A DNA stretch of 64,000 nucleotides, taken from contig CM059624.1 in the NCBI GenBank assembly GCA_030435675.1, positions 1,822,769-1,886,768 on the forward strand, given 5' to 3'. A program made the translations under genes and the position numbers. Origin of the DNA: Steinernema hermaphroditum (Eukaryota; Nematoda; Chromadorea; Rhabditida; Steinernematidae). Every line of letters begins with the position of its first letter. Position 1 is the first letter of the stretch. Under the pieces are notes generated by a model, which saw only the letters and a list, made by a program, of their open reading frames with translations, did not search any database and had not been told where the DNA came from. Positions 1 to 64,000 of the stretch are shown here, piece after piece.

Positions 1-669
1 ATGCCTACTGAATTTCTAATACAATTCCTTGAAAAAAAGAGTCCAACTTGAGTGTCCTGTAACATTGTAAAGCTGACTCCTCGAGCCTCACCCCGACGAC
101 ACACAATGAACTCACTTCGGCGCCATGACCGGATTCCTGGAAAGCGCGCGCATTCGGCTGTACGTCGGGAAAAGATCTGAAACTCCCAATTACGCACTTT
201 TATCTGAAAAACACACCTACCGGTAGTTGTAAACAGCGCTATTTTCGACCCAAACAAGTAATTTTGTTCTAGGGCCAGTCCGAAGCCCGTGTTCGTAAAC
301 ATCTCATCTGAATGGGCCGAAATGTTTCTACATCAATTGGTGACACTTACCACTGACCACCAGATCATATCGTCGATTTCTGATCGACTGGAACGTTTCT
401 GAACAAGGAAACAGGGGATTCGTTGAAGAAGATTAGATTTACCTTCTGACCAAGAATCTGTGGTGAAGGCTTGCCCGATCTTGTAGGCCTCATTTACCGT
501 ATCCGGAACGAATTCCTGCTTCCAGATGAGGTTGTTGAGCGTGTCGGCGAAGCTTTCTCGGTTGTACCTTTCTGGCAATACGGTCTCCACCGTATTGACA
601 CCCCGAAGCTTGCCTATGGAACTCAGTACCTGGGTGTACATGGTCACATTGTGGCCATGTTTCGCGAGC
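1..669 (-). CDS. UDP-glycosyltransferase (UGT), N-terminal part, runs off left edge
   Basis: UGTs move a sugar from a UDP-sugar to small lipophilic molecules in the ER lumen. Five exon pieces join in phase on the minus strand: 443-669, 351-398, 221-307, 116-176 and 1-7, separated by GT..AG introns. The joined peptide contains LAKHGHNVTMYTQ, then YDLVVSDEMFTNTGF, then FGSKIALFTTTD and RNPVMAPN. This matches the order in the acceptor-binding half of nematode UGTs (AGHNVT, then YDLVIxD, then a hydrophobic strand, then NPVxxP). The first exon with the signal peptide and the C-terminal UDP-sugar signature are not in view: upstream sequence from 670 gave no convincing leader exon, and the 3' half lies beyond position 1. 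Whether the gene is intact cannot be judged. Confidence 0.7.
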
Positions 670-699
670 CTAGAAGGGTAGGAAGGTCAAGAAGAACCG

Positions 700-1433
700 A
701 AAATTAGGGGGCTGCCTATCTTGAACAGGCAAGCGTCAGGAGGTACTTTTAAATATGATCCAATCTTAGTCAATGAGCTTCACAACCGGTTATGGGGTAC
801 GGCCATGTTTGAGCTTAGGATAGTCCTCAATAAGATAGAGATAGACCTCAATGAGGTAGAGGTTTTAAGTCAATATTTCCAAGCAGATCTAGACTATGGA
901 TCTAGACCCTTATCCAGGATCCGTACCTTTCAGCCAGAGGATGCATCGTGCCAGCGTGACTCTTCGAGTTCCACATGTTCACAAAGAGAATTTCGGAGGC
1001 GGAAGTAGCGGCGACGAACCATAACAGTAGCCACACAGACGACATCTTCGACAGCGGGCCGTGTTTTCGTGGAACGGTCACATTTATGGACCTTCTCGGT
1101 GGTGGGTGTTGCGATAAGAAGCGGGCGGCGATGTCATTCCGCTCCGAAAAGTGTGTTTTGGCGCTGTTTGTCGAGACCCGAACTGATCAAGGCGCCGTCG
1201 GGAACTTGCGACACGATAAGCAAGTGCGAAACGCATAAACCGAGAGTAGACGAAAACAGATAAACGATCTATGGCACAGACTGTGCTGTGCACAGGTCGT
1301 AAACGGGTTAATGACTGAATAGGCGGATGGGTACATTGAACCTTGGACCGAGAATGACGTCTAAGTGTTAAATCAGCCAAAAATGATATCAACAAGAACG
1401 CTTTGAAAACAGTTTCACACGAGCCATTAGGCC
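700..1433. other. No gene recognised
   Basis: Short frames on both strands lack family motifs and linking splice sites. The missing leader exon of the UGT gene should lie here or further right, but I could not identify it. Confidence 0.4.
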
Positions 1434-2170
1434 TTGCGGATGGAGACACCGAGAAGCCCACGAAAAAAGCTTTGTCGCCGGATTATCGTCGGAAAAGGTG
1501 ATGCGTTCGGTCCACTCAGAAATGAGTTGAGTGGGCGGTCGTTCTTGGCCATCGTTGTTGGCACAGTGATCGCCCAGAAGGCCTGGAACACCACGGTTAT
1601 CGTAGTTCGACTGATTCCACGAACCAGTAGCCATATGAGCCTTTCCTTCAAGTCCGTACGCTATTAGAATATTTGCGTTCTAACTTCGGAGAATAGGCCA
1701 TGATTTCGCTTTCCGTTGCAAAAGAATCGTTTAAGATTTTGTCTTCCAAAGTAAGATAATCCTCTGTGAATTACTCTCTTTCAAACTTCATGGAACCAAC
1801 TATAAATTTGCTTTCCATCCTCAGACGACATACTATGATTTCGCGTTCCACGTAATTTTCATAGCTGCAGCCAACGGGCAGTCAAAGTATCATGTTTATG
1901 TCCTATTTCTGATTGAATTGAAGTTTGGATTCTGCTGCGCTCCACCACCACCGGATTCTGCTCTTCGCCTACGCCTCCAAGATGAAGATGCCCTGTAAGT
2001 GCGATGGCTGCGCCGCCAGTCGAACCGATGGAATCTCTCCGTTCGATGGCTACGCCTCAACCTGAACTAGCCCCTTTCGCCGCTTGGAAGCTCGTGCATA
2101 CCCTCAGATCTATGGAGAAAAGGAATCGATCAGCTGGTTGAACGCTGGGAGCAGGCCGTGGACAACCACA
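1434..2170 (+). repeat. Dispersed repeat, copy A
   Basis: The stretch around 1565-1600 (CAGAAGGCCTGGAACACCA) recurs at about 40635-40655 on the same strand and inverted at about 36980-37005. A second block near 2010-2030 (CGCCGCCAGTCGAACCGA) recurs near 40757-40775. The shared blocks keep the same order in copies A and B, so this is an interspersed repeat family, not a conserved gene. Reading frames through it differ between copies. Confidence 0.6.
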
Positions 2171-2913
2171 GTGAATATATTGTTGATTAACGTGATAACT
2201 GTTGTAAAATATACAATTTTTAACAAAGAAAAGCAGGTGGGGGACTGTAATTACTGAAACCTAAAGAAAGGTTTTGGTGGTTTCTAAGACAGATACGATT
2301 CTTGACGAGCCAATCAGACAAGCCATCTACTCATCATCTCATCTCGATCGGCGTGACGTATCATTTACAGCGGTATACTATCTTCGCTAACTTGGTGCCA
2401 GTAACTTGGTCTTTTTAAACTACGACAATCCGATTCTTGGTGCTTGATGACAGGCGATCAAATACCGGATTTATCGGCGGATAATATTAATAGTAATCTC
2501 AAAAACAACCGATTTTTGAGTGCGTTTCGGCTGATGTGAAATAACCAAAACATCTTACGCGGCCGTAGCGGTTTACGAATAAGGAGGCGTTAGCTGATCA
2601 CTGATTATAACATGACATGCTCACTTATTTTGGGTACTAGTATACGATAGTGTACGATCAATTTTGCTCCAACATCTTTCTCGGGGTCGAAATTTAGTGT
2701 TACGTTGCGCAATGATTCATGATTTGACGAGTTAGCCGATTAGGACAACGCAGATTACTGGTAGAACACGGTGGATTAGTGACTCTGTGTTTTCGTTGTT
2801 TTTATTTTTCTTTTCTTAAGAAGCTTCAACATAATATCTTTATGAATAAAAGTACGCGATGGATACTAAAAGTGAATAGACATTGATGACACATTAAAAT
2901 CAATAAACCCGGC
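2171..2913. other. No gene recognised
   Basis: AT-rich sequence with frequent stops in all frames. I see nothing beyond the tail of the preceding repeat. Confidence 0.4.
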
Positions 2914-3110
2914 TCTTCGGTCTTGGACTTCTACGCCGATCATTCATCGTTGCTAATCTAATCATCGTTGAGGCGAATATCGAATTCTTCGTTTGCCATC
3001 ACTTTTGTCTTCGCCTAGTTGATCTTCAGCCCAAACTTTCGCGTCTCGTCGCTCAGCTCATTTATCAATTTTTGGAGCTCCTTCCAAACCCGGCTGCGCG
3101 CGAATTCGCG
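2914..3110 (-). mobile_element. Decayed LINE reverse-transcriptase fragment 1
   Basis: On the minus strand one frame reads KELQKLINELSDETRKFGLK followed by IN, a stop, then AKTKVMANEEFDIRLNDD. The pattern 'GLKIN-x-KTKVM' is a hallmark of non-LTR retrotransposon reverse transcriptases, just downstream of the catalytic FADD box. The in-frame stop after GLKIN shows it is dead. About 130 bp are nearly identical to fragment 2 at 3727. Confidence 0.7.
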
Positions 3111-3139
3111 CCCTCCAGGTACTAAAAGCCAATTAGCCT

Positions 3140-3245
3140 GTAGCCCTGCGGGCGGCAAGATTGGCGCTCATGGATAGGGCTGAAGTTGGGGCCAAAAAAC
3201 AGTAGCCCTGCGGGCGGCAAGACACTATAGCCCTGCGGGCGTAGC
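3140..3245 (+). repeat. Three copies of a 19-nt repeat
   Basis: The string TAGCCCTGCGGGCGGCAAG appears twice, near 3140 and 3204, and a third time in shortened form near 3228. The spacing is irregular, so this is not a CRISPR-like or simple tandem array. Confidence 0.6.
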
Positions 3246-3395
3246 ATCGCCAGAGACATAGTAGAAGTAGAGCGCTACCATCTCAGCTGCTTATGTGGCT
3301 CATTGCGAACGTTCTCTGTTTGTAAGCGGGCGGTGTCGGGTTCGGTTTCCCTCGGGGTCCTTATTTTGTGTGGGTGTTTCCGCCGTGCGCACGGA

Positions 3396-3423
3396 AAAAC
3401 ACACACACAGACACACACACGCA
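3396..3423. repeat. AC-rich microsatellite
   Basis: A short imperfect run of AC dinucleotides interrupted by AG. Confidence 0.8.
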
Positions 3424-3726
3424 GACCAACGGACCCGTCGGTTCTCCGTTTATATATAGGGGATGAAGGATGTTCGAGTTGAGAGTTGTGTGTCGACACG
3501 TAATGTCGACATTCTGCCACCGTTGAATTGGCAAAATCTTCTCGTCACACTCTTATCGCCCGTCTACCTTGCCGGCGAATGGTTGGTGGCCTCCATTCTG
3601 AAATCAGTGTTGATCGGTTACGACGGTCCACGGCCCGATTCGCCATGTTCCATGCGAATTTTCAGTTTCTTTTCGTTGCTGTCTCGCAGACGTCTTGGTT
3701 ACTCCTCGGAGCCAGTCGTTTGTTCT

Positions 3727-3980
3727 TCGGTCTTGGACTTCTACGCCGATCATTCATCGTTGCTAATCTAATCATCGTTGAGGCGAATATCGAATTCTTC
3801 GTTTGCCATCACTTTTATCTTCGCCTAGTTGATCTTCAGCCCAAACTTTCGCGCTCTTGGAGCTCCTTCCGAACTGGCAATGAGGGCTATGACATCAGCA
3901 AATCGAAGTTTGTTGAATCTTCTACCATTTACGCTAATCTCGAGTTCGTCACTTCGGAAAACGTTCCCCGCAGTTTCTGA
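3727..3980 (-). mobile_element. Decayed LINE reverse-transcriptase fragment 2
   Basis: On the minus strand this reads LEISVNGRRFNKLRFADVIA, then LIASS, then after a small deletion GLKIN and KTKVM. FADVIALIA occupies the position of the FADDxxL catalytic box of LINE reverse transcriptases, but the second Asp is Val, and the linker before GLKIN is shortened relative to fragment 1. The copy is therefore inactive. Both fragments have the same orientation and share a nearly identical block of about 130 bp, which suggests a local duplication. Confidence 0.7.
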
Positions 3981-4302
3981 GTTTTGGACTTATTACGATG
4001 CATTCTGACTTACAAGAAATGTTCCTTGTCAGGTCCGTTTAGATATCATATTCAGAGGAAACCCTGGTAAGACCATGGTACCAGAAATCGTGTTTATGTC
4101 GATCACACAACATCGCGTGTTTTGAGTAGGGGTGGATAAGTCTATTTCTACTAGCTATCGAGAGATCAAACGCTATGGTGCTCTTCTTAACCTTATGCAC
4201 TACATCTGCGATCCTGGCTTTTCTCGAACCACCCAAACTCCTCCCCACATTACCTCACCTTATGTGAAAACGTTGAGTAGTGCAACAAGTCATTCGAATA
4301 CC

Positions 4303-4764
4303 ATGTGTGGATCTATGATCATGCTCTGGGTCACGCTCCTATTCACCACGATTTCTCCCAAAAGTGTACGTGTCAGACCATGGATGAAATATGGATTGGC
4401 GTTCGAACGCTACAGTATCCCTCTGCGCCTTTCTTTACATGGCAACCACGAGGGTAAGGACGCAAATCGAAGTGTTTCAGATAGTTGATTCTTAAGGACG
4501 TCGGAGCATTTCGTCACAGGATCCAGCATGTTTGATCCAAGTCCCGGACACGATGATGTTCCACGGAATACTGCAGACCTTCTACACCTACGACACAAAA
4601 CAGAGTGCTTGTGTTGTCATCTTAGGAGTGACGATTCGCAGCTCTGCGCCAAATGTGTTCCGCAACATGAAGGTATAAACCGATGGTTAGCGGTCTATTT
4701 AGCCTTCTTCGTTTAGGATTGCATAATGACGTGCTGTCCCAATGACTCTTGCCAGAGGATGTAG
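4303..4764 (+). CDS. Secreted Kunitz/BPTI-type protein, three exons
   Basis: Exons 4303-4453, 4497-4672 and 4717-4764 join in phase through introns of 43 and 44 nt to give 124 residues. The start has a hydrophobic signal sequence (MIMLWVTLLFTTIS). The Kunitz core reads PACLIQV, then TFYTYDTKQSAC, then APNVFRNMKDCIMTC. This matches the family pattern of Cys1, the (Y/F)YxYD strand with Cys3, the NxF turn, Cys5 and Cys6. The Cys2 and Cys4 positions hold other residues (HGIL and LGVT), so the disulfide next to the inhibitory loop is missing and protease inhibition is doubtful. The tail adds two Cys (CCPNDSC). The chosen splice at 4497 is the only one that keeps this frame open. Function is unknown beyond the fold. 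Confidence 0.65.
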
Positions 4765-4838
4765 CAAAATCACGGAAAAAGAGCGAGTCTATTGGAGTGA
4801 TGAGGGAAATGGGGACTTTTGTTGTTAATACATACATT

Positions 4839-4844
4839 AATAAA
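4839..4844 (+). promoter_or_regulatory. Poly(A) signal for the Kunitz gene
   Basis: AATAAA lies 75 nt after the stop codon, on the gene strand. Confidence 0.6.
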
Positions 4845-4849
4845 TGGAT

Positions 4850-5589
4850 CTATTGAATGACATTCCACACTTCTGTCTAGATTTCTTTTTTGGTTAGAGC
4901 ATGTGTTTTCGTTTTCGAAAACGAGGACGCAAGCATGGCAGACCGATTCACGAAGAACGGCGATTCACCAATGGTTGAGCACAATGGGATCAGCTTGATG
5001 ATACATCAATAAATGTTTTAAATGTGTTTTTTAATAACACATGTGATTGCTGACAAAGCTGAATGCTACTCAGCCACACGGCACGACAAAACGATAGAGT
5101 TTCATGGTTGTTTCATATTAGCGGAGGTAGAGTGCCTAGACTGCATATCAGAGTTTAATGTGCGCTGATCGAGATGAGGTGTGCATCTATGATGGAGTTT
5201 ATATTGGAGGACACATAAAGTCCCTTGCCCCAAGCCACACTATTCATCTAAATCAGGGTTACGAAATACAGGGTGGCGCAAGCAAGAACAGAAGTCCTGA
5301 ATGTCATTTCTGTGTGCATCAAATCGCGAGACCGGTTGGTCTCTTTCATTCATTGATTTTCCAGCTTTAGACGAAACTCGACGGCGCTCTTTTGGTGGTT
5401 TTCGGCTGTTAAGAGATGTATATGTATGACGTAGAGATCCCAAAGGTCTTGAGATTAATCATATAATCTGCTCTAGAACAATAAGACCTTCACACTTCCG
5501 ATTGGAACAATTTACTTCCTCACGGCCCACTTCCTTCTCACATAGAAAATAACGTACTTTATGAATCAAAAAATCTTAAATTTGCACAA
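4850..5589. other. No gene established
   Basis: A minus-strand stretch at 5240-5388 stays open after an acceptor-like CTTAACAG and could be an exon (it contains FDAHRNDIQDFCSCLRH), but no partner exon was found. I see nothing else. Confidence 0.3.
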
Positions 5590-6452
5590 TTAGTCCTTAT
5601 TCCAACCCTTAATTTCGCCAGTCAACCTTAGTTCCTCCTGCTGCAAATCGAACACATGCTGCAAAAGTAACTTCTTGAATTCACCGGCCGATGACGACTT
5701 CTTGATCTCCTTTTCTACGTAGAAGTTCCACTCCTCCTCGGATAAGTACTTCTTGAACAGCTTGCTGATCTTGTCGTCGAGCATGTTGTCGTGCACGTGT
5801 TGGATCATGTCCTCGAGCACTTTTAGAACTCTTTCCACTTTCTGCAGTTGCTCGAGCTTTTGGATTACGGTAGGGTCTGGTGGGACCGTTTTCTCGGGCT
5901 GTGGCGCGCGGTCCTTTGCCGTCGCTTCGAGGAGCCTAAAGAGAAAAGACATATATTGGGAGCAATATCTGTTTTTTGTGTTTGGATTAGTTGTTGTTTA
6001 GTTGAAAGTGATCCGCAAGGCCGTGGACATTGAGTCGGAGTGTAATCTGAACCCACCGTACTCGGATACTGCAGGATAGATCTTATGAACCAACCCGTCG
6101 AGTCAACCACAAATCACCGAATATGGGACAGGTCTACTCCATGATCATGGATTAGAATGACCGTGGAGCCCCCAAATATGCCATAATTTGGACTTAATAT
6201 CTACCTCTGACCTACCTGCTTCTCAGATTCACCAACTGGTAAGTTAGCGCCGTGAAACTCCCAAATCCAAAAGCAATGAGCATCCAGAATCTGAGATGCG
6301 AATGTCGCTCATATTCGTACAGTTTCAGATCTAAATCGTGGATGGCGTGCTCGACTTTCTAAAAGCTCAGCATGAAACACAATCGACTCAAGCTTCCGCC
6401 ACCTTCAGTTGAGCCAAAATATGGTCATATTCCGTTTTTTCCGTCTTTGATC
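5590..6452 (-). CDS. Coiled-coil protein with one membrane segment, 5' end unresolved
   Basis: Exons 6403-6452, 6216-6358 and 5590-5935 join in phase. The peptide begins in a charged helix (HILAQLKKVEHAIHDLDLK), crosses one hydrophobic segment (FWMLIAFGFGSFTALTY), and continues in a long heptad-like region ending in GWNKD and a stop at 5590. The first coding exon must end in phase 1; an upstream frame at 6525-6716 looks like a mitochondrial presequence but does not splice in phase. I do not recognise the family. A single-pass protein of a mitochondrial or ER membrane with a cytosolic or matrix coiled coil is plausible, but this is inference. Confidence 0.55.
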
Positions 6453-6636
6453 CTGTATTTTGAGTCGACAAACATCGAGCGGACCCACAAAAAAAACAAA
6501 GTTACATTCGGCTTTTGGATGGATTTACCGACATGGCGGCGGAACGCGATAGAAGTGTTTGGCCAAAAAGAGCAGCCTGTGATGAGAACGGGCTAGAATC
6601 ATCTGAAAGGAAAGGCGCTGGAAAAAGGCCGTCACG

Positions 6637-6789
6637 ATGCACAAACAACTCGCGAGCGCGCTTATCGATTGTTTTGCGAAAGGACGCCGCGAAACGGCCA
6701 TCAAAAAGGGTAGCAAACAGGTGCCGTTCGCACTTTTTGTCAGAAATGCTTTTTACGCAAAGAAAGACTCGATCATAACGGACGAGTAA
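6637..6789 (+). other. Ambiguous coding segment, open on both strands
   Basis: On the plus strand an ATG opens a 50-codon frame (MHKQLASALIDCFAKGRRET and on) that ends next to a good donor (GAGTAAGC). On the minus strand the overlapping frame 6525-6716 also stays open and looks like an organelle-targeting leader. Only one is likely real. No homologue is recognised for either. Confidence 0.25.
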
Positions 6790-6861
6790 GCCCTTATCCT
6801 GATGTCTTGAAACTCGATATCCATTTATCTAATAGGTAAACAGTTGAATGTTCCTTTCAGT

Positions 6862-6933
6862 GGGGGTATAGCTCAGGGGTAGAGCGCTCGCTTAGCATGC
6901 GAGAGGGCTGGGGTTCGAATCCCCATACCTCCA
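6862..6933 (+). tRNA. tRNA-Ala (AGC)
   Basis: A complete cloverleaf can be drawn. The acceptor GGGGGTA pairs with TACCTCC with one G-T pair. The anticodon stem CTCGC/GCGAG encloses TTAGCAT with anticodon AGC. The T arm TGGGG-TTCGAAT-CCCCA is perfect. Internal promoter boxes A (TAGCTCAGGGGT) and B (GGTTCGAATCC) are intact. The discriminator base is A, and a T run follows for Pol III termination. Confidence 0.97.
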
Positions 6934-7084
6934 GAACCTTTTTTTCTGGTTTCTTTCCAAATCTCTGAAAAGATGCTTCTGCCGAAGTGTTATAAAGCAG
7001 ATCTACTTTCCAGCCTTTCCAAAAATTATCTTTTTATTTTGCCACTCTGCATGGTAGACGCATACATACATAAACCATCGAATG

Positions 7085-7270
7085 CTAATCTTTTTTGCAG
7101 GTATTGAGTAGTTCGCACAAGACCCCTAGACGCACGTAGCCAGCCTCTCCATGGCCAGGGGCGTTGAAGTGTCCGTAAGGCTGATGGCCAACATCTCCAT
7201 TGGGATCGAACATAGCCTGCACGGAGACGAAGACGGCCAGGAAAGCGAGAAGAAGGAAGACGGTCTTCAT
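7085..7270 (-). CDS. Short secreted peptide, 61 residues
   Basis: The start MKTVFLLLAFLAVFVSVQA is a textbook signal peptide with cleavage after QA. The mature part is rich in Gly, His and Pro (HQPYGHFNAPGHGEAGYVRL) and ends in LCELLNTCKKD with two Cys. No known family is recognised. The sequence around the start, GCAACGATGAAGACCGTC, is shared with the divergent gene at 7626, indicating two diverged duplicates. A TATA-like CATAAAAGGG lies about 45 nt upstream. Secretion and an antimicrobial or cuticle role are guesses from composition only. Confidence 0.65.
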   Translation of the reverse strand: MKTVFLLLAFLAVFVSVQAMFDPNGDVGHQPYGHFNAPGHGEAGYVRLGVLCELLNTCKKD

Positions 7271-7625
7271 CGTTGCCAGAAGGAGTTCATGCTTTGGCAG
7301 TAGTGGCTCCCTTTTATGGAGAAAAGAAACGGTTCACCTTTGAAAATTAATTTTTTGCTTTCCTTCCGAAAGGAGATGTTTCTTTCCATCGCCCACACTT
7401 TTGTGACGAGCCCGGATTATGCGCAGTGTGCAGAAAGGCAGGGGAGAATAAATGACCTCCGAAATGCCCGATCCGTTTAGAGCGCAAACTCCGCATAATC
7501 TCGATTCCTCACAAAAACAGTCGAAAAACCCGGATATAATCAAACAAATTAACTCTCGCCGATCAATCGCTGCGTTTTCTCCGTTTAAAAGTGTAGCTCC
7601 ACGGCCATCACGACATCTAGCAACG

Positions 7626-7793
7626 ATGAAGACCGTCCTCCTCTGCCTTCTCCTCGCTCTTGTTGCCGTCCTCGGCTCCGTTGATGCTCTGAAGTGTTTC
7701 CCTAATGATTGGTGCCAATATGAAGGATATCCCCCCTTCCGCGCTTCTTGGTATTACGACTACGGAAGACCCGGCTACCGAGGACCCAAGTGA
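7626..7793 (+). CDS. Short secreted peptide, 55 residues
   Basis: The leader MKTVLLCLLLALVAVLGSVDA is followed by a mature part with CFPNDWCQYEGYPPF and ends in YYDYGRPGYRGPK, rich in Tyr, Gly and Pro. Start choice: the ATG is the one whose context matches the divergent gene (GCAACGATGAAGACCGTC). A TATA-like TTTAAAAG lies about 40 nt upstream. No family is recognised. The shared leader with a different mature region is typical of fast-evolving secreted peptides. Confidence 0.65.
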   Translation: MKTVLLCLLLALVAVLGSVDALKCFPNDWCQYEGYPPFRASWYYDYGRPGYRGPK

Positions 7794-7883
7794 ACTGGCT
7801 ATGATCCTGATACCCGAATTGGAAGACTTCCTTCGATAAATTCCGTTATATTTGTGACGATAACATCAACAATGACAAAACCC

Positions 7884-9055
7884 TTAACTATCCTTCAACT
7901 GATGCAGCACGTAAACAACAAGCTCGTAAGTGCTCAACGTAATAGCCGTGTTAGGGATTGTCCGCATGAGCTGAAAAGGATCATTGGGCAACGCATTGTG
8001 GAAGGGTGCACCAACCTGAGCAGCCAAACCGCGATACATTGAACGGTAGCCCTCCCGGTACAGCTGGCAGAGTGTCGAGAAGAATCCTTTCGCGTTCTCC
8101 TCACGGACTCTAGTGCGGACAACTTCTACAACGAGCACCTGGACATAAAGTACAAGAGAAGAGAACAAGCTCACCATGCGGATAAGTAATGATGGAAGCT
8201 AAGAACTTTGCGGCTCCTCCACACGCCATGCAACTAATGAAATTCGGCGGTTTCTTGTCGCTATTCCTCTCAGTTCCAATGCGCTCGTTCACTATTTTCC
8301 GGAAGTATTCGTACAATACAAACTGTATTATCGTCTCCGAAATGCCGATATATGATGCAACGACTCCCTGTAACGATCTACGTAAAATTAGGCTTCTGAC
8401 ATGAACAAACTTTGTAAAACGCTTTAATGCCTTCAGTCTGATAAACACGGCGAACACAACTGCCTATTGAAATAGGACCTTCGTGTAGTTGAAGCCGTGT
8501 CTTCACTAGCCATATTGGATTCGTGACAGTTGCGGTGACGAAGCCTAAAATACATTCACTCACGGATAAACATATAATTACAAACTGGCCTCCTGTTCCG
8601 GCGGACATCATATGAACAATAGGAGAATCCGGTGTGAAGGCCGGGTGTTTATTCCAGAAACGTTTACTGCTTGAATAAACGCAAAAGTAAACGGCCCTGT
8701 AACACAAAATTAGAGCTGCAACAGATCGGTTTCTCGTATTACTTTGAAGGTGCCATCCCAACAAGATTCGGTCCGGTCCCCTTGTACAAAGCTCCAATAC
8801 CTTCCTTTTCTATGATATGCCTGAAAGAAAAAAATACACTGGAAGCTGACGAGTTTAATCCTACGCTATATGGGTAAACACCGAACCCCTCCTAGAAATA
8901 GAGGTTTTCAAGCCGGAAGTTGAGGGAATCAAGCCATCTCTGCCGCGAGAGCTCTGAAGCCGCGTTTTCACAACTTCTAGGGGACATGTGATGCACGCAC
9001 CGACTGTCCCGCCAACTGCGCCGCCGACGAAATGCATCAGAGCTTCGCGATCCAT
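7884..9055 (-). CDS. Mitochondrial pyrimidine nucleotide carrier, SLC25A33/36 type
   Basis: Seven exons (8880-9055, 8743-8820, 8590-8696, 8411-8544, 8175-8367, 8016-8125, 7884-7970) give 294 residues, the usual size of an SLC25 carrier. All three repeats of the family show their signature: [26 protein letters not shown] and [27 protein letters not shown] and [15 protein letters not shown] match the SLC25A33/36 subgroup, which exchanges pyrimidine nucleotides across the inner mitochondrial membrane. The start ATG lies 3 nt after TTTCTTCAG, consistent with trans-splicing. One intron (8545-8589) appears to use a GC donor; reading through it would add 15 residues in frame. Several other introns are about 45 nt. 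Confidence 0.92.
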
Positions 9056-9420
9056 TTCCTGAAGAAACAAAGCTGGGAATCAGAAACGACACAAAATGCG
9101 TTAAAACGATCTACGGACATCAGTGTCAATGGAAATGTATTCGAAATTGTGCGTCCCATCACTACCCACAGCTACTGTGTTCTAGACAAAGATGCCAAAT
9201 GAGCCGGAGTCGAGCCCGAGCCTCCGAGTCGGCTCCGATTGCATCATCCCGAGCAGAGTCGGCTCGGACCACCCGGTCAACTGAGCCGGAGCTACGGGCG
9301 AAATCAACCCGAGTGGGCATCTCTGGTTCCACGAATTTCGGAAGATTAATTTGAAAGGGACAAACGACCGTTAGCTCAGCGCACCAAATGCGACAGAAAT
9401 AACCTGCCCCAAAATTCGTG

Positions 9421-9550
9421 GCGAGAGATTGAGGAAATGTCGGTTGCCCTTCAGGCGGATTGCTGTACGAATTCAAATAATGTTTGAGTCCCACCCCGTA
9501 CTGTGTCTACAATAAGTCGTCTGCACCGTTCAGACAGTCTCAAATCACAT
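9421..9550. repeat. Direct repeat upstream of F-box-like gene A
   Basis: This block (including CCGTACTGTGTCTACAATAA) recurs at 11426-11545 with about 85% identity by eye. Each copy precedes one of the two tandem F-box-like genes, so the repeat probably marks the unit of a tandem duplication. The second copy contains a perfect small hairpin, GTCTGCA-CCG-TGCAGAC. Confidence 0.7.
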
Positions 9551-9660
9551 TCGCTCCCTTTGGGCTCACCACCTGTCAGATGAGAAACATTTTTAATGCT
9601 TTGCGCGCTTTTCTCATTTTTACGACCTAACTTTGTCTTTACTTTCAGGTCTACACAGCC

Positions 9661-11249
9661 ATGGATCGCTCGTCCTACGAACTGGCTAAGCATGTCATGC
9701 AGTTTCTTCCCCGTAGCGATACGGAAACCATCGCTAAGGCGGCTAAACAAAGGCATGATCTGCAGAACTGGAAACTGGCAGCTGCAGAACATGTGGAAAA
9801 GCGTTATCTCCTGGAAGTGGATGTCTTCATTTCTGCGCCTGATCAAGTACAGCTTTCTGTGGAGAAATTTCGGTTCAATGGAGAACATCTGGGTCATTGG
9901 GACTTCAAGAACCCACAGGACGCTTGGCTTGCCGATGTCAAATTCCATGCGAATCCAACAGAGCTCCGTGAAAGTCATCGCGCGGCTAACTTCCAAGAGG
10001 TTTATCAAGTCGTCAGTCTTCCTGTTGTCCCTAGAAGTGACGTTGACCTGCGCAGCTCACTCCGCATGGAATTCCTGCGAAACCAAAACATGGACACCGC
10101 TCTGAAGATCGTTCAAGTCGCTCAGAAGACCTTCACTCGTGTGGTTTTTGATCAGTTCTGTGCCAACGGTGTTGATCTCAAAGTTGAAGACTTTCTGCAT
10201 GACTATACTTCTCACGAAATGTCTCTCGAACATCTGGTGATCTACTGCTTTGGACTGGACAACGAGAAACTGGTGGACATCTTCGGATCGCTGTTCTTGC
10301 AGAAGCGATCAATGCCGCTGAGAATTGAAGTCTATACGGTTTTCTTTGACAAGAAAACAGTGGAAGCCTTCATTGACAAGTGGATGAACGCGGATGTCGT
10401 TTGTGGAGCGAAGAAGACGTTCACCTGGCCTTGGACACTTTGCTGCCACGGCTTGGGCGACAAGTACAACCCTGTAGCTGGTCATATCGCTCATCCAAAC
10501 AAGCGCGCCTCCATAATGCTCAAACATGCCGTGTATGAAGACGAGCAGAACGAGTTATCGATCGTTAAGTTTGAGCCATGGGTTTGTTTTCTTTTAAGCT
10601 CGCCCTATTTCAACCAGCAGTTTCAGCATTTGCAAGTAAAGTTCGCATGGCTGGATGCTCTGATCAAAAAATGGAAGGCTGGCGATGGACTTCACATTTA
10701 CAGAGGCAGAAAGAGTCTCTACGTCGATCTGGAACCTGAAGATTGGCTGAAACTCGTGAAGAAGTGCACTTCAAAGATCGAACATCCTTCCGGTTTTACG
10801 TCACTGATGGTCTACAAGAACATGTACAATTTTGTTGAAATTCATGTGAAGGTAGTTGTGCCGGATTTTCGCATCTAAACAGTTCTCCCTTCAGCTCAAC
10901 GAAATGGACTGTTCGGACTTTGAAATGCTCCTATCTGAATGGAACAGCGGAAATGGCGACGTTCTTAGCAATGGATTGAAGAAGATCGCAGTCAAAATGG
11001 ATCTGGCCACTTTGCGATGGCTTCATATCAAACAGCGATCAAACGCTGGTCGTATCTTCGTTCATCGCAACAAGAACAGTCGTTTGATGGTTGAGGAGAT
11101 CGATCGCTTCCCAGGATGGGTTGGAGCTCGCATCTCGGTCCTTGACCATGAGGTTCGTACTGTCTCTTTCCTCTCGTTCTACATTCATCTGTTTCTAGAT
11201 CGTGTCAGACTGGAACCTCAGCTTGTTGTTCGATTCGATGGAGGTGTGA
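9661..11249 (+). CDS. F-box-like protein A of an expanded nematode family
   Basis: Exons 9661-10581, 10627-10851, 10895-11152 and 11199-11249 give 484 residues. The N-terminus (SSYELAKHVMQFLPRSDTET) resembles a weak F-box, which would recruit a substrate to an SCF ubiquitin ligase. The rest is a long region without a known fold, with AWLDALIKKWKAGDGLHIY also present in gene B (EWIEGLINDWKNGDGLCIY). The first intron falls at the same codon in both genes. The start ATG follows CTTTCAG by 12 nt. F-box assignment is tentative because only the leucine-proline pattern is visible. Confidence 0.75.
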
Positions 11250-11425
11250 GACTGTGGCTGCTGTTTATCTTATTATCTCTACTATCTTTTATCATATTTG
11301 TATTTTTGACCATATTGTACATAAATAAAATACTTCATTCGTGTTTTATCGACTGTGTGGTGTGAATGTAAATGAGTTAATCGGCAATATTGGAACGTTG
11401 TAATATAAAATTTAGGTTTGACCGA

Positions 11426-11545
11426 GAGATTGGGGGAACCGGTCGCCCTTGTGGCGGATTGCTTTACGGATTCAAATAATGTCTGAGTCCCACCTCGTAC
11501 TGTGTCTACAATAAGCCGTCTGCACCGTGCAGACAATCTCAGGTT
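11426..11545. repeat. Direct repeat upstream of F-box-like gene B
   Basis: Second copy of the block at 9421-9550, in the same orientation, between the two tandem genes. Confidence 0.7.
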
Positions 11546-12088
11546 CTACGCCGGCCTGGATCGCTGTGGAATATTAGTCTTCCCGCGGTAGCTGTAGACT
11601 GTCTGCTATTGTCTCAGTTGTCTTATGTTGAAGACCCTGTCTGTCTCCTTTTGCGATTCTCCTTCTCTCTCTCATTCTTTTCCTCTGTCTAGAGTCTAGA
11701 CAGTTTTGCATACGTATAGAACCTTTGTCATTTAGAATCCGTTCCTTGTACGTGTACTGTCTGTACATGCCAGGATAGACGAGGAACTGAAATAAGACAG
11801 TGTATTAATTGCTTGCTGTTGCTCAGGCATTTCGTTTATGGTCTCTTTCCAGAGACAGACAGAGATTTCTGATTGCACGGTATTGTCTTGATTGTTCGAT
11901 ATTATAATTTGATAATTCTGCCTGTCAAATTGTCCGACTATGCCTTTTCTTCGTCTGCCGAGATTGTAGGCTGTGTACAGTGTAGACATTATATCTATCA
12001 TGTGTTATCCCGCTTTTCGTGTATATTTGCGCGAATTTTTCGTTCCAATCGATGTTGCAATGATTTACCTGTTTCCAGATCTACGGCC
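11546..12088. other. Upstream region of gene B, no gene seen
   Basis: The sequence has many GTCT and AGAC runs and ends in a splice acceptor (TGTTTCCAG) 11 nt before the start of gene B. Confidence 0.4.
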
Positions 12089-13422
12089 ATGGACGAGCTC
12101 CCATATGATCTCGTCGATCATCTCATCCACTTTCTGCCGCTTAGCGACATCACCACTATCGCTGAAGCAGCTGCCGACAAGCCCGAATTAGAGAACTGGA
12201 GCCTGGTTGCCGAGAACCACATAGAAGAGCGCGTAATTCTCGACATCGACGTCTACATCCCGAAGCCCGACATACTTATACACTCGCCGAAACGTCGCAA
12301 GAGTGCAGACGGCTTTGAGCAGCCACTGGAATCGATCCGAGTCTCGTTAAGGAAGCGCGGGGAATGTGCTGAAGTGTGGGACGACAAAAGCTGGCGCTAC
12401 ACATGGATCGGGCGGCTGCGAATCCACTCCACCGAACTGTTCCTGACCACCGATCATCGTTCGTCGGACGTGCAAGAACTTCTTCGCATTGCGAAAATGC
12501 CCGTCGATCCAGGCCAGAGCTTGCTTTGCATCCAGAACGTGAACCAAAGCCGATGGATTAGTGGAGGCTGTAAAGAAACAGATGTCGCCTTGGATATAGC
12601 CAGAGCCTTCCAGAAGACCTTCGCCGAAGTGACCATCTCGAACTGTTCCAACGGGCAGAATTCAAAGTTGGAAGACTTCGTCATCGACTACATCAACGGA
12701 GAAGGCTCGTTGCTGCATCTCGGCTTCGACACGTGCATAGATGTTCAGAGGCAGGCTGTGGCCGGTGCTGTCGTTTCGCTGTTCAAGAAAAAGAGCTACC
12801 CTGGGACGTCCATACTGCGGGTCGACCTTCCTCCTGGTACGCTTCGAAGTTGCGATGTCGAGCGCCTCATCGAGAATTGGCGGAACACGGATGGACGCTT
12901 TGAGTTGCGTATGAGGATGCGCAGCAACGACTGGACTGCGATCAGGAGCAACTTGGAACTTGTCAACGGATATTTGGCCCATCCCATGAAAATGTCTTCG
13001 CTGTTTTGCTGTAACTACTGCATATCCACTACGAGATTCGAAGATTGGGTACGGATATCAGCTATGTACAGATTCCAATAATCCGTTTTCAGCACTTGCC
13101 GGCTACGTTCGAATGGATCGAAGGTCTCATAAACGATTGGAAGAACGGCGATGGATTGTGCATCTACAAGGGTCAGCGACAAGTGAAGCTATTCATGGAG
13201 CGAGAGGAATGGCTGGAACTTGCAGAGAAGTACGGCCCGCTGCAGAAGAAGAATCGATCGCTGCCAGCCATTGGACATCAGTTGGGTACGGCGTTGTTGG
13301 AGGTGCGTAAGAAGCTCAAATTCGTCACGTTTCAAGTTAAGGTCAGTGGGAGAGTTCTAGATTCTTCTTAATGCTTTCGTGTTTAGAGGTTGAGTTTATC
13401 GTCCACTGCCGTTATGTTCTAA
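12089..13422 (+). CDS. F-box-like protein B, tandem paralogue of A
   Basis: Exons 12089-13048, 13093-13341 and 13387-13422 give 414 residues. The N-terminus MDELPYDLVDHLIHFLPLSD is a better F-box match than in gene A (LPxxLVxxIxxxLPLxD). The segment HLPATFEWIEGLINDWKNGD follows the shared intron position. After FVTFQVK the protein ends in a short tail (RLSLSSTAVMF), whereas gene A continues for about 100 residues, so the C-terminus of B has been lost or replaced. GC content is higher than in gene A. Likely role: substrate adaptor of a cullin ligase (inference from the family). Confidence 0.75.
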
Positions 13423-14066
13423 TTTTCCTCTGTTTTTGTTGTTATTCTGTTCAGTTCTGGTGGAAATGTATATATTTGTCGCTTGCTGTCTAATCTTTGT
13501 GTATCGGTTCACGCATCCCCCGTACTACTTCTTTCGCCTTACTTTTGCTGGTTTATCGCCGATTTATTTTTCGGATACCTTCCGTCAGCCACCGTTCGTT
13601 TGTTTCCTTCCGCTAATCCGCCGGTTGTCACCTCGTTCATCACCGCTCGTGTCACTTGACAAATATTTGTCCTTCTTTCCGACTATTACCGTACCGACAA
13701 GCAAACAAACCGTCATGCTGGTGTACCGTAGCCACGACACATTATTTTTTTCATTCTGCACATGTAAATATCTCACAAAACGAGCAAAAAGAAGACAGAG
13801 AGCAATAAGTTGTCATGGAAACGGGTATACAATAGAATAGATTGAGAAGAGACAAAAAAATGGAGGACCCTGTAAATATAATCTTTTCCCGGAAGACGCA
13901 AAGACTGACGCGAAAGAAGGTATTGTGTCGGTGACAGATCGCGGGAGGGATGGAGGGAGAGAAGCTTGAGCACAACTACTAAACTTTGTCATTTACATAA
14001 GAACTTCTGTCATAAATATTTGCATGTCGATGTTTCTGCTACAGAGCCGTGAGCCGGTGAGCTGAC
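13423..14066. other. Intergenic, no gene seen
   Basis: T-rich plus strand just after gene B, and the 3' flank of unc-62. No splice-linked frame was found. Confidence 0.4.
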
Positions 14067-17000
14067 CTAGTTGTCCATCAAACCGCCCGAATGGGACAGG
14101 TCCATCCAGGGATTCGCTGGGTTGTACGGCGCCATCATCGGCGCCATCGGGTTCGGCATGAACATGTTGCCAAGACCTCTGACATGGAGAAGATCAATAG
14201 AACGGATGCGGCCAGACAATGACTTACGGGTTAAATGGATGTCCCATGGCCGACTGGTACGGGTTTCCGGGGAACATGGCGGCGTTACGGTAGAGATCGG
14301 TGTGAGCGGCTGCGGCGGCGGCGCCCGGGTAGCCACCGGCTACCGATGCGGCAACGCCGTTTTCTGGACTGTAGTGAGGTGTGGAGGAGTTGAGGCTGAG
14401 GTCGGGCGACTGGCCCGGGGAAGTGCCGTTCGAGTTCTTCCGTCTTCGGTTCTTGAACACGTTGACGACGGGCGATCGGCCTGCTCGGTTGCTTTGGTCG
14501 ATCATGGGCTGGACGATGCGTCGTCGGGCGTTGATGAACCTGGAAAGTAGGGGTTGAATACGAGGTGCAATGTAATTGAAAAGAATCAATCAATCAATGA
14601 ATACTATCATGGTTAACATTTCACTGTTCCGTCCCCCATCAAACCCTATGAGATTTGCGTGATCAAGTACTCCACGAAATTAGCCATTTAACTTTTTATG
14701 CATTTCGAATCACCGCGCTGACAGCCGTAAAGCGACGCAGTCAGGAAAACATAAACTCCCCGTCGCTTGACGTCAACTTGATTTACGGCTGTTTAATATG
14801 TAGACAGCCAGAGGCAGACACAGACCCCCCGTAGACGCAAACACGGGGTTATTTGTGTTGATAAGCGATTTGCGGACTGGTCTATCTCCGGGTCTGCGGG
14901 CAAAGATCACAAAAACGAAGCGACAGCGCCCTCCGTGAGATGACAGTCGTATCCTGGAATTGGTGCGCCAGGGCAATCGTGGCTGGACCCAACATTTTTG
15001 ATCGTTTCATCAACCTCAGATAAGTCACTTTAGCCCCAGATGAGTCCAAATGAAACAAAGATCACACCACATAAGAAATCATAACAATCAGAAGGTCACA
15101 TAGTCTATATAGGATATAAGAGGCCTAGCTCCTTCTGGACCCACCGGACCACCCCGGCGCCCAAAAAGTTGCGATGTCCCCAAGTTTGTTTTCATTAGAT
15201 GATCGTAAAGTCTTGGGTAGTAAATTGGTTTTACGGCGCGCAATTGCGTCGATAAATTTGCGTCTTCTGCACGATTTACGATAATGATCGTGAGGGAGAA
15301 AGTTGGAGATCGCAACAAATCGTAAAATGCGCGCCCGTGCTCCAGGCGACACATCGCGTTTTACGGCGCCGAGAAGAAAGAGATCTTCTGGCGCCGGAGG
15401 TGTTCGATTACAAAAGATCGCAGCCGGGGATTTATGGATTTTTAAGGGTGCACTAAAAAGTGACCTGGGGCAATCATATGTGGTACATCATAAATGCGTC
15501 ATAAAGCGGAGAAAAACGATGAAAGCGAGAAAAGAAAAAATGCCGTTCAAGGCCGGAATCGAACACCTGACCTATGGTCTATTAATTTTTTAATATACAA
15601 TTTTTTATTTTTCACTATTCACAGCAAATTATCATGCTAGAGGTGCCGAGTTCGAGTCCGACCCGAAGCGTTTATTTTTCTTTATCTCCCTCTCGTTGTG
15701 GCCAATTTTCCACTCGACCTACAGTAACCTCATCTCCCAGCAATTATGACTTTCCGTTGTGATATTGATCTTGCGCCCCCCTCTTATCCACTTCGGTGCT
15801 AATCCCATGCGCGCTACCTTTGACCGCGGCACTCAATTTGCTTTGGCCGTCCGGAAAGTCGATCGGGATTATGCAAATTGTCCTTGAGCGCGCGTCATCA
15901 TCTCGCCGATCACTTTCCCATCGACTCCGCCGCCTTATCTTCGCCAAAACAGCCGCGCGACCGGTCCCCCGCCGCGGTAGCGTTGCCGCCGGCGGCCAAA
16001 TCGAACAACACACCACTTACAACTGTCACGCCGGCCAGCTGCACGCATCCATCATTCCCAAGGCTGCCGCGCACAAGGAAACCGACGCCGCCGGGTTGCT
16101 TTGTGCTCTGCACGGGGCGAAAGTGGTGAGAAGGACAAGGAGAGTTAACTGTGTTGTTATGGCGCAATTTGATGGGAATTGAATCGACTGGACTGGACTT
16201 GAGGGTGGCTGGGTCTAAGCTCGTTGTTGAGTCTAGCCTTTGGGCTACGTTAGGCTTAGGCTTCCAACATGATTTGGCCAAACACCTGCTTTTCATTCGA
16301 AGTTTAAGACCAGTCTAAGATCTAAGACGAAGTGCTCCATAAACTGAATTGGGATTCATCGCCATATCAATCTATATCTTCTGGATACATTGGCCATTCC
16401 TATCATCATCTGGCCCGTTGTCTAGAGCCAAAATTCCTTAATCCTAGAGCTTAAGTGACCGTTCATGGTATGCTAGAATAAGGAACTGTTTAGACGGATC
16501 CACGTCGCCAAGAAGGGATGAAAGTGTAGACATGCTTAGGCTTAATCCCAACTTTAGTCTTTTGAAGTCTTAGTGCTCAGTCTGAGTCGTAAGCTCAAGC
16601 TTAAGAAGAACAAGCTCCTTATAACTAACTAATGATTCTGTCTTTAGTGGGATAGTCACATATCACAGATCTCGTCTCCCGACCAGCCCCATTTCGACTC
16701 CATCGACTGCCCCCACTTATCCCCCACACCCCAATTACCTCTCACCGCCTATCACTTCGACTAATTGCCATTAGGCGAAGTGGATTTATGGCGTGCAGAA
16801 GGCAGCGCCGTCGGATAATGGAGCGGATAATGCGATTGACGACACTTAACGGTCGCGCGCCTCCATGCACGCAACAGATCAGATTACAATCGGCGGGAGC
16901 GATTAGCGTTGCGCAACTCGGGCCTTTTATTGTTGTGCAATGATGTTTATGCGGCTGCGCGGCCGTTCAAAGGCCGACGGCGGGATTAGCGCCCAGACGA

Positions 17001-20000
17001 GGCAGGCATGGCGAGCTGTCGAAATATTATTGGATTGGCGAGGAAGAGGAGGATCGAATTTCGTGTGAGAAAATGAGTTGAGGTCTTGATCGGGCTGAGG
17101 TTACGGTAGCAGGGGAGCACATCTTAAATTTGATTTTATATCAAAAGGGGCTCAAGATAGTGGAAAAGGTCGAATCAAGGGAGATTTACAAATCAAGAAG
17201 TTGGGGCTACGGTAATTGCGGGACTCATGTACAAGATCGTAAATCAACGGCTTGTTATAAACCTTGATTTTGTGTAGGATTTCTATGAACCTAATAAGGA
17301 CTGAATGCAGCTTAAGAAGACTATATAAAAATGAGCCCCCTTGAACATATTTTAGATACAGAAAGATCTCGTTTTTGAGCTATTCCACAAAAGCCTGAAA
17401 AGCTAGGCTTGTCTAACATTTAACTTCTTGGTCAGGCCGAAGTTTTGCCCAAATGTAAGGTTAAACTGCAAACATATATGGCAATATAAGTTAAGGCCAT
17501 ACTCAAGTAAGGAGAACGCTTGCATGTGCATGTTTAATCTCATTTTAGGAATCTCTTAATGGACAAACACGAGTCCCCTTGGACTCATATTAGATATAGA
17601 AACAGCTCCTTTTTGACCTGCCACACAAACGCCTAGATGCTAGAGTTATGAATAAAGCGTTGGCTAACATGTCACCTCTGGATCAGGCCTACAAAAAGCC
17701 TAAACTGGCGTAGTGAAATCCAACTATTGCAAGTTCAATCTTTCTATCAGACTACTTTGTTTCAATCTCATAGCCTTGGACTGCATGTCAAGGTGACCTG
17801 TTCAAGTACTTCTCTTTCTTGTATTCTTATTGCATAATATGTATCCACTCACCAGTTATTAACCTGCAGGATCGTGAGTCCCGTGTCCGCGGCCAACTGC
17901 TTCTTCTGCTCTTCCGACGGATAAGGATGCTGAAATCGGTCAAATTGTTCATTTTTTCTTCCCTTCCGCCTCATCCCCCCTGCTGGCCCCGTTCCGCTTC
18001 ATCTCCCTCGTTTCGTCGTGTGCTCCCACCCGAAATCCCACAGCGATCCCAACAGATGTCCCCGCGCCAACTGACGCGCTTCTGCGCCACCGCCGTTACA
18101 ACGCCGTACCCCCGCTCATCAATCATCCGATGGAGTCGAATCGCGGCAGCAGCGATGCCCCCGAGAAGATGGTCGTCGCCGTCGGTGACCTCTGACCTGA
18201 CGCGCGTTTTTTGGAGCAAATGGCGGTGATCCGCTGCGGAGAGAGAATGGTGTCCAGTGGTGCAGCCCTACCGTAAGATTTTGGAAAAGCCATGCGCGGA
18301 ATTTGGTGATCGCCTCCTTCGAGAACACCTTCGGCACTTTGCGTTTGCTGTTGCCGTTGGCGCCGGCGCCTCCGTTGCCGCCCTGGCCTTCGCTGAGCAC
18401 GGAATCGCGGCCGTCCTCTGTCGACGAGCCGCATACGGAGAGGGATTCGTCGCCTAAAACGGGGAAGAAAGGGTAAAATGGGGGAGAAGGCTTGCATGAT
18501 AAGAAGATGTGGGGAAGAGGATGGTGATGGGGTTGAGTGGTGGATGGAAGATTCGAGTTCAGAGAGAGGCAGAGACCAAGAAGTTCAAATGCCACTAGCT
18601 CAATCTCGTAGCGACCTGGAGCCTAGGCCCCACTAACTGAGATAAAAAAAACCCATGTTCAGATTCGTGTGATCTCATATCAAAAATCATGAAGTGTACC
18701 AACGTAACTTCTTATTTTTCAGTGGAAACAAGCTTAAGCTCAAGCCTATGCTAGGCTATTGGAAAAGACGATATGATGATGGGTCTGTGACTCAACAGAG
18801 GATGACCCCTAACCATACCTTATTATCCTACGCCTAGCCTTTTTGAAACTAAGCCTTAGCTGAGGTCAGCCCTAGGCCGAAGACTATCGTCCCAGTTTAT
18901 ACTTCTCTTAGCCCCTTTCCTGTCCTTATCTGAACTAGGGATGAATTTCGAGGCACTGAGACAGGTAAAAAGAGGATGGCCCCTAACATATCTATCCTAC
19001 TCCTACCCTTTTTTTGAAACTATCCCTTACCTGAGGCCCTAGGCCTAAGACTATGGTACCAACAAGATCCTAGTTCATCCCATTTCCAGTTCCAATCCAA
19101 ATCCGAATGAATTTCCATTATACATTATGTAAGCATTGAGACAGACATTTGAGGAATGAAACATGAAGATAGGTACGCAATAGAGACACGGAAAGATGAA
19201 GGCCCAACCGGACCGGCCGTATTCAGAAAAAAAAAAACCCACGACTGAAGGAGCCCCGTTGGCGAACGCCTTCTCTTTAAATATTTACCCTCCTACCCAT
19301 AGATCACTGCCCGTAATCAGCAAATCAATTAAAGCCGTCCCGCTCGACAAGCGTCGATCATCAATTCCCGAAGCGATAGATCACTGCCATGAGCAGCAGT
19401 GTCGTGTACAAACACTGTGTCGTGTTAACGTTGATGGATTAACGATAACTCCGTCCGGTGATGGATTGGATCGGTGGTGCGAAGCGAATGTGTTAATAAG
19501 CGTTACAAGCGCGCACCCTTATCTTCATCATCATCATCATCGTCCTTCTTCTCCTCTTACCGTCAGATGGTGGAACAACCAGTTTCGCATGGTGTTCGTC
19601 GCCCTCTTTGGGAAGATGCCGCGCTTCTTCGCCGGACACTTCTTGCCGTCGGCCGAAGTGGTCGACGACGGTGTGGAGGCCGGCGCCGGCTCCACCGACG
19701 TCGACGAAGCCGGCGCCACGACCACTACCGTCGGCTCGTGGATGTAGGTGGCGGGCGTCAGGGTGGCGTAGTCGTCGTAGTACGTCGCGTCCATGTAGAA
19801 GCCCTGGTGCATCGGCACGATTCCGGCGCTTTCGACACACTCGGTCAGCACGTCGTGCACAACGGCAGCATGATGATGCGTGGGTGGCCCCTGAGGGTAA
19901 TGGTGGTGATGGTACTGTAAGTCCACTGAAACACACAACACGACACTCACAACGCGGCCAACTCAGCCAGACACGTTTAAGTGTTAAGTGCGGAAGCCGG

Positions 20001-23000
20001 GCATGCAGGCTGTGGACACACACACACGGCTAATTAGCTGACTGAAAGCGTGCCGAAAGCTGCAAGTGTCACTTGAGCCGATTGGTTAATTACGGTGTGC
20101 ACTGAAGCGGGTGATGATGGTAAAGTGAAAGGGTGCAGCGGTTAGTTCGGTGGCAGTGAAATGTCCCAAGTGTTCCATATATTATTAAGAAAGTTCTCTC
20201 AAATTCTGTGCGTCGTATAACTTTGATTTAAGCGGGTACGGTAGCTGTGGGATGAGAAGGCTACATGAACAGCCATTAGGAACCTGTTCTCCGAAAACCC
20301 ATCGAAAAAACCGCAGAAATGTATAGTTTTTGCTATCCAACTTCACTGCTTGACTCCAATAGGGTGGGTCCCACCACGATTACCCTGAGCGACACGGTGG
20401 TGGTTCGCTGTACCCTACAGTTTGGGAATTTTATGCTCTTTTTAAGTGATCAAGAGCCTCAAATTGGTCTTATAGGGACTCCCACTTCTACCGTACCCTT
20501 TTAGAGGAAAAATTAAAAAATAGGGGTACGGTACCGACACAAAATTTGAGATTTTTGAACTTTCGATTTCAATTTCTGGTCCCTTTGCGAGTAAATCTGT
20601 AAGTTCGCCCTTTTTGCACGTCCCCCTCAAATTTGTTCAAATTTCCCAAGTGACTTTTTTGCGCCTTTCTCATTGTCTTCGTTTCGCGAAATTCGCGCCA
20701 ACATGCATCTTCGTCAAAAACCGGCACCCTCGCTCCGTGATCAATTCCCGGGGAGCCCGTCCCTAGCGATTAATTTGCCAATTTCCCCGCTTCCCTCTCG
20801 TCGTGACTCTCGACTCGACGCTGACGTCTTCGGCGTGGCCTCGACGGCCTCGCCAGCGCCGCGGCGGCGGAGCTAATATTCAGCGGCCATCCATCATTGT
20901 TACCGTAGTCCGTTCGGCGGCGTCGAGGCCGTCGGACGCGCGCGCGCGCGGCGACGCAATATTGACAACACATCGAGTGACCGGGGTGGTTGTGCGTCGG
21001 GGAAGGAGGAGGAGAAGAAGAGGCGAAGAACAAGGAGAAACGACGATGGATTGGAGTGGGAAAGTGCAACGGAGGATTTGGAGGTTCATGTACAGTAGGT
21101 GATGGGAAGAAGGAGTGGGATGAGGGGCGACGGTGACAGGTAAACAAGGGCACTTTGTCTCGGCGGCGCCTAGTGGATTTTGATAAAAAAGTAGTGGATG
21201 TTAAGATTGGTCTCTCTATCGAGTCAGACCCAGGCTGGAGCTTAGCAATGACTAAGCATGGCCATATCATAAGTTAAATCTTCTCTTAGGCATCTAGGCG
21301 ATCATCGATTGTTGACAAAGTGCCCACGTGAAGGAGAAGAAGACATGAGCATAAAGGGGATGAACAAAGGGAGAAATGTCTCATTTTTTAGATCTCCACT
21401 CACCTGGATCGGAAATGGTGTCGAGATTCTGATGCTGCTGCAGATTCTCACCCGACGACAGTGGCGTTGAGCCTTGTCTCTGTCCCCCACCAGCCGATGA
21501 ATTGCTGAATTTCGTGCTTTCAGTGAACTCTCCTCTTTCATCGCCAAATTAGCCTACCTAGCCGATGGACTACTGACGGCCAAGTTGTTGGCTTGGGAGC
21601 CCGCGGCCGTCATGTGCGTAGGAGCTCCGCCCAAGGCTAAAGGGTGCATCTGAATCTGGTTTTTGCTGTCGCCAGACTGAGCACCGCTACTGTTGGCGTC
21701 GGAGGCGTTGGACGCGCCCGACGAAGAGGCTACGGACTGCGACGGGTCCACGTCGTGTTTGATGTCGTGGTAGGAGGATGAGGATGGGCCCTGTAATGGA
21801 TACGATGACAAAAAGTCAAACTTAAAGGCATGAGGGCCGCGGATATGGGGAAATACGTCATTGAATGAACCTCCATTCGGCTCGTTTGCTAAATTCAACC
21901 TCAATTAGCTTCAGTAGGTGCATCTGTGTGTGTAGCTCTGTATACAAGTTCCTGTATTACGGTAAAATTGAGGGGCTATAAGCTCTGGCCTAAAAAGACT
22001 AGTGCAACGTTCACTGGCCGAGTATGGGCAGAGGCTTAAGCTTTGGTTTGGAGTGACTGGGAAACATTGCAATGCTTCAACCAACGAGCATAAGTAGAAG
22101 AAGTAGCTTAGGCCTTAGATGCCTAGCTACTTTCATCCGGATCCTGATGGTGGCTTATGTTAGGCTGAGGCCATCTCCTAACACTTGATGCTCCAGTCTT
22201 TTCTTTATTATACTAATTGTATATTATACTTTTTTGGGAAAGGTTTGAGTTCGCCGAGCTAGGTATATCGGCTGTAATTATCGCAAAATTCAAGATCAAA
22301 AGGTCAAAAGGTTTTGACATGGACTTATGTTTCGAGGACTGGAGCTTCCCCACAGGATTGATGCCCTTTCCCGGTCCGTTTTCGGTGTTTCCATCTCATC
22401 AACTCTTCCCTTTTCCAACTCTCTATTTGCTCATGTAATTAGAGATGTAACGAAGCCGCCGGCGGCCTCAAAACACTCATTCCGTCTTCGGCGAAGACGC
22501 GCTTTCTTGTCGGCGGCTCCACTTTCAAATGCAAATTTGCGCGATCGCTTTGTTGTCGGCGCGACGGAACGACGTTCGCGCGCCCAGCGGATTTATGAAG
22601 TCATTAATTGGCGGCTGTACGGTGCCCCGGAGACGCCAGCTGGCCGCCGGCGACAAAGAGTCGAAGTACAAAAGACGGAGGAAGGGTTGCGAACGGTGGC
22701 GATGGGTGTCGGGAGCGCGACGGGGACATAACTGATGAGGCTTGTAAGTGTCGCTGGGTGATGGAAAGGAGAAGGAATTCGAGTGGCGCTGACAAAAGGC
22801 CATATTTTTTGCGTAACAAAAAGATTGGAAATGAACCAATAACTTAGCTCTGTAAGAAAGACTGAGGCTCTATCTCATACACAAAAGCCAAAAGGATCTC
22901 AGTTCATGAAGCCCGAAGCTCTGGAGCATTAGAAACCTGACTTAACTACATATCAAAACCTTGAAATGGACAAGAAATCCAAGCAAGACTTGTGATCAGT

Positions 23001-26000
23001 CGATCAACTGCAGTTTAGATATCAGTCATGAGTTTGCCAAGGACTAAGCTCAAGAGAAAAAGATTCAAAACCTAATCCAAGCTGTTCTCACTTTAGACGA
23101 GGACTATCGAAACCCCCAATTTCGAACCCCTCTCTGTTGGATCACCCCATCTTCTCACATATCCGCACCTGGCGCCTCTGTCGGCATGTTTTCCCATCCC
23201 CGCTCACTTCACCCCTCTCCTCGACTGTTGTCCCTCTCTGGGCATCCAGGCGCCTTGTCCTCATCGTCTGCTGCCGCCTCCGTTTGGTCCGTTTGGCGGC
23301 GGGATTATCCTAATCCGATTAGTAAGCGATCGCCTCCATTGACGCCAAGAAGGCAAGCGCCGCGTTTGCATTTATATGCAAAAAGTGACCTCAACGGGCA
23401 AGCGGCGAGTGCCGGCTGCACGCCAAGGTCGTTTTTTGTTCCGCAGACGGAGGATACGGTAGCCGAGCATTGTTGCGACATATTATTGAGTGGGTTATGC
23501 AAAGCGGTGGAAACAAGTGGATGATCTACTGGAGAGGCGAGGAGACAAAAGAATGACAGCTTCAAAATGGACTGATTTATGTATTTTCTCTAGGTGTTGA
23601 TTATTGTGATATATAAAAAAAATAGATACACCGAAAAACCCATTAAACACAAAGTTTCCCGCTTTGGAATCCGAACCCGGACTGGTCGATTATAAGTCTA
23701 AGCTCTTAACCACTACACCACACAGGCACAAATACAAAACAGAAGACTGTCTCTGTGGTTTGGTGGCTAGCAGTTTCGATTACTAAATGCTCGAGCCGGG
23801 TTCGAGTCCCGGTGGAGGAAAATATCGTTATTTAGATCAGTTACATCCTTTATAGTGTTTTTAACATCAAATAACCTAAAACCACAATTTCAAAGATCGA
23901 AAACAGATATTCATTGGACTGTTTGGAGGATTTAGACACCTACAGTACTCCCCGGACATCAATAAATACCCGATAAATTACTCGATCGTGTCGCTGTCTC
24001 CGTCGGCACTTAATTTTACGAGCGAACACGCGTCCTCCTCTCATTCCAGCGCTTCTCCACTCAGGGGGCTATCGTCGGCGTCCCCCCATTAGACGCCTGC
24101 GCCCTCCGAAGTGCTCTGCTTTTCGGCTGTGCAATCGAACCCTTGCGCAATTATGTCGCCGTAGGCAAATTATGCGGCCGGTTAGCCCTATTATGTCGCC
24201 GCCGCCAACGGCCTTTGCGCCGCAATGTTGCGATTGAGTCGTCGTCATCGTCATCGAAATCGATTAGGTGTGCTGTTCTTTGGATCATCGGTCTTGAGAA
24301 GGCCGACGGCAACGCTGATGATGATGATGTAAAAACAGTGCGTCGCTACTTAACCCAAATTGGTCGGCGCTGGGGCAATTGCGCGGAAACCGATTATTAG
24401 CGGTTATGCGAGAAGTAGGCGCACAAATCAAACAGCTGTTGTGATTTGAGACGCTTTTTAGGTGATTACATCGCGTGCCGGAGTGCGGCCAATGGTGCAG
24501 CAGCCGGAACGCTTGGGTCATAATGAGGGTGTTGGGGTGGGCAAGAGACCGGCTACAGTATGCCCGAATTGTGGCGACTTTGAGACATATGTTCAAGCTA
24601 TGTTTACCTAGCTTGGGCTCGAGTTTAATTGGCCAAATTTTTTATAAAATGCTGGTACATGATCAAAGCTCGTATATGTCAGATCTTGGTCAGTCTAAAG
24701 TGGTCAAAAAATGTTGTATCCTAAGGGCTAAAATTTGGAGTTTGTGGCATCGATTAAGGCCGTTTTTTGGGGTTAGGCATAGACTCGTAGGTAAGGTAAG
24801 GTCATGTATAAGTTTATCTGTCTGAGCCTTGGATTGGAGTGAATTAAGGCTGATTGTAAACTAGGACACCATTAACTAGGACATTTTCCGAAAATTTCGA
24901 CTCTTACACTGTTCACATGGGTTCATTTTATTGGTCTACGATAGAATCTCTTAAAGACTGACCTCATGGGACTGTTGCTGCTGCGAAATTGAGCTCGTAT
25001 TCTCGGGTAAAGGGACGGTTTGAGCTTCGTAGGGTGGCTGGTAGGGCGCGGAGCCGACGGACGGACTCGCGGAGGTGGCCGTCGTGGCCGGGGAGACGGG
25101 AGGCTGGGAGCTGCTGGAGCGCTCCTCGTTGACGATGTCCATAGGCATCTTTCCTTTGAGGCATGTCACGTAGCGGTGACAGAAGTTGTCGCATAGCTCG
25201 TGGACCTGAAGGTGGAAGTTGTGAGATGGGGGCTTGAGCTTAAGCTTAAGGCTGTCGGAATATAAAATCTGTTTTTAAAATATGTAAACTTGAGATTAGT
25301 TCCAGTTTGAATTTGAGGGTAAAGGACCCATACCCTGCGGCTTAAGCTTAGAAGACAATGAAGGGCTTCAAGGACCCTGCTATTTCATCGCTGGCTTCTA
25401 AGATCGCTGGCTAGATCCTGACCCTTAGACCAGCTGCCAAGAGTTAGATTGATCCTAAGTCATGTATCTTTCTGATCTCCCTGGATCAACAAATTTCCAA
25501 CGTTCACCCCTCGAGCTGAACTTTTGGCATCGCCACTTCAAACGTTCCTCCATCAGAAACCACCGAATTCGCCCCCATCTCCATTCGCCTTTCACAGCAG
25601 GTGGCTCGACGACGTTCGCCTTGCAGCAGCGATGACGATCGTCATCGCCGTCGGCGGTGCGTTTTTTCCAACTTCCACCAACCCCTTATCTTCTTCGCCC
25701 CGCTCCGCCGGTGTGCATGCCAATCACAGCCGGTCGAATGGCAACATTCGGGGTGCCCTCGCAAAAAGCCCGCCGAGATAACAGGCCACTTTATCACCCA
25801 CCCAAAAACGATCATCATCATCATACCTTTTCCAGTTCGAGCAGATGAAATCGGAGCACTTGGATGGATTGGAGCATCTGAAAACAGTGGTGGCGGGTAA
25901 TTGGAGACAATCGATTGGGCGAGAGCGCCATAAATCAGATGAAAGGCGCGACAGCACACTTACCAGCGTGTCCAGCTCGGGGTTCGGAACGTAGTACGGC

Positions 26001-27919
26001 TTGTTTTCGCTATGAATCTAAATGAGTGGCACATAAATAAATGGACGCGTCTCAAGTGGCGTGACGATTAATGAATAAAAACGGGAGAAGTTGAAAGGCT
26101 GTGTAAAGCGGAAACGTTTTTGCTGATTTTTGGTTATTTGGCTGGTGGGAAGGCAGATAGATAAGGTTCACTACTGTTCGTCTTTTTAGGGATTGAAGAT
26201 TCAGGTTTACGTGACCTGGAGTTTAGTAAAACCAGATGCTGGACCTTGGATTTGAGGGAGGTTTTAGTGCTGTTTTTAAGCCTTGAATACAACTTTTTCC
26301 ATCGGTCTTGATGGGGCTGTGGAACCTTTTCATCTGTAGAAAGGCAGAAATAAGCAAAAGCCTGAGAATAGGTTTAAGAAAGGGTCGTTTTCCTCTCTGA
26401 TACAACCAAACACGGAGAGTCATAACCCTAAGCCGAAGCCTGGAATGACTGCAGACCTCAGAATTTTGAGTCCAAATTAAAATATCTCCATAAACCTAGG
26501 CTTGAGCTTGAGCTTAAGCTTAAGCTTCATATGAGTACGCATTTAGGCTTTGGCTTGACTATAACCCCATCTTCAAACTTTAAATGGACATCTTGCTCCC
26601 GGTTTGCCTCGTTAGGCTTGCTTTAAGCTCTATGAGTCAAAAGATTTCGGATCTTCTGTTCATTACAATAATTATAAAAGTGCATAAATCCAACTTACAA
26701 GCTTGGTGAACTCGGCCAGATCGTCCTGGAACGACTGCGACGAGCAGACGTCAGCTGATCCGCCACCGGAATTCTGCTCCCGAGGCGTGCACGTCGCCAG
26801 TTCGCACTTCTCGAAGAGGCACGTGAGGAGAGGAAAGAGGGGATGCCTGAAAATTTCGAACTGAGCACAAAGCGCCATAAATCAGGCGAGCAACGTACGC
26901 GTAAATCGCCTTCTTGTCGCGGTCCAACTGCTCGTCGACCAGTCCATGTGTGGGCATGCCGGAGCCGGGTGGGGCGCCGTAGCCGCCGGCCATCGGATTC
27001 GGGAAGAAGCCGAGCGAGACGTTCGGATCGCCGGGCTGGTATGCGTCGGCGGAACCGGGCGGCGGTACGCCGTAGCCGGCATCGCCGTACTGCAAAAGAG
27101 ATGCTGTCGCCTTGGGAATCTGGCGGTCGACACCGGTGAGAGGCATCTTCTCGTGCTTTGGCGGTCAAGTGCGCTGATGGGAAGTTGGGGATGGTGAGTG
27201 GGCGCGTGGACAAAGGTGCGCCACAAGGTGCTAATAACGCTCGTGCGACCATGGGACAATGCGCGAGAGGTGCGATGATGTAATCGATAGCGGCGGGCAC
27301 AGTGGGTTACTGTATGGTGGGAGACGTCAAAAGAGAGGTCAAACGTCACAAATGATCTGATATGTTTTGACGGAATTGTAGTCTTTTCAAGGAAACTTAA
27401 GCCTAAGCCTAAGCTCATGTTTTGATCGGTTATAAGTCTATAACAAATAAAGATGGAAAATAGAGTTAATGGCCTATTCTAAGCCTAGATCGTGGCCATC
27501 AAATTTCTAAGTCTAAGAGCGAACATATATTAAACCTAGGCTTAGGCTTAAGCTTGGAAACTTTCAAGATAAAACCTAAACTTTACTGAACCTTAAGCTT
27601 AAGCCAAGGCTTAAGCTTAGGCTCGACAGGCGTTAATTTAATACCTAAAGTTCTAGACAGCCTAAACTTCTGTTTAGACACTTCAAGCTTCGAATCTGGA
27701 CCTCTCTTCAAAGCTACTTTCTTGAGAACCCACCAAAAGCAAACCCTCTGCCCAAATCGGTACATTCCCCGGGTTACGGTAGTGCCATATGCAATAGCAG
27801 ACTATCCAACGAAGACACTTACCCTCTGAGACATGACACTATCGCCTGAATCGACCTCGCTCTTCTCGATCGGCGTCGATCCACTCGCTTCCAGGCGCTC
27901 GTCGATGGGTCGTCGCCTT
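14067..27919 (-). CDS. unc-62: Meis/homothorax-type TALE homeobox protein, unc-62 orthologue
   Basis: Exons in order: 27823-27919, 26899-27089, 26699-26846, 25964-26017, 25827-25877, 24963-25205, 21558-21790, 21404-21504, then 18272-18453 or 19561-19925, then 17853-17929, 14228-14539 and 14067-14178. All junctions keep phase and give about 599 residues with the first variant. The Meis domain reads [20 protein letters not shown], then [20 protein letters not shown] and [20 protein letters not shown]. The TALE homeodomain ends [32 protein letters not shown]. Meis proteins bind DNA with PBC and Hox partners and bring the PBC protein into the nucleus. Introns reach 3.3 kb and hold GC-rich islands that may be enhancers. 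The first coding exon is not settled. Confidence 0.95.
15540..15672. repeat. tRNA-like B-box fragments inside an unc-62 intron
   Basis: GAGTTCGAGTCCG at 15649-15661 (plus) and TGTTCGATTCCGG on the minus strand near 15555 both match the tRNA B box. They point towards each other around an AT-rich spacer. No full cloverleaf can be drawn. Confidence 0.35.
17853..17929 (-). other. unc-62: unc-62 homeodomain exon, TALE loop and helix 2
   Basis: This exon encodes [20 protein letters not shown] and then LQVNNW. It holds the three-residue loop extension (PYP) that defines TALE homeodomains. It starts in phase 0, so it accepts either alternative upstream exon. Confidence 0.93.
18272..18453 (-). other. 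unc-62: unc-62 alternative homeodomain exon, variant a
   Basis: This exon encodes an acidic-Gly linker ([15 protein letters not shown]) and homeodomain helix 1 ([20 protein letters not shown]). Entry phase 1 and exit phase 0 are identical to the exon at 19561-19925, so the two can replace each other but not be joined. It corresponds in position to one of the alternative exons 7a/7b known in C. elegans unc-62. Confidence 0.9.
19561..19925 (-). other. unc-62: unc-62 alternative homeodomain exon, variant b
   Basis: This exon encodes about 95 residues of His/Tyr-rich and Thr/Val/Ser-rich sequence ([15 protein letters not shown]), then homeodomain helix 1 ([20 protein letters not shown]). KRGIFPK and TNTMRNWLF are nearer to vertebrate Meis than variant a. 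Phases equal those of variant a. Confidence 0.9.
23656..23730 (-). pseudogene. Decayed tRNA, anticodon-like TAT
   Basis: On the minus strand the A-box-like TGGTGTAGTGGTTAAGAGC and B-box-like GGTTCGGATTCC are spaced as in a tRNA, with loop CTTATAA between them. The anticodon stem and part of the T stem do not pair, and the acceptor has two mismatches. It lies in an unc-62 intron next to a second tRNA-like unit in the opposite orientation. Confidence 0.45.
23742..23822 (+). pseudogene. Decayed tRNA or tRNA-derived SINE unit
   Basis: A perfect T arm (CCGGG-TTCGAGT-CCCGG) and B box are present, with an A-box-like TGGTTTGGTGGCT upstream. The anticodon stem and acceptor do not pair properly. Confidence 0.45.
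26495..27624. repeat. unc-62: Degenerate TTAGGC/TTAAGC clusters in unc-62 introns
   Basis: Short clusters of 6-mers related to the nematode telomere repeat TTAGGC occur at 26495-26527, 27396-27415, 27535-27556 and 27592-27624. Scattered examples lie elsewhere in the introns (16250-16263, 18729-18752). They mix TTAGGC with the palindromic variant CTTAAG. Confidence 0.55.
27090..27146 (-). other. unc-62: Possible alternative first codons of unc-62
   Basis: The exon at 26899-27089 stays open upstream of its acceptor to an ATG near 27144, encoding [20 protein letters not shown] transcript starting here would bypass the exon at 27823-27919, giving a second N-terminus as known for C. elegans unc-62. 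This is inferred from the open frame only. Confidence 0.4.
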
Positions 27920-28468
27920 CTGCAAAGCCATTCCGTAAATCAGCGGTGATGAAACATTTCACGCTTTTTCGGATATTATCAATCAATTCGCGAAGTGAGG
28001 CGCTGGCTGCAGCTCGCAGCCGAGAGAATAACTCAACTTGACAGATAGTCAATTACGTGTGATGGGGGTGGTCGGTGGCGGGAGGGGGGGCGCGGAAAAT
28101 TATATATGGGTATAGTGTCTACCCGAAGGCCCGGGCCCCGGAAGCCGACGACGACCCAGCCGATGTTGTACGTCGAGATTGATGGCGACGCGTTAAGTGC
28201 TACTATTCGGCATTTTTCATCGATGGATGAACGTTAAGATTTTTCTGATGTTTCTGTCAGTTCGCTCTCGCGCGCGCTCTCTTCAGGCCTGCAGGCGATG
28301 CTGCTGCTGGTGATGGTGGTCACCCACCTTCCCGGGAGCAACCAGCAACCAGCAGCGACCAGGAGCACATCGGCGGAGCAGCGCCCCGGTCGAAGATATA
28401 TGATTAATACAACAAGCCAGTTAAAACGCGGGGCGACCAATTCGTCAAATAAAAGATGCCAAGTCGCA

Positions 28469-28933
28469 TCAACTATTACTACTATCTATCAAACACTTGC
28501 TGTCGCCTTTTGACGCGCACGTACTGAGCGACGAGGCGAGCGACGGCGGCGGCGCACCGCAGCCGCGCCCCCGGCGGCCAATCCGCCTCCGTCGCCACGC
28601 CCCACAGCCGTGAAGCCCCAGCGGAGAGAGGGCGCGCGAAGGCGCCTGTAGCCGGGGCGCTGGGGCTAGGAGCCGCCGAGGAGGAGGCCTGCCCCCCTGG
28701 TGGTGGAGGTGCCCGGAGGCACCTGTGGCGTCGGCGTCTGAGGAGGAGGTAGGCGACAGATGGGTGGCGCGGCTGCCCACCGCGACGTCCACGGTGTTCA
28801 TATACTGTAGGCGCTGCTGAGGCGTTCGGTAGTCTTCTGCGTTCTCTTGTGTCGATGAGGTTTTAGGCTGTTTGTATAGTCGGTATAAGCTAAAAATTCT
28901 GAATAACATGGTATTCATAATGTATTTGTTCAT
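28469..28933 (-). other. Candidate first exon of unc-62, unproven
   Basis: A very GC-rich minus-strand frame stays open (RTPQQRLQYMNTVDVAVGSR and on) and ends near a weak donor (CAA/GTGTTT) whose phase 2 would fit the exon at 27823-27919. All three minus frames are fairly open here because of base composition, so the frame choice is uncertain. Confidence 0.3.
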
Positions 28934-31529
28934 TTCTATCGATTTTTTTGTGTGTTTAGTTTGTCCTAAATTTCAAAAATCAACGAATATGGTAGATCCA
29001 TTGTCTAAAATTTCAGAGAGCCGAGTTTAAGATCGATCTCCCTCTGGAATTCACAGGGAAAACCATCTTAATCTCAACCTCCTATCCGGACTGCCCTGGA
29101 AATCGCTAGACATTAGGCAGTCTGTTTTCTGGTACCATACAGTACCTTCATTGTTCAGACATCTGTGATCTGCCTGGTTGTCTGCGTGAACTTTCCACAT
29201 CAGAGGACATTTAAACAGAAGATAGTCTACTATAGTACTGTGCAGATTACCATTAGTGCCCCTGGGATTCGAAGATCGACGTTTTTTCGGCATGAACTGT
29301 GCATTTTCGATATGGTTTTTGGTTGCTCTGTTAAAGTAAGGTGACCTACTAAGCCGTGGTGGCAAAGGCTGACAGAACGAAAATAGAATCGTAAACCATT
29401 TGGATGATCGTTTGTTTTTGTAAGTTTGTTTTGTAAAGAACCGGATGTCGAAAACTCTGATTTAGCGCCCTTGCTATGTGATTAATACAAAAGATGCGCA
29501 AAAACTGCTATTTCAGGTCCTTGCAGGGGCAGGTTTGGGTCTAGAATCTAGATATTGATTCGTGAAATAAAGTCGTAAGGATAGGGTGATTTAGGGGATC
29601 CTATCTTAGAATGTTGACAATTACCTTACCCTTGCTAGACTCACATTCGCTCTTGAAGTGTTCTATAGCCTCTTCCTTGAAGGTTACTGTAAATGTATGA
29701 TCGGGAAAATGCAGCTTGTCTATGCGCCGGTTCACAGTCATCGATTTGAGCAGAGGATCATACATTTAGAGTAACCTTTAAGGAATAAGCTGTCTCAGGA
29801 TCCCCGACGGAAGCACAAAATTCAGATGGGCATTTCAGTCACTTTCTTATTGAAATTCCTACATTCTTTGTTCTCTTTTTCGTTGATCCAATGTGGGCGA
29901 GTTGTGGCTAGCTACAGTTTTTTTTTCGATCTAGCGTTCAAAGCTCATTGATAAGCTGTTGATGTTGTTCACTTTTTGTCACTTGAACATCTTGATGATA
30001 AACGTCCAAAACAGATTCAAGCTGACTTGTTTATGTAACCCTGTTTATCATGATAATGAATTCGTGAACTAACCACTTTGGAGCCAGTCTCCTTGTGTGT
30101 CCATTGAGAAGGTGGCCACCTCAAAAAACGATGAACTTCCGGTGAATTTTTATGGTCACTTCCTCGACGACGGTTCCTTTCCCACATGGTAATCATCGCC
30201 TAATATGCGTCGCACTTTTATGACGTTATAAAGTCGCGTGTTGCAGCCTTGCACCAAAAACGGACATTTCTCGGGGGTTTAATGAAATACACAGTCTGAT
30301 CCTTGACGGACGATGAAATCCTTGGATTACCGTACATGAGGCCTAGCCATAGAACCGGGAAGATTGGGCTGGCTGCTGAGATCTGTCGAAAGAAAGTGAT
30401 AGATATCTGCGACATCTTTTGACCATAAACCGATCTGGTAAAAGTCATACGTTCGACCGCTATCCCATCGCCTGGTTTTTGAATGTCAAGTGCCGTTGTT
30501 CTACTCAATTTTTTATGTCTTTGCGCCCTAAACGTTCACAGTAAGCCACTCACAAATCATTTGTCCACTTGTGGTGGTAAACGAACCCGGTTGGGCCACC
30601 CGCATCGTTTGGTGCTAACCAAGTCTGAACCCAGCATAGCGGAACAACCAGAAGCTGCTTGAAAATCGTGCATTTAATGGGAAACAGACAATTGCGGTCG
30701 GACGACTTTTACTCTGCACATGTCAGTCAGAATTTCTGATCAGGACCACCCACAGCGCTAGCTCACTTTTTCTTTTATAACATGGGCAAAACAACATTTT
30801 GTGCCGGAGCAGACACTCGCTAACGTGTCGCAACCGTAGATGCATGCAAGATCTCTTGGAACAAGCCTACATATCCATACTTTAGGCTAACGCAGCTCAT
30901 TGTAGGAACCTCACTTGACCGTTCTTGTTCTTAGTGTGGTCATGTTTTTCTTTGCCATAATTAAATCAATCGCATAAGCGTGCCAATCCTGTGCTACATG
31001 TTCCAAACGACATTTCCGAAGACGTAGTACTTTGTCTTTCCATGACGCTCTGTCAATCGCGCCGAATAGAGCGCCGTTCGTCCGCTGACAAGCGCCGATG
31101 TATCGATCTAGATATCGAGCGGAGATATCGGGACTCCGTTCGTTTGAGACTCTCCAGTGGCGAGATAATCACTTCCAGGCGCGTGGGAATCGGGAGGTCA
31201 TTTTTTCAACATTTCAAGAATGTTTCAAGTCGAATATTTCACGTTTTTGACACTTTTTTTCTCCGCGACCTCTGCGCACCAAGAATGCACTCTTTCGTCT
31301 GTTAGATGCGATCAATTTTTACGCTTTTCTTAGGCACAAGTTATCGTTTCAATCTAGAAGGCAGGTCTACATGACAACGCGACGGGTGACGTCAAAGTGT
31401 TCTCTACCGGAATACGGTAGAGATGAAGGCTAGGACACAAGATTGTTCAGAGTCTCGAGATGAATATCCTAGACTGAAAAGCCAAGCTAGTAGGGCAATA
31501 TAATGATACCAATGAACGTCAAAAATTTC
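28934..31529. other. No gene recognised
   Basis: About 2.6 kb of AT-rich sequence. Frames at 29051-29365 and 30218-30508 (minus) stay open for about 100 codons but show no motif and no splice partners. One inverted repeat at 29673-29785 is listed separately. Confidence 0.4.
29673..29785. repeat. Imperfect inverted repeat, 30-nt arms, 53-nt loop
   Basis: Arms 29673-29702 and 29756-29785 match at 28 of 30 positions (core AAATGTATGATC). It could be a tiny MITE or a miRNA-type hairpin. Confidence 0.6.
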
Positions 31530-31601
31530 TGGAGGTATGGGGATTCGAGCCCCGGCCCTCTCGCATGCTAAGCGAGCGTTCTACCCCTAAGCTATTGCTC
31601 T
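31530..31601 (-). pseudogene. tRNA-Ala (AGC) pseudogene
   Basis: The minus strand closely matches the intact tRNA-Ala at 6862, including CTCGCTTAGCATGCGAG and the 3' acceptor strand TACCTCC. The 5' acceptor strand has changed, so only part of the acceptor stem pairs, and the D arm has substitutions. The anticodon arm is unchanged. Confidence 0.85.
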
Positions 31602-31940
31602 ACTGGATAGCCATGTTCATAGTAAGCACTATTAGGTGAATGGCTCTACGATCTCCTCGGCTTTTCTACGATGGAATAGAACTAGGTTTAACCACAGTTT
31701 TTTTTAGGATTGTTACACTTTTCAAATGTTTCTCACATATTTTCCGTGACATCACCCAGTTTATAATATCTGGGCTTCGCCATTTTTCTCTCTTTTTCTC
31801 CGTCCAGCGTCGCCATGAATCTTTCGAATTTCCGAATTCCGCGCGTCGACCTTGATTTACGGCCTCCTTTTTGTTTCCAATTAACACTCCACTCACGTCT
31901 CCTCGATCGTCTCCAAGTACAGTAATCAATATTCACCCGA

Positions 31941-32332
31941 TCACGCTTGTCTGTTCACTTCGCTGTTTTTTGCCTTCCTCCGGCGCGCGCAGGGCGCCGC
32001 TTCCGAACCTGTTTCGTCGTCGCCGTCGCCACTGTGCACCCCATCCATCTGTGTAAAGTATTCTACATACATGCGACCCTGAAAAAGTGAGAAAACGAAC
32101 AGCGCGCAGCTGCTCGTTGAAGAAGCCAGCTGTGTTGACAAGTTTTTGGAAAAGTGATTTTTTTGCTTTTCGCCCTGGGACCCGGATTGACAATTGAAGC
32201 GGAGAGCAAATTAAAATGCTCAAATCCCACGGAGCCCTCGGCCGGGTTGGGCTTAACCGAGTGCTGCTGCTGCGTCTTCTTCTTCTTCGACGTCTTGGTC
32301 GACGTCGTCGTCGTCGTCGTTGCCGTCTCCAT
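31941..32332 (-). CDS. Small two-exon gene, hypothetical, 92 residues
   Basis: Exons 32192-32332 and 31941-32078 join in phase 0. The protein begins with a Thr run (METATTTTTTSTKTSKKKKT), continues GSVGFEHFNLLSASI, then GRMYVEYFTQMDG, an acidic stretch and a basic tail (CARRRKAKNSEVNRQA). No family is recognised. The intron acceptor CTTTTTCAG is strong, the donor (ATT/GTCAAT) is weak. Low-complexity runs make chance frames more likely, so this is tentative. Confidence 0.4.
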
Positions 32333-32399
32333 CCATCATCCTCCGCGCAGTTGGTTCGTTCGCTCTCTATCGACTTTCTGTCAACCGGCTCTGCCTCTA

Positions 32400-33274
32400 C
32401 GCCCGGCCACTGCCGCCTCCCGTTCGGCCATCAATCACCCTCGCGGAACGAAACGTCAAATTATTCGCTCCTCGCGCTTTTCAAACTCATTGACTCGCGG
32501 CGCCGTCCGTCCGCCCCTCGCGCGCGCGCACGCGTACGTAATTAAAGCACCGGAGGTGCGCGCGTTGTTGCGAGGGGATACGGTAGGGGGCACGCGACGA
32601 GGGAGTGCAATTAAGGGACAGGGGGAGTGAAATATGGGACTGAAAAAAAAACGAATTAGACACGTTTACCAAGATGAATGTGACAGTTGGAACGGTGCAG
32701 TTGAGTGAGGAGGTGAAAGATGGTGGACATACTGATGGATGGGTAAAGAAGAAGTGTACTTGCAGAAACGTGAAGGATAAGATCGGTTAGGATCAAAGAG
32801 ACAGGAGTGAAATAGAACAGTGATCAATCGAAATAGAAGATCTGAAAATTCAGCATAATACAATGTGAAGCAGTACAGAAACAGAAATGCACAACATGAG
32901 GGGAAGATTTGTTTGAGTGCAGTTTGAGCTAATTGGAAAGTTTTGTTCGAGCTAATGTTTTGGTATTATCCGAAAGCTGAATAAATTCTGCACTTCGTGG
33001 TCGTGGCGGATTTTTTTAATTCGCCTTGGATCGCGAGAAATTCACAAGACAAGTTCAAAATTTGGATCAGCGGTTGGTGAAATCGAGAGGGCATTGGTTT
33101 TGCGAAATCGGAAAGCGGGGTCTCGACACGATTCACCTGTGTGGCGGGCGGGAATGCTGCGCGCGAACGAGCGTTAACCTGTTGCACAGCTGCCTTTCAC
33201 TTCTTGCTAAACGTCTTTGACAGAAGTTAAACTGTCGCGCAGCTTCGCATATCCCTAGTCTCGCAATTATCATT
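32400..33274. other. No gene recognised
   Basis: A GC-rich tract with CG runs near 32515-32540, then AT-rich sequence. It could be regulatory for the flanking genes, but nothing specific is seen. Confidence 0.3.
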
Positions 33275-33462
33275 ATAATGCTCTGTATTACGAGTTGACC
33301 AAGGAGAAAATGAAGACAATCCTGGAGGTCTTGAAAGAGAGCAGAGACGTTTACGTCGAGATGAACTGTACGTTTCCAAAGCATCGGGCCCTGATTAGAA
33401 GTGTCCTCGAATCGATAGGGAAGCCGCGAAACATCCGTTTCCTTGACTGCATTACTTCAAGT
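33275..33462 (+). pseudogene. Fragment of an F-box-like family gene
   Basis: The peptide LTKEKMKTILEVLKESRDVY and FPKHRALIRSVLESIGK match the middle of the gene at 35535-36373 (FTKEKMKTILDVLKESTSVH; FPKHGALIRSVLESIGR). Sequence on either side does not match, so this is a duplicated piece without start or F-box. Confidence 0.8.
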
Positions 33463-33681
33463 CAATTTTATTTTGTAATAAATTCAGTTATTCTTAAAAG
33501 AAGTGTTATAGTAGTGGTTTAAGAAGAAAGTGATTACAGATGTCGCCGCGTCCCCCGGTAGAAGACGCCGGCCATATCCCATCAGGTTGTGCCCGGAAAT
33601 AGTGCAGTTTGTGTTACTGTCGGCGCGTTACTAGTACATGGGTCTTACCTACCGAAGGCACCTTTCCGTTCTGAATAATTA

Positions 33682-34602
33682 CAGGGTGTTCCATAAGTTC
33701 TGTAACGCCTCAAAATGAGCATATCTCACCGAAAATTCAATGGATTCGCGCGGAAATTGGTATACATATAAAAGAGAACCAGGAGAACCATAATCTAGAG
33801 CGATTGTTCGAAATCACCACTTTCACAAGAAAAAAAGGCTTCGAGAAGTTTCTTAAAATTCTTCGCCGTGGCCACGAGCGGAGGAATCCGCCTACCGTTT
33901 TTCACGAATGAGCAGATTTTTCCGATCAAACCATTCTCAAATCAGCATAACGAGCGAGTTATCCGTGAAACAGGTTCTCCTCGATCTGTTGAGTTCAAAA
34001 AAAGCCGCTTCCCACAGAAGTCCGTCAAGATATGGGCCAAAATAGAAGGGATGGGCCGAACGAAACCCGTTTTTATTGAAAAACGTGTCAGGATTAACTC
34101 GGAAATCTATCGAGAACGGAATCTGAAGGCATAAGTGGCAAGATTCACTCAGGAGCATTTCATAAACAAGAACTAGATGCTCCAGCAGGACCGGGCCCAG
34201 GCGCATAGATCGAAATTATCCATGGAGGTCTCGAAACAGATCTGCCCAAGTTAGTGGAGCAAGCATATGTGGTCCCCCAATATCCCCGACCAGAACCCTC
34301 AAGACTATCCCATCTATGGATTCTTGGAGAATGAAGACTCGCGAACCCGGCACACTCGCTTGGACAGTCTGAAGCGATCTCTGGAGCGAGCATGGGCAAC
34401 GGACTACTCGTGGCCACGACGAAAATTTTTAAGAAACTTCTTCAAGCCTTTTTTTCACTTAAAGTGGTGATTTCGAAGAATCGTTCTAGATGATTGTTCA
34501 TCTGGTCCTCTTTTATAGGTACATCAATTTTCGCGCGAATCCGTTGAATTTTCGGCGAGATATGCTCATTTTGAGGCGCTACAGAACTTATGGAACACCC
34601 TG
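33682..34602 (+). mobile_element. Tc1/mariner-type element, 921 bp, non-autonomous
   Basis: The ends are inverted repeats starting CAGGGTGTTCCATAAGTTCT, flanked by TA on both sides (33680-33681 and 34603-34604). The inverted repeats extend about 199 bp each (33682-33880 and 34404-34602) with roughly 85-90% identity. Inside, a plus-strand frame retains the C-terminal transposase motif WSPNIPDQNPQDYPIYGFLE, matching the SPDLNPxD(Y/F) box with the final catalytic acidic region of the Tc1/mariner family. The rest of the transposase is broken by stops. The copy could move only with help from elsewhere. Confidence 0.85.
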
Positions 34603-35534
34603 TAGTTTCCTAGCGTTTTTGGGTGATCTTTCCTTGGCCAATTTACGAATACAATCTGGACATGGTTTGAGCTGCTTTTTATCTTTTTCCTTTAAGGGTT
34701 TTTTTGTGATTTAGCAGATTGTAAGCACATTCAATGAGACAAGCAATTTCTTCAGCAAGACGCCTTCTTCAACAAGTTTAACCTTGCTGTATCCGTTTCA
34801 CTTTTTGCAATTTTGAGCAAAAATTGCAAATGTTTCAAAATACGGGTCATTACTAGTGTTGTGGTACGAATGTGTGCCAACTGTACTATTTAAAGTGTTA
34901 GGGTTTCACCGCGATGCCTGTCAGTGAGGTGGACTGCAGCAGAGCGTGTGCCCGACACGTCTCTTGGTTTTTCCCTTTTTGTTGCTAGTTAGTGTTATTT
35001 GTTTCGCGTTGTTATATCGCGTGATAGTGTTTTGATAAAAGGTTTGATTACCCAAGTTTGAGGTTCCTATCCATGTTCTCCCTCCTGCGCCAGGCACCAG
35101 GTTAGGAGGTCGAGAACACAACAATGGCGATCAGGAATAGAAGCCGACGTCCACCGCGAAACGCAGTTTCCGAAGCCCGTCGCGCTGCCTCATCACTTCG
35201 TCTTCCCGAGTGAAGCGAGGAACTCCGCTTACGCGCTTCGACAAGCCGTAACGCACCCCCGTGAAGTTCTCCCCGAGGTCTAGCACCCTTCTTACATTAC
35301 CATCCGTCGCGCTTCTCACTTTTCGTCGGACATTGATGTTAAAGCAACGTGTTATATTTGAGTCAACAGAACTTCGTGTCAATATACGATAGTGTATCTC
35401 ATCACGACTTTCCCAAGTTGGAGGTTCTAATTTTCTGCCCGCATCGTCCAGATATCAGAGCGATGCATCAATGACGTGATCGGTGCATTTATAAACGATA
35501 TTTCAAAGAATTGTATCATTTTTAACACGCCGCG
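34603..35534. other. No gene recognised
   Basis: Open minus-strand frames at 34921-35124 and 35131-35382 show no domain. A sequence of the type CCCAAGTTTGAGGTTC occurs twice (near 35050 and 35410). Confidence 0.35.
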
Positions 35535-36373
35535 ATGGACCACATTCCTCTTGCGTTCATTGAAGACGTTGTTCGTCTATTTGATGACTACATACTCCAT
35601 AACAGAACAGGTAGTCTAGGATCCAGGAACCCTTGGAATCGCGCTGTTACGAATGCTTTAAAAAATCGTTTCCATCGAACCGGCGCACCCAGATAATAGA
35701 TCTGTACTTCCTCGTGTACCCCGACGCGCCAATGCAGTTTAAGCTATTGGGAGGATCTCTTTCATGGGAGAGGTTTCTGGAAAAGCCTGATGGTGATTAT
35801 GTTGCGTATGAGGTCGAAACTGTGTATTTCATGTACGAGAAATCTCATGGTAATGCTCTGTATTACGAGTTCACCAAGGAGAAGATGAAGACTATCCTGG
35901 ACGTCTTGAAAGAAAGCACAAGCGTTCACGTCGAGTTCAACTGTGCGTTCCCAAAACATGGGGCCCTGATTAGAAGTGTCCTCGAATCGATAGGAAGGCT
36001 GGAAACCATCCGGTACAGTGAGTACAAGGGATGGAGGTTGACATCCGATTTTCTCGACTTTCTCCTCAGAACCTCGTGGTTGCCCAATTTCACGACGCTG
36101 TCTCTGAATATCAGATCTGACGGTAATTTATCGTTCCAAGAGGTCTGCAGTCACATCGCGGACAGATGCTTGGGATCTGGACAATCAGAGCGATACGCAC
36201 TGGAGGTTCCAGTTTGGATCAAGAACTTTTTGGAGAGCTTACTTGAAGAGCGAAATTTAAAGAAAATCGGATCGGACGAGCGGTGGGAGACATGGGAGGG
36301 GCTCAACGCTGATAGGCAACCTCTCTGCTTTTATACGGCTAAACCCTGTGGACATTTCCTTTTGTTTCACTAA
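35535..36373 (+). pseudogene. F-box-like family gene C, probable frameshift near the 5' end
   Basis: The start MDHIPLAFIEDVVRLFDDYI and NPWNRAVTNAL resemble gene D at 60603 (MDGVPFLFCDFVVSTLRALP, SWGAVF). From about 35680 the homologous protein continues in another frame (IIDLYFLVYPDAPMQFKLL) and runs to a stop at 36373 without interruption. No intron of reasonable length restores the frame, so a small indel near 35660-35690 is likely, or an unusual start. Most of the ORF (35633-36373) is intact, so the damage may be recent or an assembly error. Confidence 0.6.
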
Positions 36374-36499
36374 TAGCCTTGCGCACTTTGTGTTACTGTT
36401 GGTGCGTTTACTGTTTAACCTGTTAAACCGTTTGTAATAAGTTCAGTCGTTCTTAAAAGAATGTTCTTTTGATTGTCAATGATTGTCCTTTCGGCAAAT

Positions 36500-37140
36500 C
36501 GACAGGTGCATAATGATCGACTCACAAACGAAATCGCACTTTACTCATCACGTTGCGAATGAATCCGTACCGTCTCCAGTCTCCAGACATTCCTCGTAAT
36601 ACGAAGAACGATAGAACGCCCAACAAGAATGAAACTGCGTTTTTAAATATCTTAGTTTTTTAATCGGAGGAATATATAGACGGATTCGCAGAGACAGAAA
36701 CACGGTTAAGTCGAATACATACAGTATGGAAGTTCTTTTCGCTGGATGTGGAAACGTTAGACAGGAACATGGTGATGAAGTCGGTAAAGATAAAGCGCTA
36801 AAGAACGCTATAGGGAATGTAGTGTGTTGCAAGGAAACATTTAAAGGTGCCCTTACTAGATGCCCTTTTGGTGCCTTATTACTATGCCTAGAGTGCCCGT
36901 GGGCGCTAATATTTTTGAATCGAAAATGGAATCGGACGGCAGTGATGCATTTTGGCATCTTGGCCAGGCGGTGGAGCCCCCTGGTGTTCCAGGCCTTCTG
37001 GGAGCCGGGGCGATCGGCAGCCGAGAACAACTTCGGCTCAACAGCGTCAGAGTGAGCGAGTGGACGGCTCAGACAGTTTCAGAGAGGGACGATTTTTGTG
37101 TGACCAATATTTCCTCGCGTACTCAGTCCATGCCGTCATA
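36500..37140 (-). repeat. Dispersed repeat, copy C
   Basis: The inverted block around 36975-37060 (TGGTGTTCCAGGCCTTCTGG on the plus strand) matches copies A and B. Flanking sequence differs. Confidence 0.6.
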
Positions 37141-37413
37141 TCCGAGTTCGTCGCTTTCAACGCCGCTACCTAAATCACCGAAGCCAGATGAGAAGCATCG
37201 AGTTTATTTCTCGTATCTAATGCACAGATTGTGATATTTCTTTTTGCTCTTCTTGAACTTTGCACATTGTTAGCCAGTAATCCAAGACCAGCTCATACCT
37301 CGATGTTCCTTTTTTGAGTTTTTATCGCATATATAGACATATTATTATGTTGACAAAATGAGATCATCATTCACAACACCGTCGTCAAACCGCTCAAGAC
37401 ACTTCCGAGATCA

Positions 37414-37539
37414 CTATATCCCGAAATGATCGTAAAGATCTTCGAGTGCGTTCGCGTAGAAGTCGTCGACTCGACTTCCGTACGAAGAGTCTTCGCGATC
37501 GTACTCCGCCTCGAAGTACTCCGCATAGGCGTCGTTCGT
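37414..37539 (-). CDS. 3'-terminal exon of an unknown acidic protein
   Basis: After an acceptor TTTTTTAG the minus strand reads 41 codons of strongly coding character (TNDAYAEYFEAEYDREDSSY, then DDFYANALEDLYDHFGI) to a stop at 37414. Codon choice favours GAC, TAC and GCG as in neighbouring genes. No upstream exon could be joined; a frame at about 39181-39226 (STQSGDDYFDSNGKCPP) has similar composition but its phase does not fit. Confidence 0.45.
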   Translation of the reverse strand, partial: TNDAYAEYFEAEYDREDSSYGSRVDDFYANALEDLYDHFGI

Positions 37540-38460
37540 CTAAAAAAGGAAACGCCAATTAACTTTCGAAGTTGGAAACCTCGGGGAATTCACGGAACAA
37601 GTGTTAGGGGTGTCCATCGCTCTCGGCGGTGCTTATCGCCGCGGCGATCAGCTGGCGATGCCACGTCGGATAAGGGCAATAAAGTAGCAGATCGACGTGT
37701 TGCAAACCGTTCACATATTATCACATCATCAGGGGGTCGTAAAAGCGAGGGAAAGTTCGTAAAAAGTTCGTAAAGTTGTGACCCCGGCGATGGGGAAGAG
37801 GCGAGGGCTGCGCGTTTGGTTAGGCAATAAATCGTTGCACTACGCAACGGACAGGCCGGTGGGACAGGAAGGGCGGTTTATGGCCTGTTATGATGGTTTA
37901 TGGGGAAAGAATAGTCAAGTAAGGGGTCTGTTTCTTGAAGAAAGGGACTTTTAATACATGTATTTTTTGAAAATCATTTCATTCCTTCACCTTATGTAAA
38001 CTGTGGGTTACAAGATTTTGTTGAATAGATCACGTCTTATCCAGGCCAAACTAAAGCACAAATTCTATTCAACTTATTTGGCGGTTCTAAGAGAAAAAGC
38101 TAGTGGACCCGACCGATCGCTGAGGATACTATTCAGATGCACGTGACTAGGAAAGCCCGACGGCCGTGTCTTATCAAACTGTCTGCGGGGAGTAATCTAT
38201 GACCATTGTTTTTGGCCTGTGAGACAGGAAGGGTGGTTTACGGCCTGTTTTGGTTGATTGTAGTGAACATATAGAATGGTGACTCTATTAAATGAATCAC
38301 CAGATCTTAAAGGTCTTAATTTCTTGACCTAAGCCTTTTTTTACCTCCGAAGTGTGAACCTTGGCTGGCTTGAATCAAGAACAAAATCATCGGTTCGGTC
38401 AAAAAGCTTAAATAATCACACATCGGGCGCACATTGATTCTCATGAACAAGGCGGAGTGT
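37540..38460. other. No gene recognised
   Basis: If the exon at 37414 has upstream partners they should lie here or beyond, but none was found. Confidence 0.35.
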
Positions 38461-38545
38461 CCAACCATAGCTCAGTTGGTAGAGCGGAGGACTGTAGTGT
38501 TGGTCAGATATCCTTAGGTCGCTGGTTCGAATCCGGCTGGTTGGA
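38461..38545 (+). tRNA. tRNA-Tyr (GTA) with a 12-nt intron
   Basis: The acceptor CCAACCA pairs perfectly with TGGTTGG. A box TAGCTCAGTTGG and B box GGTTCGAATCC are intact. The anticodon GTA (38494-38496) is followed one base later by an intron of about 12 nt (38498-38509), the standard position for eukaryotic tRNA-Tyr. The anticodon stem GAGGA pairs with TCCTT once the intron is removed. Confidence 0.96.
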
Positions 38546-38671
38546 AGCATTTTTGATTTTGTTCCAAATTCACTGCGTTTGATTTTTTTGACATTTGACA
38601 CTGCGCGATAAGGGTCGGCGTTTCGTGGAAAGAAAAAAAAAACGTTAAAACTGGGAAAAGGAAAAAACTTT

Positions 38672-38753
38672 CGCAGCGAGCAGCATTCGAACCTACGCGG
38701 GCAGAGCCCATTTGATTTCGAGTCAAACTCCTTAACCACTCGGACATCGCTGC
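38672..38753 (-). tRNA. tRNA-Ser (CGA)
   Basis: The minus strand gives acceptor GCAGCGA paired with TCGCTGC, anticodon stem-loop TTTGA-CTCGAAA-TCAAA with anticodon CGA, and the long variable arm of a class II tRNA (TGGGCTCTGCCCGC). The T stem (GTAGG with GCTGC) has one mismatch and one wobble, so function may be reduced. It faces tRNA-Tyr 126 bp away. Confidence 0.88.
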
Positions 38754-38759
38754 ACATAG

Positions 38760-40499
38760 GCCTCGCGGCCCCAAAATGACTACTACCTGGATTTTAAATG
38801 AAATTCAATTTTTCCTGTGATAAAGAGTGTGTTTTTAGACATGTTTATGTATGTGGCGATTGCTGACTCCATCACCTTAATTCACCAGAGCATACTTGGC
38901 CACCCCTGTGTCCACCCTGTCTACGAAACTCACCCTTAGATGGACTTCGTAGACATGTGCAGTCATGTACAGCATCCAAAAGGTGAACAAACAAGCCTAA
39001 AATCGTGCTTCTTCAAAACTTATACTTAACCGGAGCCACTTACAACAATGAAAATAGCATAGGCCCAAGAAGCTTCAATCTTCTCCGGAAAAGGAAGACT
39101 AAACATTCGTCATTTAGTCATATCCTGGCCAACTAAGGCACCTTTGAAACTCGTCCAAGAACCTCTGTTGAACTACGGCGGACATTTGCCGTTGGAATCG
39201 AAGTAGTCGTCGCCACTTTGCGTGCTGAAAAGGCGCATAAAGGTGCGAAAAGACAGTGCGGAAATCACGCGATCGAACGGACGACCCGGCTGTTCCCAGA
39301 GACCAACAACCAGCGCGCCCAAGCCACAACGATCAGTTTGCAGAGATGGTGCAGTCGGGCTGATGGACGGCTTATCAGTCGGAAACGTGCGCCAAAATTC
39401 GGAGGAATTGTGGCGAAGGGGAAGGAAACGTGGGTTTAGAGACGAGAACGAGTGAGTCATTTGGGGAATCTGCTTCTTTTTATAGAATTTTCTCGACAAA
39501 TTTACACCAAAGGGGTAAGGTGGCCCATTACAAAAAGATATAGGCGCGGCCGTGGGTGTGACCAGCGGAATAACATACAAGGATCGTCTGTCTTAGCCAT
39601 CTGATGAAGCCGACTGAGATGTCAAGAGTTAAGGGGCTGAGCTGAGCCTACTCAACCGCTTAGTCGTCATGGGGCTGAGCCGACTTAGACGTCAAATACC
39701 GCTACCCATCTGGGGGATGGGAAGGTGACGAAAGACGTTTCTGGTAGATTTTCGTAATAGTCATGTGCTGGTTATAGAGAAACAAAACACAAAACGGAAA
39801 AACAAGTGTTTGTAACTGTCATATGATGGCCCTCTGCCACCATTACAAAAAGATAACATAGGGTGGAGTGGATTCAGCAGAGAGTAATGTGTAGAAAATG
39901 ACTCACGGACTGGTCAAATCATAAGAAATAGTCTTCTTAAAGACTGATGTAAGAAGCGGATGAAAAGATGAGCACATGCATAAGTTTAGTCATCAGCCGG
40001 CTTACTCGTCATACGGCTGAGCCACTGCCGATCTCAAGAGACAGGCGATGAAACGTGCTTAGCTCGATCATCGAACACGGAACAGGAACCCAGTCCTGAC
40101 GTCGGGCTCCTAACTTGGAAAGCGGGCACTGAGTTTGGGAGAGGTAGATGAGTCTGCGTGAAAAGGGGGCCTAAACATTAGCCAGAGTCTTTATCGAATT
40201 GATGGGTATAGGCGTTTCATCGGCTCATCATTCAGACCTAGGCTTGTCTTATGTCTGATCTTGTGTTTTTTCCAATGGCCCAATTAGATCTACGTCGGAA
40301 ATCTATGGCTCATGTACCAAACTCACGTTATTAACATAGAACTGCTGAAAAGTGTTAAACGTTAAATAATTTGAGGAAAGTGGAATAAAATTCCTATTTA
40401 AGGACCCGTGTTCCGATCTGGGATGTCCATGTTCAGTAATAGAGATACTATATGTTTCTGGTAGGTATTGGTAATAATCGAAGCCGAAAATAACCTCTT
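38760..40499. other. No gene established
   Basis: The region contains several copies of a short motif like GGCTGAGCCGACTTAGACGTCA (near 39610, 39690 and 40015). Minus-strand frames around 39114-39580 are open but unsupported. Confidence 0.35.
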
Positions 40500-40930
40500 T
40501 CATTTGTGCCCCCAGCGATCGGTCGGGTCGTCCACTCGCTCTCTCTCTCTCTCTCTGAGGCTGTCTGAGCCGAATGAGTTAAGTGAGCGGTCGTTCTCGG
40601 CCGTCATTGGTGGTGCAATGATCGCCCCGGCTCCCAGAAGGCCTGGAACACCAAGGAGCCGTAGTTCCACCGTCTCGCCAAAAAAGCCCGTCACGACCGC
40701 CCGACTCTACCCGCGCCGCCAGAGAAGCTGAAGAAGCGTTTCAACTCAAAAGTCCGCGCCGCCAGTCGAACCGAAGGTGACTCTCCGGTCCGTTGGCTCT
40801 GCTCCACCGCTATTCCACTTCCGGAATCCGCTCTTCACGACTTCGATGCCCGCGCAAACTAATGGGAACGCTGCATTCTAATCGGATTCGTCTGCTCCAC
40901 CGAAATCAGAAGAAAATCAGCGACCACGGT
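40500..40930 (+). repeat. Dispersed repeat, copy B
   Basis: It shares CAGAAGGCCTGGAACACCA and CGCCGCCAGTCGAACCGA with copy A in the same order. It includes a CT microsatellite at 40540-40557. Confidence 0.6.
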
Positions 40931-42952
40931 GTGACTATGTTCTTCTTTGTGCATATATGAGACGTCCTGCACGGCGTAAGCCGTTGATTCGGGAAGATAG
41001 CGGGAAGGCTTTCAAAAAGTAAACACAAAAACTTTCATGCTGATCCAATGACAGAATCGATAGATCGTATGTATCGTGGTACCAATAACTCAGATGGAGC
41101 ATGAGAAGGACACCTTATCCTTTTTGCATAAATCGTAAATATTTAGTAAATGTTATAGCAAGTGTTGGCTGTGTATTTCATGGATATGCCACGATAGAAT
41201 CTTCGAAAAGTCGTCTATTTGACTGATGTCAGGTAATTGACCCGATTCGAGAAATTCGTGTTACTCTAACTTTTGTGGGTTACGCCAGTTTTTGCTCAGT
41301 AATGGTCGTTACAGTCAAAAAAGGGGATCAATCGGTGGTGTTGGCATTTTGAATGAAGAAAAGTGACGAAATGGTTCGGACTACCTATGTAAATATTTGC
41401 TAACATTCTTGGGAATAACAAACAGTTCATGGACGATTCGAAATTGTGTTCTCGTGATAGACACGTCGTCGCCGGAAAGTTCAGAGTGGACCCAGACTAT
41501 GCAAAAGATTGTAGAAGCAGGTTGGTAGCGTTGGCCATTGAACCGAACCAAAATAGTCTCATGCATGACTTTTAGGGTTAGGTTCGGTTCGGAAAATCGG
41601 CTTCGGAGTCCCAGAAAACTGATTAGTTGATTGGCCAGAACAGTGATGGGTCAATGTTCTAAAGCGTCCATCACCTATCTTCCGAAGCAAAGTTAGAGTT
41701 TTATCAGCCATCCAACTTATATAAAAGTTCTGATTTATGACAAAAGCTGTCGACAATTCAAATTGGATGACACCTGCGTTCTCAACCTGCCTGGTACAGT
41801 AGGGAGAACGGGTAGAAGACCTCTATCTTGGGAAACTGAGGTTCAGATGCACATAAATGCCTAACGTGGTCAGGTATTAACAAAGTGTCAACGTAAACCG
41901 ATTGTTTAATCCGTAGTCGGGAGTATTGGGTTCAGAAAAAGGCAGAAAAACGAAAACATTTTTGTGGTAGAAGGTCAATAACAATCGTGAGCAATCGGCT
42001 TATGAACAAATGAAAACAAAGATGCAGCACTTGATATCAATAACTATGTGGACGTGATCTTTACGGAAAACAAGAAGAAGCTTATAACAAAACAGCTGAC
42101 ACAGTTTGATAAACTCACGGATAAAACATTCCTGTATAGATATTTCTGACGAGGGAACCTGGAAAGGTACACATGCCGATTGAGTGGAAATAGCGCACTA
42201 CTAATCAGATTCCGAACCCCTCACCTTCTGACTGATATCGGTTTGTTCCGGTTTCGAACCAAATGCATCCCTACAAAGCTTTATTTCTACAAAATATGAT
42301 GCGTCCCATCGTCACTTTATGTATGTTAAGAAAAGTGAGACATCGGCCTCTCCCAAGTGACTACTAAACCCCGTAAATGACCAAAAAGGTTGAGCATAAT
42401 CGGCTGAAACTCGGACACATACACTCCTAGAAGACGGATGGGTAGTAGTCCCCCTCCAGCGTCTAGACCTAGTTGGGAATAACTGGAGGAGATCATATGT
42501 GCTCTAGGTGAGGATAAAACGGCCGAGAGGGGAAAATTACGAAGAAACACGGTGATAAACAAAGGTGATCGATCGGCTCATGAGATTACTGAAAAGACAA
42601 TGATGCTCATAGAAAATGATAAAAGTATGAGTGGCTGTAATCTCATCAAACCAAGATTTGAAGCCGGAACTCGAAAAGCTCCAAAACGAAATCGATATTC
42701 AACATGATAAGTTTCCATAGAAGAGTCTTAAGCGGATTGGCCCGATCAGAGCCGGTACATTAGTCCATCTATCTCCGAAGGCTTCACAGCATTAACTAAC
42801 TGCCTAAACTACATCGTAGTTTGATCGATTAAGCTCAGTTAACAAAACAGAAGATGAAAAAAGCCACTTAAAGATCAGCTGACTAAACAAAAGCCGATAT
42901 GAACTGAGTCTCATAATATCCAACTGTCCAAACGCCCTTCAACAAACACGAT
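40931..42952. other. No gene recognised
   Basis: Two kilobases with stops in every frame and no motif I can name. Confidence 0.35.
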
Positions 42953-43099
42953 TTAACAGAAGCTCCGGGCATCAAAACACTTCGGATCGACGATCGGAAC
43001 ATTAAAAGGCTCGAAACACACCACAGATCGGTCAACAGCAAACAGGATGGACAGCGACGTTGTGAGAAAGAACAGGGCGATGTTTACAGTGCACCCCAT
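42953..43099 (-). CDS. Candidate secreted peptide, 48 residues
   Basis: The frame starts MGCTVNIALFFLTTSLSILF, a plausible signal peptide, followed by AVDRSVVCFEPF and DPKCFDARSFC with three Cys. No TATA box or splice site was identified and no family is known. Listed because the leader-plus-Cys layout is unlikely by chance, but the evidence is thin. Confidence 0.3.
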   Translation of the reverse strand: MGCTVNIALFFLTTSLSILFAVDRSVVCFEPFNVPIVDPKCFDARSFC

Positions 43100-44028
43100 C
43101 GGAAGACCGCCGCGGAGAAGAATGGCGTGATCTTCTCGGAACGCCGTCGCAACATGTGCTCACAACGTGGAAAGCACGTTTTCGCCGAGGCCGCCTGATG
43201 GATGGTTGACGGCCGGGTGACACAATCGATGTGATAGGGCGTGGAGTGGGTTCCATGAATGGAGGCGAGAGGTGGAGGCTGTTGTAAAAACTGGAATTTT
43301 TGGAGGATGACGTAACACAGGGAAAGGTTTCAGCAAGCAAGCGCTCTTCGATAAGCTTCGAATAATACACACTTTGTGCAAAAAATGCTTACACAGACAA
43401 GAGGAAAATCGTGGCGGGAGACAGACTTTTGTGCGGAGGTTCCCACAGCGCAATGCCTGAAAAGACAATCTATCCTTGTTGTCTCACCCACTTTTCGGAA
43501 GCGGTGTCTACGCATTTCTGGTGCTGTTGGACAATTCAGACGATTCGACGTCTCAGTGTGTTTAGTAGATACATTGTCTTTTCTGTGGACGCATCAGACA
43601 GTCACGCCTGCAATCGATCGAATTTAGACGGCTTTTTTTGCAGAATGAGACTGTAGTGTCTTGGAGTGAACTGAGCTGCCTTATTCCCAATCAAGAGTGT
43701 TTAACAACTTTGGAATATGTCTGTCTCTGCAACAAACTCTGCGACAACTGGAGACGCAATTGCCGATATGCCCTGTTGTCATCGTTTTGTAGAAAGATAC
43801 AACATGCAACCGCTTTAGTATCGTCAGTCAATTGTAATGATCTTTTGCTGAATGAGACGAGACCAGTCGTCTTTAGGATTGACCTGAAAGGCCTTATTTA
43901 ATCTGTTGTATGAAAAATGATCGGTCACTCCACTTTGTAGAGACATTCGTAGGCGTGTTTTCCTCATCACTCATCCCGTGTTCATTTCCTGCTTGTAGCA
44001 TTGAAATTGACTGTGATTTACAGATCAG
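43100..44028. other. No gene recognised
   Basis: Upstream flank of the haspin gene. Frames at 43411-43901 on the plus strand are open but show no domain. Confidence 0.35.
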
Positions 44029-46108
44029 ATGCACTCCACATCAAGCAGACTTCGCAAGCGTAAGATCCACGGCACGTCGACTGTCATTGTGGACAGCGTC
44101 GCAGAGCTGGAACGATGGCAGCGCACCGTCGGCAGCAACGTCCACTTATCTGCCGCCAAAACGCTGTCACGGTTTTTTGAACAAAACGGGGTAAATTGTT
44201 TACTTTTTGCGAATAAATTTTGATGTTTTTGAATTCAGAGTGATAAGCGGCGCCGAGTAGGCAAGCGCCGCAGTGAAGAAGATGACAACGGAGAGGCGGC
44301 AAGGCAGAGAGCGCTCCAGCAGCAAGAAGAGATGAAGCAGAATATCGAACGGCTCAAGAATATGGTCGCCTTTGAAGTCGAATCTGCCGATACATACCAC
44401 CGGAACTGCGAACAAGAGCGTAAGAGAATCGGCGACCTGCGAGCGCTGAAGGCGCACAACAATATGAAAGAAGGATTGCGCATCATCGAAGAAAAACTGC
44501 AGCGCAAGCAGAAGAAGCCCTTGACAAATGGTGTGGAACCTGGCGTATTCCATCTTTTGCTCATAAGCGCAGTTGTAGATCTCATCGAAGACTGGGTCAA
44601 CTTCACCGTCTTGCACACGTCAAGGCTAGCGACTCTGGCCGGTTCGCAACTGGAGTGTTCCGTGCTCCCAGGCTCATCTTCGGAGGTGGAGACCGTTCCA
44701 CAAACGCCCCCTCAGCGCACTCCTGCGCGCGTTTCTCGCGCGCCATCAGTAACGGAACAGAAGGTGATTCCAGAAGAGTATTTCCAGTTGAACGGCTTCG
44801 TTGGACCAAGCGACTGGCTCCACAAACTCTTGTTCGTTTGTAGGCAAGAAGAAGTGTATTTTTTCGGTGAAGTTGACCGTGACTGGCACGTGTGCACACC
44901 TGAAAGTTATCATTCATTTCGGGTATTCAGGCAGATAGATTCGAAACTCGGGGAAGGCGCCTATGGAGAAGTGTATCAGGTAGTTCACAAAGGACATTCT
45001 GCGGCTATGAAAGTAGGATTGCACAGCCGATAGCTGCTTCTCAGGACGCCTTTTCAGGTGATTCCATTCCGAGGTCTTGAGTCAGAGCCATCCGGCAAGC
45101 TCTTCAATGGCGACGAGCTCCCGTCCTCCAATCAGCTGATTCCAGAGATAGTGATTACCAGAGAACTCTCCGAGCTGCGCGATGGAGTGCTGAACCAAAC
45201 GGATGGCTTTATCGAACTCATGGATGTCATGGTCGTGCAAGGAGAGTACCCAGAGAGCTTGAAGCGAGCGTGGAATGAGTACAAAGAGTGCCGAGAAACT
45301 GAAAATGACGCGCCAGATCAGTACTCCTCCCCCGATCAGTTCTACATAGTGATGTTCCTCGGCTTTGCTGGCACAGATCTTGAGAGTTTCAAGGTAGTCT
45401 GCTTGTAATTCATTACGGTCTGCTCACGCTGTGCCCGTTTAGGTGAAGAAACTGAAGGAAGCAGCCTCGATCGTCAGTCAGCTCGCGTTCAGCCTCATGG
45501 TAGCCGAAGAACAGCTAGAGTTCGAGCACCGTGATATGCACGTCGGCAACATCATGGTCGATAGGACAGACCGAAAGGTGGTCAGGTGGGGTTCAGTACT
45601 CGAAATCTCTTTTACATGCGGTTCTTTCAGCTACATGTTGGGTGGAAATCCGTACCACGTGGAAACGCATGGCGTGAAAGTCAGCATCATCGATTTCACA
45701 ATCTCGCGAATGAGAAAAGGTCCCTAGTGTCGTACTTTGATTTTAGGTTATTTTGAAGATGCTTCAGATCGCACAGAGATCTTCTTCGATCTTGAAAGTG
45801 ACCCGTGCCTCTTCAAAGGAACCGGCGACTACCAGTTCGACGTGTATCGAATCATGCAACAACACAATAAGTGAGTGCCTTCATGGTCAACCATATCCAA
45901 AGCCCGCCATTTCAGCAAAGACTGGAGGAAATTTTCGCCGTATACAAATCTCCTCTGGACGCACTACATCATGAAGAAACTGCACGAATCGAATACGAGG
46001 ACACTGCAGCGGTTCAAAGATGCCATGAAGAACATGCTAACGCGGAAGACGCTGGCCGAGTACGTCGCATCCAGCGGCTTCGCGCCTATTTTGTCGTTAG
46101 TACAGTGA
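44029..46108 (+). CDS. hasp-1: Haspin-type protein kinase
   Basis: Haspin phosphorylates histone H3 Thr3 in mitosis and so recruits the chromosomal passenger complex. Seven exons (44029-44190, 44239-45012, 45058-45393, 45443-45585, 45631-45719, 45747-45870, 45916-46108) give 606 residues. Visible motifs: glycine loop KLGEGAYGEVYQ, AAMK, helix C ITRELSELR, hinge YIVMFLGFAGTDLESF, catalytic loop FEHRDMHVGNIMV, and VSIIDFTISR. DFT replaces the usual DFG, as haspins carry DYT. The end has GDYQFDVYRIM and DWRKFSPYTNLLWTHY, also typical. The first 300 residues are a basic, coiled-coil, Ser/Pro-rich extension. The start follows TTTACAG by 5 nt. Confidence 0.9.
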
Positions 46109-46921
46109 CCACTTTGTATTGTTTGTTGGGATATTATATTGTTTGTTCAACTGCTAGGAATATATATTATTGTACCTATGTCCATCCGATCAGGTTATTC
46201 GCATGACCCTACTTCTCTTTCTTGGCAACTGAGTAACCAATCCCGATGATATACTTGGTTTCAAACGGCGATCACGGTCAGCGTTGCGCAGAACATCGTG
46301 AGGAAAGTACCACCCAATGTAACCGGTGCCGAAACCAAGTTTTTAGATCATCGGTCAGTACAAAGACAGTAAACCTTCCCACGCGCTTCAGCTGTAAATG
46401 CAATTTAAAAATCCGCGCAATTCTGCACCGCGTGACGTCCGAAAACGATTTTCCCTGAACGGTATGCATGTACGGTAGCTGGCTGGACGTGGTCATTTGT
46501 GCTGGTTACGGCGCTTGTTCGCGCTACGCACGCGCGCCTTCCCTCACGATCGGTTCCCTTCGTTCTCATCATTCGCACGTTTAAATCGCCTGTTGACTGA
46601 GGAGTGGTACCAAGAAAGCACTGAATTTCCGGCGCGTAACTCGTGATTTGTGGAACGAGGGCAATGTTTGGTATAGCTGAGCAGTGATCCTGAAACGCGC
46701 GCATGCCCGCTGCGAGCACGTTCTTCCCATTTCATTTAGCTCTGCGCTGCGACGAAACACAAGCGCTCGTTTATTGCAGATATTGCAGATTGGTCATTCT
46801 TTCAATTTTATGTCGTGCTACACTTTTTACGCTGTGTCGCAGTGGAGTGCACTGCAGTAAAATTGACATATTCCCTGTCCACGTATATCTATATATGCAT
46901 TTCAGAGAATCAACTGCGGCC
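46109..46921. other. Intergenic, promoter side of inhibitor-2
   Basis: No exon seen. A splice acceptor (TGCATTTCAG) lies 16 nt before the next start codon. Confidence 0.4.
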
Positions 46922-47574
46922 ATGGTTGCCACGACTGGCAGCGAAAACGGTTCGGCTCGCAAGGATCCCAGCGAGTGCCTGAAGCTTCAACCGAAAAAGT
47001 CGATTCTGAAAGTGAAGCGGTCGTCGTCATTCGATGCAAGCACTCCGGCAAAGAAGAGCCCAGTGGGTGACAGTCGCGCCCGTTTCGATGAGATGAATAT
47101 TCTACAGACCTATCATCCCACTGACAAGAGCTATGGCCATATGAAAGTGCGTCGTTTAGTCAATGATCTATATGTGAAGCGTTGTTTACTTCAGATTGAA
47201 GAACCTAAAACGCCATTCCATCATTACACAGACAGCGAAGATGATTCAGGAAATCGTCGCCATGTGTCGCTCGTCGCCGGAGTTGATGCTGAAAAACTTG
47301 CTGAAGCCATGGAAAAGAACATGGGCAAGGTTGCTACCAGCCCGCCTCCTGTCGTTCGCCCTGGAGAGTCTGATGATCCGGATTCTGAAGCTGATCATCT
47401 AACTCCTGAGGAAATCAGTAAGAAACTTCACAATATGTCTATTTAAAAATGTCACATTTAGAGCACAAGATTGAGTTTAAGAAGAAGCGCCGGGAACATT
47501 ACAACGAGGGAGCTGCGCTACGTGCTGCGCGAGACAAGGTGCTGGACGAGGATAAAGAAGAAGAAGAAGAGTAA
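46922..47574 (+). CDS. szy-2: Protein phosphatase 1 inhibitor-2 (I-2)
   Basis: Inhibitor-2 binds and controls PP1, including its action on Aurora kinase and centrosomes. Exons 46922-47146, 47195-47417 and 47462-47574 give 186 residues, about family size. The PP1-binding sites are present in order: KSILKVKRSSSFD (the KGILK site), RFDEMNILQTYHPTDKSYGH, the GSK3 region EPKTPFHHYTDSEDD (the PxTP phosphosite), and the active-site helix KKRREHYNEGAALRAARD. It ends in an acidic tail. The last intron (47418-47461) must be removed; reading through stops after HNMSI and loses the HYNE helix. Confidence 0.92.
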
Positions 47575-47937
47575 TCCCTATTGCTATGTATAAATGTTAA
47601 CGTGATTCTCTTTGCACTTATGAAATGTCATGTTACAGTCCGTATAAAGAGCCGTCAATTTGTGGGGTTTCATTTCCATGCTTGGTTCAACAGATTTTGC
47701 TTGTTTTGCATTTGGATATGGTTGTCCAATGCTAGATGTCCGTACTGATGCCCTTTCATGTCTAGACATCTCCAGTAGCGCAGGCTAGACTTGCAGTTCG
47801 CAAACAATGCCAAGCGTGTCCAGTCATTTCTCGTTCGGTGCTGTGACGAAACAGGTCGGTTGACCATGACACTAATCACGGGACCTGGTAATATTTCTCA
47901 TCCATTCCTCTTGACTCTTTTTTGATGTTTAGGAAAG

Positions 47938-49705
47938 ATGGCGCGGTCTCTTCCACTTCGCAGCCTTTACCGGTACCATCGCAACCAGTCGTCCCCTCCC
48001 CGTCGTGGAGGCCGGAACCAGCTGACAAAATTGCCGGTATGATTCTGGCCGTCTTGGCTCTCTAAAATGAATGCTTGTAGGTCGCGAAAACGAGCGAGCT
48101 CGTCCCGCTTCAGGCCTCGCAAGTCCATCCTGTTCCTATTCGACTGCCGTACCCGCGTGAGATCGCCGAATATCTCGATCGTTTCGTGATAGGACAACGG
48201 TCGGCGAAGAAAACACTGTCAGTGGGTGTTTATCAGCACTACAAGCGACTGATGTACAATCAGGAGTTGGCCCACCAGGCGGAAGTTAGTCAACTTTCCA
48301 GGACGTACACTAATCCACATCGCATTTTAGCTTGTATTGTTGAATAGCGTGAAGATCGAACAGAACGAACGACGTCGAGCTACGCGCGAAATTTCTAAGG
48401 GAAAGCGGAAATCGTCGCTCAATCAAACTCATTACGAAGACTTTATAGCACAAGAAATTCTAAGACAGCATGAAGCCAAAATGTACGAATTCCACTATCA
48501 CGATGAAGCAGTTATAACCGAATGTTCAGGAATGAAGGCATAGGAAGCAAATTCAACGCGAAAATAGCTCAAGAGGATGCGGTTGCGCTGGATATCACCA
48601 GCGCGCTCCTCGAGAAGTCAAACATCGTTCTTGTGGGACCGTCGGGTGTCGGGAAAACTTATCTGACCCAGAAACTGGCCGCAATTCTGGATGTGCCTAT
48701 TGCTCTGTGTGACTGCACCACTCTGACTCAAGCCGGTTACGTCGGTGAAGATGCTGAAACGGTGATTCAGAAGCTTCTGCAGAATGCCGATGGAGATGTG
48801 GAGCGAGCTCAGGTGTGTAGTCGTAAAGAGAAGGATAATAAACGATCATGTTTCAGCAAGGAATCGTGTTCTTGGACGAATTCGACAAGATCGCCACCAG
48901 TTCAGATCCCATACACTCCACCGGATTCCGTGATGTCGGCGGGCGAGGCGTGCAACAAGCCCTGCTAAAGATCGTCGAAGGCACCGTGTGCAAAGTGAAA
49001 CATCCCTACTCGCAAGGCACAAAGGTCGACGTCGACACTTCGAATATTCTCTTTGTCGCTTCTGGAGCATTTAACAATCTTGATAGGGTTGTCGGACGTC
49101 GGCTAAATCAGCGATCTGTCGGATTCGCCGCCGCTCTGAACACCAACCATGATGAGGACCTGAAAGCTTTGGATGAATTAACAGTGAGCAGAAAGCGAGA
49201 TGAGCTTCTCGCTCAAGCTGACCAGAGCGATTTGATCACGTAATTTATTGCTTCATGCGCGTGATATGGGACTGTAAGTTTAGGTTTGGAATGGTTCCTG
49301 AACTCGTCGGTCGATTCCCCGTTCTGGTCTCTTTCCACAGTCTCAATGAAGATATGCTCGTCAAGGTGATGCGCGAACCGCAGAATTCAGTTCTTAACCA
49401 AGCCGAGAAACTGTTTGGATTGGACGGAATCAAGCTGGAGTTCACTGATAAGGCACTGAAGAGCATTGCTAAGGAGGCAGTGCAGAGGAAGACCGGTGCT
49501 AGAGCATTGAGGTACAACATACTTTGCACTGTTCGTAACGAAACAGAGCTGTTTTAGGTCAATTATTGAGCGGATTCTTCTCGATGCGAAGTTCGACTGT
49601 CCTGGCAGTGATACTGCTGCCGTTGTGATCTGCGAAAAAGCCGTCGATGGAACGGGGACGTACGATGCATTCACGAAGAACACCAAAGGAGAAGGTACCT
49701 TGTAG
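47938..49705 (+). CDS. clpX: Mitochondrial ClpX, AAA+ unfoldase subunit
   Basis: ClpX unfolds proteins and feeds them to ClpP in the mitochondrial matrix. Seven exons (47938-48036, 48081-48284, 48331-48523, 48568-48812, 48857-49239, 49284-49511, 49558-49705) give 499 residues. Motifs: Walker A GPSGVGKT, pore loop GYVGEDAE, Walker [12 protein letters not shown], sensor region [27 protein letters not shown], and sensor-2 TGARALR. A VGF tripeptide (RSVGFAA) sits where the ClpP-docking loop lies. The N-terminus is basic and Ser/Arg-rich, fitting a matrix presequence. The four-Cys zinc domain of bacterial ClpX is absent. The start ATG lies 5 nt after TGTTTAG. Confidence 0.95.
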
Positions 49706-50034
49706 ATATATTTGGTATATATTAACCATAAATTACATGGCAGTGGATCCAGGTGGTACGAATCAGACATCTTACCGTTTTTTTTGTCACGCGAGGGCAA
49801 ATGAAATAATTATGGGAAAGTGTGATACCAATTTATGTGCAAATATCTTAGAGTCGAATATATTCGTGAAGCACCGAACTATCGTGATGCTCTCCTTTCG
49901 GCATGTTTTCCTGTAGAATTTTCATTAAATCTTCTGGGAAATCACCATACTTGAACATTGAACTTCTTCAGACTGTCTGACATCACTTACTTTTTTAGAA
50001 AAACAGAGCAACGTCAGAATAAAAGTAGATTTTC
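49706..50034. other. 3' flank of clpX
   Basis: It contains AATAAA at about 50018 on the plus strand, a possible distant poly(A) signal. No gene seen. Confidence 0.35.
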
Positions 50035-50113
50035 TTAAAAAACCTTGTCTAATAGTGATAAGCCCTTGTTAACTGCATCTGTAATTTTTGACGCGCCAAT
50101 AAAAAAATGAAGT

Positions 50114-50122
50114 GTCACATCG
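50114..50122. repeat. Target-site duplication, left copy
   Basis: GTCACATCG here is identical to 53112-53120. Confidence 0.85.
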
Positions 50123-50290
50123 GGGTTGGTATAAAACATGGATATGGGTATGGATATGGATATGGGTGAGTGGTATAAAACATGGATGGGTGGGAAAACA
50201 TGGGTAAGGGTGATCGTGGCGGGACCCAATTCATGGGTAGCGACAACTTTCACTTTTTTTCACTTTTTTTCCATTTTCCCCATGGATCGT

Positions 50291-51364
50291 CATGGGTAGT
50301 CATGGGTAGCCTCTGCATCGTCATGGGTAGTCATGGGTAGCCTTTAGAAGGTCATGGGTAGCCTCTAGAACGTCATGGGTAGTCATGGGTAGCCTTTAGA
50401 AGGGCATGGGTAGCCTCAGGAACGTCATGGGTAGTCCATGGATGGGTGGGAAAACATGGGTAAGGGTGATCGTGGCGAGACCCAATTCATGGGTAGCGAC
50501 GATTTTCATTTTTTTCGCTTTTTTTCCATTTTCCCCATGGATCGTCATGGGTAGTCATGGGTAGCCTCTGGAAAGTCATGGGTAGCCTTTGGAAAGTCAT
50601 GGGTAGCCTTTAGAAGGGCATGGGTAGCCTTTAGATCGTCATGGGTAGTCATGGGTAGCCTTTAGAAGGGCATGGGTAGCCTTTAGATCGTCATGGGTAG
50701 TCATGGGTAGCCTCTAGAACGTCATGGGTAGTCATGGGTAGCCTTTAGATCGTCATGGGTAGTCATGGGTAGCCTCAGGAACGTCATGGGTAGCCTTTAG
50801 AAGGGCATGGGTAGCCTTTAGATCGTCATGGGTAGTCATGGGTAGCCTCTAGAACGTCATGGGTAGTCATGGGTAGCCTTTAGATCGTCATGGGTAGTCA
50901 TGGGTAGCCTCAGGAACGTCATGGGTAGCCTTTAGAAGGGCATGGGCAGTCATGGGTAGCCTCAGGAACGTCATGGGTAGTCATGGGTAGCCTTTAGAAG
51001 GGCATGGGTAGCCTCAGGTACGTCATGGATAGTCATGGGTAGCCTCTAGAACGTCATGGGTAGTCATGGGTAGCCTTTAGAAGGGCATGGGTAGCCTTTA
51101 GATCATCATGGGTAGTCATAGGTAGCCTCAGGAACGTCATGGGTAGTCATGGGTAGCCTTTAGAAGGGCATGGGTAGTCATGGGTAGCCTCAGGAACGTC
51201 ATGGGTAGTCATGGGTAGCCTTTAGATCGTCATGGGTAGTCATGGGTAGCCTTTAGAAGGGCATGGGTAGCCTCTAGAACGTCATGGGTAGTCATGGGTA
51301 GCCTCAGGAACGTCATGGGTAGCCTCAGGAACGTCATGGGTAGCCTTTAGATCGTCATGGGTAG
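50291..51364 (+). repeat. Left minisatellite arm of the element
   Basis: Irregular arrays of a 10-nt core (TCATGGGTAG) alternate with linkers such as CCTTTAGAAGGG, CCTCAGGAACG and CCTTTAGATCG, giving composite units of about 20-30 nt. At 50434-50545 a partial copy of the inner terminal repeat lies inside the array. Confidence 0.9.
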
Positions 51365-51424
51365 TTTTACATAGGTGAAGTATGGCTTTATGTAGTTGAA
51401 GTATTACTTGCGAGATTCCATAAT

Positions 51425-52567
51425 TTAAGCAATACGTGGAGCCAGGGAAGGCATATAGATTATTGTACGTAAGTGACCTTCCTTGCTCTGTCCTTCTTGC
51501 AATGTTGGCGATGCCATTCCATCGTAATGGAACCATTGATTCTTGATCAGTACGGAAGCCGTGAAATGTCCTTGTGACCATACTGTCACACCGACTAAAT
51601 CAAAGCGACGGTCAAGAACCTGTACAAGATCATATTGAAATCTGCCGGTTACAATCGCGAACCTCCAGTTGTCTTGGTAAGCGCGCGATCTCTTGGGTGG
51701 GACACTTTGATGGTGTGACGTCTATAGGCAGAATCCATGGAATGTCCCGCTCAAACCGTTGTGACACGACGTATTGAGGTAACTGACAGCATTGACTTCG
51801 GCGAGGCGTATGCTTAATAGCCTTTAGCAATACATTGAGTGTGTTTGAATGGTGTATCCTTCAAACATGTCGCAATCTCCATCGCATCCAAGTTGACTTC
51901 GGACAGTGAATACATGAGCAGCTCCAAGGTGTTTCAGAAAGCACTCGAATTCGGTTTCCGTCAGGTCAATAGGATTACTCTTAAGCGATGGGTAAATCTT
52001 AAATCATTTGCAAATTGTTGAAAGTGTACCTTGTCAACGTTGGCTCTGTAGCATTCGTCCAGAATGAACTGCTTGCCTTGGATAATTGACTCGTTCTTGA
52101 TCATTCCAATACCGGTTCTCCAAGCGTTTTCAAACGGGTGATCAGTGTCAATGTTCTTCAGCCACTCGCGATCGTGGTCGAGGCGAATGCAAATCATCGC
52201 TAATACATTATCAAGCGGGCATGTACCTGTAGCATTTTTACCGCCCCAAACCGGCACCGCGGGAAGTGTCGCCTTAACACTTAGTCCTTGTAGCGCAACC
52301 TCAAAATTGCCGAGCTGAACGACGGCAGACATATTTTGAAAGCTTGTTGAAGATTTCAGATCCTCAACTGCTGAAGAAAACCAATCAGGCATTTTGTACT
52401 GATCCGGTAGAAAACGTTCTCGAAAGTTGGGCTCTAAAAATAAAAGGCATGATGATCTGAAAATGGTGGGAAGAAAACGCACCACTGCGTTCACTACCCG
52501 ATAAATCCGGTTCTTCCTGAATAGCGGGCAAGCTGTTTCTATATCGACGAAGCGGTACTTTCTGCAT
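51425..52567 (-). CDS. USP/USPL1-like cysteine protease carried by the element
   Basis: Exons 52483-52567, 52030-52433, 51834-51979, 51663-51795 and 51425-51619 join in phase to 320 residues without a stop. A Cys box (NATGTCPLDNVLAMI, Cys near residue 100) and a distal His box (WSQGHFTASVLIKNQWFHYD, His near 274 and Asp near 289) are arranged as in ubiquitin- or SUMO-specific peptidases of the USP and USPL1 kind. Between them are Cys-rich segments (GCDGDC, QCCQLP, SKCPTQ) that could bind zinc. PWILPIDV precedes the His box, where USPs have their 'PP..L' strand. Likely role: removal of ubiquitin or a relative from target proteins. Whether it serves the transposon or was captured from the host is unknown. 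An acceptor near 52610 could add a few upstream residues. Confidence 0.6.
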
Positions 52568-52640
52568 TTTCGGCTTCTTGACTATATTGGATCCGAGAAA
52601 CGTTCCTACGCTAAGATCAGAAAATAGGGAGTCAGAGCCA

Positions 52641-52942
52641 GGTCTTCTAAAGGCTACCCATGACGTTCTAGAGGCTACCCATGACTACCCATGCCCTTCT
52701 AAAGGCTACCCATGACGTTCCTGAGGCTACCCATGACTACCTATGACGATCTAAAGGCTACCCATGACTACCCATGACGTTCTAGAGGCTACCCATGACT
52801 ACCCATGACGATCTAAAGGCTACCCATGCCCTTCTAAAGGCTACCCATGACTACCCATGACGTTCCTGAGGCTACCCATGACTGCCCATGCCCTTCTAAA
52901 GGCTACCCATGACGATGCAGAGGCTACCCATGACTACCCATG
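52641..52942 (-). repeat. Right minisatellite arm of the element
   Basis: The same 10-nt core in reverse orientation (CTACCCATGA) with the same linkers, but about 300 bp against about 1,070 bp on the left. Confidence 0.9.
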
Positions 52943-53111
52943 ACGATCCATGGGGAAAATGGAAAAAAAAGTGAAAAAAAGTGAAAGTTGTCGCTACCCA
53001 TGAATTGGGTCCCGCCACGATCACCCTTACCCATGTTTTCCCACCCATCCATGTTTTATACCACTCACCCATATCCATATCCATACCCATATCCATGTTT
53101 TATACCAACCC

Positions 53112-53120
53112 GTCACATCG
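53112..53120. repeat. Target-site duplication, right copy
   Basis: GTCACATCG, identical to 50114-50122. Confidence 0.85.
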
Positions 53121-53310
53121 TTCATAAACTGGTTCACAAATTCGATTGCTTGAACGAATTCGGCGTCTACGTCGTTTTTAAGAAAGTCCATGTCATAAAA
53201 AAACATTTGGCTTCTTCGGCTTCTTCCGAAGTTCGTCGACTGTTAATGTTCGGTTTCCAGTGCACGAAATACTGCGACATGAGTTACGGTAGCAGTTGCT
53301 ACGGTAGCAG

Positions 53311-53354
53311 TTGCCATGAGTTACGGTAGCAGTTGCTACCGTAACTCATGGCAA
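53311..53354. repeat. 44-nt near-perfect palindrome
   Basis: Arms of 21 nt (TTGCCATGAGTTACGGTAGC plus A) are exactly complementary around a 2-nt centre. Two further TACGGTAGCAGTTG units lie just to the left (53284-53311). Confidence 0.9.
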
Positions 53355-53422
53355 GCGTCTGCAAACTCCCGCCCCAACTTTTCGCCCTAATCAGTGCAAC
53401 GTCTACTGTAACAGAACACCGT

Positions 53423-53428
53423 TTTATT
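53423..53428 (-). promoter_or_regulatory. Poly(A) signal for npp-3
   Basis: AATAAA on the minus strand, 33 nt after the npp-3 stop codon. Confidence 0.6.
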
Positions 53429-53460
53429 CCACCAACAACAATATCAAAATCTATCAAAAA

Positions 53461-56400
53461 TCACAGTTCACAATCCTTAAATTGCCGCCAAAATGGGAAT
53501 TTAGGAGCCTCTTCTTTCCAGAATGGGAATTTCGCGAGTCTGGGCAGTGCGCTAAGTTCGACGAGTGCCTGCTTGCCTGCAGGGGTGACTGCCACACGAG
53601 CAAAGAAGGCCTAAAGAACGACACCATGAGAATGCGCAAAGGTGAGAACAAACGAACCAAAACGGTCTTGATGTACATGGTCTCTTTCTCGTTTCCTTCC
53701 AGTTTCGCCGATTTCACCGCATTTGACGTGCATAGAGATTCCAACAAAAACCTTATAGATCCATTCCGTACAAGCAATTCGATGAAATTCCTCGTGGCCT
53801 CGACGTCTTCGTGTAGAAGTTCAGTTATGCAGGAAACGGCGATCATCTGAAATTGAGGTGATTGACGGGTAAGATCTCACACCAACCTTTAGGGAAAAGA
53901 CAGAAGATGATATGTCTGAATTGAAGGTACGCGCCAAATACGTGCCCGACAGCTCAATAAGCTTTTCGACGGGCGCCCCTTTGCGTAACCGGGTTTGCAC
54001 TTCGATAAGCGTCAAATTGGGATCTGCTTCGTAGGTTTCTGGATTGACGACCTCTGATTGGAGTTTCCGGATTGTATGCAGCAGTTGGAACACAGCGCCG
54101 TACATGTCGATTTTTCCTCGGACACTCATGAAATTGCCTAAAAATGTATGAACTTCAGTGAATGAAATCAATGAGATGCGACCAACACACCTCACAACTT
54201 GTAATTTAGAATGAGGCACAGAATGCAAAATATTTTAGACCCTTGACTATGTCTCCTGTCTAGTCAATGCGGCATCTATCAAAGGCTTTATAGTGCCTGT
54301 GTGCAAATGCGACGGCGCATAGGTCAATTTAGGCAACGTCTGAACGATACACTCACCCGGATTAACGAAGAATTTAACCAGCGCATCAAGCACTGAGACG
54401 CAGTCGGAGTGAACGGGATTTTCAGTAATCTCTGCACCAAACCGAATGCTTAGTTTCGAAATAGCTTGAACAACTCGGAATAGGCAGTCCGTAATCATAT
54501 CGGTCACAGTTTCGGATAAATCCAGCTGGCCAGCAAATTCGATTATGTAATTGATGACACCATCGCACAAGCAGTATAGTAAAACGCCTAAATTTAGTTT
54601 TTATAGTTTGTAGTCGGGATTACACAAAGTGAATTACGCTGGTCAAAGAAACCGATATCCGCGAACAGGGCAACTACGTTGATTAGAGCCATCTGACCAC
54701 TGAGCAGATGAAGAATAGCCCACTGCTCCGAATGTGACTTCTCCTCGGCGAGCACTATTTCATGGAATGCGTACCAAATAGGTGGAGAAGAGCCTACAAC
54801 AGCTACGTAAGATTCAGCTAAAATGCACAAAATCGACCTTCGTTAATGGGAATCATCTCATCGCCATCTTCAGCCGCGGCTTGTGAAGACGCTGGAATCA
54901 GGAGGTAGTGGTAATAACGCTCCGCTTGCTCAAATATCCCTTGCATGGCTAACGAGGATAATTCCACGGCGATGAGATTAAGGATTGTTCCCTGGATCAG
55001 CGGGACGTCAGCACCAGCCGGAACATCAGCTCCTACAGCCATCATATTGAAAATGAAGCACATGATGCTGTAGATCACATCGCCATTTGCACGCAAATAT
55101 GACAAGCTGTCGTAGCTGAACTTTGTCCCCGGATTCACAAGGCAGTCCTAAAAACGGTGCAGTAGAGAGGTTTATGCATAATAAGGGTACATACCAGGGC
55201 CCTAAGTGACCCTTCAAGCAAACCCGCATGAGGACCGCTCCAAGGCTCATCGCTGTTGATCGCTTTTTCAATTACAGAAAGGATCCCTCGCATGCATGAT
55301 GATCCGAAAGTATCTGAAAACAAAATATACGTTAGATGGTGTTGAACTCAGACCTGGTATGACGGACTCAGACACAGTCTGTCTATTTCAAACAGCACTT
55401 TGTCTAATGAGGATCGGTCGTTCAGAACTAGACAGAAATAAATACTTCTACAGACACTTGAATCCTATCTCTGTCTGGGGGAGCTGTCTGTTAAATATTC
55501 TGTGAGAATCCACCGCTCTATCGCAGTCTCAGCTGATCTGAGTACACACAGACAGACACTTAAAGTGCAGAAACGTCTAGAGGATGTACCTTCGAGCTTC
55601 GTTGTATCATCACACCCCAACAGCAGTGACGCAATACTGTATTCCTTAGGACAACTCTCCAAGCCGTGGCAGATAATCTCCAAAATGTTGCAGAACGCTA
55701 GACCATGCAGCTCGGGGTGAGTCATATCAGAGATGTCTAGAAATTGAATCGTTCAGATTTCGCGAAACCACTACTGTACCGATAGCAACCTTGGACTGTC
55801 CAAGTTTCCATTCAACGTCGGCATTTTCGATGGATGCCAACTGAGCACACACATAAGCCAACTGTTCGGCGCCCGATGCCAAGGCTTGCCGATATTTCGC
55901 CTGGTTGGATTTAGACGGATCCAGAACGCTGAGTTTGTGCATAATGTCAAGAACGTAGTTCGTATGAGGAAGCAGCTCGGGCAACTAAAGTAAGAAGGTT
56001 AATAAGGAGTCCCCAAAATAGACAGTATACCGTGGAGACGTATGGAGAAAGCAGAGCGTACAAATTCATGCTTTCGATGTGACCGTCGGGGAACCGGATA
56101 TCGGAAATCGAGAGGAATATCTCGTCCAGCTGCGCGATCTTTATAGTGGAATCAGCGAATCTTAGAGCGTCTCTGAGTTGCGTATGGCTCAGCACAGCTT
56201 TCTGTAGCAGACGAAGGGCCGCCGACGTTGCGGCTTCGCGCTCTTTTTCCGGAGATCCAAACGTGGCGATGTAACGCGACCCTTCGAATAGAGTGCGCTT
56301 GATTGCGTCAAGAAGGACCGATGAATTCAGAAGTTGCGTGAGGACGACGATATTGACTTGTCCTTCTTTCACAGTGTTGACATCCACGTTTCGGTTATTG

Positions 56401-59133
56401 CAAATATTGTACAGAATGTTGAAGGAACAGCACAACATGTTCCACTAAAAGAAAATACGTGTTCAAATGTAGTAAAAGCCAGAGATAATCTAACCATATC
56501 GTTGTGGTCTTGGTAAGTTCTCGAGAAAGTTCCGCCTATCACTGACTTCACCAGAAAAGCGATGTATGGAGCTGAATCGGACGTGGCCGGTATACTACAA
56601 TGGCAAAACAGGTTCTCCATCAGCTTCAAAAAGCCGGTACAGCAATCGTATCGCCCTGTAGGACGTTCTCGCAGCTCTAAGTCTTTCTAAACACACAGCT
56701 TTAAATCAAAATCTTTAGTTCACTCACCGGTAAGCCCTCCAGATTTCCTTCACCATCCACTGTAATGATACCGGAGCGGAACAGTCCGTGCCATATTTGG
56801 GAAGTGTGCTCAGCATCCAAGGCGAACGACGCCAAGAGTCTCAGGATGGCACCTTTCAAGTAAGTGTGAACTGGTGATGCGACAAGTCCAATTAGTGAAA
56901 CGACCAATCCACGCTCCTTGAGGAAGTTCTGGCGGCATTCTGCACTCTGAAGAAAGATTGAATTGGAGAAAGTTCCTCATTAAAAGGAGGACAGACCTGC
57001 AAGCTCAACGTCTCTGCCAACCGAATCCAGACGATGAGACCGGTCAACTCAGCCTGTCCCATGATCACTTTCGAACCGCCAGCTTCAGCAAACATATTCA
57101 AGTAGTTGCGTACTGCCGCGAAGAGGTGATCCCAGGAGAGAGTGTCTCCACGACCTGAAGAAATGGGGATGTTGAGACAATGAAACGATAAATGTCTCTG
57201 CCACAAGTCTACTAATGAAGGCATGTCTACGATGAACAGTGGCGCAATGAGTGTAGATTTTTGTTTCGTATAACTTTGTGCAGTTACAGACTACAGCTCA
57301 TGGAGCCGCTTTCCCTATTTTCACTTTGTCTATCACCACAAACACACAAAAATCAAATTACCTCGTTTTTTGAAGAAATAATACATAGTCAGCGCAGCAT
57401 TCTCGGTTCGGCACATACTTCTCAGCATATTCAAGAACGCAACCAGCATAATGGGATTGGACACTTGACGTCCGCAAGCCATTAAATGATGAAGACCGGG
57501 CTACAATCTCCTTCATAAGTTCTGACAACGATATGAACATCTTACATAATCATTTGAAAAGTATTGATCACTGGCGGCGACGATATCCGGTATGTCTAGA
57601 CTGTAAAGATACGTCATAATGTCGATAAGAGCTCGGTAATGCAAGGCTGGCAGTTGAGTAAGGTTGCCTAGGCCATGTTCTTCGACGTACTCGATTTCGG
57701 CTTCACATATTCGTAGAAGTTCGTGCAACTGAAATATTTGAAACGTCGATTCCTTGTTGCCATGATCAAACATACCTTTTCTGGGTAGTAAGTGCAAAGC
57801 GCCTTCAGGATACAGTCGACAATGTGGGGAAACGCATAGTGTTCCTTGAAATCCGGCACAGTCAGCACAAAATCTCGGATAAACTGCAGGGCTTTCATGT
57901 CAATAGCCGCGTCGAGCGTCTTCTCGGCCATGTCGCTCGCAAACATCTCCGAATTCGCCAGAGAGGTCCGCGACGCGATTGACTTCAACGCGACCGTATA
58001 GTTGAGGTGTATTGTGGCTGCGATCGCCGTGTCCTTCCATTGCTGCGAGTGGAACTGCTCGTGTACCACTTCCAGAACGAGCCTTGGGTCGGCGACTGAA
58101 GTATGCGATCTTTCAAGAGATGATGTATACGGCCGTTATCATACATTGTGCTAATCGCGTAGGAACGATGAAAGACTGTGTTACTGTCCACAGTGCCAAG
58201 CTGGCATCATCGAATTCGGCGGTAACCGCGATTTCCCGGACCTTCTGGAACAGCGCTGACAGGTACTGCGGCGCCAAATCGTTCGATATGCTTGTGCATA
58301 TGTTGTATAGAGCACTGAAGCAGTTTCGACGAACGTCAGCCATGAGATCAATGAGCTGAAAAAAAATTTCCTATGGTTTTTGAGCGAGGAAGTCCCAGGT
58401 GTACCATTCTTTTGTGCTTAGGATTGCCAACGCCATTAACAGTCGGCTTGCTAAGGCGCTCCAGTTCTTTTTTGGTCGTAAATGTGCACATCACATCTAA
58501 ATAGAGCGTCGTAAACTTAAGTAAATGAATGTGTTCATACTTATCAAACGATCGAACAATGACCGGTCCTTCAAAAGAGATTCAATTGTGGTCGCCAGAC
58601 TTCGTGGAATCTCTGCGTTATCGTGTAAGCTCAGCAACATGGACAGCATGCCGGTCTGATAACGATGAGTGTCGTAGTAGCACAGAACGGCACACAGTCC
58701 ACGGCCGACATTGTCGAAGATTTCATTCTGCGCCTCGCCTGAACGATATAAACATTGAACCCACGAACGTAATTGTTTAGGCTACCTGTCAGGATCAAGT
58801 CGACAGCATCGAGTTCATTCAAGTCGAACTCTTCGCTGAGCACGAGCGACTCTGCTCTGATGCTGTCGTCCAGACGCACCGCTTCGCCGCCAATGGCGAT
58901 CTCTGCACCAGCGAGCTTCTGACGATCTGCTGGGTTTCTTGGCTGAAACAAGTCCATGATAAGAACATAAATTTGCTCGGAAAATATACATTGTTCTGCA
59001 GCACCCGCTTTAATGATGGGAGGACCTCGTCGATGGCTTTCGACCTGACCAGTTCATCAAGTGGTTCTGGATCGGGTAGATGTGTTATCGCTTGCTGCAG
59101 AGAGCAGTGGGTTGTACGCGCGTTTAACCACAT
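53461..59133 (-). CDS. npp-3: Nucleoporin Nup205 (NPP-3), C-terminus shortened
   Basis: Nup205 is a large alpha-solenoid of the inner ring of the nuclear pore. Twenty-one exons join in phase (58990-59133, 58786-58942, 58541-58738, 58405-58496, 58145-58355, 57776-58095, 57546-57728, 57362-57500, 56997-57154, 56728-56946, 56495-56686, 56031-56444, 55780-55984, 55590-55736, 55195-55313, 54838-55147, 54638-54802, 54357-54587, 53887-54137, 53664-53846, 53461-53610), giving 1,395 residues. The signature segment LVLSEEFDLNELDAVDLIL followed by GRGLCAVLCYYD matches the vertebrate N-terminal region; LSWDHLFAAVRNYL and AFFARVAVTPAGKQAL match later parts. Vertebrate Nup205 is about 2,000 residues and continues well beyond the point where this one stops, after a small internal duplication (KFPFW twice). 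The start lies 3 nt after TCTTTCAG. Confidence 0.85.
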
Positions 59134-59845
59134 TCCCTGAAAGAAGATCCTTTCGGTAGATAGGTCCGAGTTATGAAAATAAGCTCGAATAGCACAGAAA
59201 TCTTTTAAATTCTCGAAAGACGGTGGGAACGGTGCATGATCGAAAGACGGCGGACAAATTAAATGAACTCAACACGGCGACAACCTCATTTGTTTCGAAC
59301 AGAAGTTGAATAAGCGGAGAATTGAACAGCATTCAGAGCATCGGGGAAAGTCAATCTCTCAAGCCTCGAATCCGACTGATTAACAAATCCTCATCACTAA
59401 CGTACGAATCTGACGTCAAATAAAGTTGAACGCCAACGTTTTCCCCTACAACCAGCTTCAATCCAATTTGGCAAAATGAAAGTCCCGAATACGCGATAAA
59501 ACATCAAGAATAGGAGCCCCAAAGCGGCCCCAAAGGCACCATAACCGTAAATATTAAAATTCAGAATTATTTCCTAAAATTCCCATACGGCACAAGCCCA
59601 CAGATTAGGAAAATTCGATTAAAATGTCCAAAATCTGTACTTAGGACGAGTCTCCCGCAAATTCGAAAACCAAAAGAAGGCGTAGCCGCCATTGCCGAAT
59701 GAAAGGCTAATCGTTGTGGGACCCAGCGTGACGAAGCGAGAGAGAAGAAAGGCAAAGGGATGGGTGTCGGTAAACGACTCGCAGACAGAGACATCTAAAT
59801 CTGCAGACCTCTGCATACAATCCCTCATGTCATTCTTTCTTGGGT
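59134..59845. other. Shared upstream region of npp-3 and the next gene
   Basis: The two genes are divergent. No exon or clear TATA box was seen. Confidence 0.4.
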
Positions 59846-60490
59846 ATGCCGGCCGAAGAGGTCGTGTGGTCAGCCTGCGGATCGACGCTCTTCGCGTTGA
59901 TTCTCTTGGCGCCACTGGCTCTCGCACCGCCGTTGGCACTTATATGCCGTAAAGCGAAAAACAAGGTATGTATCTTCATCAACTTATACAATTTGTTCTC
60001 TTTTCAGCACACATCAAAGCGTGGTTTGAAGGCGAATGGGACGCAGGACTTTCCTGGCAAGAAAAAGCCGCCGTTTGTGCCCAACGACCCCGTGGGACTG
60101 ATGACTTGCCAGAAGATTCTGGATATGGGTAAGAGTGCTTGAGAAAACGGATGTATTTCTGTTTCTGCAGGTGTAACACGGCCACCAAATGACGACGAAT
60201 CTGTGAAAGAAGTTAAGTCGGACTGGGGCAGCGTACAAGAGATAGAGGAAGGCGTGAAGAAAGACGAGGAGAAGAAAAAGGACAAGCCCGAGAAGAGCAA
60301 ACCTGCGAAGATGAACAACGCGGAAAAGACGCAGTCGGGTTCGGACTCGCATTACTGCGCTCCAGGGCTGGAGAATAAATATTTGACAATAGTGGAGAAG
60401 ATGAAAGAGTCTGGTACGAAGAAAAAGGAAGCATCAGAGAAGAAGCGAAAGAAGAACGGAAAGAGCTTCGGCAGCACGAACGATTTATAA
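59846..60490 (+). CDS. Single-pass membrane protein with a Lys-rich tail, unknown
   Basis: Exons 59846-59965, 60008-60128 and 60171-60490 give 186 residues. One hydrophobic segment near the N-terminus (LFALILLAPLALAPPLALIC) is followed by a basic stop-transfer stretch (RKAKNK), then FVPNDPVGLMTCQKILDMG and a charged tail of Lys and Glu runs. The layout suggests a type I or signal-anchor protein with a long cytosolic tail. No family is recognised. Codon and splice quality are good, so it is probably a real gene. Confidence 0.65.
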
Positions 60491-60602
60491 GTTTATTATC
60501 TTTGTGTAAGAGCTCAGAATGGTCTATCCAAGAAAGTGAATGTATAAAGTTTAGACGCAGTTTAATGTCAACAAAACACAATCTTAAGAACATAAGCAAC
60601 GA

Positions 60603-61259
60603 TTATCTTGTGTACTCTTTAAAAGATGCTTCTTCCTCCTCTATGATCGCCTCGTTCGGAAAGGTTTTATCCAGCTCCTCCGCCACCAGCGCAGACCATT
60701 CAACATGGTTATTCAAGGTCACTTTCCTCAGGCGTTCTCTTGGCAACTGTGATCTCAAAAATTCTTCATAACTCGCGACAGAACTTTCAATATCGAGATG
60801 AATCTCACGAAAATGGATGTCGCTAAGGTAAGGCAGCAGGCTGAGAAGCTCGGATTCCTCATCCTCAACCTCGGGAACGGCTTCCTCGAAAGCGATGGTA
60901 GGTTCGTTCATGTAGAATCCGGTCGATCCGATGATCTCATCAATGGGAATATCGGATATTTTGAAGCCCATCAAGGCCAAAGGGCCATCGGAGATACTGA
61001 TGGCCGCAATACGGGTAAATCTCATAGGCAACATCAGGAACTCCTCAATCGTAGGATTATTATCACCTTCCGGTTGTGATACAAGATTGTATAGCCAATC
61101 GCCATCGTAGGGAATTATGCACAGATCGAAAGTTCGACGATTCGTTTGATGGCTCTCGAAGACAGCTCCCCACGATCCGATCAATTGTTCGCTTCTTTCC
61201 GGTAGCGCCCGAAGGGTTGACACGACGAAGTCACAGAAGAGGAAGGGAACGCCGTCCAT
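60603..61259 (-). CDS. F-box-like family protein D
   Basis: A single open frame of 218 residues begins MDGVPFLFCDFVVSTLRALP and contains GSWGAVFESHQTNRRTFDLC. This pattern (MDxxPxxFxxxVV, then xxW) is shared with gene C at 35535 and resembles the divergent F-box start of large nematode families. It ends with an acidic tail. No intron is needed. Role as a ubiquitin-ligase adaptor is inferred from the family only. Confidence 0.6.
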   Translation of the reverse strand: MDGVPFLFCDFVVSTLRALPERSEQLIGSWGAVFESHQTNRRTFDLCIIPYDGDWLYNLVSQPEGDNNPTIEEFLMLPMRFTRIAAISISDGPLALMGFKISDIPIDEIIGSTGFYMNEPTIAFEEAVPEVEDEESELLSLLPYLSDIHFREIHLDIESSVASYEEFLRSQLPRERLRKVTLNNHVEWSALVAEELDKTFPNEAIIEEEEASFKEYTR

Positions 61260-62171
61260 GGCGAAGGGACTAGAAAGCAGTAGGAGAGGTATGTGAGTGC
61301 GCCTGCACTATAGGGATGTGCGAAAATGAGGTGCGGTTTGGGAATCGATATGGGAAAGGCAAACTGATCGATAGACGATTGAGTTCCTATCACATCAATG
61401 GATATGGCTTGTCTTGGGCCTAGTCGTAGTAGTGGGGCCCATAGACTTTAGATCACGATGTACAGGATCGAAGAAAAACAGCCGACATAGTTAAGAGCAC
61501 CAGATAAGTCGAACTCAGTGGTCATGGAATTCATGATTAGGATTGCGAACCCCAGTAGTTCAAGTGCTAGTTGCAGAAATCATATGTGATACAAAGCGAC
61601 GCTAATCCTTGTATGTATTTTGTAGTAAATCTCAAACTGGATCTCGACTGCTTTCTACTGGATCTATGATAACCCTACAGTCTTTAACCAGTAGTAACCT
61701 AACCAAAAGACACTAGTCTTGAGATCACGATTTGTGGGATCGGAGAAATTCGCCATAGGGAGAGTGGAGAGATCACGTCGTTGAACACCGCTCTTATCAG
61801 TTGAAAAACAACCGAAGGACGTGTGCCCTTTTCGGTCTCCACCATTGGTCGATCTGCGGGGTAGACAAAGACTTCCTTGTGTGATTTCCTTTGTCTAGGA
61901 AGAAGTGGAGAGAATGTCAAAAATCACAAAGCGATCATCGATCGAGCACGGAGCAGTTGAGGTTAACCTTGAGATCAGTTATAAAAACCCATTTAAGGGA
62001 AGGTACCATCGGCTTTCGGATATAGGTACAAGCCACACGATACTAACCATGAAGCACCAAAGGTCGACCTTAACTGATGGTGCGATTCTATCATTTAGCA
62101 TCACTTTCAATCCATTTAAGATCCGAAACAGTGAACATAGACCACTCAAGTTCCCAATCCGAAAGCCTTCC
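61260..62171. other. No gene established
   Basis: The frame of the next gene stays open back to 61905, but the sequence before 62172 lacks coding character. I read it as 5' flank. Confidence 0.35.
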
Positions 62172-62501
62172 ATGAATTTCATTGCCACCGAGTTCGACGC
62201 GAAGATCTTCCTGATGGTCCTTACTCTTCCGGCTATCGCCCTTCTCTGCGTCCTTTTCGCCAAAAGAGCTTTCTACAGGAAACAAGAGAAGGGCCATGAG
62301 CTTCCTCAGTACTGTCAAACGAATATTCTGGGATTAAACCAGCGCCAAGACAAGGTCCACATGATTCCACAGCCCCAAGAGAAACCCCAGGAACTTCCTC
62401 CCTTAAAAGAGGAGAAGAAACCCTTGATGCAATTCCAAAATGTCACTGTCGTCGACATGGATCCGGAGGACAGCTCCACCTGGGATGTCATTTCACTCTA
62501 A
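62172..62501 (+). CDS. Small single-pass membrane protein, unknown, 109 residues
   Basis: I chose the ATG at 62172 because it gives a compact protein starting MNFIATEFDAK with a membrane span (IFLMVLTLPAIALLCVLFAK) followed by basic RAFYRK, a Gln/Pro-rich middle and an acidic end (VVDMDPEDSSTWDVISL). An upstream in-frame start at 61905 exists but would add sequence without coding character. AATAAA follows 17 nt after the stop. No family is recognised. Confidence 0.55.
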   Translation: MNFIATEFDAKIFLMVLTLPAIALLCVLFAKRAFYRKQEKGHELPQYCQTNILGLNQRQDKVHMIPQPQEKPQELPPLKEEKKPLMQFQNVTVVDMDPEDSSTWDVISL

Positions 62502-62518
62502 GTGTCCATGTGCTGTCA

Positions 62519-62524
62519 AATAAA
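62519..62524 (+). promoter_or_regulatory. Poly(A) signal
   Basis: AATAAA shortly after the stop of the gene at 62172. Confidence 0.65.
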
Positions 62525-62689
62525 TTTATGAAATTCGATTGAGAAGTGTACCATAGGACATTGGGGCGCTTTCCTCAGATATGCACAAAGATGGCCACGG
62601 TTGGCTGGTCGTTGAGCCGGTTGACGGCTAAGCCGATGCCCATTCATACAGGAATACATGTAGGATATTCATGCAGCAATAGAGGTTCC

Positions 62690-63057
62690 TTATCAAACTT
62701 AAACCAACTATTTCGCCCACATGTTCCTATAAGCCACACATCTTTAAGTTCCTGGCTCACCAGGCCGTTATCAACGCCCTATAAGAGCAGCATAGGGCGT
62801 CTGCTCGATATAGGCCATACCCTTTATATCATTATCCCTACGAAAACGTCGCCTATTGCAGATGTACTCAACCAATCAGACGTCCCGTAAGGCCGACTAC
62901 CACTGACAAACAACAACGATGAGAAGTGATAACGATAACGACAGACCGTGGTCGTCAAAAGTTGATCTAAAAGTGCACTTTTTGATCTCAATCACTATCA
63001 CTGACGCAGACAGCTACGTGGGAAGGACAAGCCTTCCTTGTTAAATCCCTTTAAAAG
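62690..63057 (+). promoter_or_regulatory. Aspartic protease promoter with GATA sites and TATA-like box
   Basis: TGATAA at 62927-62932 is followed at once by CGATAA. Inverse TTATCA sites occur near 62692 and 62769. TTTAAAAG at 63050-63057 lies about 40 nt before the start codon. TGATAA is the site of intestinal GATA factors (ELT-2 type) in nematodes, which fits a digestive protease. Confidence 0.55.
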
Positions 63058-63092
63058 CTTCCATCTCCATTCAGTCCAACATCACTTCGATC

Positions 63093-64000
63093 ATGAAGTT
63101 CTTCGTGTTCCTCGCCCTTCTGGGCATCGCCAACGCGGCTTTCCAACTGCCGCTTCACCGTCGCCAGCCCCATCACGATGTCAAGGAGGCCAACTTCGCC
63201 AAAATTGGCCAGCATGTCGATCACCGTGCATGGAACTACCTCGCCACCGTCTCAATTGGAACGCCACCGCAGCAGTTCTCCGTTGTGCTCGACACGGGAA
63301 GCTCGCTTTTCTGGGTGCCCGACTCCAGTTGTGGTCTAAAGGCATGCCCCGAAAAATGCCAGACTGTTTGGGGAGGTGAGTTCTTTCTGTTTTCTCTTTC
63401 AAAACTCATCAGTGAATCGTTGCAGGCTGTCCTGCGGACTGCGATGCTGCCTGCTGCGAACACAAGTCCGTTTACACCGATCCTAACTCCCCGTGCGCCA
63501 ACAAACACCGCTTCGACAGCAAAAAGTCGTCCACGTACAACAAGACCGGAAATTCCCCATGGGACCTTCAGTACGCTACTGGCACGGCCGAAGGATTCCT
63601 GGCTCGCGATACGGTGATCTTCGGAGAAGCCGGCAGTCAGCAGCTTGTCGTTCGCAAGATGATTTTCGGTCAGGCCTCCAAGATAGGCGATCACTTTGCC
63701 ACCTCCTCCGCCGAAGGAATCCTTGGCCTTAGCTTGATTAGCGGCATCAAAGACAACACTCCTCCGTTGCTCCAGGCCATCTACCAGCGAAAATTCGATC
63801 AGCCCCTCTTTACCGTATATCTGGACAAGAAGGGAAACGGAGGCATGTTCACGTGGGGAGGCTTGGACACCGTCAACTGCGGCCCTGTCATCGCCTACGC
63901 TCGTCTTAGTGAACGCGGCACGTGGAGCGTCCATGTCGATGGCCTTAGTCTCGGAAAGTACTCGTACAACAACCAGGGTCAAGGCTTCAAAGGTCTCTCT
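63093..64000 (+). CDS. Secreted pepsin/cathepsin D-like aspartic protease, runs off right edge
   Basis: Exons 63093-63375 and 63426 onward join in phase. The signal peptide [15 protein letters not shown] is followed by a short basic propeptide ([15 protein letters not shown]) and the mature fold. The first catalytic motif [14 protein letters not shown] is intact, as are the flap region [17 protein letters not shown] and the core [13 protein letters not shown]. Extra Cys pairs ([20 protein letters not shown]) are typical of the nematode ASP gut proteases. The second catalytic Asp is beyond the window. It is probably expressed in the intestine and digests protein there (inference from family and GATA sites). 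Confidence 0.93.

Follow-up and report, generated by a model that had tools for sequence, protein, structure and literature searches.

The 64-kb chromosome window of Steinernema hermaphroditum analysed here holds, at positions 50123-53111, a transposon with a cysteine protease-like gene between repetitive arms. The question raised by this locus is whether such a gene was picked up from the host or belongs to the element itself, and what it could contribute to transposition.

Structure of the element

The element is flanked by a perfect 9-bp target duplication, GTCACATCG, whose left and right copies occupy positions 50114-50122 and 53112-53120 (unstranded). It is bounded by a left (50123-50319, plus strand) and a right (52914-53111, minus strand) terminal inverted repeat, identical over the first 148 bp and matching up to 197/198 bp apart from a single 1-bp indel. 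Both arms, the left at 50285-51365 (plus strand) and the right at 52645-52950 (minus strand), are built from tandem 10-bp (CATGGGTAGT) and 21-bp units, with 59 core motifs on the left and 19 on the right, mostly spaced by 10 or 21 bp. The 64-kb window has 74 exact CATGGGTAG motifs when both strands are counted, and none of them falls outside the element. A duplicate of the subterminal block interrupts the left arm at about 50430-50545. Regarding the 9-bp duplication, the long inverted termini and the inverted minisatellite arrays, the window sequence bears out the initial annotation, and the element thus has both the long terminal inverted repeats of MULE/Mutator elements (about 197 bp) and the long inverted arms of short tandem units that define foldbacks.

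Copies in the genome

The window element is a genuine mobile element of a multi-copy family. As had been proposed for checking, its terminus is present in many copies, the 159-bp terminus having at least 44 matches in the S. hermaphroditum genome and the 19-bp terminus 27 exact occurrences; allowing up to two mismatches, the 19-bp end has 92 genome matches, compared to 22 for a reversed control pattern. The 9-bp duplications looked for at other copies, of about the length typical of MULE/Mutator elements, are also present, being perfect in 7 of the 12 copies with both flanks read and not in the other five, a count that leaves out eight single-ended matches with one flank. Moreover, uninterrupted paralogous empty sites were found for two insertions, e3 and e4: the two flanks of e3, once joined, give alignments spanning the junction at 33 places (23 of them at 90% or above), and those of e4 at five places, all at 92-95%.

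The central gene and its sister copy

The copy e4 (C3:7816777-7823067, 6.3 kb) is 99.2-100% identical to the window copy over four shared segments and carries, on a single strand, D/D/E, CxxH, SWIM, PHD-like and Cys/His boxes. With the gene region of e4 numbered along the reverse complement of C3:7817640-7822284, three stretches are absent from the window copy: bases 1-2738, with DDE and SWIM; 3107-3688, with the PHD-like finger; and 4089-4178, within the protease region. The frames left in the window all lie on the minus strand. The first exon of the NCBI model P0001 (52484-52567, starting MQKVPL) is, in e4, part of the linker after the SWIM finger. The Cys-box frame (52030-52434, with TCPLDN at 52207-52224) contains, at about 52281/52282, the junction of the 582-bp deletion that took out the PHD-like finger, and the frame running from SNPIDL to CDGDC (51836-51979) is shortened by the 90-bp deletion relative to e4. 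The frame with CC and PWILPI (51663-51821) is separated by a 43-bp GT..CAG intron from the last protease frame (51428-51673, probably intron above about 51635), in which the His box GHFTA is located at 51557-51571, along with the Asp.

The intact five-exon gene initially annotated here does not hold up, as three stretches are missing relative to e4 and the 233-aa P0001 has no His box; an intact captured protease gene is likewise ruled out by these deletions. As judged from this sequence comparison, the central gene is a 3' remnant of the family's own putative transposase gene, not a separate protease. The sister copy itself carries a stop after SWIM, immediately ahead of the PHD, as well as a deletion in the protease, so that none of the copies analysed has a complete DDE-SWIM-PHD-protease fusion.

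The transposase region

The NCBI model of e4, P0003, has an open frame of 853 aa that covers DDE and SWIM, and UniRef names it SWIM-type. A frameshift considered in this transposase was dropped, because P0003 splices an intron there. On the e4 piece, the Pfam matches were all under the cut-off (IS66, E 0.0005; ISL3, E 0.003; MULE, E 0.015), and on the whole of P0003 IS66 and ISL3 are listed and MULE is not; Pfam also gave no FLYWCH match in P0003, so that the FLYWCH and MULE pair of Tm1-type transposases was not found in it. The candidate catalytic residues are D139, D204 and E318, the second Asp and the CxxH being colinear with a MULE profile; calibration of a MULE profile from the S. hermaphroditum genome was weak, as an equally high score was reached by 31 of 2000 shuffled sequences. 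A decayed relative, L093 (C1:15143800-15150300), matches at 37% in the surroundings of the catalytic Glu, and a second complete transposase was not found. A DDE transposase is weakly predicted from these features.

PHD-like finger and protease

When profile A1 was compared with the PDB, the best 21 of 27 matches were PHD-bearing proteins, with ING2 at the top (E 0.0015), and the PHD columns of A1 are free of the intron residues that affect its protease rows. Compared to the PHD of Rehavkus transposases, the finger is PHD-like by profile, but Phe replaces the zinc-ligand His of ING and, in e4, the stop stands between it and SWIM.

In the family alignments, the catalytic layout of the protease is Cys...CxxC...His-Phe...Asp, which is the USP/C19 order of Cys box, CxxC finger, His box and Asp/Asn; the CxxC reads CC in some rows, and in the window copy the stretch separating the boxes is partly deleted. 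The Ulp1 fold has the residue order His-Asp-Cys. As Cys precedes His and Asp here, and as the PDB profile matches are USPs, the protease does not look Ulp1-like, and an Ulp1 (C48) type as in Kaonashi elements was rejected. The His-Phe pair is present in six of six alignment rows, and an aromatic residue after the His is described as a motif of Gly-Gly proteases in the relevant part of PMC7391069.

Concerning the profiles, only the long A5 and the C-terminal A6 are intron-free; the protease rows of A1 and A4 contain short-intron residues, and therefore the USP12 matches of A4 (E 0.042) were discounted. With A6, 13 of 15 PDB matches are USPs, including the best 12, at E-values of 0.028-0.88, each weak alone, and the longer A5 has zero PDB matches. 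A genome search for C98 returned 0 matches, and the 20 UCH_1 matches in the genome are all at other places. Two structure predictions were uninformative (mean pLDDT 36.7 and 32.7), and homologue searches returned S. hermaphroditum proteins only (2, 1 and 5 matches). Both USPL1 (C98) and the USPs (C19) share with this protease the Cys-His-Asp order, the CxxC finger in between and the aromatic residue after His. The His-Asp spacing of 15 resembles the 16 of USPL1; however, the Cys-His spacing is 192-193 compared to 220 in USPL1, and Pfam matches neither C98 nor C19 in the family proteins. The protease is likely of USP type, and the domain may remove ubiquitin or SUMO.

The PHD and protease are under purifying selection, with an omega of 0.216 (the simulated neutral mean being 0.87 and the minimum of 500 simulations 0.46); one of the five pieces gives 0.70 when taken alone, and the P5 row includes five codons of a short intron.

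Origin of the gene and possible mode of action

The reading preferred here, with a probability of roughly 70%, is that the window copy is an internally deleted, likely non-autonomous MULE/Rehavkus-like foldback transposon, and that its gene is the 3' remnant of a DDE-SWIM-PHD-USP transposase gene. Since window-type copies keep their ends, they could still be mobilised in trans.

As MULEs are known to capture genes, and the window copy taken alone has this look, a host deubiquitinase-like gene could have been picked up by the foldback in Pack-MULE style, with the transposase located elsewhere and the link incidental. This origin is unlikely: the protease and the DDE-SWIM gene share strand and order in e4, the frame is open from the linker into the PHD-protease in e8 and in the relative L053, and 21 of the 33 genomic protease matches lie in six copies with family ends, even if the other 12 are distant, some of which could be host genes, and a complete fused copy is lacking. 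Furthermore, one distant relative, L058, lies inside a different satellite-armed element with its own 9-bp duplication.

The position of L058 between other satellite ends also argues against nested elements, in which an unrelated transposase-protease gene would have inserted into a satellite-armed foldback, the arms being moved by another MULE, such as a Phantom-type one. So does the recurrence of the protease gene between common ends in five two-ended copies (the window copy, e2, e3, e4 and e8) and beside one single-ended family copy on C5. Nesting is somewhat less probable than capture. In its favour, Tm1 of Meloidogyne is described in part of PMC3169594 as a foldback family with FLYWCH-MULE, and the 19-kb copy e5 does hold a FLYWCH-MULE ORF between its ends; however, the apparent RT-like debris around this ORF makes it more likely a nested passenger, and e5 was rejected as an autonomous source on account of such debris. 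Least probable is that the remnant, instead of being a passive leftover, has a regulatory role for the element (as a competitor titrating partners, for instance), derivatives keeping it being favoured, because, even though the window copy, e2, e3 and e8 retain the protease 3' end and have lost the DDE part, with NCBI predicting proteins from the window copy, e2 and e8, the copy e6 retains a piece of the 5' gene end instead, the gene-less two-ended copies L095 and L097 (73 and 94 bp) have 9-bp duplications, and deletions fall within the protease in the window and e4 copies.

Considering the gene as a transposase remnant, a transposase made elsewhere would bind the terminal sequences and, probably, the CATGGGTAG repeats of the arms, pair the two ends, excise the element and insert it with a 9-bp stagger. 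The fused PHD-USP tail may anchor the complex on histone tails and take ubiquitin, or a related modifier ending in Gly-Gly such as SUMO, off the transposase or off local chromatin and repair proteins. The complex would thereby become more stable and transposition easier. A more far-reaching version can be put forward only tentatively, as it is possible but more doubtful than the preferred reading: the family would belong to an old nematode foldback lineage with a single chromatin-reading DDE-SWIM-PHD-USP transposase, whose protease would be needed for transposition, stripping ubiquitin from the transposase or from target nucleosomes, as numerous transposase copies assemble on the satellite arms. 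Such a transposase would deubiquitinate itself and would differ from those bearing Ulp1 or OTU.

Relation to known elements and significance

The foldback arms of Drosophila FB/NOF are composed of short modular tandem units, and these elements make 9-bp duplications; by this general description, the S. hermaphroditum family is alike in both respects. Rehavkus elements, according to the part of PMC6446971 that describes them, are an outgroup to ordinary MULEs with 9-bp duplications, a minisatellite near the terminal repeat and a PHD in the transposase protein, and the first two features are found in the S. hermaphroditum family. In contrast to this nematode, the Rehavkus elements listed there come from arthropods and annelids, and their minisatellite precedes the 3' terminus, instead of forming arrays in both arms; a SWIM-type finger and a USP-like domain occur here, whereas that description, on which the comparison is based, names no protease. 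Tm1 of root-knot nematodes, a Mutator/Foldback family, is likewise a foldback of nematodes, whose composite termini contain repeats and whose duplications are mostly of 9 bp, but it has a Phantom-type transposase (FLYWCH and MULE) and a repeat motif of about 14 bp, and the word 'protease' is absent from the text on it (PMC3169594).

Regarding proteases, the sections of PMC2836005 and PMC6117577 dealing with them report Ulp1 in plant Mutator elements, including Kaonashi, and OTU or Ulp1, sometimes with PHD, in Ginger1; Ulp1 is also reported in hydra and lancelet Mutator elements (PMC2836005), and a cnidarian MULE with an ovarian tumour (OTU) domain is listed in PMC6446971. These resemble the present family in having a ubiquitin/SUMO-type cysteine protease, sometimes with a PHD, in the transposase protein or element, but their proteases are Ulp1 (C48) or OTU, not USP, and the Ginger transposase is integrase-like. 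The Trichomonas vaginalis protein XP_001314237.1 joins Peptidase C19 and a DDE transposase, although of transposase_11 type and in a protist, and the passage on it in PMC2836005 mentions no foldback arms. The link between a MULE-like or foldback element and a ubiquitin-type protease that had been proposed for this locus is supported, but such a link in animals is not new in principle, as seen in the parts of PMC2836005 and PMC6446971 concerned. The combination of MULE/Rehavkus-like features with SWIM, PHD and USP in a nematode foldback would be a new variant.

In this family, nematode foldbacks come together with a candidate source of transposase and with tiny derivatives that keep both ends (73-94 bp). 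Should the USP-like domain of the fusion be active, a MULE-like cut-and-paste transposase would have ubiquitin removal as an integral function, through a protease fold that differs from the Ulp1 and OTU reported for Mutator and Ginger elements, and the question raised in a passage of PMC2836005, whether ubiquitin/SUMO proteases take an active part in transposition, would become directly testable.

Ends, arms and copies of the element

The element at 50123-53111 starts with GGGTTGGTATAAAACATGG, ends with CCATGTTTTATACCAACCC and is flanked on both sides by GTCACATCG, the two copies of its 9-bp target duplication, which is perfect, as the initial annotation had stated. The inverted termini, put there at about 168 bp, are likewise present, their exact extent being 148 identical bp, or 197/198 bp when one 1-bp indel is allowed. 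They lead into the minisatellite arrays already noticed, with units of 10 and 21 bp and core motifs numbering 59 on the left and 19 on the right; a subterminal block is present a second time within the left arm, and the element contains every one of the window's 74 exact CATGGGTAG motifs. A little beyond the right end, at 53278-53351, TACGGTAGCAGTTGC occurs in short tandem and inverted copies, which differ from the arms. When the flanks of 50114-53120 are joined, a 69-residue open frame on the minus strand crosses the pre-insertion site; thus, the element may occupy a host exon.

Searching the 90.6-Mb assembly (window at G000:C4:1822769-1886768) with the terminus, as had been proposed, demonstrated that the ends are multicopy: the 159-bp terminus has at least 44 matches, and the 19-bp end has 27 exact ones, or 92 with up to two mismatches, compared to 22 for a reversed control. 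Both flanks were examined in 12 copies (window, e2-e8 and four short end pairs, L095-L098), of which seven have perfect 9-bp duplications, the 9-mers varying between copies: besides the window element, e2 (C3:15574604-15576608), e3 (C1:9477802-9481228), e4 (C3:7816777-7823067), e5 (C3:6327229-6346279), L095 (C5:2185975-2186100) and L097 (C3:3851900-3852046). The flanks of L096 agree at 7/9 bases, the duplication is absent at e8 (C1:10074277-10077259) and L098, and the right end is unrecognisable in e6 (C2:17613869) and e7 (C2:9626837). L095 and L097, two-ended copies of only 73 and 94 bp, may be the family's minimal mobile units. The two-ended, 19-kb e5 (loci L013, L026, L062, L092 and L016) apparently took in further elements, among them a FLYWCH-MULE (Phantom-type) ORF.

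For empty sites, each of the five large copies with a perfect duplication had its flanks joined with a single 9-mer, and these sequences were queried against the genome. By tally of alignments, the joined e3 flanks cross the junction at 33 places, of which 23 reach at least 90% identity and the best has 99% over 300/300 bases, and those of e4 at five places with 92-95% identity; therefore, both look inserted into interspersed repeats, other copies of which keep the empty site. No junction-crossing genomic match was obtained for window, e2 and e5.

The gene and its proposed fusion

The reading frames of the window copy (51428-52567, minus strand), portions of which are held by e2, e3, e4 and e8, had been regarded as an intact five-exon gene, which did not hold. 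Numbered on the e4 gene (reverse complement of C3:7817640-7822284), bases 1-2738, 3107-3688 and 4089-4178 are missing, and the remaining segments of 467, 368, 342 and 45 bp are 99.8, 99.2, 100 and 100% identical to e4, the 6.3-kb sister copy. A short protease piece is kept in the window copy and missing from e4. Judged by these alignments, the window copy derives from a longer form by deletion.

On one strand 5' of its protease, e4 carries LTYDTQ, VFITDQEF, CWNHVKRN and SNAAESMN, followed by CSCKVTGCAH, CCC...C..C..WKC...C..C and then the Cys and His boxes. Its NCBI protein model P0003 (853 aa, named SWIM-type in UniRef) has DDE and SWIM in a single frame, with candidate catalytic residues D139, D204 and E318 and a CxxH from 221, and the PHD-like finger begins shortly after the stop that terminates it. 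An open frame runs from the e4-type linker through the PHD to the Cys box in both e8 and the divergent relative L053, the two matching each other over this stretch at 32% (167 aa, E 2e-31). We read the DDE-SWIM and PHD-protease parts as deriving from a single ancestral fused gene. The DDE-SWIM query has seven genomic matches, three being e4 and four distant fragments: of the two genes sought in the copies, DDE sequence near to the query was found in e4 alone, and parts of the protease frames also in e2, e3 and e8.

Domain identities

In Pfam, the e4 piece gives IS66 (E 0.0005), ISL3 (E 0.003) and MULE (E 0.015), all under the cut-off, and whole P0003 lists IS66 and ISL3, not MULE. A MULE profile made from this genome (26 of the 30 loci fetched) is colinear with residues 158-290 of P0003 and brings the second Asp and the CxxH into register; since 31 of 2000 shuffles score at least as high, this alignment is no more than suggestive of a MULE-type DDE. 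The best 21 of 27 PDB matches to profile A1 of the PHD-protease region are PHD-bearing proteins, headed by ING2 (E 0.0015), and the finger has Phe in place of the ING zinc-ligand His.

Profile A6, which is free of introns and covers the C-terminal part in six rows, gave 15 PDB matches at E up to 10, 13 being USPs, including the best 12 (USP12, USP46, USP47, USP8 and 6tbm_Q; E 0.028-0.88), and the CxxC finger, P-x-IL segment, His and Asp are all in register in the top alignment. Speaking against a USP, the longer intron-free A5 had zero PDB matches, and the Pfam USP and C98 models matched none of these proteins. His-Phe is invariant in 6/6 rows; proteases that cut after Gly-Gly, among them the USPL1 family, are described as marked by an aromatic residue following the catalytic His (PMC7391069). 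In the two two-box rows measured, the Cys-His distance is 192 in one and 193 in the other and the His-Asp distance is 15, whereas the USPL1 residue numbers given in PMC8983731 yield 220 and 16.

Selection and age of the protease

Comparing e4/e2 with the older e8 over PHD and protease codons, dN is 0.047, dS 0.217 and omega 0.216 (five pieces, one at 0.70 alone); neutral simulations (n=500) gave a mean of 0.87 and a minimum of 0.46. Against L056 (~55% identity), two exons give pN 0.29-0.30 and pS 0.85-0.98. A short GT..CAG intron lies at one shared position in window, L053 and L058, its signals not being present in L057.

The protease has 33 genomic matches, 21 in six copies with family ends and 12 distant. 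Among the distant ones, L058 alone is shown to lie inside an element. That second, satellite-armed element (C4:16371314-16372490; 1.2 kb, GC-rich arms) has a perfect 9-bp duplication, GGCTGAAGG, and shares GTATAAA with the family ends. We take the protease as an old part of the lineage, not a single capture accident, with a host source as the less likely alternative.

Known systems and proposed mechanism

A PF10551 search found 54 MULE-domain matches in the genome. Several MULE ORFs (L067, L072, L080 and L085) start with tandem-repeat peptides; thus, satellite-associated MULEs may be common in S. hermaphroditum.

According to sections of PMC6446971, Rehavkus of arthropods and annelids combines 9-bp duplications, a PHD finger and minisatellite, and an ovarian tumour domain is listed for cnidarian MuDR-6_HM. 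Sections of PMC2836005 report Ulp1 in hydra and lancelet Mutator elements, give an alignment of the Ulp1 and PHD domains found in Ginger1 and Mutator transposases, and include a Trichomonas transposase_11-C19 protein; Tm1 is given as a nematode Mutator/Foldback family (PMC3169594). Among the literature matches listed, no title or abstract start described a MULE- or Rehavkus-like transposase with a USP, or this family, most subscription journals and Repbase being outside the scope. Ubiquitin/SUMO-type proteases in Mutator elements are already known, and a likely USP joined to a MULE- or Rehavkus-like transposase is probably a new form of a known association.

Repeated insertion with 9-bp duplication, shared ends, single-motif arms, the e4 gene order and selection on the tail are shown for the family. 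Its ends would be recognised by a transposase supplied in trans, and the arms may amplify a putative binding motif, by analogy with Galileo, an unrelated foldback-like element whose arms are reported to multiply one (PMC3688188). The PHD-like and USP-like parts, of putative activity, would have either chromatin or the transposase as their target.
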